A DNA stretch of 64,000 nucleotides, taken from NCBI GenBank assembly GCA_028866895.1, contig JAGWHF010000002.1, positions 133,309 to 197,308 on the forward strand, given 5' to 3'. Each line of letters opens with the position of its first letter. The first letter of the stretch is position 1. The notes beneath the pieces are model-generated. The model ran no database searches. It was not told where the DNA came from and saw only the letters and a program-made list of their open reading frames with translations. Positions 1-64,000 of the stretch are shown in pieces. Both the position numbers and the translations under genes were made by a program. Origin of the DNA: Nitrososphaerota archaeon (lineage in GTDB: Archaea; Thermoproteota; Nitrososphaeria; Nitrososphaerales; Nitrosopumilaceae).

Positions 1-1
1 C

Positions 2-403
2 TCCCATGGGAACATCATGTTCTTAAACGGGGATCACGGGCCATTTGCACTCCAAGTCTTCTGGCCCTCTGCGGGAGTACACAGCATGATAATCTATTCC
101 TTGGTAATGATGGCATTCCTGTTCAAAATGAACATCCAAAGAAATAGAAAGGCTGCCTACTTTGCCATGGGGGTAATTGGAACCATAGGTGTAAATGTTA
201 TACGCATACTCTCACTCTCGCTGTTTGTCCTCAAGGTTTCCACTGACGTAAACGAATTCCAGTCATTTCACGGAATAGCTGGAGAGATAATGTTCCTTCC
301 ATGGATATTCATTTTCCTACTTATCGTCACATACGTGGAAACAAAGCGGCTAAAAAAAAATGAAGTAGAAATCGCAAAGCATGGACTCGATAAGAATCTA
401 TAG
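2..403 (+). CDS. Archaeosortase/exosortase-family membrane protein, 5' end outside window
   Basis: The frame is open to the window edge, so only the C-terminal part is seen; the internal ATG at 17 is probably not the start. Three hydrophobic segments are visible. The order of short motifs resembles exosortase/archaeosortase enzymes: W-P-S-A-G-V-H-S at the position of the usual Cys-containing motif, then N-V-I-R-I (the conserved Arg), then F-H-G-I-A-G (the conserved His). These enzymes are thought to process C-terminal sorting tags such as PEFG-CTERM, and a PEFG-CTERM cupredoxin is encoded at 39930-40520. The usual nucleophile Cys reads as Ser here. Family assignment is by motif order only, so moderate. 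Confidence 0.6.
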   Translation, partial: SHGNIMFLNGDHGPFALQVFWPSAGVHSMIIYSLVMMAFLFKMNIQRNRKAAYFAMGVIGTIGVNVIRILSLSLFVLKVSTDVNEFQSFHGIAGEIMFLPWIFIFLLIVTYVETKRLKKNEVEIAKHGLDKNL

Positions 404-866
404 GGATCTGGATCCAGGCGAGTATTCGATCGAGGATGTTTTTGTAGGATTAAAGGGGGTTGAAATAATTCGAAAGGTCTTCAGTTCCGACGGGGAACTG
501 GAGGAAGTCTTCTTTAACACGAAGCTTATACTGGACACGACTTCCCACTATATGCATGTAAAAAATGAGGACGCCACAATCGTGGTGGGATTGGACCACC
601 TCAGAAATTCAGATACCACCACGCTATACCTCGATATAATTCACGAGCTTGTCCACGTCAGACAGCAACGTCTGGGGCTTGACCTCTATGACGAATCGTA
701 TTCCTATGTAGACCGGCCTACGGAGATTGAAGCCTACAAGGTTGCAGTCGGAGAGGCAAAAAGACTGGGACTTTTATATGATCAGATAATGGACTATTTG
801 AGGGTTGAATGGATAAGTCCTGAAGAGCACCACCGGTTGGCCTCTCATGTAGGACTAGTGCCCTAG
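381..866 (+). CDS. Conserved hypothetical protein with HExxH metallopeptidase-like motif
   Basis: A 161-residue soluble protein with no signal peptide. It carries H88-E-L-V-H92, the zincin zinc-binding motif, followed about 25 residues later by an acidic helix (P-T-E-I-E-A-Y) that could give the third ligand, as in gluzincins. The start overlaps the archaeosortase-like gene by 23 bases, so the two are likely co-transcribed and perhaps translationally coupled. It overlaps the convergent dinB gene by 4 bases at its end. No precise family is recognised. A minimal metalloprotease acting with the archaeosortase is possible, but only the motif and the neighbourhood support this. Confidence 0.7.
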   Translation: MDSIRIYRDLDPGEYSIEDVFVGLKGVEIIRKVFSSDGELEEVFFNTKLILDTTSHYMHVKNEDATIVVGLDHLRNSDTTTLYLDIIHELVHVRQQRLGLDLYDESYSYVDRPTEIEAYKVAVGEAKRLGLLYDQIMDYLRVEWISPEEHHRLASHVGLVP

Positions 867-1957
867 AAGAACTTGGTGATGTCTGCCTGCCCGCTGACTT
901 CTGTAAAGTCTGATACCTTCACACCAAGCCTCCTGACACGAAGCCTCTGGTCGGACAGCAGTTCTTTTAGCAACTGGAGGGCGGTCTTTTTCAGCTCCCC
1001 AAGGCTAGAGGTGGGGTTTTTCATGGTTCGTGACTTGGTCCTACTTGACAGATCTTCTTGTACGAACTGGATTCCGACCGATTTGAATACCAGGTTGTCC
1101 CTTATCACGGAATCATGAACCTCTGCGCACAGTCGCTCAAGGTCCTTTGAGAGCGATTCGAGTTCCCTCGAATCCTCCCTTAGGGTGATTATCCTGCTAT
1201 ATTGTATTGGATCGCCGCGTGGCGAAACGGGGGTATCGTCAATCCCTCTTGCGGCGTTGTAGAGGTACGTTCCCGTCTTCCTACCGAAGAGGCTGTTTAA
1301 CGCAAACACGTCAAGCTTTTTGAGATCTGCGACTGTCTTGAGGCCCATGTCATGAAATTTGTCCTCGGATTTCTTGCCAATCCCGGGTATGACCTTGATA
1401 GGAAGGGGATCCAGAAACAATTCTGCCTTGGAAGGCTCAACCACCGTGAGTCCGTCCGGCTTCTTAAAATCCGTGGCAATCTTTGCCAATAACTTGTTTG
1501 CAGAGACGCCTACAGTCGAGGAAAGCCTGACGCGTTTTCTTATCGCATTTTTTAATTGTTGTGCTAGGTGTGATGCGTTAACAAAACTTCCCTCCGTCCT
1601 CCTTGTAACGTCAAGATATGCCTCGTCCTTACCAACATACTCGAAGATATCTGCATGCTCCCTAATTACAGCCATGGCACGCTCAGAAACCTCTGCATAG
1701 TACTCAAAATCCGTGGGAAGGAATACGGCGTCGCCTGTATCTTTCAACCTCCTTTTTGCAAACGTTATGGGCATACCTGATTTCACGCCATACTTTCTTG
1801 CTTGGTAATTTGCAGTGGCTACGGCCCCGCTATCTCCCCCTCTATCAGAAAAGACACACACGATCACGGGCCTTGTCTGCAGGTCTGGCCTCCTCAATTC
1901 CTCACATTGTGCATAAAAATAATCAAAATCCACATGGAAAACAACGCGCTGGGCCAT
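863..1957 (-). CDS. dinB: DNA polymerase IV, Y family (Dpo4/DinB)
   Basis: A 364-residue translesion DNA polymerase. The N-terminus V-D-F-D-Y-F-Y matches Sulfolobus Dpo4, giving metal ligand D10 and a tyrosine steric gate at Y15. The second catalytic pair is D111-E112 in K-D-E-A-Y-L-D. A helix-hairpin-helix thumb (I-P-G-I-G-K-K) and a little-finger domain follow. The last eight residues, Q-A-D-I-T-K-F-F, form a textbook PIP-box (Q-x-x-I-x-x-F-F) for binding the PCNA sliding clamp. Length is normal for the family. The gene is monocistronic and divergent from the small gene at 2053. Confidence 0.95.
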   Translation of the reverse strand: MAQRVVFHVDFDYFYAQCEELRRPDLQTRPVIVCVFSDRGGDSGAVATANYQARKYGVKSGMPITFAKRRLKDTGDAVFLPTDFEYYAEVSERAMAVIREHADIFEYVGKDEAYLDVTRRTEGSFVNASHLAQQLKNAIRKRVRLSSTVGVSANKLLAKIATDFKKPDGLTVVEPSKAELFLDPLPIKVIPGIGKKSEDKFHDMGLKTVADLKKLDVFALNSLFGRKTGTYLYNAARGIDDTPVSPRGDPIQYSRIITLREDSRELESLSKDLERLCAEVHDSVIRDNLVFKSVGIQFVQEDLSSRTKSRTMKNPTSSLGELKKTALQLLKELLSDQRLRVRRLGVKVSDFTEVSGQADITKFF

Positions 1958-2052
1958 AAATCCATTGGAGGCCCAATTTACTTAATATTTTGTTGCTCTA
2001 TGGCCTTCTGCGAATAAATTACATCTAAATACCAAACAGGCAAATCCTAGGT

Positions 2053-2298
2053 GTGGAATATCCAGTTTCGATAGAAAAAGAGGGAATAAAGATCCGCACC
2101 GAGATGATGGAAACTGACAAGCTGTATTATTGTATGTATCAGGACAAGGTGTTGCTTTTTTTCAAGGACAAAAACGATTTGCTGAACTGCTACGAAATAG
2201 AGGATAATGAGATTGTAGATGAAGTAAGGAAGTCTAAACTCCAAGACATCGAGAAAACACTCGAGAAATACATTGAAAAAAAGAATCTCAACCATTAA
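2053..2298 (+). CDS. Small conserved hypothetical protein
   Basis: An 81-residue acidic and lysine-rich protein with a hydrophobic beta-like middle (L-Y-Y-C-M-Y) and a charged C-terminal helix. The start is GTG at 2053. A TATA-like stretch (tctaaatac, about 2023-2031) lies roughly 26 bases upstream, which fits a leaderless transcript. It ends 24 bases before alba and is probably co-transcribed with it. I do not recognise the family, and nothing catalytic is visible. Confidence 0.6.
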   Translation: MEYPVSIEKEGIKIRTEMMETDKLYYCMYQDKVLLFFKDKNDLLNCYEIEDNEIVDEVRKSKLQDIEKTLEKYIEKKNLNH

Positions 2299-2322
2299 AT
2301 AAAACACTCAAAGAGTCTGGTT

Positions 2323-2613
2323 GTGACAAGGCCGCCAAACATAGTTTTTATCGGCAAAAAACCAATCCTTACGTACGTCAATGCCACACTTACCCTGCTT
2401 GCAAATGAGCCGACAGTAACGATCAAGGCTAGGGGGAAGAGCATAACAGCTGCAGTCGACGTCTCTCAGATGATCGTCAAGAGGATGAATGCCGTAGGCT
2501 ACAAGGTAAGTGGGGTGAGGATCTTCTCTGAAAGGATGGAATCAAAGGACGGAAAAGAGAGGAACGTGTCTACCATAGAGGTGGACGTATCAAAACCTGA
2601 AGACGAGAATTAA
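2323..2613 (+). CDS. albA: Alba chromatin/RNA-binding protein
   Basis: A 96-residue Alba-fold protein. The N-terminal I-G-K-K-P-I-L-T-Y-V is the classical Alba segment containing the DNA-contacting, acetylatable lysine pair. R-G-K-S-I-T-A-A-V-D-V and the hairpin arm (S-E-R-M-E-S-K-D-G) complete the fold. Alba dimers coat DNA and also bind RNA in archaea. The start is GTG at 2323, placing the conserved motif at residue 10 as usual. It lies directly after the 81-residue gene on the same strand. Confidence 0.93.
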   Translation: MTRPPNIVFIGKKPILTYVNATLTLLANEPTVTIKARGKSITAAVDVSQMIVKRMNAVGYKVSGVRIFSERMESKDGKERNVSTIEVDVSKPEDEN

Positions 2614-2659
2614 TTTTTCACGTTTATGTAAATTGCTTGTCCGCTTATGTAATGGGAGG

Positions 2660-3277
2660 TCAACGCAATGCGTCTAACAGAAAGGTAATTCCGTAATACA
2701 CTAATACCACGCTTAACGCGACCATGAAAATCTTGTAGTCTCTTATCGAAAATATGTGGCTGCCTCGGCTTGACATCAGGCCTACTACCCCAAGCCATGC
2801 GTAATCCATCCATATGTGGAATACAAAAACCAAACCTATGCCAATCAGTGAGTACAGGACAATTGCGTCTGAAATTAGCTTGACCCCTATTGTAAGCCAC
2901 CATACAATGAAGAAAGGATTGAGGCCGCTTAACACCACTCCTGCAAGGAATGGTCCTCTTGAATGCCGTTGCTTGGCCGTTTGGCCCAGGTATGTGGACC
3001 TAATCTGCAATCCGGCAAAAACGAACAGGCTTGCGGCACCGAGTATTGATACATACTCCCTAAACTGAGGAAATGTTCCAAGAGAAACCGCACCGATCCC
3101 AATGAGAATTACAAGGGGCAGCTCGACCAGAGTATGCCCGTAAGCCATCTTTATGCCCGATTTCCATCCTCCCTTGATCCCGTAGGCGACGTTTGAGGCA
3201 AAGAGCGGTCCTGGGGCCATCACTCCTGATGCGGAGATTACGACCACCGTCAGGGCAAAACCTGGTAACGATGTCAT
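2660..3277 (-). CDS. LysE/RhtB-family translocator
   Basis: A 205-residue polytopic membrane protein with about six hydrophobic segments. The conserved N-terminal P-G-P of this exporter family is seen in M-A-P-G-P-L-F-A-S-N, and the G-x3-G-x2-H-T pattern follows. LysE-type proteins export amino acids or related metabolites. The ATG at 3277 is chosen over an upstream ATG at 3361 because the extension would overlap the preceding gene and has no hydrophobic or family-like sequence. It is the last gene of a three-gene operon with the 82-residue and PAC2 genes; the substrate cannot be told from sequence. Confidence 0.85.
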   Translation of the reverse strand: MTSLPGFALTVVVISASGVMAPGPLFASNVAYGIKGGWKSGIKMAYGHTLVELPLVILIGIGAVSLGTFPQFREYVSILGAASLFVFAGLQIRSTYLGQTAKQRHSRGPFLAGVVLSGLNPFFIVWWLTIGVKLISDAIVLYSLIGIGLVFVFHIWMDYAWLGVVGLMSSRGSHIFSIRDYKIFMVALSVVLVYYGITFLLDALR

Positions 3278-3293
3278 GGTGGCACTGCAGCTG

Positions 3294-3542
3294 CTAATAT
3301 GCAAAAATTCTGGCGGACGACCCAATCCTTTGAGCCAGAAATTGCAGAACTTCCTCCGCATGGGCCATGTACAAAAACTCGTCCTTGTCTCCTAGATGTG
3401 TGTTGATGCAATACCTCCGGGAGGTCCTGTTGACGAATATTTTTTCCCCATTTGTCTCTATTCGGATTCCCTCGTCGGAGTCCAAGACCTTGATGTGCTT
3501 CTGAAGTCCCTCTATTGAGATCTCGTTCTCTTGGTAGCTCAT
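3294..3542 (-). CDS. Small conserved hypothetical protein in PAC2-LysE operon
   Basis: An 82-residue soluble protein rich in acidic and basic residues, with no recognised motif. The ATG at 3542 overlaps the TGA of the upstream PAC2 gene in the tetranucleotide ATGA, a translational-coupling arrangement that decides the start. The LysE-type gene begins 16 bases downstream. The tight packing makes it a real gene; its function is unknown. Confidence 0.65.
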   Translation of the reverse strand: MSYQENEISIEGLQKHIKVLDSDEGIRIETNGEKIFVNRTSRRYCINTHLGDKDEFLYMAHAEEVLQFLAQRIGSSARIFAY

Positions 3543-4255
3543 CCGTAGATGGCATCCCGGAGCGGTCCAGCCTCCTCTTCTGCCTGCTTCATCTGAACCT
3601 CTACGTTCTCGGCCTCGCTCATTAGTGTTCTCAGGTCGCAAGCGGCACCTGGCACGAGTTTTGACATTGCCATGCAGATTTCCGCACCTGCCCTAAAATC
3701 CGGACCAGTGTCCCGTCCCTTGTATAATAGAACAATTACGTTCGTATTTGTAATTGATCCTTCATTCAGGAGAATTCCCGGGATACCGGGAACGGTTCCG
3801 TTCTTGAGTATGGGAATTTCAGCATCCGAGAGTTTTTTCCTAGCCTCCGCAGTCGTAGCCACACCGATTACAAACGGTTTTTCCTCCTCCGTCTTTACCG
3901 CTGAACTGCTAACGATAAGGGAGCACTTGTGCTCAGTTGCCCATTCAAGCATTACCCTGGCAACTTCTCTGTGTAGTGATTCGTGCGGAGTCAGGTATGA
4001 TGAAAACACTGCAACCTTGAGCTGCTTGTTTACAAATATCCTGGCTGGAAAGCCGGGAACTTCATCCCTGATTATGCTAATCGGTGGAAACAATTCGGAA
4101 TCAAGCACCCCCATCAACTCGAATTGTGATGTGGTATTGATGAGGGATTCAGTTGCAATGGCATTTGCAAGTCCCGCGTAAGGAAATCCATCTATCACAA
4201 AACCGCCTTCCATGTCCACTGCCTGGAGTTCCCTTATGACTATCCCGTTATTCAT
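3539..4255 (-). CDS. PAC2-family proteasome assembly chaperone-like protein
   Basis: A 238-residue protein of the PAC2 (PbaA/PbaB) superfamily. Visible family features are the N-terminal G-F-P-Y-A-G-L-A-N segment, the central P-G-I-P-G-I-L-L-N-E-G loop, and the Y-K-G-R-D-T-G-P-D-F-R-A-G-A region. Archaeal PbaA/PbaB proteins help assemble the 20S proteasome or related ring complexes. A TATA-like tttaaaa at about 4280-4287 lies 25-30 bases upstream of the ATG. It is the first gene of the operon PAC2 - 82 residues - LysE. Confidence 0.85.
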   Translation of the reverse strand: MNNGIVIRELQAVDMEGGFVIDGFPYAGLANAIATESLINTTSQFELMGVLDSELFPPISIIRDEVPGFPARIFVNKQLKVAVFSSYLTPHESLHREVARVMLEWATEHKCSLIVSSSAVKTEEEKPFVIGVATTAEARKKLSDAEIPILKNGTVPGIPGILLNEGSITNTNVIVLLYKGRDTGPDFRAGAEICMAMSKLVPGAACDLRTLMSEAENVEVQMKQAEEEAGPLRDAIYG

Positions 4256-4479
4256 TGCTTGTCCTATTATGTACGTACTTTTAAATCATGAATATGATTC
4301 GGGGATGATTATCAACTCAAGCGTGCCGCCAGATCTTGGTTTGAACGATTGTCATGATTACAAAGCCTTTTTTCCACAAATGGGGATTTGTGACGTAGAC
4401 CTGAGGAGTGCAAGATTCCTCCTTTCATCCTGAACAAAAGTAAGGATATTTTTACTATCTTCTTGACTGACTGAAGCGT

Positions 4480-4926
4480 ATGAAATGCCTTGCTTTTTTT
4501 GCTGGCGCAGTCCTTCTGGGACTCGTCCTCATCCCGCAAGCATTTGCCCTTACGCCAAGGAATTTCGACCATCTGCATGACAACCACTACACCTATCTTC
4601 ACCCGGGTGGGACCATGATATATGGGAACCACATATGCGTGCCCGGCGAGTGGAGCCATTGGGTGGACAACATGATGTCGGACCAAATTAAAAATGGAAC
4701 CTTAGGAATGCCACCTACAATCGGTGCGAAGTCTGCCGGAATCATTGGGGCACCTCTAACGATGAATCTTGGAAACGGTTGGTATTCCTCAATAGTGCCT
4801 CTCACGTACTATGGTCAACAGCCAATCCACCATGTAACAATAGTCTTGAACGGTGGAAAGAACATTGAGATCAGGTCTGCCTTTATCACCCCCAGTGGAA
4901 TGCTAAGATCGGATCAAATGCCGTAA
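4480..4926 (+). CDS. Secreted hypothetical protein, apparently frameshifted near its C-terminus
   Basis: The frame encodes 148 residues starting with a clear signal peptide (K-C-L-A-F-F-A-G-A-V-L-L-G-L, then A-F-A). The mature part is rich in His and Gly. A TATA-like run (about 4447-4456) sits 25-30 bases upstream. The frame stops at 4926, but a shift of minus one base at about 4899 opens 43 further in-frame codons to a stop at 5030, with composition like the rest of the gene. A missing A in the GGAA at 4897-4900 would restore one protein of about 183 residues. The family is not recognised. Confidence 0.6.
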   Translation: MKCLAFFAGAVLLGLVLIPQAFALTPRNFDHLHDNHYTYLHPGGTMIYGNHICVPGEWSHWVDNMMSDQIKNGTLGMPPTIGAKSAGIIGAPLTMNLGNGWYSSIVPLTYYGQQPIHHVTIVLNGGKNIEIRSAFITPSGMLRSDQMP

Positions 4927-5030
4927 CCTTTGACTCGGCACATACGCAGATAGGACACGGGGAAACTGTGGCCATCATATTCCAGACAAACGTAAGGCCT
5001 GCCGGTTTTCAAGTGGGTTCGATCTCCTAA
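4899..5030 (+). pseudogene. Out-of-frame C-terminal continuation of the 4480 gene
   Basis: Read in the frame beginning at 4899, this stretch gives N-A-K-I-G-S-N-A-V-T-F-D-S-A-H-T and continues through hydrophobic, beta-like sequence to G-S-I-S and a stop at 5028-5030. There is no start codon of its own in a sensible place. It joins smoothly to the T-P-S-G of the upstream frame, so it is best read as the displaced end of the same protein. A sequencing error, a real mutation or programmed slippage cannot be separated from sequence alone. Confidence 0.5.
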
Positions 5031-5134
5031 TTCCATAGTTTAGTGCCTGTCAGTCACATGGAAGGCGGCAATTTGGGTTTCCGGTGTCCCATCATAGAAG
5101 ATTTTTTATCCACCAACGATATTCCAATAGTCCA

Positions 5135-5359
5135 ATGGAGTCAAACCAAAAGTCGCAGGCAAACCAACTTGTCATGCTGTTTGGTGTTTTGGTGATGGTT
5201 TCAATCGTCGCCATACTGCCACAAGCCTTTGCTCAGACCGAATACACCGATATCAACAACCCGACTGGTCCACTGATGTCGATTGCGTGGACAGCAGGAA
5301 TGGTGGTGGCAGGTGTATCTACCGGAATTGGAGTCTGGGCTGCAGTAAGAAAGCACTAA
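5135..5359 (+). CDS. Small two-TM exported/membrane protein
   Basis: A 74-residue protein with an N-terminal hydrophobic segment (residues about 10-30) ending in A-F-A-Q, which looks like a signal peptide. A short T-E-Y-T-D-I-N-N-P-T-G segment follows, then a second hydrophobic helix and a basic tail (R-K-H). The ATG at 5135 is preferred to the ATG at 5084, whose extension is basic and shows no conservation-like pattern. Such small membrane proteins are common in thaumarchaeal genomes; the function is unknown. Confidence 0.6.
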   Translation: MESNQKSQANQLVMLFGVLVMVSIVAILPQAFAQTEYTDINNPTGPLMSIAWTAGMVVAGVSTGIGVWAAVRKH

Positions 5360-5389
5360 GACAAACCAGAACGGATCCAATTTTTTTAC

Positions 5390-5592
5390 TATTTTATCTC
5401 ACTAAACAGCAGCGCATCGTCGCCATATTGCAAAGGTCCACATGATACGTCCCAATCCTACGGAGAGATCTACATGAAGGAAAATTGATTCCCCGCACAC
5501 GGTAATCCTGCAGGCGTCGTAAATGTAGATTCAGGCATATCCGAAGTTCCACAAACCCATTTCGACGAGATGACTGAGAATGGAACCAGGTG
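5390..5592 (+). pseudogene. Possible degraded gene remnant
   Basis: The 360 bases between 5360 and 5720 hold no intact gene. One frame nevertheless reads like protein across an internal stop. It runs P-Y-C-K-G-P-H-D-T-S-Q-S-Y-G-E-I-Y-M-K-E-N, then TGA at 5486-5488, then P-A-H-G-N-P-A-G-V-V-N-V-D-S-G-I-S and on to H-F-D-E-M-T-E-N-G-T before a second TGA at 5590. The residue mix resembles a small secreted protein. This is weak evidence and could be chance. Confidence 0.25.
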
Positions 5593-5720
5593 AAAAGCAG
5601 ATCCCAGAATCCTTTAAGGTCGCGAGTAAGTCAGAAATTGTGACCTGCAAACGTTCGTGCCTTAGCGCTAGAGATTGTCGGAATGGATATAATTTTAAGT
5701 GCATGATTATACCAATAGCT

Positions 5721-5966
5721 ATGGAAAGCCTTTACATCCTCATTAATTGTGATCTTGGTGCAGAGATAGAGATCATACAGGAACTTGCAAAGATTCCGGA
5801 AGTAGTGGAGGTCCGCGGTACATACGGGATATATGATATCTTTGCAAAGGTCCAGGCTGGTAATAAGGAAATCCTTGAAGAAATTATAACGAACAAGATA
5901 AGACGGATTTCAAGAGTACGATCCACAGTGACACTCACCCCTATTATGTCACAGGGCGGAAGATAA
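5721..5966 (+). CDS. Lrp/AsnC-type ligand-binding (RAM) domain protein
   Basis: An 81-residue stand-alone RAM (ACT-like) domain without the helix-turn-helix of full Lrp regulators. The beta-alpha-beta pattern is clear: L-Y-I-L-I-N-C-D-L-G-A-E, then I-P-E-V-V-E-V-R-G-T-Y-G-I-Y-D-I-F-A-K-V, then I-R-R-I-S-R-V-R-S-T-V-T-L-T. Such proteins sense amino acids or modulate Lrp partners. The ATG at 5721 is chosen because an AT-rich TATA-like element at about 5690-5698 lies 25-28 bases upstream. cysS starts 8 bases downstream, so the two are probably co-transcribed. Confidence 0.85.
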   Translation: MESLYILINCDLGAEIEIIQELAKIPEVVEVRGTYGIYDIFAKVQAGNKEILEEIITNKIRRISRVRSTVTLTPIMSQGGR

Positions 5967-5974
5967 CCAGCGCC

Positions 5975-7135
5975 ATGATATGCATATTCAACTCAATCTC
6001 ATTGCGCAAGGACTCTTTCAAACCACTTGATGAAAATACTGCAAGAATATTCATCTGCGGTCCAACACTCTATGATTTCACCCACCTTGGTCACGCAAGA
6101 ATATTCCTTACATATGATCTCATGTGCCGGCACCTAAACCAAAGGGGAATACCTACGGACGTCCTCGTGAACATGACTGACATAAACCAGAATGTGTTCA
6201 ACAAGGCGGCCCTTGAGGGGCGGGATTACCGAGAAGTGGCCCATTTCTATGCAAATGCATTTGCAGACGATCTCTCGCTTCTCAACATACGGTCGGTCAG
6301 CAGGCTTGCGTACGTCTCGGATTTTTTGGAATCGATAAAAGAACACATTCTGAAGCTTTTGGATGACGACTTTGCTTATTATGCTAATGGAAATGTATAT
6401 CTTGATTCCTCAAAGCTTGAATCCTATGGAAACCTATCCCGGCAGTCCCAAGATCAACTCCTCGACCACAGGCTGGATATAGGCCCTCACAAGAAGAACC
6501 AGACAGACATCATGCTGTGGAACTGTTCTGAGGAATTCGATTTTACGTGGGACAGCAAGTTCGGCCAAGGCATCCCGTGGTGGCATATTCAGGATACTGC
6601 CGTAGCATTTGAAAATTTTGGGATCAATTACGACATACATGGGGGAGCAAGAGAGCTTCTTTACCCGCACCATGAGGCACACCTTGCACAGTACAAGTTG
6701 CTATCCAAGTCAAATAACCCGGTAGGCACTTGGATGCACGTGGGGCTTGTCACAGTGTGTGGCGAGAAGATGTCGAAGTCTCTTGGCAACGTGGTATGGT
6801 CAAAGGATTTGGTAAGGAAGCATGGACAGAATCTCCTGAGGTTGTATCTGTTCTCAAGTCACTACAGGTCTGATATTGCATATGAAGAGAAGGTCCTTGT
6901 CGGCATGAAATCTCTGCTTCAGAAAGCAGAACTTGCTAGCTTGCAGACCTCTGGAAGGACAGACAACGCATTGTCAAAACTCGTCGAGGAATTTTCTGCT
7001 GCACTGGATGACGACCTTGACTCTCCAAGGGCCATCTCCGTATTTGAGAAGATATGCTCCATGACAATTTCAGGAAGCAATCTTGATGCGCGGGATTTTA
7101 AAAGGATATGCGACGTGCTCGGACTGGAAATCTGA
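5975..7135 (+). CDS. cysS: Cysteinyl-tRNA synthetase (short form, altered zinc site)
   Basis: A 386-residue class I synthetase. It has the G-P-T-L-Y-D-F-T-H-L-G-H-A-R block (C28 first zinc ligand, HLGH at 37-40) and K-M-S-K-S at 265-269. At the second zinc ligand the family's W-H-I-E-C reads W-H-I-Q-D (D207). In the third block H-H-E-N-E reads H-H-E-A-H, so the ligand set appears to be C28, D207, H232 and H236 instead of Cys, Cys, His, Glu. It is about 75 residues shorter than bacterial CysRS, with a reduced C-terminal region. A cysteine-ligase paralogue cannot be fully excluded, but the isolated synthetase signature is strong. Confidence 0.85.
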   Translation: MICIFNSISLRKDSFKPLDENTARIFICGPTLYDFTHLGHARIFLTYDLMCRHLNQRGIPTDVLVNMTDINQNVFNKAALEGRDYREVAHFYANAFADDLSLLNIRSVSRLAYVSDFLESIKEHILKLLDDDFAYYANGNVYLDSSKLESYGNLSRQSQDQLLDHRLDIGPHKKNQTDIMLWNCSEEFDFTWDSKFGQGIPWWHIQDTAVAFENFGINYDIHGGARELLYPHHEAHLAQYKLLSKSNNPVGTWMHVGLVTVCGEKMSKSLGNVVWSKDLVRKHGQNLLRLYLFSSHYRSDIAYEEKVLVGMKSLLQKAELASLQTSGRTDNALSKLVEEFSAALDDDLDSPRAISVFEKICSMTISGSNLDARDFKRICDVLGLEI

Positions 7136-7830
7136 AGGCCCGCTTGGAAAAGGTGGACCTGGAATTTACAGGTTTCTGGAGCGACTGTATGCACCTGCGG
7201 TGCGGTGATTTTTTCTTCAATCCGGAACTTGCAGGAGATCCATTTTTTTGCAAAATTACCAACATTACCTGTCTTGATGAGGATGCGCCTGCAGATTTTA
7301 TAGCACAGTTCAAGAAATACCGGATGACACCGTATCTCTACCTAGAGGCGGATTCAGAATTTGAGAAACGGTTTGAAAATCAATTCAAGTTATACGACAC
7401 TCAGCATGTCCTTATAAAACCCCATGGCACAGTAAATCAGGTACATGCCTATCAGGTTACTCCACAGACGTCAACTGTCTGGACGGATATTTTCTGTCGT
7501 GCTTATGACTGTAGTAACTGGTTTTTGACGGTAGACAGGATTGTGAACAAATCCATGGGTTCTATCGGGTATTACGTTGACGAGTCATACAACTCATGCG
7601 TTGCATTAATTGAGACAGGCTCAATTCTTGGGCTCTACTGCCTAGGAACGGCGCCTGAGATGAGGGGAAGAGGACATGCGGCTTCACTGATTGAGTTTGC
7701 AATGTCGGAACTTGACCGAAAGGGCTTGGATTTCCTTATGCTTGAAACCTACGGCAGGGACAACCTGCTTGATTTTTACTCCAAGCTTGGATTTGAGGAG
7801 GCTTATAGAAAAAAAGTCTACACTACTTGA
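7108..7830 (+). CDS. GNAT-family N-acetyltransferase
   Basis: About 225-240 residues. The C-terminal half is a GNAT domain: L-Y-C-L-G-T-A-P-E-M-R-G-R-G-H-A-A-S-L carries the acetyl-CoA-binding R-G-x-G-x-A motif, and L-E-T-Y-G-R-D-N-L-L-D-F-Y-S-K-L-G-F is the usual C-terminal block. The N-terminal half is divergent and may hold the substrate-binding part. The ATG at 7108 lies inside cysS; TTG at 7144 or GTG at 7153, just after the cysS stop, are equally possible starts. The end overlaps the convergent dys gene by 8 bases. The substrate is unknown. Confidence 0.85.
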   Translation: MRRARTGNLKARLEKVDLEFTGFWSDCMHLRCGDFFFNPELAGDPFFCKITNITCLDEDAPADFIAQFKKYRMTPYLYLEADSEFEKRFENQFKLYDTQHVLIKPHGTVNQVHAYQVTPQTSTVWTDIFCRAYDCSNWFLTVDRIVNKSMGSIGYYVDESYNSCVALIETGSILGLYCLGTAPEMRGRGHAASLIEFAMSELDRKGLDFLMLETYGRDNLLDFYSKLGFEEAYRKKVYTT

Positions 7831-8761
7831 TTCTCGAGAGTAGCGCGAGATAGAGGAACGGGAGTACGGTGGTGGCTTCCGCATGAATCGTAGTCTGCTT
7901 TGCGTTCTGCGTAACCTTGCCCCATGATATTGCTTCCCTCACTAATGCACCGCTCAGACTTCCATCAAATTCTTGGGCAGTAGTTATGTATACTGCGTAA
8001 TCTAGGCCCTCGCGATACTGGTTCCACCAGAGTGTGTGATGCTTTGATATGCCCCCTCCTATCATTAACGCACCGGATTTTTTTGCCTTGAAGATTAGGC
8101 CTGACAGGAGATCTCCGTCGGCGGCCACATTCAACTTGAAATCGTTGTGTTTCTGCGTAAACATCCAGATCTGACTGCCCACCGCGCCATCCATGATGCC
8201 TGGGACCACTACGGGAATGTTGTTCCTGTATGCCCAGTAAAGAAATGAATCCTCTCCAAGATTTCCACCAATCGCCCTGCAAATCTCATGGGTGGACATC
8301 TCTCTCCGACCATTGTCATACTCCTTTTGAAGGAAGGCTTGGACTTTTTCCTCAATCAGAGGCCCGTAGCTTTCAAGAGGTACGAGGACGTTTCCCAGCC
8401 TGTGAATCCCATCGTCCGCCAGTTTGCTGTCATCAAGAGTGAAGGATCCTTCCAAATAATTGGAATAATGCCTTGCGATGTCATGGTCAAGCGCACCACA
8501 TGTGGTGATTACTACGTCGCACATCTTCCTCCTTACCATGTCTGTAATTATTCCCCTGAGACCGGTTGAAACTATCGCGCCAACAAAGGAAAGGAACTTC
8601 AGGCAATCCTCGTCATCAATCATGGTTGTAAGGATATTCAAACCGTCTGCCATGTTTCTCGATTCAAATCCTCCTGACTCGTACATTTTCTCAAAAATAT
8701 CCACTACACTGTCATCCTTTTTTACTGCTATGTCCTTGACGGGCCTTCCTGACTTTGACAC
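7823..8761 (-). CDS. dys: Deoxyhypusine synthase
   Basis: A 312-residue enzyme that transfers the aminobutyl group of spermidine to a lysine of archaeal aIF5A. The catalytic lysine is K240 in G-G-G-I-S-K-H-H. The downstream N-Q-Y-R-E-G-L-D-Y-A-V-Y-I-T-T-A-Q-E-F-D-G-S-L-S-G-A block is diagnostic of genuine deoxyhypusine synthases. The NAD-binding S-T-G-L-R-G and T-C-G-A-L-D-H-D segments are also present. The start is GTG, 6 bases after a possible zinc-finger microprotein. A divergent family member is encoded at 38836. Confidence 0.95.
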   Translation of the reverse strand: MSKSGRPVKDIAVKKDDSVVDIFEKMYESGGFESRNMADGLNILTTMIDDEDCLKFLSFVGAIVSTGLRGIITDMVRRKMCDVVITTCGALDHDIARHYSNYLEGSFTLDDSKLADDGIHRLGNVLVPLESYGPLIEEKVQAFLQKEYDNGRREMSTHEICRAIGGNLGEDSFLYWAYRNNIPVVVPGIMDGAVGSQIWMFTQKHNDFKLNVAADGDLLSGLIFKAKKSGALMIGGGISKHHTLWWNQYREGLDYAVYITTAQEFDGSLSGALVREAISWGKVTQNAKQTTIHAEATTVLPFLYLALLSRIK

Positions 8762-8767
8762 GAATTC

Positions 8768-8884
8768 CTATCGGTTACCGGATATAAAATCCTCTGCACG
8801 AGTTATTTCCTTTACCGGGCAAGCACAGCATAATTGACTAGGATCATGCATTTTCTTGCCACATGATAGGCACCTGCAAACCAT
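8768..8884 (-). CDS. Possible 38-residue zinc-ribbon microprotein upstream of dys
   Basis: A short frame from ATG 8884 with a dense cysteine pattern: C-R-C-L-S-C-G-K-K-M-H, then C-C-A-C. This could form one small zinc knuckle. It ends 6 bases before the dys start on the same strand, as an operon partner would. Longer in-frame starts exist (ATG at 8950), but that extension carries no motif. The cysteine spacing and position are the only support. Confidence 0.4.
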   Translation of the reverse strand: MVCRCLSCGKKMHDPSQLCCACPVKEITRAEDFISGNR

Positions 8885-9071
8885 GTCTCCTTCCTGACCT
8901 CGAATGCGGGTTGAGGCGTATGTCTTTTCCACGCCCGCCTCACGATCCAACCGCGGTACTCTTCATGTTTGTTTCCCGATTTTTTTTTAACCGGTGCACA
9001 GGGGGCAGCCAAAGGGACCTACCGTAAAATACAATTAATATGTAGGTGTAATTTGGAAGCTATCGAACAAG

Positions 9072-10139
9072 TTGGGAAAGAAGATCAAGATTGCAATAGC
9101 AGGCGTAGGAAATTGTGCCTCCGCTCTTATTCAAGGGTCTAAATATTATACCGACAACCCGCATGATACAGTTGGTCTTACAGCCTACAACCTTGGAGGA
9201 TATGAACCGGGTGATATCGAAGTGGTTGCAGCTTTTGATGTTGCTGACACAAAGGTAGGAAAGGATCTTTCCGAGGCGATTTACGCAAGGCCGAACAACA
9301 CGATTACGGTTGCCGATGTCACCTCAACCGGAGTTATTGTAAGCCGCGGGCCCACGAAGGACGGCCTAGGCAGACATCTCAGCAGGATAGTTACTTCTTC
9401 CAAAGAACCGGAGGTTGACGTAAAGAAGGTCCTTCAAGACAGTGGTGCAGAGATGCTGGTAAACTATCTTCCAGTAGGTAGCACGGAGGCTGTAAGGCAC
9501 TATGCTGCCCAAGCTCTCGAGGCAGGCATAGGCTTCCTCAATGCGATCCCGGTCTTTATTGCCTCCGAGCCGAAATGGCAGCAAATGTATGCCGAGAAAA
9601 AGATCCCCTTGGCAGGTGATGATGTAATGAGCCAGCTTGGGGCAACCGTAGTCCACAAAACTCTGGTCAAACTTTTTGTCGATAGGGGAGTCCTTGTAGA
9701 TGGAACGTATCAGCTTAACATAGGCGGTGACATGGATTTTTACAACATGCTTGACGAGGAAAGGCTCGAGGACAAGAGAATAAGCAAGACAAGCGCAGTC
9801 AAGGCAATGGCCGATTATGACATACCGATGAGGATCGGCCCGAGCGACTACGTGGATTTTATTGACAATGAGAAGATCTGCTATATCAACATTGAAGGCA
9901 AGTATTTTGGAAAGATCCCCATCAAACTGGATCTGAAACTCAAAGTAATTGACGCATACAACAGTGCAGGAATAATGATCGATGCCATACGTGGACTGAA
10001 GATATCGCTTGACAGGAAGCTCTCGGGGCCTATGACAAGCATATCCTCGTATTGCTTCAAGCATCCGCCGATCCAGATGCCTTATACGGAGGCAAAGAAG
10101 GCCTTTCAGGAGTTCGTCGAGGGAAAACGCGAACGATAA
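9072..10139 (+). CDS. ino1: Myo-inositol-1-phosphate synthase (archaeal type)
   Basis: A 355-residue NAD-dependent enzyme converting glucose 6-phosphate to inositol 1-phosphate. The N-terminal dinucleotide fold has G-V-G-N-C-A-S at about residues 11-17. The family blocks N-Y-L-P-V-G-S, the G-D-D-V-M-S-Q-L-G-A-T region and N-I-G-G-D-M-D-F-Y-N-M are present. The start is TTG, chosen because it places the Rossmann glycine motif at the usual distance. The product probably feeds inositol phospholipid headgroups via the CDP-alcohol transferase at 40893. It is monocistronic. Confidence 0.93.
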   Translation: MGKKIKIAIAGVGNCASALIQGSKYYTDNPHDTVGLTAYNLGGYEPGDIEVVAAFDVADTKVGKDLSEAIYARPNNTITVADVTSTGVIVSRGPTKDGLGRHLSRIVTSSKEPEVDVKKVLQDSGAEMLVNYLPVGSTEAVRHYAAQALEAGIGFLNAIPVFIASEPKWQQMYAEKKIPLAGDDVMSQLGATVVHKTLVKLFVDRGVLVDGTYQLNIGGDMDFYNMLDEERLEDKRISKTSAVKAMADYDIPMRIGPSDYVDFIDNEKICYINIEGKYFGKIPIKLDLKLKVIDAYNSAGIMIDAIRGLKISLDRKLSGPMTSISSYCFKHPPIQMPYTEAKKAFQEFVEGKRER

Positions 10140-10221
10140 ATTAGGCATTGTAATTATTGTTTCCCTAGTCAATGAAACTTGTCAATAATCTGTTATTTCA
10201 CATGCGAGGCCATCGGTTACA

Positions 10222-13200
10222 TTGGTACACATACGCAAGCTAGAGATCTTCGGATTCAAGTCATTTGGATACAAGAACACGATTGTAAACTTTGAATCTG
10301 GCCTCATTGCAATATCTGGGGCCAACGGATCAGGCAAAAGCAACATACTTGACGCGATCTCATTTTCTCTTGGCGAGAACTCTCCGAAGGTAATGAGAGT
10401 TGATAAGCTGCGATCGTTGCTCCATGATGTTGATAATGCACGACATGGCGCGAAGATTGCACGAGTCAGCTGCCATTTTGACAACACTGACAGGAAGATA
10501 CCAATCGACTCTAACATAGTTACAATTACTCGCGAGATGGACGAGTCTGGCGAGAACATATATTACCTAAACCAGAAAAAAGTCCTCCGAAACTACATTC
10601 TCGACCTACTCGAGATTGCCAACTGCGGAATTCACAAGCTTAACATCGTACAACAAGGCACAATCACCCGAATATCAGAATTCAATTCAGAGGAGAGGAG
10701 GAGGATAATCGAGGACATCATTGGGCTTGCATACTTTGATGAGAAAAAGACTGAGGCACTAAAACAGCTTGATGAGGCTGACAGGAGGCTTGAGATCGCA
10801 CTTGCCCGAATGGACGAGATAAAAAAACGAATTGACGAACTTGAGGCGGAAAGGAACAGCCAACTCCGTTATGATTTTTTGGACAAGGAACTTAAGAGGC
10901 TCTATGCTATTCAGGCATCAAACAAACTGAGGGAAATTGACACTCAAAAGGTTTCCAAGGAAAGGAGTCTCAATGCAATACAGTCAGAATTCAAAAAACT
11001 TGACGAACAACGCACACAACTGAGGGAGCAGATTAAGATGCTTGAAGATGAGAAACAAAAATTTATGGACGAGGTGAACGCCTATAACGTCGCAAAGGCC
11101 TCGATAGATTCGGAACTTTCTGCCGCCATGCATCAGTCGGAGGCCGCGAACAGCAAGATTGCCACCAACAACAGGCGAGTACTTCAGATAATCTCAAGAC
11201 TCCCTGAGCTAGAGGCTGAAGTGACCGCGCTTCAAGAAAAAAGGTCAATCCTAGAATCCCAGTCTGCGGAGCTTAAAAACTCCATAAATGCTCTAGATGA
11301 ATCAAGGAAGAGCATAAACGCCGATCTTGCCAACGTGGATTCCGAGATAAACCAGACACTCCGGCAGCAATCGCAGGTCACAAATAACAAGATTAAGACT
11401 GACGAAAAGGTGCGGAATTTGACCTTCACACTAAACGAGGCAAAGCTTACAAGTTCCAGGCTTGAGCAGGAGCGTTCCGACATTAAAAACAAAATCGACC
11501 AGAACACTTCCAAGGCAGCTGGACTTGAGGCGGAAAAATCCAAACTGCTTGACCTTGAGTTGAAGCTTAGGAAGGTGAGAGCAGGACACGAATCTGCCAT
11601 AGCCGCCTTGAAATCAAAACTTTCTGACTTGCGGGAGAGGATGTCAAAGACGGAAAGGGACGTGGAGGAGACAAGCATTATCTTCGAAAAGGCAAGCAAG
11701 GCAGCAGCTCAATATGAGGCAAAGATAAAGGTCGTAAAGGAGGTCATGCATGAGGATTATTCCATTGCAAAATTGAAGGAAGATTCCAAGAGACTTGGAA
11801 TCCAGGGTCTCGTATATGAGCTACTTGCGTGGGATAAACAATATGAGAGGGCCATCCTAGCTGTGGGCTCCGACTGGCTCAAGGCCCTTGTTGTAAACGA
11901 CTTTGCCACGCTTCTTGGGATTGCCGAATTCGCCCAGCAAAAGAATCTCCCAAAGATAAGAATAATCCCGTTGGACGCTGTATCTAATTCTAAGGTTGAG
12001 ATCAAAAATGAGGATGGGATAATTGGAATTCTTTCTGATTTTATCAGTTGTGACGAAAAGCTCCAACCGCTCAAGAATTTCATCTTCGGAAGTATCGGAC
12101 TTGCCTCCTCCAAAGAGGCAGCTTACTCATTATCGAAAAAGGGCTACAGGGCGGTAACACTTGACGGCCAGTTCTTTGAGGCGGACGCAAACGCCGTCAT
12201 AGTTGATATCAACTCCAAGGTATCAAACCTTACCAAGATAATATTGCTTAGCACGTCGGTAGATGGTCTGGTCCAATCTCTTGAACTCTTAAAAAAATTC
12301 ATCCAGAACAAGAAAAACCAGATGAAGAAAATAGAGCGGATCACGCAAAACCTGAATGCCAGGTACAACGCTTCTGAGACGGGCCTTGCCAACGTGGACC
12401 TGAGCCTGACAGACGTCAATTCCAAACTCAAGTCTGTCGGCATCTCCCTTGAACAGATCTCCTCGAGGATAGGGCAACTCAGGAGAAGGGATGAGGCAAT
12501 AACGGTCGAGTTTTCAAAGGTCTCAACTTACATAGATTCTCTAAACGAAAGGATCAACCTTACAAAGGAAAACTATGCAGAAGAAGAGCAGGCGAGGATT
12601 GCAAGCGTCCTTTCGTCTCTCAACGAGAGACGCGCATCATTAATGAGCGCGCAAACCTCGATTACAACCCAGTTCCGTGACCTCACGGCTAGACAGGCAG
12701 AAATCAACAATGATGAGAACTCGCTCAAGGCAAACATGCGTCGCCTCTCGGAAGAGCAGTCATCCCTAAAACATGAACAAGAAGATCTTGAATTACATTC
12801 CCAGACCCTATCGAGGGAAAAAGAAGCGGCCGACATCCTGCTAGTGCAATTGAGGGAGAAGGAGCAACAGCTAATATCGACGTCCGGCACCTCTGTCTCC
12901 ACGCTAAAGGAATATGATACTAAACTTAAAGGCCTGTACGAGTCTGAGAGGACACTTACAAAAGAAATAAACTCGATGGAAAGGCAGTCCGACTCTATCC
13001 TAAGGGATGTGAAGGACTTGGAAGAAAACGAGGAGAGAATACGGAAGACTCTTTTCTCTTACGGGTATGATGACTTGCTGGAATCGTTTGATGTTGATGC
13101 AATACTTCTTGCATTAGAGTCAGAAAAGAAAAAAATATCGGGATCTCTAAACACCAAAGCTCCTGAGACATACGCCGAAGTCTCGAGCGGATACCGCTCC

Positions 13201-13746
13201 ATGTCTACAAGAAAGAACGAGCTTGAGGCTGAACGAAATTCCATCGTAAAATTCATAGAGGAGATAGACAAGGACAAGAGGCAAACATTTTTGGAGTCTT
13301 ATGACAAGGTCGACAAAGACATAAGGGAGATATTCAACAGGATGACTGGCGGAAACGCTTGGCTTGAGATCCAAAATGAGGACGACATATTCTCGTCTGG
13401 AATCTCGTACCTCGTACAGTTTCCAAACAAGCCAAAAAGGGAGTCCACATCCATCAGCGGTGGGGAGAAAACGCTTGCGGCAATCACCTTTCTGCTTGCC
13501 CTTCAGAAGTTGAAACCGTCTCCTTTCTACCTTCTCGACGAGGTAGATGCGCACTTGGATGCGCTAAATACTGAGCGGCTATCTAGGATTCTTGAAGAGC
13601 GGGCCGCGGGCAGCCAGATAATAATGGTATCACTCAAGGACTCGGTAGTACAAAAGGCAAAACTCATCTACGGGGTATTTCCAAGAGGAGGTGTCTCCCA
13701 GGTGGTATCTCACAGAATTTCCAACACTCAGCAGGTTGCAAACTAG
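10222..13746 (+). CDS. smc: SMC chromosome segregation ATPase
   Basis: A 1174-residue SMC protein. Walker A is G-A-N-G-S-G-K-S at 33-40, the ABC signature S-I-S-G-G-E-K is at about 1076, and Walker B F-Y-L-L-D-E-V-D-A-H-L-D is at about 1105. Two long coiled coils flank a hinge around residues 510-680. SMC dimers organise and help segregate the chromosome. The start is TTG at 10222, giving the typical I-R-K-L-E-I-F-G-F-K-S-F N-terminus. No scpA or scpB is next to it. It overlaps the convergent ABC ATPase gene by 4 bases. Confidence 0.96.
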   Translation: MVHIRKLEIFGFKSFGYKNTIVNFESGLIAISGANGSGKSNILDAISFSLGENSPKVMRVDKLRSLLHDVDNARHGAKIARVSCHFDNTDRKIPIDSNIVTITREMDESGENIYYLNQKKVLRNYILDLLEIANCGIHKLNIVQQGTITRISEFNSEERRRIIEDIIGLAYFDEKKTEALKQLDEADRRLEIALARMDEIKKRIDELEAERNSQLRYDFLDKELKRLYAIQASNKLREIDTQKVSKERSLNAIQSEFKKLDEQRTQLREQIKMLEDEKQKFMDEVNAYNVAKASIDSELSAAMHQSEAANSKIATNNRRVLQIISRLPELEAEVTALQEKRSILESQSAELKNSINALDESRKSINADLANVDSEINQTLRQQSQVTNNKIKTDEKVRNLTFTLNEAKLTSSRLEQERSDIKNKIDQNTSKAAGLEAEKSKLLDLELKLRKVRAGHESAIAALKSKLSDLRERMSKTERDVEETSIIFEKASKAAAQYEAKIKVVKEVMHEDYSIAKLKEDSKRLGIQGLVYELLAWDKQYERAILAVGSDWLKALVVNDFATLLGIAEFAQQKNLPKIRIIPLDAVSNSKVEIKNEDGIIGILSDFISCDEKLQPLKNFIFGSIGLASSKEAAYSLSKKGYRAVTLDGQFFEADANAVIVDINSKVSNLTKIILLSTSVDGLVQSLELLKKFIQNKKNQMKKIERITQNLNARYNASETGLANVDLSLTDVNSKLKSVGISLEQISSRIGQLRRRDEAITVEFSKVSTYIDSLNERINLTKENYAEEEQARIASVLSSLNERRASLMSAQTSITTQFRDLTARQAEINNDENSLKANMRRLSEEQSSLKHEQEDLELHSQTLSREKEAADILLVQLREKEQQLISTSGTSVSTLKEYDTKLKGLYESERTLTKEINSMERQSDSILRDVKDLEENEERIRKTLFSYGYDDLLESFDVDAILLALESEKKKISGSLNTKAPETYAEVSSGYRSMSTRKNELEAERNSIVKFIEEIDKDKRQTFLESYDKVDKDIREIFNRMTGGNAWLEIQNEDDIFSSGISYLVQFPNKPKRESTSISGGEKTLAAITFLLALQKLKPSPFYLLDEVDAHLDALNTERLSRILEERAAGSQIIMVSLKDSVVQKAKLIYGVFPRGGVSQVVSHRISNTQQVAN

Positions 13747-14732
13747 TTCCATCTAAAGAAGCACGCAACAAACCTTCCTTCCTCGACTTTTTCAAGCTCC
13801 GGCTCCTCAAGACACTTCTCTGTAGCATAGGGGCATCTCGTCCTAAACCGGCAGCCCTTATCTGAGCCTGACTCCTCAGTTCTGTTTATCCGAAACTTCT
13901 TCTCTCCCTGATGATTGCCGGGATAGGGGTCTGGAATTGAATTGATAAGTGCTTGGGTGTAGGGATGCAAAGGCCTCTTGATGACGTTGTTGATTTCGCC
14001 CATCTCCACTATGCTCCCACGATACAAAATCGCAATCACATGTCCAACATATCTTGCCGTGGAAAGGTCATGGGTAATGTAAAGGAAGGAGATGCCGTGC
14101 CTTTGCTGGAGCTTGCTCATCAGTTCCAGAACGCCAACTCTTATTGAAACATCTAACATGGAGACAGGCTCATCAGCAATGATCATCTTAGGCTTGGTTG
14201 TAATCGCTCTTGCGATTGCCACTCTCTGTCTCTGTCCGCCCGACAACATGTGGGGATATTTTGATGCGATCTCATCGGGATCTAGGCTGACATCTCTGAG
14301 CGCATCAAGAACTAAGGATTGCCTTTCTGATGGCCTTCCTATGCCATGTATGTCAAGAGGTTCGCGCACAATGTCGACAACTTTCATCCTAGGATCTATG
14401 GCCGAGTACGGATCTTGGTATATCATCTGGCAGTTTCTCCTGACCTTATTTATGCTCTGCAATCTTCCATCAAGAGATATTCCGTCAAAGATAATTTCCC
14501 CCGAATCCGGCTCTATGGCGCCAAGAATCAAACGAGCAATTGTCGTCTTACCCGATCCGGATTCCCCCGCAAGTACAAATGTCTGGCCCTTTATCACCGA
14601 AAACGATACATTGTCCACCGCCCGTATGGTTTCCTTTTTGTGGAAGAAACCCTTCTTTTCAAAGGATTTCTTGAGGTTCTTTACAATGAGGATCTCGTCC
14701 ACTGGCTTTGGTTTGCCATCCAAGTATATCAA
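13743..14732 (-). CDS. Oligopeptide/dipeptide ABC transporter ATP-binding protein (OppF/DppF type)
   Basis: A 329-residue ATPase. Walker A is G-E-S-G-S-G-K-T at 56-63, the Q-loop lies in M-I-Y-Q-D-P-Y-S-A-I-D-P-R, the signature is L-S-G-G-Q-R-Q-R-V, and Walker B is I-I-A-D-E-P. The C-terminal extension with R-C-P-Y-A and spaced cysteines is typical of the oligopeptide group. TTG 14732 and GTG 14702 are both possible starts. Its usual partner ATPase lies at 15804-16751 on the same strand but is separated by an opposite-strand gene, and no permease or binding-protein gene is in the window. Confidence 0.9.
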   Translation of the reverse strand: MIYLDGKPKPVDEILIVKNLKKSFEKKGFFHKKETIRAVDNVSFSVIKGQTFVLAGESGSGKTTIARLILGAIEPDSGEIIFDGISLDGRLQSINKVRRNCQMIYQDPYSAIDPRMKVVDIVREPLDIHGIGRPSERQSLVLDALRDVSLDPDEIASKYPHMLSGGQRQRVAIARAITTKPKMIIADEPVSMLDVSIRVGVLELMSKLQQRHGISFLYITHDLSTARYVGHVIAILYRGSIVEMGEINNVIKRPLHPYTQALINSIPDPYPGNHQGEKKFRINRTEESGSDKGCRFRTRCPYATEKCLEEPELEKVEEGRFVACFFRWN

Positions 14733-14840
14733 GAAACCTGACGGTTCCGAGAATTCGGCGCTTGCACTGTCAGGGAAACCTGGGTATTGTACGACTTTGC
14801 GGATTAGACGATCTCTTGGTCAAATTCTTACCATCGCAAA

Positions 14841-14850
14841 GTTTTAAAAG
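14841..14850 (+). promoter_or_regulatory. TATA box of the repeat-protein gene
   Basis: The run gttttaaaag is centred about 28 bases upstream of the GTG at 14873. This spacing predicts transcription starting at or just before the start codon, and it supports the internal GTG over more upstream starts. Confidence 0.5.
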
Positions 14851-14872
14851 CTATCCTTTGCCATACTCAAGC

Positions 14873-15787
14873 GTGAACGCTAAACTCCTAGCCGCGGTAA
14901 TGATTACCGGTTTAGTTCTAAGTGGTAGTTCGGTGTACCTCAGCAGGATGGTCTTTGCGGACGATCAATGGTCAAGCATTGCGCAAAGACAGATGGTCGC
15001 TCAACAGACGGCGGCTCTTCTCTATGCTACCAAGTACATGTACAACAACATGAACCAGTCCGCAGCAGATTGGTCCGGCCTGACTTATACCACTACCGAT
15101 GAGAACACCAAGGGGAGAAACTTGGACGCAGCAGCACTGGCATCTGAACAAAACGCCTTGTCAGAATTCGACAAGATTCATGTGCGACAGCTTGTAAGTC
15201 TGCAATCGACAAATTATACGGGGTTGAACAGTACCACGACTGATGAACAGGGGCGCGACAGAAATATGCTGATTGCACAGGCCGAGGCAGATTCTCTGAA
15301 CAAGTCCCAGGCAATAGTCTCTCAGCTGTCGCAGATTAATGCTGCATACCTCAATATTACAAGCCAGGGCACAACCAACGAGCAGTCACCTGACAGACAG
15401 GCCCAACTCCAAAAGACTTGGAATGATATGGAAACTCAGGCAACATCTCTTGTGAACTCAATCTCAAAGATTGACACCGAGTATGTGAATCTTCAGGCAG
15501 GTCCTACAACAAACGAGAATACGCCTGGACGGTCACTCGATTATGCCCAAGCTTACGCATTGAGTAAGGCAATACAGATATTCCAAGAAATTCACGCCAA
15601 GAACCTTGCGGCAACACAGTCAACAGACTATGTGGGTCTGAACAGCTCTACAACTAATGAGCACGTCGCAATCAGCAGGAACACGGCGATAGAGGATGCA
15701 AGCCAGCGGGCACTGCAAAACGCAATAGATACTTACAATGCGTACTACAACGGTGCAGGGCTTAACCAGACACTGTATTCCCACTAG
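14873..15787 (+). CDS. Secreted protein with five ~46-residue tandem repeats
   Basis: A 304-residue protein. An N-terminal signal peptide or anchor (A-A-V-M-I-T-G-L-V-L-S-G) ends near V-F-A-D-D. The mature part contains five copies of a unit whose marker is Y/W-x-G/N-L-x-x-x-T-T-(D/N)-E-x-x-x-x-R, found at about 15090, 15230, 15370, 15507 and 15650, a period of 137-143 bases. Between the markers are helical Q/A/S-rich stretches. The GTG start is supported by its TATA box. The gene lies between the two oligopeptide ATPase genes on the opposite strand. No family is recognised; an extracellular helical-repeat role is a guess. Confidence 0.75.
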   Translation: MNAKLLAAVMITGLVLSGSSVYLSRMVFADDQWSSIAQRQMVAQQTAALLYATKYMYNNMNQSAADWSGLTYTTTDENTKGRNLDAAALASEQNALSEFDKIHVRQLVSLQSTNYTGLNSTTTDEQGRDRNMLIAQAEADSLNKSQAIVSQLSQINAAYLNITSQGTTNEQSPDRQAQLQKTWNDMETQATSLVNSISKIDTEYVNLQAGPTTNENTPGRSLDYAQAYALSKAIQIFQEIHAKNLAATQSTDYVGLNSSTTNEHVAISRNTAIEDASQRALQNAIDTYNAYYNGAGLNQTLYSH

Positions 15788-15803
15788 GTTAAACCTCTTA
15801 ATT

Positions 15804-16751
15804 TTATTTTTCTATCTCGTAAAGCCAGCACTCGACGTACCCCGTCTTGGTCTTGATTATAGGGGGATCAGATCTGCACTTTTCCATTGCCTGTGAGCAT
15901 CTGTCGTAAAACCTGCATCCTTTCGGTAGGTTCGAGGGACTTGGCGGGTACCCCTCGAGGGTTACCAAATTGGATTCGCCTCTTATTTTTGGCGTCAGCC
16001 TGAGCAAGGCCTGCGTATATGGGTGCATCGGTCTTGAATATATCTCCGTCACAGCCCCAAACTCAACCATCCTCCCGGCATACATTATTCCTACCATATC
16101 GGAAACCTCCGCGATTATCCCAAGGTCATGCGAAATTAGCACAAGGGACATGCCTCCTGTCTTGAGGCTCTTGAGAAGCTCAAGGATTTGAGCCTGAACC
16201 AAAACGTCCAAGGCGGTTGTCGGCTCATCGGCTATTACTAGCACCGGTCTCAAAAGCAAGGCCATTGCAATGACAACCCTCTGTTTCATTCCACCACTAA
16301 GCTCGTGGGGGAACATGTCAAGGACGCCTTCCTCCAGGCCGACTGATGCGATTGTATTTTTTATTGTTATCTGACTATCCGAGCCACCGTCATGTACATT
16401 GAGGACCTCCTCAAACTGCTGCCTTATCGAAAATACTGGGTCTAGGGCATTCATTGCCCCCTGAAAAACCATTGCAATCTTCTTCCACCTAAATTCCCTT
16501 GAAAACTCGCTTTCTTGCATCTCCATGAGTGGTTTGCCGTCGAGTAATATCTCGCCTGAATCTATCCTGCCTCCAAAGACCGATCTTAAAATTGCGAGGC
16601 CCAAGGTGCTTTTGCCACATCCGCTCTCCCCAACAATGCCCAGGGATTTTTTATTATCGAGGTAAAATGAAACCCCATCTACTGCGGTGACAGGCCGTTC
16701 TCTCATTCTATAGCTGACGGTAAGATCCTTTACAGCAAGAGTTGTCATCAA
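15804..16751 (-). CDS. Oligopeptide/dipeptide ABC transporter ATP-binding protein (OppD/DppD type)
   Basis: A 315-residue ATPase with Walker A G-E-S-G-C-G-K-S at 41-48, Q-loop M-V-F-Q-G-A-M-N-A-L-D-P, signature L-S-G-G-M-K-Q-R-V, Walker B V-I-A-D-E-P-T-T-A-L-D, and the C-terminal oligopeptide extension C-R-F-Y-D-R-C-S-Q-A. OppD and OppF normally form a heterodimer on two permeases. The upstream sequence on this strand, where oppB/oppC would be expected, is a roughly 670-base sparse region. Either of the first two ATG codons may be the start. Confidence 0.9.
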   Translation of the reverse strand: MMTTLAVKDLTVSYRMRERPVTAVDGVSFYLDNKKSLGIVGESGCGKSTLGLAILRSVFGGRIDSGEILLDGKPLMEMQESEFSREFRWKKIAMVFQGAMNALDPVFSIRQQFEEVLNVHDGGSDSQITIKNTIASVGLEEGVLDMFPHELSGGMKQRVVIAMALLLRPVLVIADEPTTALDVLVQAQILELLKSLKTGGMSLVLISHDLGIIAEVSDMVGIMYAGRMVEFGAVTEIYSRPMHPYTQALLRLTPKIRGESNLVTLEGYPPSPSNLPKGCRFYDRCSQAMEKCRSDPPIIKTKTGYVECWLYEIEK

Positions 16752-16775
16752 ATAGCATAAAACGTCCTTCTACAT

Positions 16776-16997
16776 TTGCCTTTGGTTCTGATTGCATCCT
16801 TTCTCGCCATAATTTCCAACGAAGGTGGTTCCGCCTTTGCTCCAATCCAAAACCATTCCCAATTTGAATTCGTACAATTTCTAGGCCATAACCGTACATT
16901 TTACATTTATCAGGACCTGAAGTTCAGGGCATGGCTTCAAATTCAAGGAAACGGAGCACATTATCCATATGATGGAAAACGTTCTAGAATTTTCTGA
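16776..16997 (+). CDS. Possible small secreted protein, uncertain
   Basis: A 73-residue frame from a TTG. The first 22 residues (L-V-L-I-A-S-F-L-A-I-I-S, then S-A-F-A) look like a signal peptide, followed by a polar, aromatic-rich tail. A TATA-like cataaaac lies about 15-20 bases upstream, a little closer than usual. No motif or partner supports it further. It sits in an otherwise empty stretch, so it may be a gene remnant or chance. Confidence 0.25.
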   Translation: MPLVLIASFLAIISNEGGSAFAPIQNHSQFEFVQFLGHNRTFYIYQDLKFRAWLQIQGNGAHYPYDGKRSRIF

Positions 16998-17422
16998 CCT
17001 AGGATTATACCATGTAATGTTATGCGGTCTGTCATTGGCTACCTACGGTAGAGCTCTTAGTTCCATTGATTGATGGGAAAAATGGCAGAGAGACCACTTG
17101 AATTTCTTACAGCCGCATTGTTCTTTATTGGATGCAGAAAACCAGTCCTGAGGGGATCCTTCCGGGAAGTCGAGGTAACTGCATCACCCCCTATTCACAA
17201 ACAATTCGTGGTCAGGAAAGATACGAAAACCGGAAAGATACCGAGTTGCCGATAAAATAAGCAAAAAAATTCCTGCCTACACCCAAGGGAGTAAAATGCA
17301 TTTTGATCTGCAAAAAGTTTGGCATTATGGGGTAGATGTGACAATCGTTGTGCAATTATTGCACTGTTGCAAACCATCCGAATATCAGTAAAATGCGGTC
17401 GCGCCTTCAGTATTTGACAACA
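16998..17422. other. Stretch without convincing gene
   Basis: About 425 bases in which I see no reading frame with a recognisable motif, no tRNA-like fold and no obvious repeat. A 61-residue frame at 17070-17255 exists but has no supporting features. The sequence could hold the 3' untranslated region of the receiver-protein gene. Confidence 0.4.
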
Positions 17423-17803
17423 TTATGCGATTTCAGGCTGACCCACACAAAAACAGTTCACAACCTTGATGATCTTGTCCATCTCGATGGGTTTCGGCAG
17501 TACGGCAGTAGCCCCACAACCATCAATTCTATCATCAACGTTTATGGATCCAGTGACCATTACCACAACGGCGTCTGGGTTGCACTCCTTTATTTTTTGC
17601 AACCCATAAAACCCGTCATACTCTGGCATCAAGGCGTCAATGAATACTACGTCTGGTCGTAGCTCATTATACAGTTCAGCCGCCTCCCTTCCGTTCTTAC
17701 CTGTCCCGATGACATCCAACTTTGCAATCTTGAGCAGTTCTGTAAAGACGCTTCTTACTCCACTGTCATCATCCACCACTATGGCTCTTATGCTCATGCC
17801 CAA
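17423..17803 (-). CDS. Stand-alone response-regulator receiver domain (CheY-like)
   Basis: A 126-residue single receiver domain. The acidic cluster D11-D12-D13, phospho-acceptor D56 in V-V-F-I-D-A-L-M-P, T84 in M-V-T-G-S and K104 in L-P-K-P-I are all in place, so it should be phosphorylatable. There is no output domain. It presumably relays a signal from a histidine kinase; one candidate kinase (53363) is in the window but far away. The start may be the first ATG (17803) or the ATG two codons later. Confidence 0.9.
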   Translation of the reverse strand: MGMSIRAIVVDDDSGVRSVFTELLKIAKLDVIGTGKNGREAAELYNELRPDVVFIDALMPEYDGFYGLQKIKECNPDAVVVMVTGSINVDDRIDGCGATAVLPKPIEMDKIIKVVNCFCVGQPEIA

Positions 17804-17948
17804 GATATATCACGGATTGGATATTAAAACAAGTTTGTCCGGGATAAACGAACGTGGTTGGATTAGGGGCGTGAGCCCTTTTAACAACCATGAATACCTA
17901 CCACTCGGGTGTTTTAATCCTCAGGTTTGATGGAAGATCTGTACTGTG

Positions 17949-18176
17949 TCATACACGGCTGGGCGTTTGCTGGAATGTTGCAGAACTGACAGTCCACCAA
18001 TTGTGGTATCCGAGTATCTGTGCAACTTGTGCGATGCGACAAGTGAAATCATGCCAAAAATCCATATTTTTCTGTTCATCAATTTCCACCAGTACCTGAT
18101 TTCGAAGCAAAACCGCTGGTGCCAGAAATGTCCTCAGATTTGCCACTTTTATCCGTGGATCGTACCATCTGCCCAT
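17949..18176 (-). CDS. Possible small hypothetical protein, uncertain
   Basis: A 75-residue frame from ATG 18176 with protein-like composition (hydrophobic L-R-T-F-L-A-P-A-V-L-L, then aromatic-rich tail). A TATA-like atttaag at about 18209-18216 lies 35 bases upstream and could serve this gene and the divergent KH-protein gene. No motif is recognised. The rest of 17804-18214 shows nothing else. Confidence 0.3.
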   Translation of the reverse strand: MGRWYDPRIKVANLRTFLAPAVLLRNQVLVEIDEQKNMDFWHDFTCRIAQVAQILGYHNWWTVSSATFQQTPSRV

Positions 18177-18214
18177 GCGATCTTCCCTGAGACGTCCTGA
18201 GCCGACATTCTTAA

Positions 18215-18757
18215 ATGAGCCAAGACGTAGTAGGAAAATCGATTTCCTTGAGGACACCCATTTGCAGTTTTGATGCGATGAATGGCATTCTATGTCCACA
18301 ATGTGAGTCCAAACTGGATTCCGGAAAGCTTACAAAGGCAGACGTAGACGCTTCCATAAAACTTGTGCAGCTTTCCCAGAAGATACCGCAGATTGAGAAA
18401 TTCACCCTGAATTCTTGCCAGGAATCTGGAGGAAATTATGTCTTGTACCTGAACAGTTCGGACATAATGACCGTAAGGCAGAGTAGGGAACTCTACAGGA
18501 TACTACAGGGCGAGTTTCAGGGGAAGATCTGGCTCGTAGAGGAACGGTGTGATGACAAAAAGTTCATCGAGGACCTCTTTTTCCCAATAAAGATACTTAC
18601 CATAAACCAACTATGGGCTCCCGGGGGCGTGAGAAAGACCAAGGTCATAGTCTCCGGAAAAAAGACTTCAAGATTTCCCATCGATGTAGACAAAGTCATT
18701 TCGATATCCAAGAATCTCCGAAACATCGAGCTTATCGTGGAGTTTGAAAGAAGGTGA
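18215..18757 (+). CDS. NusA-like KH-domain protein
   Basis: Up to 180 residues. It begins with a short zinc-knuckle-like P-I-C-S-F-D-A-x-x-G-I-L-C-P-Q-C and continues into tandem KH-like folds: G-K-I-W-L-V-E-E-R-C-D-D-K-K-F-I-E-D-L-F-F-P and V-I-V-S-G-K-K with K-V-I-S-I-S-K-N. Related archaeal proteins are described as NusA-like transcription factors that bind RNA. A TATA-like ttcttaaat overlaps the ATG at 18215, so the true start may be the TTG at 18248, which puts the P-I-C motif near the N-terminus. aspS follows with overlap or a 4-base gap. Confidence 0.8.
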   Translation: MSQDVVGKSISLRTPICSFDAMNGILCPQCESKLDSGKLTKADVDASIKLVQLSQKIPQIEKFTLNSCQESGGNYVLYLNSSDIMTVRQSRELYRILQGEFQGKIWLVEERCDDKKFIEDLFFPIKILTINQLWAPGGVRKTKVIVSGKKTSRFPIDVDKVISISKNLRNIELIVEFERR

Positions 18758-18761
18758 TGGT

Positions 18762-20051
18762 TTGGACATAAAGCGAACCCACCGTATTGGATGCCTATCC
18801 CCCGCAATGAAGGGACAAAAGGTAACGGTTGGCGGCTGGGTGGAGGATCTGCGAGAACTTGGGAAGCTCTCCTTCCTCACCTTGAGGGATGTCACAGGCG
18901 TCGCTCAGATAGTAATAGTCGGCGAGGAAGGCCTTCGCGAGGTAAGAGATCTTACCAGGCAAAGTGTCATAAGGGTAACTGGGACCGTGCAGGAAACCAA
19001 GGCAAGAGACTTTCCTTTTGAGATAAAATCCGAAAAAATCGAGATTCTCTCGATGGCAGTCCATCCGCTTCCAATAGATCCAATAGGCCGCCTTGAGAGC
19101 AATATAGACAACAGGCTAAACGCCCGGGCGCTGGACCTTAGGAACCAGAAGACTGCCTCAATCTTTAAGATAAGGCACCATGTCTTGCAGTCGATTCGTG
19201 CGACTCTGACAGACCTAGGCTTCCTTGAGGTGAACACTCCGAAGATAATCGGGAGTGCAAGCGAGGGTGGAGCAAACCTCTTCTCCTTAAAATATTTTGA
19301 AAAGCAGGCCTATCTTGCACAAAGCCCCCAGCTTTACAAGGAACAACTGACCCTGGGACTCGAAAGGATTTTCGAGATTTCCTCCTTTTACAGGGCCGAA
19401 AAATCCCATACGGTAAGGCACCTCACAGAGTTTACTAGCGTGGACATTGAGGCTGACTTCATGGACTATACGGATGTCATGGAGATCCTCGAGACCGTCA
19501 TAACGAATGCGTTTGAAAATGTGGAAAGGAACTGCCTTGAGGAGCAAAAAATGCTTGGTGTGGAAGTGAGGAGGCCACAGACCCCGTTTGCGAGGATTAC
19601 CTACCAGCAGGCAATACTGGAATTGGGGCGGGAAGGAATAGATCTTGCAGTAGGGGACGACCTTCAGGATGCCCACCTCAGAAAGCTTGGTGATCTGCAT
19701 CCGGGCTTTTATTTCCTTACGGACTGGCCAATGAGCCTCAAACCGTTTTACATACACGAGAAGGATGACAACCCGATGCTCTCAAAATCCTTTGATCTTC
19801 AATACGGCTACCTTGAACTTTCCTCTGGGGGAATGCGCCTACATGATCCTCGCAGGATAAGGGCAAGGCTAAAGGAACAGGGACTAGATCCCGCGCAATT
19901 TGAGGATCATCTGAAGGCCTTTGACTGGGGCATGCCCCCGCACTCTGGATGGGGTCTAGGTCTTGACAGGCTCATTGCAGTCATTACAAAGATGGAAAAC
20001 GTAAGGGAGACCGTACTCTATCCCAGAGACCCGGAAAGACTATTTCCCTAA
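18762..20051 (+). CDS. aspS: Aspartyl-tRNA synthetase
   Basis: A 429-residue class IIb synthetase of the short archaeal/eukaryotic form without the bacterial GAD insertion. It has an N-terminal OB-fold anticodon domain (G-W-V-E-D-L-R), motif 2 F-Y-R-A-E-K-S-H-T-V-R-H-L-T-E-F, and motif 3 G-W-G-L-G-L-D-R-L near the end. It charges tRNA-Asp and perhaps also tRNA-Asn. TTG at 18762, just after the upstream stop, is preferred; TTG at 18744 would overlap the KH gene by 14 bases. Confidence 0.95.
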   Translation: MDIKRTHRIGCLSPAMKGQKVTVGGWVEDLRELGKLSFLTLRDVTGVAQIVIVGEEGLREVRDLTRQSVIRVTGTVQETKARDFPFEIKSEKIEILSMAVHPLPIDPIGRLESNIDNRLNARALDLRNQKTASIFKIRHHVLQSIRATLTDLGFLEVNTPKIIGSASEGGANLFSLKYFEKQAYLAQSPQLYKEQLTLGLERIFEISSFYRAEKSHTVRHLTEFTSVDIEADFMDYTDVMEILETVITNAFENVERNCLEEQKMLGVEVRRPQTPFARITYQQAILELGREGIDLAVGDDLQDAHLRKLGDLHPGFYFLTDWPMSLKPFYIHEKDDNPMLSKSFDLQYGYLELSSGGMRLHDPRRIRARLKEQGLDPAQFEDHLKAFDWGMPPHSGWGLGLDRLIAVITKMENVRETVLYPRDPERLFP

Positions 20052-20082
20052 AAGATAAATCTGGATCATACAGTATACAACT

Positions 20083-20424
20083 GTGCAACAGTGTGACTTC
20101 TGCGGCTCGGATTTTGGCGATCATACCTGCTACTTTTGCGATAAAAAATGCTGCGATTCTTGCATGACCAACGACAGGACAAGATGCAAGAAATGCTATA
20201 TTGCAAAGAGGAAGCTGGGCTGGAAGATCTTCAAGAAGAACAAAGTGTTACTTGGATTCTTGGGTTTTGTGTGGGCCTATACTGTCTTCCCAGTGCCTCT
20301 CATCAAAGGGATTGATCCCACCTTTTACTGGATTTGTTTTGGTGTTGCCGTGATGATTATGATACCAGTATGCCTAGCCATGTTCTTCTGGTCAAGGGAG
20401 CCTCCGGTATCTGATCTTAGGTAA
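20083..20424 (+). CDS. Zinc-finger membrane protein
   Basis: A 113-residue protein. The first 40 residues carry a dense cysteine pattern, C-D-F-C, C-Y-F-C, C-C-D-S-C, C-K-K-C, consistent with a B-box or cross-brace type pair of zinc sites. Two hydrophobic helices follow at about residues 55-75 and 82-105. The start is GTG at 20083. It follows aspS by 31 bases and may be read from the same promoter. It overlaps the convergent leuB by 8 bases. The function is unknown. Confidence 0.7.
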   Translation: MQQCDFCGSDFGDHTCYFCDKKCCDSCMTNDRTRCKKCYIAKRKLGWKIFKKNKVLLGFLGFVWAYTVFPVPLIKGIDPTFYWICFGVAVMIMIPVCLAMFFWSREPPVSDLR

Positions 20425-21427
20425 GTCTTGAGATTACTTCTTGCGTAAATTCCATGGTGGTCTTGTTGCCACCTATGTCTTTTGTCTTGGTACCGGAAGC
20501 AACCACGTCGTATACCGCCTTCTCCAACTTTCTTGCAACTTCTGCAGCCTTGGGATCTTTCTTCCTTGCTGCAAGCCATTCAAACATCATCTTTGCAGAG
20601 AGGATGAATGATGACGGGTTGGCAGCCCGTTTGCCCGCAATATCGAATGCGGCTCCGTGAACCGGTTCAAATAATGCAAAATCTTCCCCTATGTTGGCTG
20701 CAGGAGCCATGCCAAGTCCCCCTACCACTTGGGCAGCCTCGTCCGACAAGATGTCCCCGAAAAGATTGGTGGTAACTATTACGTCAAATGATTCCGGTTG
20801 TCTTATCAGGTTCATTGCACAGGCATCTACATACATCTGATCAAAACTTATGCCCTTGAATTCCTCTGCGACTGCCGCACAAGACCTTGCGAAGAGACCG
20901 TCAGTCTTACGCATTACGTTTGCCTTGTGCACGCAGGTGACCTTGCCTTTCCTCTGGCTTGCCGCCATGAAGGCGTATCTGGCAATCCGCTTTGATGCAG
21001 ATTCTGATATGGTCCTAAGAGCAACCGCCGTACTTCCTATGTCAAACTCCATCCCAGCATACAAGTCCTCGGTGTTTTCCCTTACTATGACGAGGTCGAT
21101 ATTTTCCTTGAGAGCTGGCATGTTAGGCCAGGATTTTGCCGGTCTTATGTTGGCGTAAAGATTCAACAACCGCCTTAGATACACTATGACATCTGCAGCG
21201 CTCTCACCTACTGGTGCCTTGAGGCATGCATCGGACCTTGTTATCACGTCGATAACCTCCTGAGGCAATGCCTTACCGGTCTTCTTTAGCGCCTTGTCTC
21301 CTGCCTCAAGGCTCCTGATCTCCAAGCCAAGCCCAAACCTGTCGTTTATTGCATTGAGCACGTCTAAAACCGACTCCGATATCTCGGGGCCAATTCCGTC
21401 GCCCGTAATGAGGGATATCCTATACAT
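20417..21427 (-). CDS. leuB: 3-isopropylmalate dehydrogenase
   Basis: A 336-residue member of the isocitrate/isopropylmalate dehydrogenase family. Evidence is the N-terminal G-D-G-I-G-P-E, R-E-N-T-E-D-L-Y-A-G-M-E, K-A-N-V-M-R-K-T-D-G-L-F and N-L-F-G-D-I-L-S-D-E-A-A. In leucine synthesis it oxidises 3-isopropylmalate. It starts immediately after the leuA stop, and the ilvB-ilvN-leuA-leuB operon points to LeuB over isocitrate or homoisocitrate dehydrogenase, although substrate specificity cannot be read with certainty. leuC and leuD are not in the window. Confidence 0.88.
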   Translation of the reverse strand: MYRISLITGDGIGPEISESVLDVLNAINDRFGLGLEIRSLEAGDKALKKTGKALPQEVIDVITRSDACLKAPVGESAADVIVYLRRLLNLYANIRPAKSWPNMPALKENIDLVIVRENTEDLYAGMEFDIGSTAVALRTISESASKRIARYAFMAASQRKGKVTCVHKANVMRKTDGLFARSCAAVAEEFKGISFDQMYVDACAMNLIRQPESFDVIVTTNLFGDILSDEAAQVVGGLGMAPAANIGEDFALFEPVHGAAFDIAGKRAANPSSFILSAKMMFEWLAARKKDPKAAEVARKLEKAVYDVVASGTKTKDIGGNKTTMEFTQEVISRLT

Positions 21428-22945
21428 CTAGGGTCCCAAGTTTTTCTGTTTAAGTATATTCTTGAGCATTATTCTGTTTATTCCGTCAATCATGGCTTGT
21501 ACACTTGTTATCACTATGTCCTCCCCTACAGATTTTGCTGATGCTTGGTTACCGTATGCGTCCTCCACCTTTATTGTTACCTCGCAGAGCGCCTCCGATC
21601 CGCCTGATATGGAGTCGAGTTTGTACTCCTTTATCCTGACCTTTGCAATCTCGCCTGTTATCTTTTGTATCGCGTTAATGGATGCATCCACGGGGCCTAC
21701 GCCATAGTCCGTCCCTATGAAATCCTTCCCCTCGATATTCAGCTTTACAAAGGCATACGGCATGTTTCCTATGCCTGTGGATACTGAGAAGCCTGCAAGG
21801 TGTACGAGTCTTCTCAGTCCCTCTTGGTGCATCACCTCGCCTGTAATGGATAGCAACTCGACATCGGTAACATGCTTTCCTTGATCACCGAGATTCTTTA
21901 CCCGCTCAAGTATTTCATGAGTCTGCTCCTTTGAAGGCTGTATTCCATACTCCTCTAGCATGGCAGACACTCCGTGGGCTCCAGCATGTTTCCCCACTTG
22001 GAACCATCGCGTCCTCCCAACGATTTCCGGACTTATCGGCTCATATGTCAGTGGATTGCTCAAAACCCCATGCGTGTGGATTCCAGACTCGTGGCCGAAT
22101 GCGTTCTCACCAACTATTGCCTTGTTGGGTTGCACTTGCACGCCCACAATCTTGGAAACAAATCTGGAGGTATCGTAAAGTAGCCGCGAGTTTATGTTTG
22201 TTTCATACTTGTTTTCAAATTGCAGACACTGGAGGGCCATGACAAATTCCTCAAGGGAGGCGTTCCCTGCTCTCTCACCTATGCCGTTGATGGTGACATG
22301 TGCGCATTGTGCTCCTGCCTGTATTCCAGATATAGCGTTTGCGACAGCAAGACCAAAATCGTTGTGACAGTGGACACTGACCGGCAGGTGGGTTGCCTCT
22401 ATCGCATCCTTTGTAATGGCGGCAATGTACTGGGGTGTTGAGTATCCTACAGTATCAGGTATGTCAATCCTGTCAGCACCAGCCTCAGTTACTGCCTTAA
22501 AGACACTTTTGAGGAACTCTCTCTCCGTCCTGGTGGCATCCTCGGCAGAAAATTCAACCTGCAGACCACGTGACTTTGCATACTCCACTGCCTCTACGGC
22601 CTTTGCAACTGCCTGTTCCCGTGTGAGGTTGAGCTTATACTTTAGGTGAATGTCCGAAGTGGCGATGAAAGTGTGAATGTATCCCAGACCTGCGCCCACG
22701 GCGGCATCTATGTCCTTCCTCTCCGTCCTTGCAAGTCCGCATACTTCGGCGCGCAGGTTTGCGTTTGCTATCTCCCTTACGGCCTTCCTTTCTCCTTCTG
22801 AGATGATGGGAAATCCAGCCTCTATGGCATCAACGCCCAACTCGTCCAATTTGTGTGCGATCGCAAGCTTTTGCTCTGGCGTCAATGCAACACCAGGGGT
22901 CTGCTCTCCGTCCCTCAAGGTGGTATCAAAAATCCTTACCTTCAA
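21428..22945 (-). CDS. leuA: 2-isopropylmalate synthase
   Basis: A 505-residue Claisen-condensing enzyme. The catalytic barrel begins T-T-L-R-D-G-E-Q-T-P-G, with metal-binding H-C-H-N-D-F-G-L-A and N-G-I-G-E-R-A-G-N-A. The C-terminal LeuA allosteric (feedback) domain is present (Y-G-V-G-P-V-D-A-S-I-N-A-I). Citramalate synthase is a less likely alternative given the neighbours. The start is TTG; its TTGA overlaps the ilvN stop, which suggests translational coupling. Confidence 0.92.
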   Translation of the reverse strand: MKVRIFDTTLRDGEQTPGVALTPEQKLAIAHKLDELGVDAIEAGFPIISEGERKAVREIANANLRAEVCGLARTERKDIDAAVGAGLGYIHTFIATSDIHLKYKLNLTREQAVAKAVEAVEYAKSRGLQVEFSAEDATRTEREFLKSVFKAVTEAGADRIDIPDTVGYSTPQYIAAITKDAIEATHLPVSVHCHNDFGLAVANAISGIQAGAQCAHVTINGIGERAGNASLEEFVMALQCLQFENKYETNINSRLLYDTSRFVSKIVGVQVQPNKAIVGENAFGHESGIHTHGVLSNPLTYEPISPEIVGRTRWFQVGKHAGAHGVSAMLEEYGIQPSKEQTHEILERVKNLGDQGKHVTDVELLSITGEVMHQEGLRRLVHLAGFSVSTGIGNMPYAFVKLNIEGKDFIGTDYGVGPVDASINAIQKITGEIAKVRIKEYKLDSISGGSEALCEVTIKVEDAYGNQASAKSVGEDIVITSVQAMIDGINRIMLKNILKQKNLGP

Positions 22946-23427
22946 TTTCCAACCCCCCTTTCCAGTGCGCAGATGCCAGTCCTTGTTATCTCGAGAATCC
23001 CGTACTCCCTAACCAGCTCCTCAAAAGCGTTTATCCTGTCTGGAGTAGCTGTTATCTCTACAACTATGGAAGACTTCCTCACGTCATGGACGTTACACTT
23101 GAAGGCATTTGCAAGGTCTGTTATCTCCATTATGTCAGAGGGTTTTGAAATCTTGATCTTCATCAACACCAGCTCCCGATAGATGCTCTTTTTCTCATCT
23201 AATAGTTTTACCTCAACGGTATCTATCATCTTTTCAAGCTGCTTGATTATCTGGTTGAGCTGTCTCTCGTCTGCAGAGGTTGTAATGGTCATCCTGGAGA
23301 ACTCGGGGTTCTCAGTGACTCCTACTGATATGCTGTCAATATTGTAATTCCTTGACCTGAAGAGATTGGTAACCTTGAAGAGCACGCCGGGTTTGTTCTC
23401 AACAAGGACGGAAATTATGGACCACAT
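22942..23427 (-). CDS. ilvN: Acetolactate synthase small (regulatory) subunit
   Basis: A 161-residue protein with an N-terminal ACT domain (V-E-N-K-P-G-V-L-F-K-V-T-N-L-F-R-S-R-N-Y-N-I-D-S) and the conserved C-terminal IlvH-type domain ending in T-R-T-G. It confers valine-type feedback control on the catalytic subunit. It lies 12 bases downstream of ilvB and overlaps leuA by 4 bases. Confidence 0.93.
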   Translation of the reverse strand: MWSIISVLVENKPGVLFKVTNLFRSRNYNIDSISVGVTENPEFSRMTITTSADERQLNQIIKQLEKMIDTVEVKLLDEKKSIYRELVLMKIKISKPSDIMEITDLANAFKCNVHDVRKSSIVVEITATPDRINAFEELVREYGILEITRTGICALERGVGN

Positions 23428-23439
23428 GAGAATCCCTGT

Positions 23440-25128
23440 CTACGATGGTAGGATCATGTCCTTGAGGGGCGTGCCGGGGGCTACAAACGGCAAGACGTCC
23501 TCCTGCGGGTCGATGGGTATGTCTATGACTGTTGCCACGTTACTCTTTAGTGCCATCTGGACTGCCTTTCCAATCTCATCTAGGTTTTCTGCCCTTATTC
23601 CTTGGGCTCCGTATGATTCTGCCAGCTTTACATAGTCAGGACAGTTCTTGAGGTCTATCCCGATCATCCGTCTGTCGTAGAACGTGCGCTGCCACTGTGC
23701 CACCATTCCGAGCGAAAAATTGTTCAGCAAGAATACTATCACTGGCAGGTCGTCTAATACTGAGACCGCGAGAGAGTTCTCCGTCATGTTGAAGCTTCCC
23801 TCCCCAGCGATGTCTACCACGGGCACATCAGGCTTGGCAGCCTTGGCACCTATGGCGGCAGGGAATCCCCACCCCATCGTTCCAAGACCTGTAGAGCTGA
23901 AGAAGGTTCCAGGGTGGATGACATCAAAGAACAAAGACGCCCACATCTGGTGCTGCCCGACCTCAGTTGTAACAATCGACTGCGCGGGGAGGACTTCCCT
24001 TAATTTCCGTAATACCTTGGCGGCACCCAGGGGATGTGGATGAAGTTTCAAATTCTCCCTAAAGTAATCCCTTGTCTCATTCACTCTCTTTAGCCAGAGG
24101 TTGTCCCCCTCTCTCTTTACTGCCTTCTGAATGAGCATCTTGACCATTATCCTAAGCGACGCCTTGATGTCTCCAACCACGGCTATGTGGGTGGTCTGGT
24201 TTTTACCAATCTCGGCGGGATCCACATCCATGTGTATTATCTTGAGATTCCTTTCAAATTCCTCGAATGTACCGACTGACCTGTCTGAGAATCTGGAACC
24301 GCATGCTAACACGCAGTCTGCCTCAACCATTATCTTGTTTGCCTCGGCATGGCCGTGCATCCCAATCGGGCCCAGTGAAAGAGGATGGTTTTCAGGAAAA
24401 GCTCCCTTGCCCTTAAACGTGGTCACTACCGGAATCATCAGCATCTCAGCTAGTGACTGGAGCTCCGCAAAAGCACCTGAAATTATCACGCCACCTCCTG
24501 CGAGTATGACGGGCCTCTCGGAGGAGAGCAGCATCTCAATTGCACGTTCTATCTTTCCTAAATCGGGGTCAACCCATGGGTGGTACCCGCGTATCTTCAC
24601 TTCTGAGGGAAACACCATGTCTGCCTCATTCTGCTGTACATCTTTGGGAATGTCAATCAAAACAGGACCCGGTCTGCCAGTAGCCGATATGTAAAAAGCC
24701 TTTTTTACCACCTCTGGAATCTCCGAGGCATTCATAGGCTGAAATGCGTATTTCACGATGGGCGTTGTTATGCCGATTATGTCGCTTTCCTGAAACGCGT
24801 CCTTTCCAATCATCTTTGTGGGGACCTGTCCTGTGATTGCCACCATTGGGGCCGAATCCGCCTGTGCGGTGGCAATGCCAGTTACGATGTTTGTTGCACC
24901 GGGTCCAGAGGTGGCGAAGCATACGCCTGGCCTCCTGCTAACCCTGCCAAAACCGTCGGCCATGTGGGAAGCAGACTGCTCATGTCTTACAAGTATGTGC
25001 CTGATGTTGCTCTTGTACAACTCGTCGTAAATGGGAAGGTTTGCCCCGCCAGGAAGTCCGAAGACTATGTTTGCGCCCTCCTTCTCGAGGGCAACCATTA
25101 ATGATCTAGCACCTGACATTTTTTCCAT
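23440..25128 (-). CDS. ilvB: Acetolactate synthase large subunit
   Basis: A 562-residue thiamin-diphosphate enzyme making acetolactate or acetohydroxybutyrate, the first common step of branched-chain amino acid synthesis. The catalytic glutamate is E50 (V-R-H-E-Q-S-A-S-H). The ThDP motif (G-E-G-S-F-N-M-T) and the F-L-L-N-N-F-S-L-G-M-V segment are present. The ATG at 25128 is chosen because GGAG (25138-25141) sits 9 bases upstream; a TTG at 25143 overlaps that SD. It heads the ilvB-ilvN-leuA-leuB operon and is preceded by a putative leader peptide; ilvC is not in the window. Confidence 0.95.
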   Translation of the reverse strand: MEKMSGARSLMVALEKEGANIVFGLPGGANLPIYDELYKSNIRHILVRHEQSASHMADGFGRVSRRPGVCFATSGPGATNIVTGIATAQADSAPMVAITGQVPTKMIGKDAFQESDIIGITTPIVKYAFQPMNASEIPEVVKKAFYISATGRPGPVLIDIPKDVQQNEADMVFPSEVKIRGYHPWVDPDLGKIERAIEMLLSSERPVILAGGGVIISGAFAELQSLAEMLMIPVVTTFKGKGAFPENHPLSLGPIGMHGHAEANKIMVEADCVLACGSRFSDRSVGTFEEFERNLKIIHMDVDPAEIGKNQTTHIAVVGDIKASLRIMVKMLIQKAVKREGDNLWLKRVNETRDYFRENLKLHPHPLGAAKVLRKLREVLPAQSIVTTEVGQHQMWASLFFDVIHPGTFFSSTGLGTMGWGFPAAIGAKAAKPDVPVVDIAGEGSFNMTENSLAVSVLDDLPVIVFLLNNFSLGMVAQWQRTFYDRRMIGIDLKNCPDYVKLAESYGAQGIRAENLDEIGKAVQMALKSNVATVIDIPIDPQEDVLPFVAPGTPLKDMILPS

Positions 25129-25148
25129 AATTTTTATCTCCAAACAGT

Positions 25149-25165
25149 TGCTGTAGCCTACAGCA
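25149..25165. promoter_or_regulatory. 17-base palindrome/hairpin at the ilv leader stop codon
   Basis: TGCTGTAG-C-CTACAGCA on the + strand is a perfect inverted repeat of two 8-base arms. In the ilvB transcript it can fold as a 7-bp hairpin with a GGC loop. It covers the last two leucine codons and stop codon of the leader peptide and ends 8 bases before the ilvB SD. It could act as RNA structure, as a DNA operator, or both. Confidence 0.55.
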
Positions 25166-25220
25166 GGAGGTCGACTAGCAGCACAATACCAGAAATGCTT
25201 GCCGAGCCTCCTAACTTCAT
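25158..25220 (-). CDS. Putative branched-chain amino acid leader peptide of the ilv-leu operon
   Basis: A 20-residue frame, M-K-L-G-G-S-A-S-I-S-G-I-V-L-L-V-D-L-L-L, stop. Ten residues are Leu, Ile or Val, and eight of the last nine are. The ATG lies about 30-40 bases after a TATA box on the same strand, and the stop precedes the ilvB ATG by 29 bases. The transcript can form a hairpin pairing 25201-25212 with 25165-25175 (11 pairs with one bulge), and a second hairpin at 25149-25165 directly abutting it. This matches the layout of bacterial ilv/leu attenuator leaders. Translation is not proven. Confidence 0.6.
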   Translation of the reverse strand: MKLGGSASISGIVLLVDLLL

Positions 25221-25249
25221 TTCAGTCCGTAATTTTTCACCGGATAGAA

Positions 25250-25262
25250 TTAATAAATATTG
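25250..25262 (-). promoter_or_regulatory. TATA box of the ilvB operon
   Basis: On the minus strand the run reads caatatttattaa. A start about 26 bases downstream would fall near 25228, some 8 bases before the leader ATG at 25220 and about 100 bases before ilvB. This places the leader peptide as the first frame of the operon transcript. Confidence 0.5.
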
Positions 25263-25377
25263 CTGGAATCCTATCACCCCGGTCCCTTTAGCCCCTTCCT
25301 GCAGGTGTAATTTTCTCACTTTCGTCCAGAAGACCCACACAAGACTTAAACTAGAACCTCATAAACCAAAAGCGATT

Positions 25378-25779
25378 TTGGGAGACAAAGAGGAGATACT
25401 TGGCGTACTTGAGACGTTTTTTGAGGCAGGCAAGACAAAGAATCTTGCACCACTGGGTGCAATCCAGCTAGATGATCCGAGGTTCTCAAGCTACAGCGAT
25501 GTCCCTCCATTCGACCTCAAGGATTATGCGACAACAATCGCCTTACAGCAGCTGAGATTTGTGAGCATATCAGACTATGAATACGAAATAAAAAATCCAA
25601 GGGTTGATATTTTCGATTCCTTTGCAGTGGCCACTTTCATCATAACCCAGAGTGGAATGATTGTGGATGGCTATAGCTTCAGAGGACAGCATATGTCGAT
25701 GGAAAGTAGAGGAACGTTTGTACTTGCAAGGCAGTCAAGGTGGAAAATAGTACACCTGCACCTTTCTAAGGTTTCTTAG
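25378..25779 (+). CDS. SnoaL-like (NTF2-fold) protein
   Basis: About 133 residues from TTG 25378. The pattern is an N-terminal helix (E-E-I-L-G-V-L-E-T-F-F-E-A-G), a central F-S-S-Y-S-D-V-P-P-F segment and C-terminal beta strands ending S-R-W-K-I-V-H-L-H-L-S, typical of the SnoaL-like/ketosteroid-isomerase-like fold. These proteins are often small enzymes or ligand binders with no predictable substrate. A TATA-like acttaaac at 25343-25350 lies about 30 bases upstream; the earlier ATG at 25195 is inside the divergent ilv control region. The end overlaps the convergent aldolase by 14 bases. Confidence 0.7.
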   Translation: MGDKEEILGVLETFFEAGKTKNLAPLGAIQLDDPRFSSYSDVPPFDLKDYATTIALQQLRFVSISDYEYEIKNPRVDIFDSFAVATFIITQSGMIVDGYSFRGQHMSMESRGTFVLARQSRWKIVHLHLSKVS

Positions 25780-26596
25780 CTCGTATGACGGGATTTTCTT
25801 CCTTTTCCGAAGCCTTCAATTTCGTGAAGATCTCGTGGGCCTCCTTTATGGTTGCATTCTGGTGTACGATGGCCTTTACAGCCTTTATCATTGCGACGGG
25901 ATGATCCGACTGCCAGATGTTTCTTCCCATGTCCACACCGGCAGCACCTGCCTGTATTGCGTCGTGGGTCAGCTTGAGTGCGTCCATCTCGGTGGCCAGT
26001 TTGGGGCCACCTGCTATTATCACCGGTACGGGACAGGACCGTACGACCTTCTCGAAATGCTCGCAATAGTATGTCTTTACAAGATGTGCGCCAAACTCAG
26101 CTGCGATCCTGCATGCGAGGCCTAAGTATCTTGCATCACGTTTCTCCAGCTCCTTTCCGACCGCGGTTACAGCCAGGATGGGAATCCCATACTCCTCACC
26201 CTCATTTACCAAATTGCCCAAGCTCACAAGAGAATCATGCTCATAAGGCGCCCCGACAAATATTGACATTGCTAGTGCCGAGACATTAAGCCTTATGGCA
26301 TCCTTCACTGAGGTTGTTATCTTTTCATTTGATAGATCCTTTCCAATTATGCTGGAGCCCCCAGATACCCTGAGGACTACTGGTACCGGATAACCTGGGT
26401 CCACGGATGTCCTAAGGACACCCCTCGTAAGCATCAGCGAGTCTGCATGGGGTAAAAGCGGAGCAATTGTCTTTCTAGGTTCCTCCAACCTTTCGGTCGG
26501 GCCAAGGAAATATCCATGGTCTACCGCAAGCATTACGCCTCGTTTATCATATGGCTTTATTATTCGGGAAAGGCGATTTTTTAATCCCCAGTCCAT
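25766..26596 (-). CDS. Class I aldolase of the DeoC/LsrF/FbaB family (possibly ADTH synthase)
   Basis: A 276-residue TIM-barrel aldolase. V-D-H-G-Y at about residue 25 and the Schiff-base lysine K174 in H-L-V-K-T-Y-Y match the archaeal fructose-bisphosphate aldolase / 2-amino-3,7-dideoxy-heptulosonate synthase group. ADTH synthase starts the alternative archaeal shikimate route; its usual partner, 3-dehydroquinate synthase II, is not adjacent. Instead a zinc alcohol dehydrogenase gene ends 44 bases upstream on the same strand. The exact reaction is therefore open. Confidence 0.8.
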   Translation of the reverse strand: MDWGLKNRLSRIIKPYDKRGVMLAVDHGYFLGPTERLEEPRKTIAPLLPHADSLMLTRGVLRTSVDPGYPVPVVLRVSGGSSIIGKDLSNEKITTSVKDAIRLNVSALAMSIFVGAPYEHDSLVSLGNLVNEGEEYGIPILAVTAVGKELEKRDARYLGLACRIAAEFGAHLVKTYYCEHFEKVVRSCPVPVIIAGGPKLATEMDALKLTHDAIQAGAAGVDMGRNIWQSDHPVAMIKAVKAIVHQNATIKEAHEIFTKLKASEKEENPVIRAKKP

Positions 26597-26640
26597 ACCA
26601 CCTTCAAAAAGATCTGCCTTAGTTAAGCCTTTCTGAATTT

Positions 26641-27675
26641 CTAGTCTGAATTTGTGATCACTATCTTCATTGCGTCGTTACCTTGGTGCGCATATTCAAG
26701 AGCCTTTGCTGAATCTGGGAGGCAGAACCGATGTGTTATCAGCTGCTTTACATCCACTTTTCCGTCTTTTATCATCTCAAAGGCCCCCCGTGTATCATTC
26801 TCAGATGCTGCGTAGGTCGGCGTTATTGTGATTTCCTTTGAATACACCTTACTTATGTCAAGCGAGAGTTTGGCGTCCTTGGTGGGCACACCGAACAATA
26901 CTACCGTGCCCCCCTTCCTTACACTGTCAACCGCTTGAGTTATTGCGGAAAGGTTTCCCGTGGAGACTATGGCCACATCGACTCCCCTTTCCTGTGTGCG
27001 GGAAAGGATCTTCCTTGCGGCATCCCTGTCTGCCGAATGAATGGTTGATGTTACCCCTAGCCGGCTTGCAAACTTTAGCCTGAACTCGTTGATGTCGAGA
27101 CAAAAGATGTCTCCCATTCCAAACGTTTTGGCAAGCATCACATGCATCATGCCAGTGGGACCTGCGCCCAGTATTGCAACAGAATCGCCCTCTAGATGTT
27201 TTGCCTTTTTCCAAGCCCTGATGCAGCATGCGAGGGGCTCTATCATCGAGGCCTCCTCAAAACTGACATGGTCTGGAAGCTTTATGACGCCGCCATGGGA
27301 GACATTCCATTCGGGCACCAAAAATTCCTCGGCAAGACCGCACGGACTCAGGTTCGTCTCGGCATACTTCAGGCACATCGTCTCATTTCCATGGACGCAA
27401 TAATGACATGAATAACAAGGCACATGGTGATGAACAAAAACCCTGTCTCCCTCCTCGAACTCCTTTATCCCGGCTCCGGCCTTGGAGACCACTCCTGCTG
27501 GCTCGTGCCCAAGCCTCATGGATGGCTGGCTGTACTGGCCGTAAATCTTTTCCAAATCGGACCCGCAAACGCCGCATGCCTTCATCGATATTAGGAGTTC
27601 GCCGTTCTCCGGCCTAGGGCTCTCGACGTTTTTAATCTCTACTTGCGAGGGACCTCTTACGTACGCAGCTCTCAT
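26641..27675 (-). CDS. Zinc-dependent medium-chain alcohol/polyol dehydrogenase
   Basis: A 344-residue MDR enzyme. The catalytic zinc ligands are C37 (C-G-V-C-G-S-D) and H57-E58. The structural zinc site is C87, C90, C93 and C101 in C-Y-S-C-H-Y-C plus M-C. A Rossmann motif G-A-G-P-T-G follows. It resembles sorbitol/threonine-dehydrogenase-like enzymes. It is upstream of and probably co-transcribed with the class I aldolase, hinting at a joint sugar or shikimate-type conversion, but the substrate cannot be assigned. Confidence 0.88.
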   Translation of the reverse strand: MRAAYVRGPSQVEIKNVESPRPENGELLISMKACGVCGSDLEKIYGQYSQPSMRLGHEPAGVVSKAGAGIKEFEEGDRVFVHHHVPCYSCHYCVHGNETMCLKYAETNLSPCGLAEEFLVPEWNVSHGGVIKLPDHVSFEEASMIEPLACCIRAWKKAKHLEGDSVAILGAGPTGMMHVMLAKTFGMGDIFCLDINEFRLKFASRLGVTSTIHSADRDAARKILSRTQERGVDVAIVSTGNLSAITQAVDSVRKGGTVVLFGVPTKDAKLSLDISKVYSKEITITPTYAASENDTRGAFEMIKDGKVDVKQLITHRFCLPDSAKALEYAHQGNDAMKIVITNSD

Positions 27676-27758
27676 ACCATGACGAGATCCAACTGTTTCT
27701 TATTTGAATTATCTGTTTCAACTGGGTAATTCTTGGAATAATTTGGGATCGTTGACAG

Positions 27759-27773
27759 AAATTGTCGCAATTT
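27759..27773. promoter_or_regulatory. Inverted repeat in the dehydrogenase/ppa intergenic region
   Basis: AAATTG-TCG-CAATTT, two perfect 6-base arms, lies about 85 bases upstream of the dehydrogenase start and about 115 bases upstream of ppa. It may be an operator for either divergent gene or chance in AT-rich sequence. Confidence 0.25.
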
Positions 27774-27889
27774 TTGCGTCTTGTTTAGACAAAAATAGTT
27801 AGTTTATGGCTGGAAAAGAAGAAAATCCATGGCTTTCATTTGCGGGAACAGAATGTCAATTAAATTAGGCCCCATCTGAGGTATTCGTC

Positions 27890-28432
27890 ATGGACTTGTG
27901 GCACGATATTGAGACAGGACCCAAAGTACCACACGTCCTCAACGTAATCATAGAGATACCAAAGGGATCTCAAAACAAATACGAATATGACAAAAAAAAC
28001 AACATAATGAAACTTGACAGGGTTCTCTTTTCCCCCCTCTACTATCCGGGCGATTACGGAATAATACCGCAAACATTTGCAGAGGATGGAGATCCACTTG
28101 ATGCCCTCGTCCTTGTAACTAATCCTACTTATCCGGGAGTCCTGATAGAGGCAAGACCGATAGGGCTCCTGCGGATGAGAGACTCGAACGAGATGGATTA
28201 CAAGATACTATGCGTGGCGAAAAACGATCCCAGGTACGCTGGTATGAAGGACATAGGGGACGTTGAAAAACACCACCTCAAAGAGATTGCGCACTTCTTC
28301 CAGGTATACAAGCAACTTGAGGGAAAGAAGGTGGAGATAAATGGATGGGGTAACGCGGCAAATGCGAGAAAAACAGTCATGGACTCGGTAAAACTCTACC
28401 AGAAGACGTTCAAAAAGTCATATCTGATCTAG
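27890..28432 (+). CDS. ppa: Inorganic pyrophosphatase (family I)
   Basis: A 180-residue soluble pyrophosphatase. The metal-binding D66-G-D68-P-L-D71 motif, the Y-Y-P-G-D-Y-G segment and the downstream K-N-D-P-R-Y block are intact, so it should be active. It hydrolyses pyrophosphate to drive biosynthesis. An AT-rich TATA-like run at about 27853-27862 lies about 30 bases upstream of the ATG. It is followed by the peroxiredoxin gene after 59 bases. Confidence 0.95.
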
Positions 28433-28491
28433 AGAACTCGGACCCTGCAAGGCATGAAAAGGTCTTAAACCTGTGGAGCCAATGTAAAATC

Positions 28492-28950
28492 ATGAATGAA
28501 GGTGATATGGCACCTGACTTTGAGCTTGTAGCAAACGATGGAAGGACGATAAAACTAAGTTCATTCAGGGGTCAGAAGAAAATCGTTCTCTGTTTTTATC
28601 CGAAAAACCACCTCTTTGCATGCCCCTCGAAAAAGGTTTTCCAGATGGCAGAGGCTACAATAACGGCGTATCCTAAGATAGCAGGACAAAACGCAGAACT
28701 TTTTGCCATCTCGATAGACACGGTGGAGGACCAGAAGGCGTTTGTAGACAAATATAAGATCCCGTACCTACACCTGAGCGACCCAACCAAATCCACCTGC
28801 AAGGCATATGCTGGACTCAACTTGGCGGGCCTTGCCAAGCGATCCACCTTCATAATCGGCAAGGATGGAAAGGCCGCAAAAATATTCCGGGATGTAAAGG
28901 TGGAATCCCACGGGCAACAAATAGTGGATGCTCTGCAATCGCTCGACTAA
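28492..28950 (+). CDS. Peroxiredoxin, BCP/PrxQ type with altered active-site motif
   Basis: A 152-residue thioredoxin-fold peroxidase with [10 protein letters not shown], in which C44 is the presumed peroxidatic cysteine. The family motif is P-x-x-x-T-x-x-C; here the threonine position is L41, which would weaken peroxide binding. The conserved Arg appears in K-R-S-T-F-I-I-G. Another cysteine (in K-S-T-C-K-A) could be a partner. It probably detoxifies hydroperoxides, although reduced activity or a different role is possible. Confidence 0.85.
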
Positions 28951-29000
28951 TTTCTCACCCTTTCAATAAATTTTTAAAGATCCGAAATTAGAATGGATTC

Positions 29001-29552
29001 GTGCTAGATCTTGTTGCTAAAAAACTATTCCTTACAAGGGGTAAGGGCGTTCATCCGGATAGACTTACTAGCTTTGAGTATGCTCTGCGTGACGCAGGAA
29101 TAGCTGGGACAAACATAGTTCTCATCTCAAGCATATTCCCGCCCAACGCAAAGCTTATCTCCAGGGCCGAAGGCTTGAAGCTCATCAGGCCAGGCAGCGT
29201 CCAGTTTGTAATTTATGCAAGAAACGAGACAAACGAACCCCATCGGCTCCTTGCGGCATCTGTTGGTATTGCTGAGCCCAAGGACAAGACAAAGTACGGC
29301 TACCTGTCTGAATACCACTCTTTTGGAGAGACAGAGAGAGAGGCAGGCGAGTATGCGGAAGACATTGCAGCCCAGATGCTCGCATCATCCCTCGGTATAG
29401 AGTTCGATATAAACAAGAGCTGGGATGAAAAAAAGCAGCAGTGGAAGATATCTGGCCAGATATACAAGACGCGGAACATTACACAAAGTGCTGTGGGAGA
29501 TCCGCAGGGAAGGTGGACTACAGTCTTTGCGGCCGCCGTCCTTATACTTTGA
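29001..29552 (+). CDS. pdaD: Pyruvoyl-dependent arginine decarboxylase
   Basis: A 183-residue proenzyme. The self-cleavage site is the S43-S44 pair in V-L-I-S-S-I-F-P-P-N; cleavage yields a beta chain and an alpha chain capped with pyruvoyl. The C-terminal half contains Y-G-Y-L-S-E-Y-H-S-F-G and the catalytic-type glutamate region. Agmatine from arginine starts archaeal polyamine synthesis, which supplies spermidine for deoxyhypusine formation (see 7823). The start is GTG at 29001. It abuts the next, convergent gene without overlap. Confidence 0.93.
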   Translation: MLDLVAKKLFLTRGKGVHPDRLTSFEYALRDAGIAGTNIVLISSIFPPNAKLISRAEGLKLIRPGSVQFVIYARNETNEPHRLLAASVGIAEPKDKTKYGYLSEYHSFGETEREAGEYAEDIAAQMLASSLGIEFDINKSWDEKKQQWKISGQIYKTRNITQSAVGDPQGRWTTVFAAAVLIL

Positions 29553-30734
29553 CTATCTTCGCCTTGTGAAGAGGAAGATGGCAGCCCCGCCAGCAATCAC
29601 GATTCCTATGATTGCGTAGGTGGAATAATCGCTACCTCCCAACGCAGTTCCACCGTTCTGTTTCTGGTTTGCTGGCAAAAGATTTACGGGAGATGCGGAG
29701 TTGCCAACTGATAGGGCAAGGTCACTACTCGTCACGGAGGCCGACTTTCCAAAGAGGTATATCCCTGTTATCCGCTGGCCCGAGGAGGGGTCAAACACCC
29801 AACCTGCCTTGGTAAGGTCCGTTGGAATGCCTTGGCTATTTGTCGGGATGATTTCTCCACCATGTCCAGTTATCGCCGTAGTGTCATTGTCGGAAATTAT
29901 GGAAACTTCAAGGAGCGAGTTGAGTGGGAAGAAACCTCCGCTAAAATACGATGATCTGTTAAGCTGTGAGATGCCAAACATATCCAAGGGGTTTATCTGT
30001 CGCACCTCACCTCTTATGGGCTTGCTGGTAGATACTTGGAACTGGTATATCGACTGGTTGTTGTTGGTGGTTGGGGTAATTGCAAAGGTCACAGTCGAGT
30101 TTGGCATGTCCGCCATCATCTTCGCCACATTGTAGAAACCTCCGGCATTCCGAATCTGGGAGGGCAAGAGAATTGTTGAAAGTTGATCAAACAGATATGA
30201 TGACTTTACCTGCGGCGCAGCGTATACAACGGATATTGTCCTGTTTCCAACAAGGGTACCTGATGTCCCCAATGCTTGGCTAAACACACCCTTTGGCTGC
30301 ACATAAACTTCCCAGAACTTTGCATCCAACACGAATGCCTTGTTGGTGTCATTTATGAGAGTGTCTCCAATTGCCTTCGCTGTACTTTGTATCTTCGTAA
30401 TATTGTACGATTCAATGAGGGACGGGGAATAAATTGTAAAAATTATGCATGTCTGGTCGTTTACCCCCTCGACACAGGGGCTTGCATTAGTGATGGCTAC
30501 TGATGTGACATTTGCAGCATTGGAAATCTTCTGGTCTAGTGAAGTTGGAACTCTCATCTCGAGAGGGCTGGTGCTACTTAATGTGACAAATGCAGTGGTC
30601 CGATTCTGAATCTTCTCATCTACTAGCACCTGTGCCGTCTCACGATAGGTGGCAAGCTGAGGTTGCTGGGCATAGGCGCTTGCAAAGGAGCTTACCAATA
30701 TCGCAATGACGATCAAAAAGCTGACATACTTCAT
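29553..30734 (-). CDS. Large secreted or surface-anchored hypothetical protein
   Basis: A 393-residue protein with an N-terminal signal peptide (F-L-I-V-I-A-I-L-V-S-S, cut near A-Y-A-Q), a long Ser/Thr/Asn-rich extracellular region with several N-x-S/T glycosylation sequons, and a C-terminal helix (Y-A-I-I-G-I-V-I-A-G-G-A-A-I-F-L) followed by R-R-R. This is a typical C-terminal membrane anchor. There is no PEFG motif. Function is unknown; it is likely part of the cell surface. Confidence 0.75.
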   Translation of the reverse strand: MKYVSFLIVIAILVSSFASAYAQQPQLATYRETAQVLVDEKIQNRTTAFVTLSSTSPLEMRVPTSLDQKISNAANVTSVAITNASPCVEGVNDQTCIIFTIYSPSLIESYNITKIQSTAKAIGDTLINDTNKAFVLDAKFWEVYVQPKGVFSQALGTSGTLVGNRTISVVYAAPQVKSSYLFDQLSTILLPSQIRNAGGFYNVAKMMADMPNSTVTFAITPTTNNNQSIYQFQVSTSKPIRGEVRQINPLDMFGISQLNRSSYFSGGFFPLNSLLEVSIISDNDTTAITGHGGEIIPTNSQGIPTDLTKAGWVFDPSSGQRITGIYLFGKSASVTSSDLALSVGNSASPVNLLPANQKQNGGTALGGSDYSTYAIIGIVIAGGAAIFLFTRRR

Positions 30735-30766
30735 TTAATGCCACTTTTTGGGCCGATTTATTAAGT

Positions 30767-30922
30767 CTACCCACGCAACTTTTCAATCTTTACGGCAAAC
30801 CGCTGGAAAGGCTCTTCCTTGAAATGATCTTTGCATACCAGCATGGTTTCCTGGGGATCGGGACCACAGTCATAAGTAATCAGGTATTCCGGCTCCTTGT
30901 TGCAGCACCTTGGATATTTCAC
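30767..30922 (-). CDS. 51-residue zinc-finger-like protein
   Basis: From GTG 30922 the product reads K-Y-P-R-C-C-N-K-E-P, then Y-D-C-G-P-D and V-C-K-D-H-F, giving Cys-Cys, Cys and Cys-x2-His ligands for one zinc ion. The GTG is preferred because a TATA-like attttatttt on the same strand lies about 25-30 bases upstream (30942-30955); the longer frame to 31033 would include the promoter. The function is unknown, and the gene belongs with the other tiny zinc-binding proteins in this window. Confidence 0.6.
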   Translation of the reverse strand: MKYPRCCNKEPEYLITYDCGPDPQETMLVCKDHFKEEPFQRFAVKIEKLRG

Positions 30923-31129
30923 TTGTGAGTATTGTGGCAAGAGAAAATAAAATATCTTTGGACTCCGTAAATTTGGACTCCTAGGAACTAAACTGGGTAG
31001 AAAATCCAAAACATGTTCTGATTTTCCTGCCAATCGGTTAGAGGGATGCTTGAATTAGGGCGAAACTCTTGATTTTCATTGCTGATAATCTGAAATTTCT
31101 TAAAATAATATGATTGCCAATCAGACCTC

Positions 31130-31726
31130 ATGAGCAACTGGGATGAAGATTTCAATGATTGGTTTCGAAGATGGAGGAAACCGAGATTCGGCTTGGGCCC
31201 TTCACCTTTCAGTGATATCGACGAGCTAAGGCGGGAGTTTGAACGAATGTTTGAAGAGCAGTACAAGAAGCTTCCAAAGGCACCGAAGGAACTCATACGT
31301 GAATACGAGACTCCAGAGGGCAGCAAGGTTCGGGAGGTCGGACCAATAGTATATGGGTATTCTATGACTATAGGCCCAGATGGAAAGCCGCAGGTACGGG
31401 AATTCGGCAATGTAAAGCCTAACCTTGCAGAAGGCCCGCAACTTACGGCAGAACGAGAGCCTCTTGCAGACGTAATCACTTCAGAGAATGAAATCAAGGT
31501 AGTCCTAGAAATGCCCGGTGTGGAAAAAGAAAATATTCAGGTTAGCGCACACGATCATGTTGTGGAGATTTCTGCGCAGGCAACTACCAGAAAATACAGA
31601 AGGTCCGTCGAGATTCCCCCCGAGGCTGATAACGAGTCTGTCCGATCTACTTACAAAAATGGTGTCCTGGAGATAATCTTCAAAAAAACTTCCCAGCAAA
31701 AAGGAAAATCAATTAAGGTAGAATGA
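31130..31726 (+). CDS. hsp20: Hsp20/alpha-crystallin small heat-shock protein
   Basis: A 198-residue protein with a charged, aromatic-rich N-terminal arm, then the alpha-crystallin domain beginning L-A-D-V-I-T-S-E-N-E-I-K-V-V-L-E-M-P-G-V and including the R-S-V-E-I-P and Y-K-N-G-V-L-E-I segments. The C-terminal S-I-K-V-E gives an I-x-V anchor for oligomer formation. It is an ATP-independent holdase. The CDC48 ATPase gene lies 85 bases downstream on the same strand, forming a proteostasis neighbourhood. Confidence 0.92.
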   Translation: MSNWDEDFNDWFRRWRKPRFGLGPSPFSDIDELRREFERMFEEQYKKLPKAPKELIREYETPEGSKVREVGPIVYGYSMTIGPDGKPQVREFGNVKPNLAEGPQLTAEREPLADVITSENEIKVVLEMPGVEKENIQVSAHDHVVEISAQATTRKYRRSVEIPPEADNESVRSTYKNGVLEIIFKKTSQQKGKSIKVE

Positions 31727-31796
31727 ATGCTTCCTCAAACCGTACTGGCGGATATTTTCAGGTGTGATAATTTGCAATCATGATATTAACGGTTAA

Positions 31797-34058
<2,262 letters not shown>

Positions 34059-34188
34059 TTTGATAATCGCTAGATTCTAGGAACCTCCCCAATCGGACAG
34101 AAGATGTGAAAATCGTCATTGCACGAGAAATTACCAATGGTGAAAAACAGGTATCATCTTAATATTGAAAACCCGGCATTTTTGAGCA

Positions 34189-35247
34189 TTGGAAAAGGAA
34201 GCCATACTCTATGAGAGGACCCAATATGACAAGGTACGATGTTTGGCTTGCGGTAGGTACTGCGAGTTGGGGAGAGGGCAGACTGGCCTCTGCGGTGTCC
34301 GTGGAAACAAGGACGGAAAATTAGTCCTTTTTGTATACGGGAAAGTTGCTGCATGCCATATTGATCCGATAGAAAAAAAACCAGTCACTCATTACAAGCC
34401 GGGATCGCAAGTCCTTTCAATAGGAACCACTGGTTGCAACTGGTTGTGCAAATACTGCCAGAATTTCGACCTGAGTCAACGCAGGAAGATCGAGGGCTCG
34501 GACATTTCTCCAGAGCAGATAGTCAACCTTGCAATTGAACGCGGAGTTCAGGGGATTGCCTATACATACAACGAACCTGCCATATTTTTGGAGTTCGCAC
34601 GGGATTGCGGGGTACTTGCAAGGGGGAAGGGACTATTCAATGTATTTGTTTCAAACGGGTACGGCACTCCTCAATCTGTAGCTTTGATGAATGAGTTCTT
34701 GGATTGCATAACTGTGGACTTCAAGGGAAACGGTGAGGACAACTTTGTAAGGAAGTATGTCGGGATTCCAAACGCGCAGTGTGTTTTTGATACCTTGGTT
34801 GAAATCCATGATAAGACGAAAATTCACGTTGAAATTACAGATCTTGTCGTTCCAAGGGTAGGGGATGACCTAAATCAAGCAGAGAGGCTTTGCAAGTTTG
34901 TATATGACCTGTTCGGCCCAGACATGCCCATCCATTTTCTGAGGTTTTTCCCCCACTACAAAATGATGGAATTTCAAGAAACCCCGCTAGATACTCTTGA
35001 AAAACACCATGCGGTAGCAAAAAAGGTGGGTTTGAAATATGCCTATGTTGGAAATGTCCCCGGTCACCCGCTTGAACACACGTATTGCCCCGAATGTGGA
35101 AAGGTAGTTGTTCACAGGTTCAACTTTGAAATTCTAAAGTGGGATCTAGACAAAAACAACAGATGCGTATTTTGCGGAAACAGCATTCCAATAGTGGGTG
35201 GGCTGGCGAAGGGATATAACGAAAGACGCTTTGAATTTGTTTTTTAG
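34189..35247 (+). CDS. amrS: Radical SAM enzyme of the AmmeMemoRadiSam system
   Basis: A 352-residue protein. The radical SAM motif is C83-x3-C87-x2-C90 in G-C-N-W-L-C-K-Y-C-Q-N-F. An N-terminal Cys-rich segment (C18, C21, C25, C35) and a C-terminal zinc-ribbon-like pair (C-P-E-C and C-V-F-C) match the AmrS/PflA-like family. AmrS is usually found with AMMECR1 and MEMO proteins; neither is adjacent here. The substrate of the system is not established. The start is TTG at 34189. Confidence 0.9.
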   Translation: MEKEAILYERTQYDKVRCLACGRYCELGRGQTGLCGVRGNKDGKLVLFVYGKVAACHIDPIEKKPVTHYKPGSQVLSIGTTGCNWLCKYCQNFDLSQRRKIEGSDISPEQIVNLAIERGVQGIAYTYNEPAIFLEFARDCGVLARGKGLFNVFVSNGYGTPQSVALMNEFLDCITVDFKGNGEDNFVRKYVGIPNAQCVFDTLVEIHDKTKIHVEITDLVVPRVGDDLNQAERLCKFVYDLFGPDMPIHFLRFFPHYKMMEFQETPLDTLEKHHAVAKKVGLKYAYVGNVPGHPLEHTYCPECGKVVVHRFNFEILKWDLDKNNRCVFCGNSIPIVGGLAKGYNERRFEFVF

Positions 35248-35297
35248 TCTTCAACATGGTTAACATTTCAAGAAGCGGACAGAATCAGACCCCCTTG

Positions 35298-36497
35298 TCA
35301 AGCGACTAAAGCCTTGCCAGACATGAGGTATTTGCAAAATTCATCCATACCCGAGATGTTTTCTGCCACTATTTCCTCTATTGTAGGGTCTCTGACAGGA
35401 CTCTTTGACGAGGACTGTATCACCACTGCCTTTGGATGGTCTATCCTCCTTCCTATTGAATTATACATCCAGACAAACACCTCTTCCAAATCCGGGATTT
35501 CCCTGTATATCTCGGCTGCAATCTTGAAGCACATCATGTTGTAAATTTTACCTATGTGGCTTACGGCATTCTTGCCTGCAATTGCCTCTGACCCGGCAGG
35601 TCTGCTCAACGAGATAAGCCGGTTAGCCCTGTTGCCTCTTCCCACCTGCCCCGAGTCTGAATTATCAGCCGAGGTTCCAAGCACAGTCAAATACAATCCT
35701 TCTAACCCCATCCCATGTCGGTCCAAATTGTTCATGGTTATCCGTACATCTCGGAACCTTCCCATGTTCCTGTGGAACTCTTCCAACGTCTGTACCATCT
35801 CTGATTTGCGCTGGAAATATCTTTCCTCTGATGGAACCCAAGAATCCACAAATGCCATGGCAATGGTAAGCTCGAGCGAGTCCTTGTTCCTAAAACCCAT
35901 CACCTTTATGTCCTCGCCAGACTCGCAAAACTCTGACTTGAACTTGCCGGAGTTTAAAAATTCCTCAGTCTGAAGGACAGAATTTTCTGTTTCCGTCATG
36001 GGGGCATATCCTACCAGCGCCGACGTATCGTTTGCCCCCATCCATGTTGGCCCGGAAAAGATTGAACGGAGTTCTCCTGAGGCCTGCCCGATCTCAAGCT
36101 GGTATTCAACATCGTTTTTTCTAACATACCTCATATTATTCTCAAACCAACTATTGCAGACACTCGTTACAGTCTCTTCTATCCGTCTTCGCGAAACCGT
36201 GCCGTCAAAGGTTGCTCTGTCTCCTACAACAAGCCTCATTGGCTTGGTCACTTTCCCACCTCCAAATTTGTTCTCGCTCTGTCCTGCAACCAGTAGTGCC
36301 TTGTCCATATTGTGGTGTTGAACTGACCCAGTGACCTCCAAGTATAGCCTCGAAAGTGCTATCTCGACTTCTTCCATCATGAGGTCGCAGATTGTGTCGG
36401 GATGCCCTATGCCTTTCCTCTCAACAATCTCAAAACTCTTCTTGAAGGTAGGTGTACTCCCTGACGGCTCTACGAATAACTGGTACTCTTTTGTCAC
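35298..36497 (-). CDS. metK: S-adenosylmethionine synthetase, archaeal type
   Basis: A 399-residue archaeal MAT, distinct in sequence from bacterial MetK. It has the N-terminal E-R-K-G-I-G-H-P-D-T-I-C-D, K-A-L-L-V-A-G-Q-S, and the R-G-N-R-A-N-R-L-I-S block near the middle. It makes AdoMet for methylation, radical SAM enzymes (such as the neighbour at 34189) and polyamine synthesis. The start is GTG at 36497. A 213-base upstream region contains AT-rich promoter-like sequence and hairpins. Confidence 0.95.
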   Translation of the reverse strand: MTKEYQLFVEPSGSTPTFKKSFEIVERKGIGHPDTICDLMMEEVEIALSRLYLEVTGSVQHHNMDKALLVAGQSENKFGGGKVTKPMRLVVGDRATFDGTVSRRRIEETVTSVCNSWFENNMRYVRKNDVEYQLEIGQASGELRSIFSGPTWMGANDTSALVGYAPMTETENSVLQTEEFLNSGKFKSEFCESGEDIKVMGFRNKDSLELTIAMAFVDSWVPSEERYFQRKSEMVQTLEEFHRNMGRFRDVRITMNNLDRHGMGLEGLYLTVLGTSADNSDSGQVGRGNRANRLISLSRPAGSEAIAGKNAVSHIGKIYNMMCFKIAAEIYREIPDLEEVFVWMYNSIGRRIDHPKAVVIQSSSKSPVRDPTIEEIVAENISGMDEFCKYLMSGKALVA

Positions 36498-36675
36498 ACC
36501 GTTGATTCACCCATCTGTTTTCATGAAAGTTTGACCACGTGATATCATAAAAAGAGGGAATCAAATTATCACTGCTGAAAACCTGTAATCGCAGCCGATC
36601 CCTTCGCCTTCAAATGGTTTAAATTATAATAAAATAATCTGCAGTTTGACATCGGTTCAAACCGTAGGGGAACAT

Positions 36676-36707
36676 GCCTGGCAGTCGAGGGCGCTTGGCT
36701 GCCAGGC
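36676..36707. terminator. 9-bp GC-rich hairpin after pepF, possible terminator or ncRNA element
   Basis: gcctggcag and ctgccaggc form a perfect 9-bp stem with a 14-base loop, directly beyond the pepF stop. A second small hairpin, CGGTT-CA-AACCG, is at 36653-36664. An AT-rich, TATA-like stretch at about 36617-36638 lies 25-50 bases to the left, so a short plus-strand RNA of about 36645-36715 is an alternative. No T run follows the stem on the minus strand, which weakens the terminator reading. Confidence 0.35.
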
Positions 36708-36710
36708 GCT

Positions 36711-38483
36711 TTAATCTAATACATTTTCGAGCCTCTTTGTCTGGTTCTTAATGTAGTTAAATCCATCTTGCCAGAATCTCTCTGTGGTAATGTCTACTCC
36801 ATTCTCCTTTAGGAGCTTCTCGGGCTTCTTCGCTCCACCCGAGGAAAGAATGGCCTCATATGTGGGCACAAACGAACTTCCTTCTGTCTTGTATTGCTGG
36901 AAGAGTGACAACGACAATAGATTCCCAAAAGAATATGAATAGCAGTAAAATGGCGAGTGGAAGAAGTGTGGTATGCACGTCCATTCTATAGCAAAATCGG
37001 GTGTCATCTTGACAGAGGAGCCGAACTGCTCCCTAAGTGATGCCATATAAACTTCTGACAGGTCCTTCACGGTTGCACCTTTGCCTATCTTTTCATGGGC
37101 GGCAATCTCAAAGATGGTAAAAAATGCCTGTCTTCCCACAGTGGCGTAGAGGTCGTCAATATGTTCCAAAAGGATGGATTGTTGCTCTTTCTGGGAAACA
37201 TGATTGAGGATCTTGTCAAAAAGGAGCATCTCCGAAAAAGTGGAAGCCGTCTCGGCAAGAGGAAGCGGCGCTTCCTGTATGAAGATGGATTTGCCTGAGG
37301 CCGACATGCTGTGTATGGCATGTCCTAACTCATGTGCCATGGTGAAAACATCGTTGCTCTTACCTTTGAAGTTCAACAATACAAAAGGCGTTATCTTCGG
37401 CCCAATGGTACTGCAAAAGGCGCCACTCCTTTTCCCATGTCTTATCTGCGAGTCTACGTGGTTCTCAACAAAAACTCGTCTTGCCATCTCCCCAAGACGG
37501 GGGCTGAAATCATGGAGGGTCTCAAGGACCATCCTCACCGCGCTATCATACGTGTGGCGCTTTTCTTCCTTTTTCGGCATAGGAGCATAGATGTCATACC
37601 TCCAAAGTTTTTCAATCTTCAATAATCGTGCTTTCAAGGCAAAAAATTTTCTAAAAACATCCGCATTTCTTCTGCAAACATGGATAAGAGATTCTACCGT
37701 CATGTCATCAACATCATTTCCAATATTTCTAACGGAGATTGGCGATTCATACCCGCGAATCTGGACACATTCATCCCTCCAATTCTGCACTATGTTCTGG
37801 TAAATCTCTCCCAAAACTCCCTTGTGGCTGTCAAATTGTGAGAGCAGGACTTCGTAGGCATGCCTTCTCGTCTTTGCCACTGGACTCCTGACAAACTGGC
37901 TTAGCTCCTCCCTAGTGCATGTCCTCTCCTTTCCATTAATCCTCACCTTGAACTGGAAGGCGTTAGTAATCTTGTCGTAAAGTTTCACAAGAGCTGAATG
38001 ACCTGTAACATCCAGCGTGTTGATTATTTTTTCTTCCGGCTCGGACAATGAATATCTGGCCAATGTCCTCTTATGCCTAAGAAATTCTTGCAGATCGCCG
38101 GCATTTTTCATCAACCTTCTGGCGTTTCCTTCATCGAGGTACTTTTTCCACCATTGGTCAAAAAATAGCGTCCGGTTGTCAATCTCGGAACCTATCTTGC
38201 TCATCCTTGTCAGAAGGGATGTGGCCCTGTCAGACTGGGTATCTGAGGAGTATTCAAGTGAAGCGTACCCAGAAACAACACTGAATCTCTCTGTTATCTC
38301 CTCTAACGACTTGAGGATCGTAATGAACCTCATTGCCGACATTCTTGATGAAAGATTTCCCCTGTTTTTTTCAAAAGCCTTTACCTTGGATTCTATCTCT
38401 CCAAGCTGCCTCCTGAAGGCAGGCGAGTCCTGATCTTTGACAAGTTCCTCGAGGTCCCATCTGCCCTGCCTGAACGGTCGCAT
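36711..38483 (-). CDS. pepF: Oligoendopeptidase F-like M3 metallopeptidase
   Basis: A 590-residue cytosolic zinc peptidase. The active site is A-H-E-L-G-H-A-I-H (H384-E-L-G-H388), with the third ligand in the following L-A-E-T-A-S-T-F-S-E segment. The N-terminal helical region is typical of M3B oligoendopeptidases, which cut medium-length peptides. Length is normal. It may process peptides released by the proteasome or imported ones. The gene is monocistronic. Confidence 0.93.
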   Translation of the reverse strand: MRPFRQGRWDLEELVKDQDSPAFRRQLGEIESKVKAFEKNRGNLSSRMSAMRFITILKSLEEITERFSVVSGYASLEYSSDTQSDRATSLLTRMSKIGSEIDNRTLFFDQWWKKYLDEGNARRLMKNAGDLQEFLRHKRTLARYSLSEPEEKIINTLDVTGHSALVKLYDKITNAFQFKVRINGKERTCTREELSQFVRSPVAKTRRHAYEVLLSQFDSHKGVLGEIYQNIVQNWRDECVQIRGYESPISVRNIGNDVDDMTVESLIHVCRRNADVFRKFFALKARLLKIEKLWRYDIYAPMPKKEEKRHTYDSAVRMVLETLHDFSPRLGEMARRVFVENHVDSQIRHGKRSGAFCSTIGPKITPFVLLNFKGKSNDVFTMAHELGHAIHSMSASGKSIFIQEAPLPLAETASTFSEMLLFDKILNHVSQKEQQSILLEHIDDLYATVGRQAFFTIFEIAAHEKIGKGATVKDLSEVYMASLREQFGSSVKMTPDFAIEWTCIPHFFHSPFYCYSYSFGNLLSLSLFQQYKTEGSSFVPTYEAILSSGGAKKPEKLLKENGVDITTERFWQDGFNYIKNQTKRLENVLD

Positions 38484-38600
38484 TTACCACCAGTGCTTCC
38501 GACTTACTAAAATACTATGTGCAAAAATCTCTGCAAGCCGCAACTTTTGACCTGAGATTTTTCATCACTTCGATCTCAAGAGTGGAAATCCTACGCGTCT

Positions 38601-38608
38601 CTTATATA
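38601..38608 (+). promoter_or_regulatory. TATA box of the C2H2 microprotein gene
   Basis: cttatata is centred about 26 bases upstream of the GTG at 38631, which makes this GTG a likely leaderless start for the zinc-finger microprotein. Confidence 0.5.
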
Positions 38609-38630
38609 TCAAAATCTCAATAAGGTACAA

Positions 38631-38753
38631 GTGAGCATGACAGCATGGAAGTGTTACAGATGCAACTTGGTTTTCAAAGAAAAATCACATGTTGACATGC
38701 ACAACGAAGTATCGAGACATTTTGCGACCGAGGTAAAACTACCCACCTCTTAA
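38631..38753 (+). CDS. 40-residue single C2H2 zinc-finger protein
   Basis: A very short gene reading M-S-M-T-A-W-K-C-Y-R-C-N-L-V-F and onward. It matches the canonical finger C-x2-C-x3-F-x5-(hydrophobic)-x2-H-x5-H, with both cysteines, Phe, Val and both histidines correctly spaced. The finger makes up nearly the whole protein. A TATA box ends 22 bases upstream of the GTG; ATG 38637 is an alternative start. It may bind DNA, RNA or protein. Confidence 0.65.
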   Translation: MSMTAWKCYRCNLVFKEKSHVDMHNEVSRHFATEVKLPTS

Positions 38754-38835
38754 CCGCGGGTCCTGGCGCAGGAAAGGATTCCAATCGTAGGACAATGGCA
38801 AGTATTTATTTAACCCTGATTTCGATTACCCGTTC

Positions 38836-39909
38836 GTGGATCCCCATAATTTTCACGGTAGGGACATACCGCATCTCAAGGTTGAGCCTGGGATGGGCAT
38901 TGATGATCTCGTCGAACTCTTCGCAAGCACCGGTTACAACGCACGCCAGCTTGGTGAGGCAGCAAAGCTTTACTGCAGGATGATAGAAGACGATGCTACC
39001 ATCTGCCTTACAGTATCCGGTGCCATGACGCCGGTTGGCTTTGGAGGCCTCTTCAAGACGCTCATCGAAAAGGGATTCATCGACTGGATTGTCTCTACAG
39101 GCGCAAATGTATATCATGAAGATCATTTTGCATGGAACCTTCCAGTTAAGCAGGGTCACTTCGAGGTAGATGATATGATTTTGTATGAAAAGGACATTGT
39201 AAGGATAAGGGATGTTTACATCAAAGGGGAGGAGACGCTCAAGGCAGAGGACAGGATAGTGCAGAAAATGTTTTCCAACGGTCTTACTGACAAGCCCTTT
39301 ACCACTGCAGAATTTTGTCATGCCATGGGGAGGTACTCAAAGGAAAATTCGAAGAACCCTCAAAAAAGCTTCGTCGTTACTGCCTATGATTACGACGTGC
39401 CAGTTTACATCTCAACCCTGAAGGACTCATCACTTGCCTTAGATCTTGCTCCACTAAGACTTGCAAACAAACCCTACAGTCTTGATTTTGTAAGGGAAAT
39501 AATAGAGCAGGCAGCAATAGTATACAACTCTAAAAAATCTGGGATCGTGGAGATCGGAGGAGGCGTTCCAAAAAATACAGCCCAGCAGACAGGCCCACTA
39601 CTCGACCAGATCCTAGGCCTAGGACATGGCGGTCAGAATTACATAATTCAGATAACAGATGCCCGGCCTGACACAGGGGGTCTATCAGGAGCCACCCTTC
39701 AGGAAGGTAAGAGTTGGGGCAAGGTGAAAGATTCCCACGAGGACGTCATCATGGTATATGCCGATGCTACCATCGCATTTCCTGTGCTTTGTCTCTACGC
39801 ACTGAGTACTGAAAAGCCCAGAAAACCCAAGCGCCTATACAAGAAGCTTGACGAGTATTACAAGGGTTTGACAGAGACCTATTTTGCCAATAGGAAAAGA
39901 ACAAAATAA
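38836..39909 (+). CDS. Deoxyhypusine synthase-like protein (divergent paralogue)
   Basis: A 357-residue member of the deoxyhypusine synthase family. A lysine is kept at the catalytic position (K246 in G-G-G-V-P-K), but the following His-His of true enzymes reads Asn-Thr, and A-Q-E-F-D-G-S-L-S-G reads D-A-R-P-D-T-G-G-L-S-G. The NAD-binding S-G-A-M-T-P and S-T-G-A-N sites are present. Relatives of this branch act in polyamine metabolism (homospermidine- or spermidine-type aminobutyl transfers) rather than on aIF5A, a plausible role next to PdaD-derived agmatine. A canonical dys is at 7823. The start is GTG. Confidence 0.85.
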   Translation: MDPHNFHGRDIPHLKVEPGMGIDDLVELFASTGYNARQLGEAAKLYCRMIEDDATICLTVSGAMTPVGFGGLFKTLIEKGFIDWIVSTGANVYHEDHFAWNLPVKQGHFEVDDMILYEKDIVRIRDVYIKGEETLKAEDRIVQKMFSNGLTDKPFTTAEFCHAMGRYSKENSKNPQKSFVVTAYDYDVPVYISTLKDSSLALDLAPLRLANKPYSLDFVREIIEQAAIVYNSKKSGIVEIGGGVPKNTAQQTGPLLDQILGLGHGGQNYIIQITDARPDTGGLSGATLQEGKSWGKVKDSHEDVIMVYADATIAFPVLCLYALSTEKPRKPKRLYKKLDEYYKGLTETYFANRKRTK

Positions 39910-39929
39910 TAAAAATGAAAAATAGGGAT

Positions 39930-40520
39930 CTAGAGTTTTAGGAATCCTCTAGTCTTTGAGGTGAATATGACGACACTAATGATTGCTAATACAAGAACTA
40001 GTGACGCCACTGGACCAAATTCCGGAACTGCTTGACTGCTTGCGTTAGAAGTTGTCATGTTTGAAGTTGTCATGTTAGAAGTTCCAGTCATATTGCTGCT
40101 ACTTGTCGTTGCTGGACTAGTTGCTCCTGCTGCCCCCACTATTATCTCTCCTGTCATCCAAGGATGGACCTGACAGAAATAGCTGTAGGTGCCTGCAGTG
40201 GTAAAAGCTGGGGTGGTATATGATTTGCCAGCTGAAATCAAACTGCTGTCAAAGACAGTACCTGTCTGATTGTCTGATGGCTTACCACTTGTTGCAGTGT
40301 GCCCTACCGTGTCAGCGTTTGTCCATGTGACGGTGTCACCAACGTTGACGTTAACAACCTGCGGGTTGAAGCAATCGGTCGACGTGCACGCTCCCTTGGT
40401 ATTTGACGCGCCGCTGCTAATTGTTACCTGCACGTTTGCTGCATAAGCCGGTTGAGCTACTGCAATTACAGCAACTAGAGCCAAAACTCCAAATAGTGCG
40501 CCTATTGGTTTTGACTTCAT
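39930..40520 (-). CDS. Exported type I copper protein with PEFG-CTERM sorting tag
   Basis: A 196-residue cupredoxin. A signal peptide ends near A-Y-A-A-N-V. The copper ligands are H74, C116, H119 and M122 (Y-F-C-Q-V-H-P-W-M). A Thr/Ser/Asn-rich linker follows, then P-E-F-G at 166-169, a hydrophobic helix and a basic tail: the thaumarchaeal PEFG-CTERM signal for archaeosortase-type processing. C45 and C50 may form an extra disulfide. The ATG at 40520 is preferred because a TATA box at about 40543-40550 lies 25-28 bases upstream. It probably carries electrons outside the membrane. Confidence 0.92.
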   Translation of the reverse strand: MKSKPIGALFGVLALVAVIAVAQPAYAANVQVTISSGASNTKGACTSTDCFNPQVVNVNVGDTVTWTNADTVGHTATSGKPSDNQTGTVFDSSLISAGKSYTTPAFTTAGTYSYFCQVHPWMTGEIIVGAAGATSPATTSSSNMTGTSNMTTSNMTTSNASSQAVPEFGPVASLVLVLAIISVVIFTSKTRGFLKL

Positions 40521-40595
40521 CGGATTTTCTGACAAATGAGGGCATTATAAAGGCTCTCGTCGGAATGTTCTTGTTGCAAATAGGAACATGATCTT

Positions 40596-40805
40596 CTAGA
40601 ATCTGTCGTATCTTGCCCGTTCTACGTCGCGGTCTTCTTTAGTGGCCTTCTTCCATTCTTTGTAATGTTCCTTGCATAGAACCGTCTTCTTCCCGCCGGA
40701 GACGCTCAGGCCAGTGCCCTCCACCTTGGAAGTTGTCAGCGAACGAACGCCATCTTTGTCGCAGCCAAGGACGTTGCATTTTGCGCCCTTTGCTATGATA
40801 CCCAT
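40596..40805 (-). CDS. Small zinc-finger-like protein
   Basis: A 69-residue basic protein with K-C-N-V-L-G-C and L-C-K-E-H-Y, a C-x4-C plus C-x2-H ligand set for one zinc ion, and a charged C-terminal helix (K-E-W-K-K-A-T-K-E-D). It looks like a treble-clef or nucleic-acid-binding mini protein. It is monocistronic, and its function is unknown. Confidence 0.7.
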   Translation of the reverse strand: MGIIAKGAKCNVLGCDKDGVRSLTTSKVEGTGLSVSGGKKTVLCKEHYKEWKKATKEDRDVERARYDRF

Positions 40806-40892
40806 GGGACCCCTTCCACCCCATATTATTTGAGGATTATTGGAATCTTGGACATAAACCCTTTAATCTTAAAGGGCATTTGGGAGTAAAAG

Positions 40893-41471
40893 ATGCTCAA
40901 TAACCTCAGAGAGGGGCTAAAACCGGTACTAGAAAAGTTAGGTAAAACATTTGCCTCAACAGGTCTTTCTGCCAACTTCTGGACTGGTATGGGACTCGGC
41001 TTTGCCTTTGCCTCTGCAATAGCCTATGCATCGCACATGCAATACTCATTTGTTGTAGGGGGCATACTCCTGCTCATCTCTGGCTTCTTTGACATTGTGG
41101 ATGGTCAGGTTGCGAGAGTCACTGGGAAAACCTCCAAGAGGGGTGCATTCCTGGATTCAGTATTTGACAAGATTGCCGAGGTTGCAATATTTCTTGGCAT
41201 TCTCATTGGGAACTATTCTCCAGGATATTTGGTCCTGTTGGCCATTACCATGTCACTGCTTGTAAGCTATACGCGCTCCCGCGCCGAATCTCTCGGTATC
41301 AGGTTGCAGGGGATTGGAATAGGTGAACGTGCAGAAAGACTGTTAGTCATCGCGATTGTCGGGATGATAGGTCCTGTATTCTTGAAATATGCGGTCGGAA
41401 TAGTAATCATCCTTGCAGGCATAACTCTTTTCCAGCGGATTGCATTTGCCTCAAAAAATCTTGGTAACTAG
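40893..41471 (+). CDS. CDP-alcohol phosphatidyltransferase (likely archaetidylinositol phosphate synthase)
   Basis: A 192-residue integral membrane enzyme. The full CDP-alcohol phosphotransferase signature is present: D67-x2-D70-G-x2-A74-R75-x8-G84-x3-D88-x3-D92, with several hydrophobic helices. Such enzymes transfer CDP-archaeol lipid onto a polar alcohol. Because inositol-phosphate synthase is encoded at 9072, inositol phosphate is a likely acceptor, but glycerol phosphate or serine cannot be excluded. It overlaps the convergent rps26e by 4 bases. Confidence 0.88.
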   Translation: MLNNLREGLKPVLEKLGKTFASTGLSANFWTGMGLGFAFASAIAYASHMQYSFVVGGILLLISGFFDIVDGQVARVTGKTSKRGAFLDSVFDKIAEVAIFLGILIGNYSPGYLVLLAITMSLLVSYTRSRAESLGIRLQGIGIGERAERLLVIAIVGMIGPVFLKYAVGIVIILAGITLFQRIAFASKNLGN

Positions 41472-41755
41472 CGGAGCCTGCCTGTCTGATGCCTCGAGTC
41501 AGCAGACCTTATCTTCAGGATGCCAAAGTGAATTGCGCAGGAGATGCAGTAGTACTTGAGCACTGTTGGAGCTGCAATATATGCGCCTTGGGCCCTGAGT
41601 TCCTTTGCGAGACTATGTTCCACCAAGTTCAGCCTGGATGTCACTTTTTTTGCCTTGTCACGAGGTACTGTTGCGCCGCAGTTGGTGCACTGGATTCGAT
41701 CAGAAGATCCTTTGCCACCCTTCCTTCGCCCTCTGCTTGCACGCTTTAACGGCAT
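41468..41755 (-). CDS. rps26e: Ribosomal protein S26e
   Basis: A 95-residue small-subunit protein shared by eukaryotes and part of the archaea. The basic N-terminus is followed by a zinc site, C23-T-N-C26 and C70-I-S-C73, and the family segment C-G-A-T-V-P-R-D-K-A. It binds near the mRNA exit of the 30S subunit. A TATA-like tttattta on the same strand (about 41779-41786) lies 25-30 bases upstream. Its presence supports a TACK-group archaeon. Confidence 0.93.
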   Translation of the reverse strand: MPLKRASRGRRKGGKGSSDRIQCTNCGATVPRDKAKKVTSRLNLVEHSLAKELRAQGAYIAAPTVLKYYCISCAIHFGILKIRSADSRHQTGRLR

Positions 41756-41831
41756 GAGTTACCTGTAATGTGCCTCTAAATAAACCAATTTGACTGGTGT
41801 GGTTTATCACAGAAATGACCCTCAAGATATC

Positions 41832-41845
41832 TTGTAGGCCTACAA
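41832..41845. promoter_or_regulatory. Perfect 14-base palindrome between rps26e and the sugar kinase gene
   Basis: TTGTAGG-CCTACAA is fully self-complementary and lies in a 226-base divergent region. Its half-site TGTAG/CTACA is also found in the palindrome at 25149-25165, with a spacing of two bases here and one there. It may be a regulator site for either gene. Nothing else is visible in the region. Confidence 0.35.
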
Positions 41846-41981
41846 ATTCAACCTCTGCGAGTAGGTGCGTTTCTTTCCCCGTCCAAATTCGGCCACCTGT
41901 GAGGGGAGAGTCCATAATTTTGCTTGCCTACAGGGGAATGGACAGAAAAGGACTAAATGGAAAGATATGAGGGTATAATTG

Positions 41982-42857
41982 ATGGAGATTGCCATACTGT
42001 CTCATTGTACAATAGATGAGATTTCCAGAAACGGCAATGTCGTGGAAACTCCCGGCGGGCCGGCAACATACTGCGGCCTTACGGCAAAGAAGATGGGCTT
42101 TGGCGTCGAACTTCACACCAAGGTGGGGCCTGACTTTAAGTTCAAACAAGACATAGAGATATTGGGTCTGCCTCTACCCGAAAGGTCATTCTCGAACACG
42201 CCCACAACGAGGTTCCTACTAGATATCCGCGGGGCAGAAAGGGAACTGTATCTAAAGTCTATGTGCGACCCTGTAGAATACCACTCTTCTGACGCCGACG
42301 GCTTCATTATAAGCCCAGTCTTCAATGAAGTGGCAGAGGAAACACTGGATGAGATTCGCGAAAGCTCCAACTTCCTCCTACTCGACCCGCAAGGGTATCT
42401 TCGTCGTGTAGATAATTCTGGCAGGATATTTCTTGACCGGACGTTACTTGACATTTCCAAGGTGACAGCAATCAAGACCGATCCCGAGGAAGCCTTCCAT
42501 CTTACTGGGTTAAGAGAGAGGGACGCCATGCTTGCACTTCAAAAAAGAGGGGCAAAACATGTCCTTTACACCAACAAACAGGAAATAACAATGCTTGTCA
42601 AGGATCGGATGTACAGCCTCCGCATTCCAGATATGACAATAAGTGATACTACTGGAGTGGGCGATATTTTTTGCTCGGCCTTTGCGTGCTCCTACCTCAA
42701 GGAGAGAGACTCGCTTTGGGCAATCTGCTTTGCGGTGGGAGCAGCCCAGGCCGCGCTCGAAACAAAGTCCATAGGGCTGTCGAAGACGCCACATCCTGGA
42801 GCAATCCAGCAAAACGCGGCCTACCTGTACAACCTAGTAAAGTTCTCCGAAGTCTAA
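41982..42857 (+). CDS. PfkB-family carbohydrate kinase
   Basis: A 291-residue ribokinase-fold protein. The N-terminal G-G-P-A-T-Y-C-G motif and the C-terminal D-T-T-G-V-G-D-I-F motif, with catalytic Asp, are both present. The substrate could be a sugar, nucleoside or inositol-like compound; sequence alone does not decide. The ATG at 41982 follows a TTG at 41979. The NAD-kinase-like gene begins 31 bases downstream on the same strand. Confidence 0.85.
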   Translation: MEIAILSHCTIDEISRNGNVVETPGGPATYCGLTAKKMGFGVELHTKVGPDFKFKQDIEILGLPLPERSFSNTPTTRFLLDIRGAERELYLKSMCDPVEYHSSDADGFIISPVFNEVAEETLDEIRESSNFLLLDPQGYLRRVDNSGRIFLDRTLLDISKVTAIKTDPEEAFHLTGLRERDAMLALQKRGAKHVLYTNKQEITMLVKDRMYSLRIPDMTISDTTGVGDIFCSAFACSYLKERDSLWAICFAVGAAQAALETKSIGLSKTPHPGAIQQNAAYLYNLVKFSEV

Positions 42858-42888
42858 GCTTTTATTGTGTGGGTGACTTCTCCACGAT

Positions 42889-43881
42889 ATGAAGGTCGCA
42901 GTCTACAGCCAAGATCAGGATCAAACTGTAAAATCCGTTCGCCTGGCTCTTGAGAGTCACGGTATAGAAACATTCGTACTTTCAAACAAACCTCTTGCCA
43001 AGGAGGTAGATTATGTTGTAGTGGCTGGAGGGGACAGAGGCGTGAGATCATATTTCCACCGTTTCATGAACAGTACCATACCTGTGCTTGGAATCAACGA
43101 GTTTGAGTCCGGCGGATACATGGCCCAAACTGACCTAAAGGAGTTTCCAACATATCTCAACCGGCTAAAAAAGGGCGATTTTTCCATAGAACACCTGACA
43201 AGGGTTGGTGTGAAGATCGACGGCAAGAATGTCTATCCAACCCTAAATGACGTTGCTATATTCTCATCAAAGAGCGCCACTCTGGTTGAGCATGTACTTC
43301 GCGTAAACGGCGAGGAATTCTGGCACGATAGTAGCGACGGCCTCATAGTGTCTACACCCATAGGCTCGTCGGCATACTCCATGTCTGCCGGAGGTCCCGC
43401 CATTTACCAAGGATCCCGCGTGTTATGCATCGTTTCCGTTAATTCCCTAGACATCACAAGAAGACCTCTCATAGTACCAGAGGACAGCTTCATAGAAGTG
43501 GATGACATATCTTCGAGCTTGAGATGCGAGGTAGTAATGGATGGCAAGGACAGGTTCAAGGTTGACAAGATTGTCGAGTGCACCAAGTTTCCACAGCCTG
43601 CTAATATAATACGAATGAAGAAGGACTCGACTACTGTCTCTGCCATGGCTAAAAAAGTAAAACTCGCTGACGAGCTGTTGAACATGCCCCCAAGCTCAAA
43701 ACTGCTACTCAAGACACTAGAGTATGAAGGGGCGCTCACACAGAAGGAGCTCGCCGCAAAAACTCTGCTGCCTGACAGGACTGTACGCCTTGCTCTGAGG
43801 CACCTGCTGGATAAAGGCTATGTAAAAAGGCGTGTCTCTCTGCGAGACACTAGGCAGCGAATTTACGAGGTCCCAAAATAA
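42889..43881 (+). CDS. NAD kinase-like protein fused to a C-terminal winged helix
   Basis: A 330-residue protein. Residues 1-255 match ATP-NAD kinases, with the S-D-G-L-I-V-S-T-P-I-G-S-S-A-Y-S-M-S-A-G-G-P block. The usual G-G-D-G-T motif reads G-G-D-R-G (47-51), so catalysis may be altered. Residues 268-330 form a MarR-like winged helix: A-L-T-Q-K-E-L-A-A-K, P-D-R-T-V-R-L-A-L-R-H-L-L-D-K-G-Y-V and a basic wing. The combination suggests a kinase that also acts as, or is controlled by, a DNA-binding domain. It is convergent with and immediately adjacent to pyrG. Confidence 0.85.
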   Translation: MKVAVYSQDQDQTVKSVRLALESHGIETFVLSNKPLAKEVDYVVVAGGDRGVRSYFHRFMNSTIPVLGINEFESGGYMAQTDLKEFPTYLNRLKKGDFSIEHLTRVGVKIDGKNVYPTLNDVAIFSSKSATLVEHVLRVNGEEFWHDSSDGLIVSTPIGSSAYSMSAGGPAIYQGSRVLCIVSVNSLDITRRPLIVPEDSFIEVDDISSSLRCEVVMDGKDRFKVDKIVECTKFPQPANIIRMKKDSTTVSAMAKKVKLADELLNMPPSSKLLLKTLEYEGALTQKELAAKTLLPDRTVRLALRHLLDKGYVKRRVSLRDTRQRIYEVPK

Positions 43882-45489
43882 TCAAACCGCGGATGCCGCC
43901 TTTACGAATGCCTCAAATGATTCTTCCGGATATCCGGGCCTACTGCTAAATTCAGGGTGGAACTGGACGCCAAGGTAAAACCTGTGACCTGGCAACTCTA
44001 GAATTTCCATCCTTTTTTTGCTGTCACTATGTCCTGAGAACTTTAGGCCTTTTGAGTTAAAAAGTTCCAAATAACTCTGGTTGAACTCGTACCTGTGCCT
44101 GTGCCTTTTGGAAACTGTGTTTGATTTGTAGATCTTGAATCCTAGGGTCTCATCCTCTACCTTGACCTCGTTAGCACCAAGCCTCAGAGAGCCTCCCTTC
44201 TTTTCCACCATTTTCTGCTCCGGCAGGAGGTCTATCACCGGGTCCTTCGTATGCGGGTTTATCTCCGTGGAGTTTGCATCCCCAAGTCCGCACACGTACC
44301 TGCCAAATGCAACTGCGGCCAGTTGGAAGCCAAAACATATCCCGAGATACGGTATGTTTTTTTCCCTCGCAAAGTTCGCCGTCCTGATTATCCCCTCTGC
44401 CCCGCGTTCTCCAAACCCGCCTGGAACGATTATTCCGTGATACTGTATCAGTTTGTCGATCTCTCCATTGAGCTCCTCAGAATCTATCCAGTCAATAACC
44501 ACGTTCTTGCCAATCTTGGCTCCGGCATGTTTTAACGCATGGTTTACGCTAACATAGCTGTCAGCCAACTTTACGTACTTGCCCACCATTGCAATCCTTA
44601 CCTGCTCCCCGGGGTTTGCAAATGAGTTTACTATGGAGTTCCACCTGTCCCAGTTGGCCGATGTGTTTACAAGTCCCACCTTGCCAAATTTCTTGAAAAT
44701 AATATCCACTATTCCCTGGTCGTAGAGCATCTGTGGTACCATCAGAATGGAATCTGCATCATGGCATGAGAATACATCCCTTTCTGATACGTTGGAAAAT
44801 AGCGATATCTTCCTCTTGGCTGATGTCTCAAGGGGTCTCGTGCATCTTACCGCCATAAGGTCAGGCTGTATGCCGATCCTTCTCAACTCTTGGACGCTGT
44901 GCTGCGTCGGTTTGGTTTTCTGTTCGCCCACTACGTCAAGGGAGGGGGCAAGCGTTACGTGTATGAATATTACTTTGTCGGACCCCTCTTCTAGCCTCAT
45001 CTGTCTTAACGCCTCTAAGAAGGGAAGACTCTCTATGTCTCCTACAGTGCCACCGCACTCTACGACAAGGACGTCCAATCCTTCGGATTTAGAAATTGAC
45101 CTTATCCTGTCTTTTATGGCATCTGTCACATGCGGTATTATCTGCACACATGCCCCCAAGTACTCTCCCCTCCGTTCCGCCTCTATCACGCTAGAATAAA
45201 TCTGAGCCGTGGTAATGTTATGGGTCTTGGGTATGCTCTGGTTGAGGAATCTCTCGTAGTTGCCAATGTCCATATCGCATTCTCCGCCGTCATCCGTAAC
45301 GAAAACTTCACCATGTGCTATGGGATTCATCGTACCTGCATCATAATTCAAGTACGGGTCAATCTTTACGCAGGAGACCTTCTGATTGGATAGTTGGAGA
45401 AGTTTTGCGACGGATGATGAAACCACGCCTTTTCCAAGACCTGACATTACGCCACCTGTCACAAAAATATATTTTGTATCAGTCTGCAT
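43882..45489 (-). CDS. pyrG: CTP synthase
   Basis: A 535-residue glutamine amidotransferase that converts UTP to CTP. The N-terminal synthetase domain starts with the P-loop G-G-V-M-S-G-L-G-K-G. The C-terminal class I glutaminase has its nucleophile in G-I-C-F-G-F-Q, with the F-H-P-E-F pair near the end. Length is normal. It is followed directly by the convergent NAD-kinase-like gene; trpA lies 24 bases upstream. Confidence 0.96.
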   Translation of the reverse strand: MQTDTKYIFVTGGVMSGLGKGVVSSSVAKLLQLSNQKVSCVKIDPYLNYDAGTMNPIAHGEVFVTDDGGECDMDIGNYERFLNQSIPKTHNITTAQIYSSVIEAERRGEYLGACVQIIPHVTDAIKDRIRSISKSEGLDVLVVECGGTVGDIESLPFLEALRQMRLEEGSDKVIFIHVTLAPSLDVVGEQKTKPTQHSVQELRRIGIQPDLMAVRCTRPLETSAKRKISLFSNVSERDVFSCHDADSILMVPQMLYDQGIVDIIFKKFGKVGLVNTSANWDRWNSIVNSFANPGEQVRIAMVGKYVKLADSYVSVNHALKHAGAKIGKNVVIDWIDSEELNGEIDKLIQYHGIIVPGGFGERGAEGIIRTANFAREKNIPYLGICFGFQLAAVAFGRYVCGLGDANSTEINPHTKDPVIDLLPEQKMVEKKGGSLRLGANEVKVEDETLGFKIYKSNTVSKRHRHRYEFNQSYLELFNSKGLKFSGHSDSKKRMEILELPGHRFYLGVQFHPEFSSRPGYPEESFEAFVKAASAV

Positions 45490-45513
45490 ATCTATGATGG
45501 ATTTATGGTATTT

Positions 45514-46329
45514 TTATTTGTTTATTGAGATCGTGGTTTTCTTTAGTTTTTTTGCAAGAAGGGTAATTTTTGAATTTATTGCAGATCGTGGATTTTTCTC
45601 AATCAGCCTGAGGAAGGCACTTGCAACAATTATGGCGTCCGCCCCAGCATGCAAGACAGATCTTGCCTGCTCGGGGTTGTTTACCCCGAATCCGACGCCA
45701 AGGGGGATTCTGCCACCAAGTATCTCTTTTGCGTTTTTTATGGCATCTATTGTGTAGCGCTGGAACTGTTTCTGGATACCTCCGGTTGTACCATAGACTG
45801 AAACCAGATATACGAACCCATTTGATACCCCAGCTATCCTTCTTATCCTTTCCTTGGAGGTGTTGGGCGAAATTAGGAATATTGCATCCATTCCTAGTCT
45901 TTTTAGCACCTTCAAGTATTTGCCTGCCTCCTCTATTGCCATGTCGGGAAGGATTATGCCATCTATCCCTGCCTTTTTAACTATGGTGACAAACCTCTCA
46001 TAACCTATATGGTACAAGAGGTTAGAATAGGTCATTAGGACAAGCGGAATTTCAGTCTCTTTCCTGATCCTCCTGACTATCCTCAAAAACCTTTCAAGGT
46101 TCATGCCCTTCTGTAGGGCTTGAAAGCTGGCATTTTGAATAACTGGCCCATCAGCAAGCGGGTCAGAGAATGGTAGCCCTATCTCGATGATGTCTGCACC
46201 TCCTTTCACTAGACTGCGTACTATGGAAATCGTATCGGAATCATTTGGGTATCCTGCCATGGCGTATGCTATCAGGGCTTTCTGATTTTTTGACTGCAGA
46301 CTCGCGAACTTATCCTGAATTCTCGACAT
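45514..46329 (-). CDS. trpA: Tryptophan synthase alpha chain
   Basis: A 271-residue TIM barrel that cleaves indole-3-glycerol phosphate to indole. Counting from ATG 46329, the catalytic acids are E49 ([11 protein letters not shown]) and D60 (L-A-D-G-P), as in Salmonella TrpA. An ATG three codons earlier (46338) is an alternative. It overlaps the end of trpB by about 20 bases and is the last gene of the trp operon. Confidence 0.95.
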
Positions 46330-47512
46330 TCTCACCAATGTACCTCTCTACAACTTCGACATCCTTGTCGCCTCTTCCCGACAATGTGATTACAATAGTC
46401 TGATTACTTCTCATTTTGCGAGCCACTCTCATTGCATATGCCACCGCATGAGACGACTCGAGGGCAGGAATAATTCCCTCGTGTTTTGAGAGAGTCAAGA
46501 AAGCGCGCACCGCCTCACCATCACTCACGGTATCATACTTTACCCTTTTAGAGTCCTTTAGGAAGGAATGCTCAGGTCCAACACCGGGATAGTCTAGACC
46601 TGCCGCTATGCTATGTGTGTCCTTAATCTGCCCTGACTTGTCCTGAAGTAGGTAAGTCAACATCCCATGAAGAATGCCTTTAGAACCAGATGTGAGGGTT
46701 GCCGAGTGATGCTCCGTCCTGACGCCCTCGCCACCCGCCTCAACTCCAAACATCACAGTCTCTTTGTCCACCAGCGGGTAAAATGTACCGATTGCATTTG
46801 ATCCACCTCCCACGCAGGCAACAACCGAGTCAGGCGCACCGCCCTCTAGATTCCTCATCTGCGCTAGAATTTCGTTTCCAATTACTGACTGGAAATCCCT
46901 TACCATGACGGGGTATGGATGGGGTCCGACAGCTGATCCTAGAAGATAATATGTGCTGTTTACATTTGTTATCCAGTCCCTTATTGCCTCATTGATTGCA
47001 TCCTTGAGCGTCTGCGTTCCCTCCATTACCGGGTGGACCTTTGAGCCTAGAAGCCTCATCCTAAAGACATTCAGCCGTTGCCTCTCTGTATCCTTGTAAC
47101 CCATGTATACTTCGGACTTGAGTCCAAGAGCGGCGCATGCCATTGCTGTTGCCACTCCATGCTGTCCTGCACCGGTCTCTGCGATAATCCTTTTTTTCCC
47201 CATCCGTTTCGCAAGGAGTGCCTGCCCAAGCGTGTTGTTGATCTTATGCGCTCCTCCGTGAAGTAGGTCCTCCCTTTTGAGGTAAATCTTGGCACCACCT
47301 ACCATTTTTGTGAGATTTCTTGCAAAGTAAAGGGGAGTCGGTCTTCCGGCATATTCTCTTAGATAATAATCAAGCTCGTCCTGAAAATTCTTGTTGTTCC
47401 TAAACCTAAGGTATGCCTTCTCGAGCTCGTCTACCGCAGGTACCAATGTTTCCGGTATGAACCTACCTCCAAATTCTCCAAATTTGCCATCTTCTGGATA
47501 TGGTATTTTCAT
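46310..47512 (-). CDS. trpB: Tryptophan synthase beta chain
   Basis: A 400-residue PLP enzyme of the TrpB1 type. The PLP lysine is K90 in H-G-G-A-H-K-I-N-N. The G-G-G-S-N-A-I-G phosphate loop and the N-terminal [13 protein letters not shown] segment are present. It condenses indole with serine. Its start overlaps the trpC stop in a 4-base overlap. Confidence 0.97.
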
Positions 47513-48285
47513 ATTGCTGACACCAAACTTGAAACTGAACCCTTGATATCTTTACTCTTCATTATGCTACTTCCCACAAGGAATGCGTCGGCACCACAAC
47601 TCCTGAGGAACCTTATGTCTTCCGGTCTACTTATCCCACTTTCAGAAACCACGACCCTTCCATCTTTTTGCTGCCGTCCAAGGATGTTCTGAGTGGTCTG
47701 GAGATCGATCTCCAAGGTGTCAAGGTTCCTGTTGTTGATGCCAATAAGGTCGGCTCCAGTCTTTGCGGATTCCTCGAATTCTTTGCACGTGTGCGCCTCC
47801 ATCAAGACCAAGAGGTTTTTTCTGTGGGCGTATTCTATGAATTCATCGCTTTCCTTTGCAATCTTCTTCTCGAATACCGACTGGATAAGGAGAATAATGT
47901 CAGCTCCTAGCCTTTCAGCAGCATCTATCTGGACCTTGTCTACCACTATATCCTTCATCAGCATAGGAACATCAACATTCCTCCTAATCTCTGCAAAGTA
48001 TTCTGGTGATCCATTGAAGAGATGCGGCTGTGTGAGGACCGATAGACCCAAGGTTCCACCCTCTATCATGGCATCTGCAATCTTAATTGGATCTGACGGT
48101 GGTCGAATGGTTCCCAGGGAGGGGGATGAGAATTTGACCTCGGTAATGAGTGAAGCATGAGTGTTTTGCTTGATTTCATGGATTATGTTTTTGCTTGATT
48201 TTGAGAGCCTCACTCCAACCTCATATACCCCGTCATCAACTGCCTTCTTGGAATTCTCGGCCAGTCTCATTATCATGTCCTTCAT
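47509..48285 (-). CDS. trpC: Indole-3-glycerol-phosphate synthase
   Basis: A 258-residue barrel enzyme. E49-V-K51-F-S-S-P-S is the conserved beta-1 motif, and the later G-I-N-N-R-N-L and V-S-E-S-G-I blocks are intact. ATG 48285 is chosen because it overlaps the trpD TGA as ATGA; the longer frame to 48324 has no support. No TrpF domain is fused to it and no separate trpF follows; trpB begins in its stop codon region. Confidence 0.95.
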
Positions 48286-49328
48286 AAGCAAGCCACCTCC
48301 TCCAACTTTCCTGCATCCCCGCAAAATCTCACAAACTTCCTTAGGAGGTCAAATGACTTGCCGCTCCTTATAGTCTCAGATGCTATCCCGATTGCCTCCT
48401 CCCATCTATCCGTTACCCCTCCTACGATGAGTCCAGCCGCCGCGTTCAAAGTCGTTACATCTATCATTGCCCTACTTCCCGTGCCATGAAGCACTGACAC
48501 GAAAGATCTTACAGCCTCCGCTCTAGTTGAAACTTGTATTTCTGAAAGACTAGACCTCTCCAAGCCAAAGGTGTACGGGTCCAGTGTAAATTTTTGGATC
48601 TTTCCTTCCTTCAACTCTGTTATCTGGTTTGACGAAGTGGTTGTAAGCTCATCAAGTCCGTCCTCCGAGATTACCGCCATTACGTTTTCTGCCCCTCTAG
48701 CCTGTAATAGTGTTATGACGCGTTGCAGGTACGACGGTGCGAAGACCCCTACCATCTGATTCTTGACTCCGGCAGGATTACTCAGGGGTCCCAAGAGGTT
48801 GAACGCAGTTCTTGTTCCCAGAGCCCTCCTTGCCTCCGCTACATTCTTCATCGCCGGATGAAACTTTTGTGCAAACATGAACCCTATGTTGAATCTCTCG
48901 ATTAACTCCTTGACCCTTTCAGGACTCATGCTTAGGTCGTAACCAAAGTATTCGAATATGTCTGCACTTCCGGTAACGCCAGAGGCTGATCTGTTCCCGT
49001 GCTTTGCGACCCCCACCCCTGATGCGGCTATGATAAATGCTGAGGTGGTAGATACATTGAAAGTGGATCTGCTGTCGCCTCCCGTACCGCATACATCGAT
49101 CAATCTTCCCTTGTGTCGGGGGTTTATTTTTATGGAGTGTTCATCCATGACATTGAGCATCGCTAGGAGCTCTTCGTCCGACTCGCCCTTTAAGGCAAGG
49201 TTCTTAAGAAATTCAGCGGTTTCCCTGACTGGTATATTGCCTCCAAGGATCTGCTCCATGACAGCGCGCATCTCATCATAGTGGATGTCCTTTTTCAGTG
49301 AAAGCCTCACAATAGTGTCTGAAATCAT
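48282..49328 (-). CDS. trpD: Anthranilate phosphoribosyltransferase
   Basis: A 348-residue enzyme with the PRPP-binding G-T-G-G-D motif at 81-85, followed by S-T-F-N-V-S-T, and the K-H-G-N-R-S-A-S-G block. It joins anthranilate to PRPP. It overlaps trpG upstream and trpC downstream by 4 bases each, showing a tightly coupled operon. Confidence 0.96.
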   Translation of the reverse strand: MISDTIVRLSLKKDIHYDEMRAVMEQILGGNIPVRETAEFLKNLALKGESDEELLAMLNVMDEHSIKINPRHKGRLIDVCGTGGDSRSTFNVSTTSAFIIAASGVGVAKHGNRSASGVTGSADIFEYFGYDLSMSPERVKELIERFNIGFMFAQKFHPAMKNVAEARRALGTRTAFNLLGPLSNPAGVKNQMVGVFAPSYLQRVITLLQARGAENVMAVISEDGLDELTTTSSNQITELKEGKIQKFTLDPYTFGLERSSLSEIQVSTRAEAVRSFVSVLHGTGSRAMIDVTTLNAAAGLIVGGVTDRWEEAIGIASETIRSGKSFDLLRKFVRFCGDAGKLEEVACL

Positions 49329-49912
49329 TTTCTAACCAACTTTATGAAATTGCCGAGGATTTTCCTGCCCTCGTCTGTCATGATGGATTCGGGATGAAAC
49401 TGTACCCCTACTATAAGGTGTTTCTTGTGGCTGACTGCCATTATCTCGTTGTCGTCCTTGGCTACCGCAGTTACAACAAGATCATCTGGTATGACCGTCT
49501 TGTCTCCTACCAATGAGTGGTATCTTGTTGCCCTGAATGGGTTCTTAACCCCATCAAAAAGCGGTGATTTTTTGTACTCAACTTGGCTTGTCTTACCATG
49601 TCTTACATTCCCAGCGTTCACCACTCTGCCCCCAAACGCGTGGATTATTCCTTGGTGTCCTAGGCAGACGCCCAGAATTGGCTTTGTAGGCCCTATCTCC
49701 TTTATGACCTTTGTACAGACACCAAAGTACTTTTCATCCTCCGGCGTCCCTGGGCCTGGCGAGATAATTATGGCGTCATAATGGCCTTTCCGTATTTCAT
49801 CCAATGTTATCTTGTCGTTTCTTATCACGTCGGAGTCAACTCCAAGCTCTCCTAGCATCTGAGCTATGTTGTAAACAAAAGAATCATAGTTATCTATTAT
49901 CAAAAATTTCAT
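49325..49912 (-). CDS. trpG: Anthranilate synthase glutamine amidotransferase subunit
   Basis: A 195-residue class I amidotransferase. The nucleophile is C83 in G-V-C-L-G-H-Q, with the His-Glu pair in V-Q-F-H-P-E-S near the end; S-P-G-P-G-T-P is also present. ATG 49912 overlaps the trpE TGA as ATGA, which decides the start over the longer frame to 49972. It provides ammonia to TrpE. Confidence 0.95.
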   Translation of the reverse strand: MKFLIIDNYDSFVYNIAQMLGELGVDSDVIRNDKITLDEIRKGHYDAIIISPGPGTPEDEKYFGVCTKVIKEIGPTKPILGVCLGHQGIIHAFGGRVVNAGNVRHGKTSQVEYKKSPLFDGVKNPFRATRYHSLVGDKTVIPDDLVVTAVAKDDNEIMAVSHKKHLIVGVQFHPESIMTDEGRKILGNFIKLVRK

Positions 49913-51264
49913 CGCGACGCCTCCTTCAAGGCAGAGATCATCGCATTCGCTTTGTGTTGCGTCTCCATCCACTCGTTATCAGCTACTGAATCAGATACTA
50001 TGCCCGCACCTGTCTGGATAAATCCCTTGCACCCATCCATGAATATGGTCCTGATGGCAATTGCAAAGTCACAGCAGCCGTTAAATGAAAAATACCCCAC
50101 AGCTCCAGCGTACGGCCCCCTTCCACATGGCTCTAGTTCGTCAATTATTTCCATTGCACGGATCTTGGGTGCACCAGAAACGGTCCCCGCCGGAAAGACC
50201 GCCCTTATTGCATCAAACATGTCATATTTTTTATCAAGTGTTCCAATGACATGTGTTACAATATGCTGTACGTGGCTGAACCTCTTTACTGCCATCAAAT
50301 CCTTAACGCGCACAGAACCGTACCTGCAAACCCTTCCTATATCATTTCTGCCAAGATCCACCAACATTGTATGCTCCGCCAGTTCCTTCTCATCGTGCAG
50401 AAGTTCCTCCCTCAAAGCTGCATTCTTTTCTTCATCGTCTGTGATGGGCCTGGTCCCAGCTATAGGAAATGTTTCCACGGAGCTTCCCGTTATTCGTAGC
50501 AGCATTTCAGGACTGGAGCCTATTACAGTTCGCTCGCCCAACCTCATGTGATAAAGGTAAGGGGAGGGATTGATCTGTCTTAGGTGCCTGTACACTTTCA
50601 GAAAGTCCCCCTGTGCTGTAAAGTTGAATCTGCGTGACAGGACCACTTGGAATATGTCGCCCTCTACGATGTATCGCTTTGCGCTTTCCACCATTTTGCC
50701 GAAGCGATCCTTTCCTATGTCCTCCTGAATCTCTGAGGCCGAAAACTTGCAGGGATCATCCATATCCTGTGAAATCTCATTGAGCCTGTTTGTATCGTAA
50801 TAGAAATAGAATGCTTTCTTCTTTTTATTATCGTACAATATGCCATCATCGTAAATTCCAAATTCCATGAGAGGGGCGGTATCATCCCGGTGCGACTGTG
50901 GAATGTCTTCCCACAATCTTATCGCATCGTAATTTATTATTCCAACTGCTCCCCCAACAAAGCGGTATCTCTGGTCAGGAACTTTTCTGATGAATCTTCT
51001 TATCTCTGAAATAGGATCCTTCGTGGCAACTGTGTTAGTTGTACCGTCCTTATGGCTGAGAATTACCCTGTCTGAAAAACCCTTTATTACTATGGACGGA
51101 CCAAATCCAATTATGGATGTCTCGGCTAGCTCTTCTGGGCCTGTGAGAGACTCGAATAGAAATGAGTATTCGTACCTTCTTGAAATCGTTGTATACAAAT
51201 CGAACTGGGAGCCAGAATAATCTAGGGGTATTATCTTAAAGGCTGAATGCCCAAATGTGGCCAC
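49909..51264 (-). CDS. trpE: Anthranilate synthase component I
   Basis: A 451-residue chorismate-using enzyme, first gene of trpEGDCBA. The C-terminal catalytic half contains F-Q-V-V-L-S-R-R-F, P-I-A-G-T-R-P, D-L-G-R-N-D-I-G-R-V and P-A-G-T-V-S-G-A-P-K. The start is GTG at 51264; a TATA box (tttaaa, 51292-51297) about 28-30 bases upstream indicates a leaderless transcript, so there is no room for a Trp leader peptide. Confidence 0.96.
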   Translation of the reverse strand: MATFGHSAFKIIPLDYSGSQFDLYTTISRRYEYSFLFESLTGPEELAETSIIGFGPSIVIKGFSDRVILSHKDGTTNTVATKDPISEIRRFIRKVPDQRYRFVGGAVGIINYDAIRLWEDIPQSHRDDTAPLMEFGIYDDGILYDNKKKKAFYFYYDTNRLNEISQDMDDPCKFSASEIQEDIGKDRFGKMVESAKRYIVEGDIFQVVLSRRFNFTAQGDFLKVYRHLRQINPSPYLYHMRLGERTVIGSSPEMLLRITGSSVETFPIAGTRPITDDEEKNAALREELLHDEKELAEHTMLVDLGRNDIGRVCRYGSVRVKDLMAVKRFSHVQHIVTHVIGTLDKKYDMFDAIRAVFPAGTVSGAPKIRAMEIIDELEPCGRGPYAGAVGYFSFNGCCDFAIAIRTIFMDGCKGFIQTGAGIVSDSVADNEWMETQHKANAMISALKEASR

Positions 51265-51291
51265 CCATAAGAATCGTCCTTGAAGACCCTA

Positions 51292-51297
51292 TTTAAA
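51292..51297 (-). promoter_or_regulatory. TATA box of the trp operon
   Basis: tttaaa within ctatttaaaact is centred about 30 bases from the trpE GTG. The opposite strand carries the zinc-finger gene promoter, with a shared palindrome between them. Confidence 0.5.
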
Positions 51298-51324
51298 ACT
51301 AAGTAGCTTGAAAGGACCTCCGAT

Positions 51325-51341
51325 TACCGTAAGGTACGGTA
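51325..51341. promoter_or_regulatory. 17-base palindrome between trpE and a divergent zinc-finger gene
   Basis: TACCGTA-AGG-TACGGTA is a perfect inverted repeat with two 7-base arms. It ends immediately before the TATA box (51342-51350) of the divergent small gene and about 28 bases upstream of the trp TATA box. This is a suitable place for a regulator controlling one or both promoters. Confidence 0.5.
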
Positions 51342-51373
51342 CCTTTATATGCCATGCTGCTGATCGGTATGGT

Positions 51374-51583
51374 ATGGCCCAGATGCTAATCCAGAGAAAG
51401 AAAAATGGTGATATCGTCCTCTTCCAAGACCTGTTTTTTTCGAAAAAGAAATCCTATGTAAGGTCTACGGCAAACGAGGCTGTATGCGTGGTCTGTTCCA
51501 AAGGGATAGGAGATGGTGTTTCAGTTACGGCCAAGAGACTGGGACAAAAAACGAGGCTTTTCTGCCATTTTCATATAAGTTAA
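51374..51583 (+). CDS. Small zinc-ribbon-like protein divergent from the trp operon
   Basis: A 69-residue protein with C-V-V-C and C-H-F-H near the end, a Cys-x2-Cys plus Cys-x2-His zinc site, and a basic N-terminal half (Q-R-K-K-N-G). ATG 51374 lies 27 bases after the TATA sequence ctttatat; the longer frame from TTG 51308 would include promoter and palindrome. Its position suggests it could regulate trp, but no DNA-binding fold is recognised. Confidence 0.65.
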   Translation: MAQMLIQRKKNGDIVLFQDLFFSKKKSYVRSTANEAVCVVCSKGIGDGVSVTAKRLGQKTRLFCHFHIS

Positions 51584-51599
51584 ATTCTTGACCAAGTGG

Positions 51600-53276
51600 C
51601 TACCATTTCGGCTTCGTTATGGCACCCTCGGAGGCCGATGATACTAGAGACGCAAACTTCGCAAGCGCGCCTCTCTCATAATTTGGCTTTCTTGGCTTCC
51701 ATTCTTTCCTGCGTCTTGAAAGTTCTTCTTCTGATACAATCATGTCAATTGAGTTTTTTTCAATGTTTATCCTTATCTCGTCCCCATTCTTTACCATCGC
51801 GATATTTCCTCCTACTGCTGCTTCTGGTGATACGTGTCCAATCATCAGTCCTCGCGTAGCTCCGGAAAACCTACCGTCAGTTACAAGGGCCACCTTCTCA
51901 CCAAGCTTCTGCCCTACAAGGGCGGCAGTAACGCCAAGCATCTCGCGCATCCCGGGGCCTCCTTTGGGGCCCTCGTACCTTATTATCACAACGTCATTCT
52001 CAATTATCTCCCGTTTTGAAATTGCCTCAAATGCATCCTCCTCCCTATCAAATGCCTTGGCCCTACCGACAAATTCCGTGGTGTGCATGCCTGCAACTTT
52101 GACAACCGCGCCATCTGGAGCGAGCGAACCCCTTAGTATGGTAAGCGTACCTACATCATGAATGGGCCGTTCAATCGGTTTTAGGACCTTCTGGTCATCT
52201 GTAAATGTTAGCTTGATTTCGTCCAAGTTCTGACGTACATTCCTTCCTGTGACTGTAACTTGGTTTTCGTTCAAGAGATTCTTTTTCTGCAGACTCTTCA
52301 TAACTAAGGGAATCCCTCCTATCTTGTCTAGGTCTAGCATTACGTAATACCCGCCAGGCCTCATGTCAGCAATATGCGGTGTGCGTCGTCGTATTCGCTC
52401 AAAATCCTCCAAGGTCAGATTTACCCCTATCTCCTTTGAGATGGCAAGTAGATGGAGCACCGCATTTGTGGACCCGCCGATTGCGTTTGCCACAGTTATC
52501 GCATTTTCAAATGCCTCAAAAGTAAGAATATCCTTCGGTCTGATTCCAATCTTCAGCAGGTTCATTACCGCCCTACCGCTGTCATGTACAAATTTCTCTC
52601 TCCTAGGATCTTCTGCGGGCGGAGAAGCACTACCTGGGAGGGCAAGGCCTATAGCTTCGCTTATTGACGCCATGGTGTTGGCTGTATACATTCCACCACA
52701 TGAGCCTGCGTTAGGACAAGCCACATTCTCCAAGTTTTTCAATGCCTCAAGGGTCAGCTGTCCGGCTTCATACGAGCCTACTGCCTCATAAACATCTTGT
52801 ACGGTGACCTGTTTTCCCTCATAAATCCCGGGCATGATGGTGCCTCCGTAGACAAAAACTGATGGCACGTTTAGCCGTGCCATGGCCATCATTGATCCCG
52901 GCAAACTTTTGTCACATCCTGCAATACCGACAAGCCCATCGTATTGATGCGCTCTTACCATAAGCTCTATCGAATCAGCAATTATCTCTCTGCTAACCAG
53001 TGATGATTTCATCCCCTCGTGACCCATTGCAATCCCGTCACTTACGGCGATAGTAGAGAACTCCCTTGGAGTGCCGCCGGCCTCCTGAACCCCCGCCTTT
53101 GCATGGAGTGACAATCTGCCTAGGTGGATGTTACAGGGGGTTGCTTCGTTGCCGGTATGCGAGACACCTATGAAGGGCTTCGCAAGATCTGTGTCATTCA
53201 ATCCCATGGCCTTGTACATGGCCCTGTGGGGAGCCCGTGAAGGACCCTCTACGACGTTCCTGCTAGAAATCTCCAT
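51600..53276 (-). CDS. ilvD: Dihydroxy-acid dehydratase
   Basis: A 558-residue Fe-S dehydratase in valine/isoleucine synthesis. Cluster-binding cysteines lie in [14 protein letters not shown] and G-S-C-G-G-M-Y. The C-terminal T-D-G-R-F-S-G-A block is present. An AT-rich TATA-like element (about 53302-53310) lies about 30 bases upstream, giving a leaderless start, in contrast with the long leader of ilvB. It is separate from the ilvB operon. Confidence 0.96.
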
Positions 53277-53362
53277 CCGATAACAATGTTACTTTCTGAC
53301 AGTATAATTTTAGCCTTCGTGAAGAATTAGACCGGCCTTGGTTGGCATTCCGCTATCTAAAG

Positions 53363-54508
53363 TTACGCCTTTTTCGGAATTGCCTTCGGCAGTTTTATGG
53401 TGAACGTAGTACCCTTGTTAATCCCGGTATTGACTGATATCGAACCGCCGTGCTTCTCAACAATGGTCTTGCAGCTGACCAACCCCAGACAAGTCCCTAT
53501 CTGCCTTGTGGTAAACATTGGTTCGAATATTTTAGGCAGAAGTTCTGCGGGGATCCCATGCCCGGTGTCCTCAACTTCTACGGTCACGCAATCGTTTTCC
53601 TCCCGTGCCCTCACACGTATGTATCCAATTCCATCCATTGCCTGTACTGCGTTTAGTATCAAGTTTGAAAAAACAATCTCCATCTTTGTGGCGTCACAAA
53701 GAATCTTGACGTCCTTCTCCGGAACCTCGAATACAACCTGTTGAACGTTGCTTCTAGATTTTACCAATTTCAGGATGTGGAGGAGGGATGTTTCAGATAG
53801 ATTGAGGGGCCTCGGCCATATGTACTCGAGCACTTCTTCTATCTGATGGGAAATCCTGACAGTAGCCCTTTCTATCCTGTCAAAATCATTCTTGGCCCTA
53901 CTGTCCATGTTGTTTGTCCTCATTCTCATGAGTTCTACGCTGTTCTTTATGACTGATAATGGATTCTTAAGATCGTGTGCAATGCGCGAGGATAGCAATC
54001 CGGCATCTCCCACATATTTTATCTTCTGACCTTCAACAACTCTTATCGCTGTATTTATTTCCGACATATCTCGGTGTGACATGATGCATCCAATCATCTT
54101 TCCATCGGCGTCAAAAAGGCTTGTGCCACTCAGCAAGGTAGGAAACTCGCTACCGTTCTTCCTTCTAAGCCAGACCTGCCTTGATTTTATCGAACCAGCA
54201 GTCCTCCAAACCGTAAGGATATCTGCGATCTCATCCCTATCCCTTTGTGCAACAAACGAGGCAAAGGGTCTGCCAACTACCTCCTTCCTTGAATAATCTA
54301 GATTTTCAAGACAGGCCTGATTGCAATCAACAATCTTGTCATCAAGGCCTACCGTAAGGAACAGGTCGGTGGAATTCTCATAAAGACTCTTGTTTCTTTC
54401 CTCGGCTCTGTGGCAGTGCTCAATAATGGCATCCAGATTTTTCTCAATAAAGTTGTCGTAATCCTTGCCGTTCTTCTCACAGTTGAGTCGGTAATCTGAT
54501 TTGATGTC
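53363..54508 (-). CDS. PAS-domain sensor histidine kinase with disrupted 5' end
   Basis: The conventional frame begins at TTG 54136, but the same frame stays open upstream to 54508 and clearly encodes the rest of a PAS domain (L-Y-E-N-S-T-D-L-F-L-T-V-G-L, then Q-V-W-L-R-R-K-N-G-S-E-F-P-T). That stretch has no ATG, GTG or TTG. A TGA at 54509-54511 separates it from an in-frame ATG at 54544, 11 codons upstream. The kinase core is complete: H-box A-H-D-L-K-N-P-L, N-box S-N-L-I-L-N-A-V-Q-A-M, G1 D-T-G-H-G-I-P and G2 G-T-C-L-G-L. No transmembrane segment is seen; it is likely a soluble sensor. Confidence 0.75.
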   Translation of the reverse strand, partial: DIKSDYRLNCEKNGKDYDNFIEKNLDAIIEHCHRAEERNKSLYENSTDLFLTVGLDDKIVDCNQACLENLDYSRKEVVGRPFASFVAQRDRDEIADILTVWRTAGSIKSRQVWLRRKNGSEFPTLLSGTSLFDADGKMIGCIMSHRDMSEINTAIRVVEGQKIKYVGDAGLLSSRIAHDLKNPLSVIKNSVELMRMRTNNMDSRAKNDFDRIERATVRISHQIEEVLEYIWPRPLNLSETSLLHILKLVKSRSNVQQVVFEVPEKDVKILCDATKMEIVFSNLILNAVQAMDGIGYIRVRAREENDCVTVEVEDTGHGIPAELLPKIFEPMFTTRQIGTCLGLVSCKTIVEKHGGSISVNTGINKGTTFTIKLPKAIPKKA

Positions 54509-54686
54509 TCATCCCTCCCTCTGACTGTTCTTTTTCAATCCCATGCTGTTGATTGCTATCATATCTTCTCCAGTCTCAAATGACTGTCTTGAGTTATCAA
54601 TGATTTGTTTTTCAGCTCGAACAAGCTACCTCCATAATTCTGAAAGCAAAATTTGGTCGGGGTGGTACTACAATATGACTTTTAAT

Positions 54687-55952
54687 CTAAGAGACGGGAA
54701 TTCGAAGCGTCACAGGAGAGGAGAGTGCGTTTGGCTCTGTCACACCCTCCCATACAAAAACCTGCGCGGTGTAAATCCCAGCAGATTTTGGCAACCAAGA
54801 CTGACTTAGGTTCATGCTCTGACCAGATGCGAGGGAGCCTGTAATCCAAGACAGAGACACTGCAATCCCATTGCTGTCCTGAATTTGTACCAAATACGCA
54901 AATGGCTGATCCCTGTCCATCCTGTTTGTTACATCAGATGTGATGCCTATCTGCTGGCCTGATGTCACCTTTTCAAGAAGTCTTCCAGTAGAGTCCACGA
55001 TCCGAGTATTATTCACTCCAACCCTTTCAAGCGGAGGAATCACCGACCCGACGGTAGCAGTGGCAAACACCTTGACCTGGCTCGAGGGGGAAGCAGGTGG
55101 AGGGGGAGTCCTGTCTGTATACTCCCCCGTCACGGTATCACCCTCAGATACGTGAAGCCTGTTGCCGGACGACGGGTATTGAGTTGTGAAAGTAACCGTG
55201 CCCTGGAATATCCCTGAGCCTTGCGCAGTCTCCGTCATGGTGAGCTTGATCCCACTCCTGTCAGAATCGGACCAAACATTCGTATCAAATTTGTTCAACG
55301 TGTCAGGGTTTATGCTCATGTCTGGATCTGCCACCTGCAGCACTCCCTGACCGTCAGTAGAATAGTTTGGCTGGAGCCATTGGATCTTTCCAAGATGCCA
55401 CCGAATGAGAGCAGAACCAGTAACTGTTTGATCCCGAGAGTATTCGAACGATACCGAGATCCCGTCGTTACCCGTGCTCGGCAGCATCCCATCTGTCGGA
55501 CCACATATCGTATTGCAAGACGATGTGGTGCCTGCAGGGTTCTCGCCGCTACCATCGATCCCCCCTGGGCCCTTCTGCGTGGGGTCGCCAGTCAGATCCA
55601 CGTAACCAGCAAAGATCCCCGTATCTGGCCCAGTTTCGGAAAGCCTGTATGGTATGCAGTGTCCGGTCGTGCAAACAGTGACCTTGTCATCCTGCGTATC
55701 TCCAATCGTATCTACAAGGTTGGGATCTGAGTTGAAGTCGGGAGCATACACTGTAATGTACACCCTGTCAGTCCATGAAAACACCTTCTTGTTGAACTGT
55801 ATTGGCATGCTACCGGATTCTGCCTGGGTGACAACTCCCTGGGAGGGTGACGCTTGGGCATGCGCAGTTATCCCCGTGGCAAATGACAGATAAATTAAAA
55901 GAGGCAGAACCATGGTGACACCTTGACAGGCATGTAGAACCTTTCTATTCAA
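54687..55952 (-). CDS. Large secreted beta-rich hypothetical protein
   Basis: About 421 residues from TTG 55952. The signal peptide has a basic start (N-R-K), a hydrophobic core (V-L-P-L-L-I-Y-L-S-F) and cleavage near H-A-Q-A. The mature part carries two repeated blocks of the type D-x-x-x-D-T/S-G-I-F-x-G-x-V-x-(F/L), a paired C-x-x-x-x-C, and a C-terminal Ig-like region ending P-V-T-L-R-I-P-V-S. This pattern is common in thaumarchaeal exported surface proteins. ATG 55913 is an alternative start; the frame further upstream is basic and unlikely to be translated. Confidence 0.7.
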   Translation of the reverse strand: MNRKVLHACQGVTMVLPLLIYLSFATGITAHAQASPSQGVVTQAESGSMPIQFNKKVFSWTDRVYITVYAPDFNSDPNLVDTIGDTQDDKVTVCTTGHCIPYRLSETGPDTGIFAGYVDLTGDPTQKGPGGIDGSGENPAGTTSSCNTICGPTDGMLPSTGNDGISVSFEYSRDQTVTGSALIRWHLGKIQWLQPNYSTDGQGVLQVADPDMSINPDTLNKFDTNVWSDSDRSGIKLTMTETAQGSGIFQGTVTFTTQYPSSGNRLHVSEGDTVTGEYTDRTPPPPASPSSQVKVFATATVGSVIPPLERVGVNNTRIVDSTGRLLEKVTSGQQIGITSDVTNRMDRDQPFAYLVQIQDSNGIAVSLSWITGSLASGQSMNLSQSWLPKSAGIYTAQVFVWEGVTEPNALSSPVTLRIPVS

Positions 55953-56034
55953 TCTGGTTCTTTCATTTATGAGGGGCGTTTTGTACTTTCCCTTTTGGTA
56001 CGAAAGTTTAACTGCAGTCACGCGACGAGGGAGT

Positions 56035-57519
56035 TCAAAGGTAGGTAAGGTTTTCCGAAACCTCTTCCTTACTTCTTTCCAAAACAGAGTAGATGGGTGT
56101 CTCAAGTCTAGTCAGGGTCTTCTTCTTGATGAAGCCGACGGTCATTATGTCAGCCCTGAATATGGAATGTAGCAGCCAGTCAAAAGCCACTTTTATCTTC
56201 TTCTCGTTAGTGGGCAGGTTTGACCAATAAAAGAGTCTCCAAAGCAGCCAAGCAGTCAAACCTTGCACCTTCCTTCCATTGATTAGGGCCACACCCATAC
56301 GCTTTCCAATTGTAGCCATGACGCCCTTGTTTTTATAATCAAACTCGTCAACCATGTCCTCACGTCCAAGTAGCTCTGCCGCAATGTTTTTCGCAAGAAC
56401 CTTGGCCTGCCTGATGGCTATCTGGGCGGTAGTCGGATAGACAGTGCCTGCACGGCAGTCTACCAGGTGGGCGCAATCCCCGAGGGCATAGATGTTTGGA
56501 TAATCCTTCAACCTCATGTGGTTATCCACTACAACCCTTCCTGACGGCCCATGTTCGCATCTGAGCGAAGCTATCAGAGGCTCCACTATCACCCCTCCTG
56601 CCCATATGAGTGTGGCGCATGGTATGATTGTGTTGTCGCTTAGAAGCACGTGGTCCTCTCCTGCGTCCACCGCCTTGGTATTTGTCAGCACCTCCATTCC
56701 GGATTTTCGTACATAATCTATTGCAAATGACCCAAGTTCGTCGCCAAGTTCTGGCAGTATTCCATTTCTTGCCGAAACAACTATGACGCGAATCTTGCTT
56801 GAATCTATATTCTTGTAGAAATCCTTGACAGAATCACGTATGAAGTGGTTTATCTCAGTCGCAATCTCGATGCCCGCAAATCCACCGCCAACAACGACGA
56901 AGCGGAGGAGCTGTTCCTGCAAAACGGAGTCCTTTTCCTGGTCAGCACACTCAAGTACGCTTATGATGTGATTCCTAATAGCTATGGCGTCCTCTAGTGT
57001 CTTTATTGTAAACGAAAACTCCTCCAAGTTAACATTTCCAAAAAAGTTATCCTTGCTTCCCATGGCAAGCACGAGGTAATCATAATCAAACGTGGTTTCT
57101 TTCTGGTCGAAAATCCTGACAGTCGTCACCTTCCTGCTATCAAGATCAATGGATAGTATCTTGGCGTGGCAAAAGTTCGCTGTCTTACAGAATGTCCGAA
57201 TAGGGGTGGAGATATCGCTTGGATGCACCATACCTGATGAGATTTCGGGAAGGATTGGGGTGAAAAGGAAAAAGTTATCCTGACTTATCAGCGTTATATC
57301 TGCCTTGTCTCCGAGTCTTTTTTGCACTTCACGCAGAACATTGCTGCCAGCAAACCCGCCTCCCAAAATCACTATTTTTGACCTGCGATCCTTGCTGAGG
57401 CTTGACCTCCATGTCATGCCTGAATCCACCCTTGAACTCCTGCCGCTGAGATAATGACTTTTTCGTATGGGCTCATAATCCAAATTGTGCCATCTTTGCC
57501 AATAAATCTGTAGCTTCAT
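56035..57519 (-). CDS. ndh: Type II NADH dehydrogenase-like FAD/NAD oxidoreductase
   Basis: About 494 residues. FAD-binding I-V-I-L-G-G-G-F-A-G starts at about residue 50, and a second Rossmann motif V-V-V-G-G-G-F-A-G-I-E lies near residue 195. Y-A-L-G-D-C-A-H is the C-terminal FAD contact, and a hydrophobic C-terminal region (W-L-L-W-R-L-F-Y-W) suits membrane association. Such enzymes pass electrons from NAD(P)H to quinone without pumping; sulfide:quinone reductase-like members are an alternative. ATG 57417 would remove an atypical 34-residue N-terminal extension. Confidence 0.88.
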   Translation of the reverse strand: MKLQIYWQRWHNLDYEPIRKSHYLSGRSSRVDSGMTWRSSLSKDRRSKIVILGGGFAGSNVLREVQKRLGDKADITLISQDNFFLFTPILPEISSGMVHPSDISTPIRTFCKTANFCHAKILSIDLDSRKVTTVRIFDQKETTFDYDYLVLAMGSKDNFFGNVNLEEFSFTIKTLEDAIAIRNHIISVLECADQEKDSVLQEQLLRFVVVGGGFAGIEIATEINHFIRDSVKDFYKNIDSSKIRVIVVSARNGILPELGDELGSFAIDYVRKSGMEVLTNTKAVDAGEDHVLLSDNTIIPCATLIWAGGVIVEPLIASLRCEHGPSGRVVVDNHMRLKDYPNIYALGDCAHLVDCRAGTVYPTTAQIAIRQAKVLAKNIAAELLGREDMVDEFDYKNKGVMATIGKRMGVALINGRKVQGLTAWLLWRLFYWSNLPTNEKKIKVAFDWLLHSIFRADIMTVGFIKKKTLTRLETPIYSVLERSKEEVSENLTYL

Positions 57520-57645
57520 TGGCGTGAACAAACTAAGTAGAACGCGTCCACCAAAGGAGGCCTATGGCGTGTCAAATTTTTCTAATTTAATTAACACTTA
57601 TTCGCAATTCTCTGTATTTTTAATAATTTTTACGTTTCATAGTTG

Positions 57646-58449
57646 ATGACGTCCAGACTCGCCCTCCAGATTTCAGTGGCCGTTATCCTGACCTCTGCAA
57701 TGCTTCCTGCATATGCAGAGGTAACTTCTCTGGGTACTGACAGATCATTCTACTCGGTTGATATGACAATCTTCTTCACAGGAACGGTGGACCTTTCTGA
57801 CTCGCAAAAGCTTGTGAATCTCATGATCCAAGATCCTACTGGAAAGATTGTCCTAATGACGGGAAACCCTGCAGGACCTAACGGGAGGTTTCAAATTACC
57901 GTAAACACTAATGATGAAAAACAATTCAGCCTCAAAGGTACGTATTCTGCCACAGCCTTTGTAAATTCAGCCACTACGGGAAAGACTGTCCTCCTCGACT
58001 TCTCCCCGGACGGCTCTCCGGTTGTGCATACTGTGAATGGGAATCTTTCCGCGCAGGCGACACAGCAAACAAACGGCTCTAACCTAGTAGATCTATCTTC
58101 CGAAAAAAGGTACAGCACACTTCTCTTTGAGAATGTTGGAATACTCGACCACGCAAACTTTACAGAAAAAGGAAATCAGCCTTATGCACTTTCAAGAGGT
58201 TCTTCCACTCCCATTCCTGATACCATCATTGGTTACCCGCTCATGATTGCTGCAGGCGCTATACTGGTGGGATTCATATTGTACCGAAGGAGGAAGAAGC
58301 AACTTGGGAAGGAAGAAATCACAACATCCAACAAAATGGATCTTGCGGATGAAGACTACGCCATGGCAATACTGAAAAACAGGCTTGCCAAGGGTGAAAT
58401 TACTCTTGCGGAGTTCAAGGCAACAAAAGATGTACTAGGCGAGCCTTAA
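57646..58449 (+). CDS. Membrane-anchored extracytoplasmic protein with C-terminal SHOCT domain
   Basis: A 267-residue protein: signal peptide (ending A-Y-A-E), an Ig-like extracellular region (D-R-S-F-Y-S-V-D-M-T-I-F-F-T-G-T-V), one transmembrane helix at about residues 198-218, a basic R-R-R-K-K stop-transfer sequence, and a cytoplasmic SHOCT motif (I-L-K-N-R-L-A-K-G-E-I-T-L-A-E-F). TATA-like tttttaataat at 57617-57626 is about 25 bases upstream of ATG 57646, giving a leaderless start. It overlaps the convergent gene by 4 bases. The role is unknown. Confidence 0.75.
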   Translation: MTSRLALQISVAVILTSAMLPAYAEVTSLGTDRSFYSVDMTIFFTGTVDLSDSQKLVNLMIQDPTGKIVLMTGNPAGPNGRFQITVNTNDEKQFSLKGTYSATAFVNSATTGKTVLLDFSPDGSPVVHTVNGNLSAQATQQTNGSNLVDLSSEKRYSTLLFENVGILDHANFTEKGNQPYALSRGSSTPIPDTIIGYPLMIAAGAILVGFILYRRRKKQLGKEEITTSNKMDLADEDYAMAILKNRLAKGEITLAEFKATKDVLGEP

Positions 58450-59048
58450 GAGGTTAGGTTGAAGGCGTCTACCTTTGACAGTTGGGCCGCAATCTGGGTG
58501 GAATTCTCATTGCCGTATGAAATCAGTATCCTGTCGTTGTTCTTTATTACATAATTCGTAATGTCTTGTACTTGATGATGGTTCACGAAAAACTTGAGGC
58601 TGTACTTGTCATCGGTGCAGTAGTTTCTCTTGTCTGGGAATGTGAAACACTTGTCAGTCATTCCGATATGCAGTGAATTAAACAGGAATCCCAAGGTAAC
58701 GTTTGCCGCATGCATATTGACTACCTCGCCGTTGCCATGTTCAAAGTCTATGTAACTGCTTTTAAGCTGGTAGGCGGGAGATGAGTAATCAAACTGCTCG
58801 CCAAAGATCATGGTAAGAAGTCCAGCCCGTATGTCTACCGCCCCTAGCGGCCCTGCCCCGGGAGGAGTGCCTACAGGAACCACATGTGATGACAGTTCAT
58901 AGAAATTATAACTTGTTACTATCAAGACTGCGACTATTCCCGCAAGTACGCCTAACCCTATTGCCTTATACTTGAACTGTTCCTTCTGGCGTTTTTCATA
59001 AAAGGTCTCACGTTCTTGCTCGCGTTCTTCTCTCTCTTTTTTTCCCAT
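58446..59048 (-). CDS. Single-pass membrane protein, conserved hypothetical
   Basis: A 200-residue protein with a highly charged N-terminal cytoplasmic segment (E-R-E-E-R-E-Q-E-R), one transmembrane helix at residues 28-47 and an extracellular domain with a C-x7-C pair (K-C-F-T-F-P-D-K-R-N-Y-C) and several His residues. The domain could bind a metal or form one disulfide. No family is recognised. Confidence 0.65.
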   Translation of the reverse strand: MGKKEREEREQERETFYEKRQKEQFKYKAIGLGVLAGIVAVLIVTSYNFYELSSHVVPVGTPPGAGPLGAVDIRAGLLTMIFGEQFDYSSPAYQLKSSYIDFEHGNGEVVNMHAANVTLGFLFNSLHIGMTDKCFTFPDKRNYCTDDKYSLKFFVNHHQVQDITNYVIKNNDRILISYGNENSTQIAAQLSKVDAFNLTS

Positions 59049-59173
59049 TTGACGATAAAATTCAAAGTCCTACCCTAAATAACTATATCTTCCAGAGAAA
59101 AAATCGTGAATGTTTGGGTTTGTACAGCTTATGCTGGCTTGTTCCAAAAAAAGATGTAAAATTTGGGTGGATC

Positions 59174-59848
59174 TTAGTGGTACGAGAATGGCACATAAGA
59201 TATGTTAAGCCCGTTCTCTACTTTGGCGGTTCCTATCGACAACTGGTTGTCCCACGCAGTCAGTATTATCCATGAGGTCTTCATTGGATTTTGTGGCGTA
59301 AAGTGGAATGTTACATACATGAACTTTTGATCGTATTTCACGCTGGCTGTAACATTGCCGAGAATGTTGTTGGGATCGTGCACAGTAACTCCTGTTACCT
59401 TCGAATACTGTACCCAAGTGTCACTCTGCGAAGGACTAGGGTCATGACCTCTTACATTGAGGAACATGGCCACTCCCTGAATCTGCCAAGTTCCTCCATA
59501 CTCCCATAGCTTTGTGGTTATGGTTGTAGGTGCCCCGACATAAACGGTTTCAGTTGGTATTTTCTGCACGTAGTTTGATACGTCAAACGTATCTCCGTTG
59601 ATGGTCAGGCCATCATTATATGAAAATCCGGAACCACCTAATACAGAACCTATCGCCATGCTGCCAAACGATGGTGCATAGGACATGCCATGTCCTGAAA
59701 GTGCGTAAACAGAGGGACCGATTCCCACAAGCGTTAGCGCCAGTGTAGCGATAATCGCGCCAGTTATTACCTGCTTGTGCATTAACGATGGTTGATTCCA
59801 CGTATACATAAGCGTTTTCCATAATCTCTTCGCTGGTTTACCTTGCAA
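59174..59848 (-). CDS. Secreted hypothetical protein
   Basis: A 224-residue protein. A hydrophobic segment at about residues 28-48 (T-G-A-I-I-A-T-L-A-L-T-L-V-G-I-G) after a basic stretch looks like a signal peptide with a start near M14 or M23. The mature part is beta-rich with many Gly, Thr and Tyr, and has N-x-S/T sequons. No family is recognised. It sits among other exported proteins at 54-60 kb. Confidence 0.6.
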   Translation of the reverse strand: MQGKPAKRLWKTLMYTWNQPSLMHKQVITGAIIATLALTLVGIGPSVYALSGHGMSYAPSFGSMAIGSVLGGSGFSYNDGLTINGDTFDVSNYVQKIPTETVYVGAPTTITTKLWEYGGTWQIQGVAMFLNVRGHDPSPSQSDTWVQYSKVTGVTVHDPNNILGNVTASVKYDQKFMYVTFHFTPQNPMKTSWIILTAWDNQLSIGTAKVENGLNISYVPFSYH

Positions 59849-59995
59849 GGTGGACTTTCAACCCCAGGTGGAGGTTTTGACCTAGTGATATCACATTTCT
59901 TATCATGGCTTTGCTAGTGATTGACTTGAGCAGAACCTGAAGGAACTACACATCATGCCTCATACTATAAATAAAATACAGAAACCGAAGATCTC

Positions 59996-60409
59996 ATGGG
60001 CTGCCTTTTCTGTGATATTGCAGGTGGACGGCACGATGCTCACCTCATTTATGAGGACGACTCGCACATAGCAATACTCGACAAGTATCCAATTCAGCCC
60101 GGGCACTCACTTGTAATTCCAAGGGAGCATCATGAAAAGATTATTGACGTTCCAGAAGAGGGCGTTTCTTCGCTTTTTACAAAGGTGCCCATGTTGGCAA
60201 GGGCTATACTGAAGGCAACCGGCGCCGACGGCTTCAACATTGGCCAGAACAATGGCAAGGCGGCAAATCAGATTATCCCGCATGTACACGTGCACATAAT
60301 TCCGAGATACGAGAAACTTAGCAACCCATGGAAGCGAAGGATGATTGCAACTGATGAAGAACTTCGGGAACTTGCAGGCAGGATCAGAAAGTTCGTGAGT
60401 TCAGCATAA
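59996..60409 (+). CDS. HIT-family nucleotide hydrolase
   Basis: A 137-residue HINT-like protein. The histidine triad is H96-V-H98-V-H100. N-terminal C-L-F-C-D-I and the P-I-Q-P-G-H segment are typical. It hydrolyses nucleoside phosphoramidates or adenylates. A TATA-like stretch (ctataaataaa, about 59966-59976) lies about 25 bases upstream. It overlaps the convergent thioredoxin-like gene by 9 bases. Confidence 0.93.
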   Translation: MGCLFCDIAGGRHDAHLIYEDDSHIAILDKYPIQPGHSLVIPREHHEKIIDVPEEGVSSLFTKVPMLARAILKATGADGFNIGQNNGKAANQIIPHVHVHIIPRYEKLSNPWKRRMIATDEELRELAGRIRKFVSSA

Positions 60410-60721
60410 ATCGGCTATCATTGATTCCATGTCCTTCTTGGAGAGTCCGATGTTCTTTCTTGCATCCCTTCGCGCTATGATTCGTCCTCCTTCGAAAACA
60501 ATCATTGTTGGAACCGCCCTGATGTCAAATCTATCCCAGAGTGGGTTCTCATCCTCGTCTATCGTCGCCCCTACCTTCCTGACCTCTGAGGAGCCCAACG
60601 ACTCGAAGGTGGGCCTAAAGTCCGTGCAGAAGGGGCACCATGTTGCATAAAACAGGACGATCGTTCTCCCGCCATCCTTTAGAATCTTAGAATCAAACTC
60701 CTCAGCCTTTACGTGTTCCAT
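60401..60721 (-). CDS. Thioredoxin-like protein
   Basis: A 106-residue thioredoxin-fold protein with active site W-C29-P-F-C32 and the cis-proline segment A-V-P-T-M-I. The C-P-F-C motif differs from the C-G-P-C of classic thioredoxin and resembles oxidoreductases with altered redox potential. It is probably cytosolic, having no signal peptide. It lies downstream of prf1 on the other side of the HIT gene. Confidence 0.88.
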   Translation of the reverse strand: MEHVKAEEFDSKILKDGGRTIVLFYATWCPFCTDFRPTFESLGSSEVRKVGATIDEDENPLWDRFDIRAVPTMIVFEGGRIIARRDARKNIGLSKKDMESMIADLC

Positions 60722-60768
60722 GACTTACAAGAGGCTGTAAACAATATAGAGCTATTTCCCTTGGCCGT

Positions 60769-62043
60769 CTACTGGTTGGGATTGTATCTTAAAAAGGCAC
60801 CGACCTTGCCTATGCTTGAGAGCATTGCCCCATGCTCGGTCGAACCTGAGATGACCTCTATCTTCGTTCCAGTCTGATCTGCAAGTAAGGAAAGATAATC
60901 GACGATATCCCTTTCTGACGATTCTAGGTCCATGCTTTTACAGTTTGGACAAGGCGTACTCATAAGCTCCTGAATTCGTGGGATTACCTTCGGCCTTTCC
61001 AGAATCTCGGACTGGACTGTCTGACATCTCTTGCAAGTTATGTCTATCTTCCGCAGGTTGGTATCGTCGGTTATAAGTATGGTATCAACAACGTTTCTCT
61101 TAAGCAGATCAATTATGTCCTTCAAACCGTACGTGGCAAGTCCTTTGCTATTGTGTATATCGTAAAACAGTTTTTCAACAAATTTTTTCTCCTCCACCAT
61201 GCGAAAGTCTGTAAGTACATCCTGGGCCCTTGAAAATGCCTCTCTCACGCCTTCAGCCCCGGCATAGGAGGTATCAAGCGTGGCAAGGATCATGTTTTGA
61301 AGTCTGTATTCCAAGTATTCTTCTTTTATGAAATTCTCCTTGGTTGGGCCTGGGCCAGATATGATGAGGCCTTTTATGGGATAAATATCGACGAAATACT
61401 CCTTTGTTGTACTGGCAACCCTGTTATAGTAGTCATTAAGCTCCATCTCGCGAAGTCTTTCAAACCTCCTTGCCGATTGTCCGCCCTGCCTGTGTTTTCC
61501 AGCCACGCCGGAAGAAGTCTCAGAAAGCACGTCGAGCTTGTCGCCTTGCAGCAAACCCCAACCCGCATCCTTGGCATCGATTGCAAGAAAGCCAATCATA
61601 TTATCCTCCTTGAGCATATCTTTGAGGATGTCTACGTGGAAATGATCGTCACACCGATAAAGGAATGTCTGCAGCTCCTTCGGCGGCTCTATCTCGTACA
61701 TCTTTATTACCTCGCTGCCAATTGGTCCGCCCCCAGCAGGCGGCAGCGCCCCGCAAAACATGACTAGCCCGTTATCCGGTGCCTTCTTGTACAACTTCAG
61801 CCTCTGAATTACCCTGGAAAGCGCATCAACCACATGGGTCCTTGTGAGATCCGACTTGATGTTGTCTGCGGTACCCTGCTCCTCCCTAAGACCATTGATT
61901 ACCTCGTGCAATGCCTTCTTCGGCGGCACATAAAGCGAGATAAGTTCAGTACCGCGACCGCTTTTGTCAGAGAGCTCCTCCAACGTCTTTCGTAGTCGGT
62001 ATAATTTTACAGAATCATGTTTTTCGATTTTTGGTTTCACCAT
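60769..62043 (-). CDS. prf1: Peptide chain release factor aRF1
   Basis: A 424-residue archaeal class 1 release factor. N-I-K-S at 61-64 and Y-R-C-D-D-H-F at 129-135 form the stop-codon recognition loops, and G-G-Q at 187-189 triggers peptide release. The C-terminal domain has a zinc-ribbon-like C-K-R-C plus C-P-N-C. It recognises all three stop codons. Confidence 0.97.
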   Translation of the reverse strand: MVKPKIEKHDSVKLYRLRKTLEELSDKSGRGTELISLYVPPKKALHEVINGLREEQGTADNIKSDLTRTHVVDALSRVIQRLKLYKKAPDNGLVMFCGALPPAGGGPIGSEVIKMYEIEPPKELQTFLYRCDDHFHVDILKDMLKEDNMIGFLAIDAKDAGWGLLQGDKLDVLSETSSGVAGKHRQGGQSARRFERLREMELNDYYNRVASTTKEYFVDIYPIKGLIISGPGPTKENFIKEEYLEYRLQNMILATLDTSYAGAEGVREAFSRAQDVLTDFRMVEEKKFVEKLFYDIHNSKGLATYGLKDIIDLLKRNVVDTILITDDTNLRKIDITCKRCQTVQSEILERPKVIPRIQELMSTPCPNCKSMDLESSERDIVDYLSLLADQTGTKIEVISGSTEHGAMLSSIGKVGAFLRYNPNQ

Positions 62044-62063
62044 TTCATAAATCCCAGATTTAA

Positions 62064-62705
62064 TTAGATGCTATCTATTACCTGTTTAAAGACGGAAAGG
62101 GGCTGTGCTCCTTCTACTTTCGTCGCCTTGTCATTGGTAAATATGATGAATGTGGGTGTTGCATCTACGCCTATTTCTTGACCAAACTTCTGGTTGTCCA
62201 GCACCTTCTCCTCGTACTTTTTGTCTGCCAAGCATTGATCAAATGGCCCCAAATTCAAGCCCACATTTGTCGCAAAACGGTCAAGCGATGCTTGGGTTAT
62301 CCATCCGGTCCTCTCGCCCCCCCAATTCCTGTAAAGCTCGTCATGGTACTGCCAATATTTGTTCTGATCTCCGGCACAGTATGACGCCTCGGCTGCAAAG
62401 ACGGAGTCTGGCCCATTCAATGGAAAGTCGCGGAAGACAAAATTAGCCTTCCCAGTGTCAACATAATCGCTTATCAATTGGTCTTTGGTATTCTCTTGGA
62501 ACAGGTGGCAGTAGGTACACTGGTAATCCCCCCATTCAACTATGGTAATTTTTGCATTAGGATCACCAAGAAGCGGCGAGCCGTTTTCCATGAGGGCTTT
62601 GACTGGAATAGTTGTATTGGTGGTGCTATTGTGAGGGTAGGAAAGAAAACCCGAAATTCCGGCAATTGCAATTATCGCGGGTATTACAAAGTAGTATTTT
62701 TTCAC
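62064..62705 (-). CDS. DsbA-like exported thiol:disulfide oxidoreductase
   Basis: A 213-residue protein. An N-terminal hydrophobic anchor (F-V-I-P-A-I-I-A-I-A-G-I) precedes a thioredoxin fold with an inserted helical domain. The active site is C63-T-Y-C66 and the cis-proline loop is A-T-P-T-F. It resembles BdbD/DsbA proteins that introduce disulfides in exported proteins, relevant to the many secreted Cys-pair proteins nearby. The start is GTG. It lies 20 bases upstream of prf1 on the same strand. Confidence 0.9.
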   Translation of the reverse strand: MKKYYFVIPAIIAIAGISGFLSYPHNSTTNTTIPVKALMENGSPLLGDPNAKITIVEWGDYQCTYCHLFQENTKDQLISDYVDTGKANFVFRDFPLNGPDSVFAAEASYCAGDQNKYWQYHDELYRNWGGERTGWITQASLDRFATNVGLNLGPFDQCLADKKYEEKVLDNQKFGQEIGVDATPTFIIFTNDKATKVEGAQPLSVFKQVIDSI

Positions 62706-62849
62706 AATCTTTCATTTATTTGATGCCAATATTAGGATTTATGGGATTGACGAAGGTTAGGTCCTCATGGTTTGTATGCGTGTGGGTCGACGCTACAGAC
62801 AAACCGCTGTTCAAGATCTTTATCCATGCAATTAGAGAGGGACACAAAC

Positions 62850-63185
62850 CTATGTTTCCTGATTTGGAGTCAGGATGATCGTCGGCTCAGGTTTTCGTAT
62901 GACGATGTCCGCCTTGCTAATCCTGCTCTTATAGACTTTGAATCTCTTTCCATTCTCGGATAGTTCCCACCTGTCTACTTTTACTAGAGCAATGTCTTCC
63001 AGGTCGGTTATCTTTTTGTATACCGAGCTTAAGGGTATCCTGTACTTTTCTGACAGCTCAAGAGCCGTCCTGCCTTCCTTGACTATGGAAAAAAGTATGG
63101 TCCTTGCCTGTGCATCTGATAATGCTTCCAGAACTTTTTGGTTGATATCATATTTCTTTAGTTGCGAGAACGGAATTTTCTTCAA
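62850..63185 (-). CDS. Winged-helix transcriptional regulator
   Basis: A 111-residue protein with an ArsR/MarR-like winged helix: L-S-D-A-Q-A-R-T-I-L-F-S-I, T-A-L-E-L-S-E-K-Y-R-I-P-L-S-S-V-Y-K-K-I-T-D-L (recognition helix) and a basic wing. No metal-binding cysteines or DtxR-type dimer domain are seen. It is divergent from the ZIP transporter gene and shares with it a 106-base control region full of palindromes, so it may control itself and the transporter. Confidence 0.85.
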   Translation of the reverse strand: MKKIPFSQLKKYDINQKVLEALSDAQARTILFSIVKEGRTALELSEKYRIPLSSVYKKITDLEDIALVKVDRWELSENGKRFKVYKSRISKADIVIRKPEPTIILTPNQET

Positions 63186-63196
63186 GGTTTTCTGAA

Positions 63197-63210
63197 TTAG
63201 GCAAGCCTAA
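63197..63210. promoter_or_regulatory. TTAG-N6-CTAA operator candidate, regulator side
   Basis: TTAGGC-AA-GCCTAA is a perfect 14-base palindrome resembling DtxR/SirR-type metal regulator boxes. It lies between the regulator's TATA box (63211-63219) and its start codon, 11 bases upstream of the ATG, where binding would block transcription. Confidence 0.6.
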
Positions 63211-63219
63211 CTATTTAAA
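63211..63219 (-). promoter_or_regulatory. TATA box of the winged-helix regulator gene
   Basis: On the minus strand the run reads tttaaatag, centred about 30 bases upstream of the ATG at 63185. Confidence 0.5.
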
Positions 63220-63229
63220 CCAAATGAGA

Positions 63230-63249
63230 TGTTCCAAGATTTTGGAACA
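63230..63249. promoter_or_regulatory. Central 20-base palindrome of the regulator/ZIP control region
   Basis: TGTTCCAA-GATT-TTGGAACA has two perfect 8-base arms. It sits 10 bases from the regulator's TATA box and 8 bases from the ZIP TATA box, almost exactly midway. It differs from the two TTAG-N6-CTAA sites, so a second protein, perhaps the adjacent regulator, may bind it. Confidence 0.6.
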
Positions 63250-63257
63250 ATTCTGTC

Positions 63258-63266
63258 GTTTAAATA
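63258..63266 (+). promoter_or_regulatory. TATA box of the ZIP transporter gene
   Basis: gtttaaata is centred about 30 bases upstream of the ZIP ATG at 63292, predicting a very short or absent leader. Confidence 0.5.
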
Positions 63267-63268
63267 AG

Positions 63269-63282
63269 TTAGCTTATCCTAA
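63269..63282. promoter_or_regulatory. TTAG-N6-CTAA operator candidate, ZIP side
   Basis: TTAG-CTTATC-CTAA repeats the four-base half-sites of the regulator-side box, extended to AGTTAG...CTAACT at 63267-63284. It lies between the ZIP TATA box and the start codon, 9 bases before the ATG, mirroring the other site. Confidence 0.6.
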
Positions 63283-63291
63283 CTAAGATGG

Positions 63292-64000
63292 ATGGATTAC
63301 TGGCAATTGATCCTGCTTGGAGCAATCGCGGGCTTTACGATATTCCTCGGGCTTCCGGTAGCAGTGATGAAAAATTTGACCTTAAAAAAGAAGGGCTTCC
63401 TCAATGCTGTCGCTCTTGGAATCTTGGTATTTCTCATAATCGACGTTTTCAGTCACGGTTACGAGACCGCATCAGATGCTGCGACCAATGCTTTTGCAGG
63501 CAAGGCTCCAATGGGAACAGCAGTGGTCGACCTTCTTGCACTCTTCGGCGGTATAGCCATTGGCCTCCTTGGACTATCGTGGTTTGAACACAAAACGATG
63601 ACAAAAAATGTGCCTCAAATTCTATCGCTTGAAAATATCCAAAAAGGCGATGATCATTTACGCCAGTCGTTCCACGACATCAATGCCTATCGTCTTGCCA
63701 TGATGATTGCAGTAGGAATTGGCGCACACAACTTCAGCGAGGGGCTGGCAATAGGACAGTCTTATGTGGCAGGGGAAATTGGCCTGGCGATTCTCCTGAT
63801 TATTGGATTTGGTGCACACAACACGACGGAGGGATTCGGAATAGCTGGTCCTCTCACAGGAGTTTTGAAAAAACCTACTGCAAAGTTCCTGTTGCTGGCG
63901 GGGCTTGTCGGTGGAGGGCCCACCTTTCTTGGCACGGTACTTGGAAGCCTAATATTTTCAAATGTAGCTTATATCTTGTTTCTCTCAATTGCAGGTGGTG
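63292..64000 (+). CDS. ZIP-family divalent metal transporter, 3' end outside window
   Basis: The frame from ATG 63292 runs open to the window end (236 codons). It begins M-D-Y-W-Q-L-I-L-L-G-A-I-A-G-F-T and contains at least five hydrophobic helices. The metal-site motifs of ZIP transporters are clear: G-A-H-N-F-S-E-G-L-A-I-G and later G-A-H-N-T-T-E-G-F. The cytoplasmic loop between helices holds scattered His and Asp. It probably imports zinc, iron or manganese. The palindrome-rich promoter suggests metal-responsive control. Confidence 0.9.
   Translation, partial: MDYWQLILLGAIAGFTIFLGLPVAVMKNLTLKKKGFLNAVALGILVFLIIDVFSHGYETASDAATNAFAGKAPMGTAVVDLLALFGGIAIGLLGLSWFEHKTMTKNVPQILSLENIQKGDDHLRQSFHDINAYRLAMMIAVGIGAHNFSEGLAIGQSYVAGEIGLAILLIIGFGAHNTTEGFGIAGPLTGVLKKPTAKFLLLAGLVGGGPTFLGTVLGSLIFSNVAYILFLSIAGG

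Follow-up and report, generated by a model that had tools for sequence, protein, structure and literature searches.

The 106-base region between a small winged-helix (wHTH) regulator gene and a ZIP-family metal transporter gene, in the 64,000 nucleotides of DNA from an ammonia-oxidizing soil archaeon analyzed here (the window), is a real control region. We suggest, with a probability of about 0.7, that it is the shared dual-operator promoter of an iron-uptake locus, in which two DtxR-type boxes are combined with a palindrome read by the wHTH protein. The conservation of these elements, their positions, their co-occurrence and the synteny around them were observed directly across related genomes. 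DtxR-controlled metal uptake is known; what is new is a lineage-specific second operator with its own presumed regulator, and the unusual exchange of transporters behind a conserved promoter.

The region (63186-63291) runs from the TTG start of the wHTH gene, on the minus strand, to the ATG of the ZIP gene, which begins at 63292 on the plus strand. An initial annotation of this DNA had described two TATA boxes, two copies of TTAG-N6-CTAA at 11 and 9 bases from the starts, and a perfect 8+4+8 palindrome at the midpoint, and every one of these details matched the sequence (Table 1). The right box reads TTAGGATAAGCTAA on the minus strand. Archaeal TATA boxes lie about 26 bp upstream of transcription start sites, and both transcripts would therefore be nearly leaderless, with each box placed between its TATA box and the start of transcription. 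The transporter belongs to the ZIP family by its match to PF02535, where the partial protein in the window scores 37.7 bits against a cut-off of 35.1.

Table 1. Genes and control elements at the regulator-ZIP locus (window positions)
Feature	Position	Strand	Remarks
aRF1 (peptide chain release factor)	60769-62043	-	identified from sequence; syntenic anchor
DsbA-like thioredoxin-fold protein	62064-62705	-	Pfam Thioredoxin_4, 2.8e-28; conserved neighbor
Winged-helix (wHTH) regulator, 111 aa	62850-63185	-	ArsR-like fold; candidate protein for the central palindrome
Regulator start codon TTG	63183-63185	-	11 bases from the left box; same start open in orthologs
Left DtxR-type box TTAGGCAAGCCTAA	63197-63210	-	exact TTAG-N6-CTAA, between regulator TATA box and start; 11 bases from TTG
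Regulator TATA box	63212-63219	-	TTTAAATA on the minus strand; 100% conserved columns
Central palindrome TGTTCCAAGATTTTGGAACA	63230-63249	.	perfect 8+4+8 at the midpoint of the region; family-wide core TTCYA-N6-TRGAA
ZIP TATA box	63259-63266	+	11 bp to palindrome core in 27/27 scored Nitrosotalea ZIP promoters
Right DtxR-type box TTAGCTTATCCTAA	63269-63282	+	between ZIP TATA box and start; 9 bases from ATG; conserved as TTAGCTNNTCCTAA
ZIP-family metal transporter	63292-64000, past the window end	+	281 aa in full (full length seen in L002)

A palindrome pair by itself is weak evidence, and conservation is the decisive test. TTAG-N6-CTAA is expected 0.77 times in the window and was found twice, both times inside the control region. 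The genome-wide search for this motif that the initial annotation had proposed returned 11 sites, against 46 for the reversed pattern; several of the matches fall within coding DNA and were disregarded. The central 20-mer has a single occurrence in its own genome. As a genome-wide motif the palindrome alone is weak (22, 40 and 18 sites; the reversed control gave 14, 20 and 22), so that only co-occurrence or a promoter position is informative.

We compared 32 orthologous regions from Ca. Nitrosotalea and near relatives, with a genus sample of 37 genomes (the window's own and 36 others, of which G035 was taken as N. devanaterra LN890280.1). The initial annotation had made its reading depend on the palindromes being conserved at orthologous genes; all 32 regions keep every element in the order box-TATA-palindrome-TATA-box and at near-fixed spacing, and the left box is present as TTAG-N6-CTAA in 32/32. 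Column conservation is 99-100% in the TATA boxes, 92-94% in the DtxR-type boxes and 79-88% in the palindrome arms, with most of the flanking spacer at 60-77%. On the regulator side, 1 bp separates box and TATA, and 12-15 bp separate TATA and palindrome. On the ZIP side, the palindrome stands 11 bp from the TATA box (34 bp in one species with a duplicated palindrome), which is followed 3-4 bp later by the right box. Across orthologs the left box is a near-perfect palindrome (TTAGGNNNGCCTAA), and the right box is conserved in an asymmetric form. The box-gap-palindrome pattern was found in 31/37 genus genomes, with one match for the reversed control; conservation and reversed-pattern controls together rule out chance palindromes. 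In the region with the duplication (L036, from G015), both copies of the palindrome lie between the TATA boxes.

The DtxR box, TTAGGTTAGSCTAACCTAA, is a palindrome of the TTAGG-N4-CCTAA type, and Leyn and Rodionov are said to have described archaeal DtxR regulons in 2015. That the outer sites are of this type, as had been proposed from the window, is supported by their company in other families of the order: among the matches listed, the same motif precedes FTR1-DtxR operons (L129, L131) and DtxR-FeoB genes (L130, L134) and occurs at a divergent FTR1/DtxR pair (L133). A Nitrososphaeraceae ZIP gene (62% identical) has tandem boxes upstream. The box at FTR1, FeoB and DtxR genes favors iron, with manganese as the alternative. 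Two DtxR-family proteins are encoded in the window's own genome (two PF02742 matches above cut-off). One is MntR-like (top PDB match MntR, 7.6e-32) and retains, in the alignment, the residues generally known to act as MntR ligands; its gene is divergent from Nramp, with the box TTAGCCCAAGCTAA between them. The other is nearest to SloR/ScaR, followed by other DtxR-family proteins including DtxR and IdeR. The locus shares with the operators of DtxR, IdeR and MntR the palindromic box type, the control of ZIP, FeoB, FTR1 and Nramp genes, the presence of DtxR-family genes in the genome and, in relatives, boxes at the DtxR genes themselves. It differs in that the boxes here are 14 bp long and abut the TATA boxes, and in the addition of another conserved palindrome, at fixed spacing, that goes with a winged-helix regulator encoded nearby.

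The adjacent wHTH protein is the most likely binder of the central palindrome, as the initial annotation had suggested. In other genera, where wHTH1 is transcribed from a promoter of its own, the palindrome lies at about -60 to -69 and there is no DtxR box. Strict matches occur in 15/28 of these promoters, where 0.03 are expected from shuffles, and near-matches in most of the rest; boxes are present at the wHTH1 promoter in two Nitrosotalea-type loci (L328, L337) and in the divergent L335. With or without a box, then, the palindrome accompanies the wHTH gene, which is what autoregulation would predict, and the comparative evidence is consistent with the dual metal-dependent and autoregulatory control put forward earlier.

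Orthologs of the wHTH protein are 73-87% identical in 29 other genus genomes, and the recognition-helix segment RIPLSSVYKK is invariant among all 30. No Cys or His is conserved among these 30 orthologs, which rules out a metal sensor of the ArsR (Cys/His) type. An AlphaFold2 model (pLDDT 87.5) gave as its top Foldseek match the P. furiosus heat shock regulator 2p4w (E 2.3e-05), followed by CzrA and SmtB at about 1e-3. The protein scores under all of the curated family cut-offs tested (ArsR, TrmB and related models), with 18.1 bits against the ArsR model NF033788 (cut-off 55) and 17.8 bits against the TrmB family PF01978 (gathering cut-off 25.6). By analogy with ArsR/SmtB-like regulators (Phr 2p4w, CzrA, SmtB), whose fold it is predicted to share, it would probably bind its palindrome as a dimer and regulate its own gene. 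It differs from them in lacking the Cys/His metal site, in falling below the family cut-offs, in being paired with a DtxR box and in being specific to an archaeal lineage.

The same arrangement reaches well beyond the genus. We searched 300 genomes of the order (132 of the window's own family, which its members suggest to be the Nitrosopumilaceae, and 168 outside it) for box-N14..44-palindrome and found it in 90/132 Nitrosopumilaceae genomes and in 5/168 of the others, four of these five matches sharing one rRNA-like sequence. Gene order was followed at 33 loci. Most of those with sufficient flanking sequence have aRF1, DsbA, CbtA, wHTH1 (usually with wHTH2) and the promoter, in that order, and end in a transporter of one of three unrelated kinds: a ZIP protein in Nitrosotalea, L328 and L337; a protein of 735-740 aa whose C-terminal part is an FTR1/EfeU permease domain in L327 and L329-L331 (and, by similarity, L348-L351); and a PhnDCE ABC transporter in others, with the PhnE model and the substrate-binding subfamily TIGR01098 both above cut-off. 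At the ZIP, FTR1 and PhnDCE promoters, the box sits between TATA and start. The distance from palindrome to TATA is fixed within each promoter class, at 11 bp for ZIP and FTR1, 24 bp for PhnDCE and 37 bp for a long class. On this comparative evidence it is about an even bet that iron uptake is controlled from one syntenic promoter slot, served by a DtxR repressor and a lineage-specific wHTH activator, into which non-homologous transporters (ZIP, FTR1, PhnDCE) have been plugged. One PhnDCE locus (L320:2317-5057 in G128) we take to be that of N. maritimus SCM1; there, and at about 20 loci like it, phnDCE follows the same box-TATA-palindrome promoter, adjoining a winged-helix pair. The distances of 11, 24 and 37 bp form a ladder of 13 bp, and in PhnDCE promoters a further half-site occupies the 11-bp position. 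The DsbA-like protein of the window is similar to the thioredoxin-like (seleno)lipoproteins of the Rcas_1661 family, at 129.5 bits with a cut-off of 190.

The long class came from the wider pattern box-N45..70-palindrome, which occurs in 28/37 genus genomes (control, 1). Nearly all of its matches form a single new class, with palindrome, 37 bp, TATA, and a box overlapping or just before the start codon; the pattern also matched one site in G036, the duplicated short promoter of G015 and the sufC promoter of the window's own genome. These long promoters (about 27 loci) precede a secreted pentapeptide-repeat protein, often followed by a multicopper oxidase and/or a ZIP gene. Another conserved feature within them (L159-L188) is TGTTTTCA, located between palindrome and TATA. 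Box and palindrome are found together upstream of sufC (L274:1715-1860 in the window's own genome, and L268-L273) and of sufB (L283, L153 and, with a one-mismatch box, L276 in the own genome). A TTTAGCTTGGCCTAC element is conserved at the sufB promoters. At the suf genes the box is found on the upstream side of TATA, where a simple steric block is no explanation, and the DtxR protein may act differently.

The ZIP gene is absent from the locus in three genomes (L021, L026, L028). The right box is gone in 3/3 and the left box is retained in all three (in one with a single mismatch), so that each box appears to travel with its gene, the right one with ZIP and the left one with the regulator. The central palindrome is retained in 2/3; in L028 it was lost though the wHTH gene was kept. 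In G021, a ZIP gene (86% identical) lies elsewhere, under a long-class promoter with palindrome and box.

From these comparisons we infer which proteins bind, which metal is sensed, and whether the central element activates or represses. An iron-loaded DtxR-family repressor would bind both TTAG-N6-CTAA boxes, between TATA and start, so that transcription could initiate at neither the regulator gene nor ZIP; when iron is scarce, it would release the boxes. A wHTH dimer would bind the central palindrome, upstream of both TATA/BRE elements, and control its own gene together with the transporter. We lean, from its position, toward the central element being activating, the wHTH protein recruiting the basal machinery. 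Positions upstream of TATA are typical of archaeal activators, and the palindrome is always upstream of TATA at fixed distances (11, 24 or 37 bp, and further in suf), never over the TATA box or the start. Alternatively, the wHTH protein may be a second repressor that imposes an AND-type shut-off on ZIP and on itself, which we consider the less probable of the two but a serious contender: ArsR-like proteins are often autorepressors, and at this divergent promoter the palindrome is near enough to both BREs to interfere.

The choice of metal depends on the company that the promoter keeps. FTR1 is iron-specific, and with suf and DtxR-FeoB also among the associated genes, iron is the best reading for the promoter and is more likely than zinc. 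The same architecture could nonetheless respond to manganese or zinc, with the boxes read by the MntR-like paralog and ZIP importing one of these metals. Manganese is possible since the Nramp/MntR-like pair also has a box, with the ligand residues of its regulator retained, and ZIP proteins carry several divalent metals. Moreover, Herbold et al. 2017 (PMC5767755) annotated OG2531, a horizontally acquired, Nitrosotalea-specific ZIP, as a Zn importer. By a single strong match in N. devanaterra, OG2531 is almost certainly the ZIP gene of the window; genus and family are the same, but its promoter here looks iron-regulated. We consider a manganese or zinc promoter unlikely, as the same promoter stands before FTR1 in sister genera and at suf operons, and the box lies at FTR1-DtxR and FeoB-DtxR operons elsewhere. 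Among the genes examined near the boxes, the partners were of Fe, Fe-S, Mn or copper-oxidase type, with no dedicated zinc gene among them.

It is similarly improbable that the palindrome is bound by some other regulator, whether another wHTH paralog or an unrelated factor that dimerizes, and that the adjacent wHTH gene is only a target. Any of the ten or so wHTH paralogs of ammonia-oxidizing archaea (AOA) could bind it; wHTH2 co-occurs in most genera, and the palindrome is also found at promoters far from the wHTH gene. However, wHTH2 is absent from Nitrosotalea loci, where the palindrome is intact, and the wHTH1 promoter carries the palindrome alone. Seven genus genomes have no full-length wHTH match, and several of them keep the palindrome, but we rejected this as a refutation of wHTH ownership because the absences coincide with assembly gaps: five of the seven also lack the universal aRF1, the G016 contig starts inside the neighboring dsbA, and aRF1 is partial in G009. 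That the conservation reflects nothing but shared ancestry or the base composition of short intergenic DNA seems to us extremely improbable. All of the sequences do share ancestry, and short palindromes arise readily in AT-rich intergenic DNA; yet spacers diverge where the elements do not, the same motif pair recurs at non-homologous promoters, reversed controls are near zero, and the few matches outside the family come mostly from the rRNA-like sequence.

If the iron-uptake promoter is indeed a shared slot, it bears on two questions from the literature. No iron-specific uptake system is known in N. maritimus (PMC6776035, PMC9723733), and the phnCDE genes of AOA, which are without a C-P lyase partner, may carry another substrate (PMC7490402). 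The AOA phnCDE "phosphonate" ABC transporter (PMC7490402, PMC3990693) is the cluster that lies behind the same type of promoter, with the same synteny, in the presumed N. maritimus SCM1 genome. The literature leaves its substrate open, whereas the promoter suggests import of iron or an iron chelate, which would give both questions one answer: the orphan phnCDE would supply N. maritimus with its missing iron importer, and the ZIP of Nitrosotalea would import iron and not zinc. The nearest solved structures of the PhnD binding protein bind phosphite, phosphonate or arsenate; these relatives neither support iron nor settle the substrate, and we counted them against iron import by phnCDE. Our literature search found no paper on AOA iron regulation. 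AOA count among Earth's most abundant microbes, and their iron transporters have so far been unclear; by motif search, the combined box and palindrome could also lead to the remaining members of the iron regulon.

Some further loci are of related interest. In another family (L121:3440-4390 in G043), the genes for a winged-helix homolog and DtxR seem to make up one operon, and tandem DtxR boxes adjoin a TATA box there. G020 has a second winged-helix copy (L136:2194-2550), 59% identical to the window protein, and its first copy is without a ZIP neighbor. Finally, in the complete genome G006, additional ZIP copies that are broken or fragmentary lie close to other TTAGGCAAGCCTAA sites (C1:899465-899710 and 1272765-1273382).
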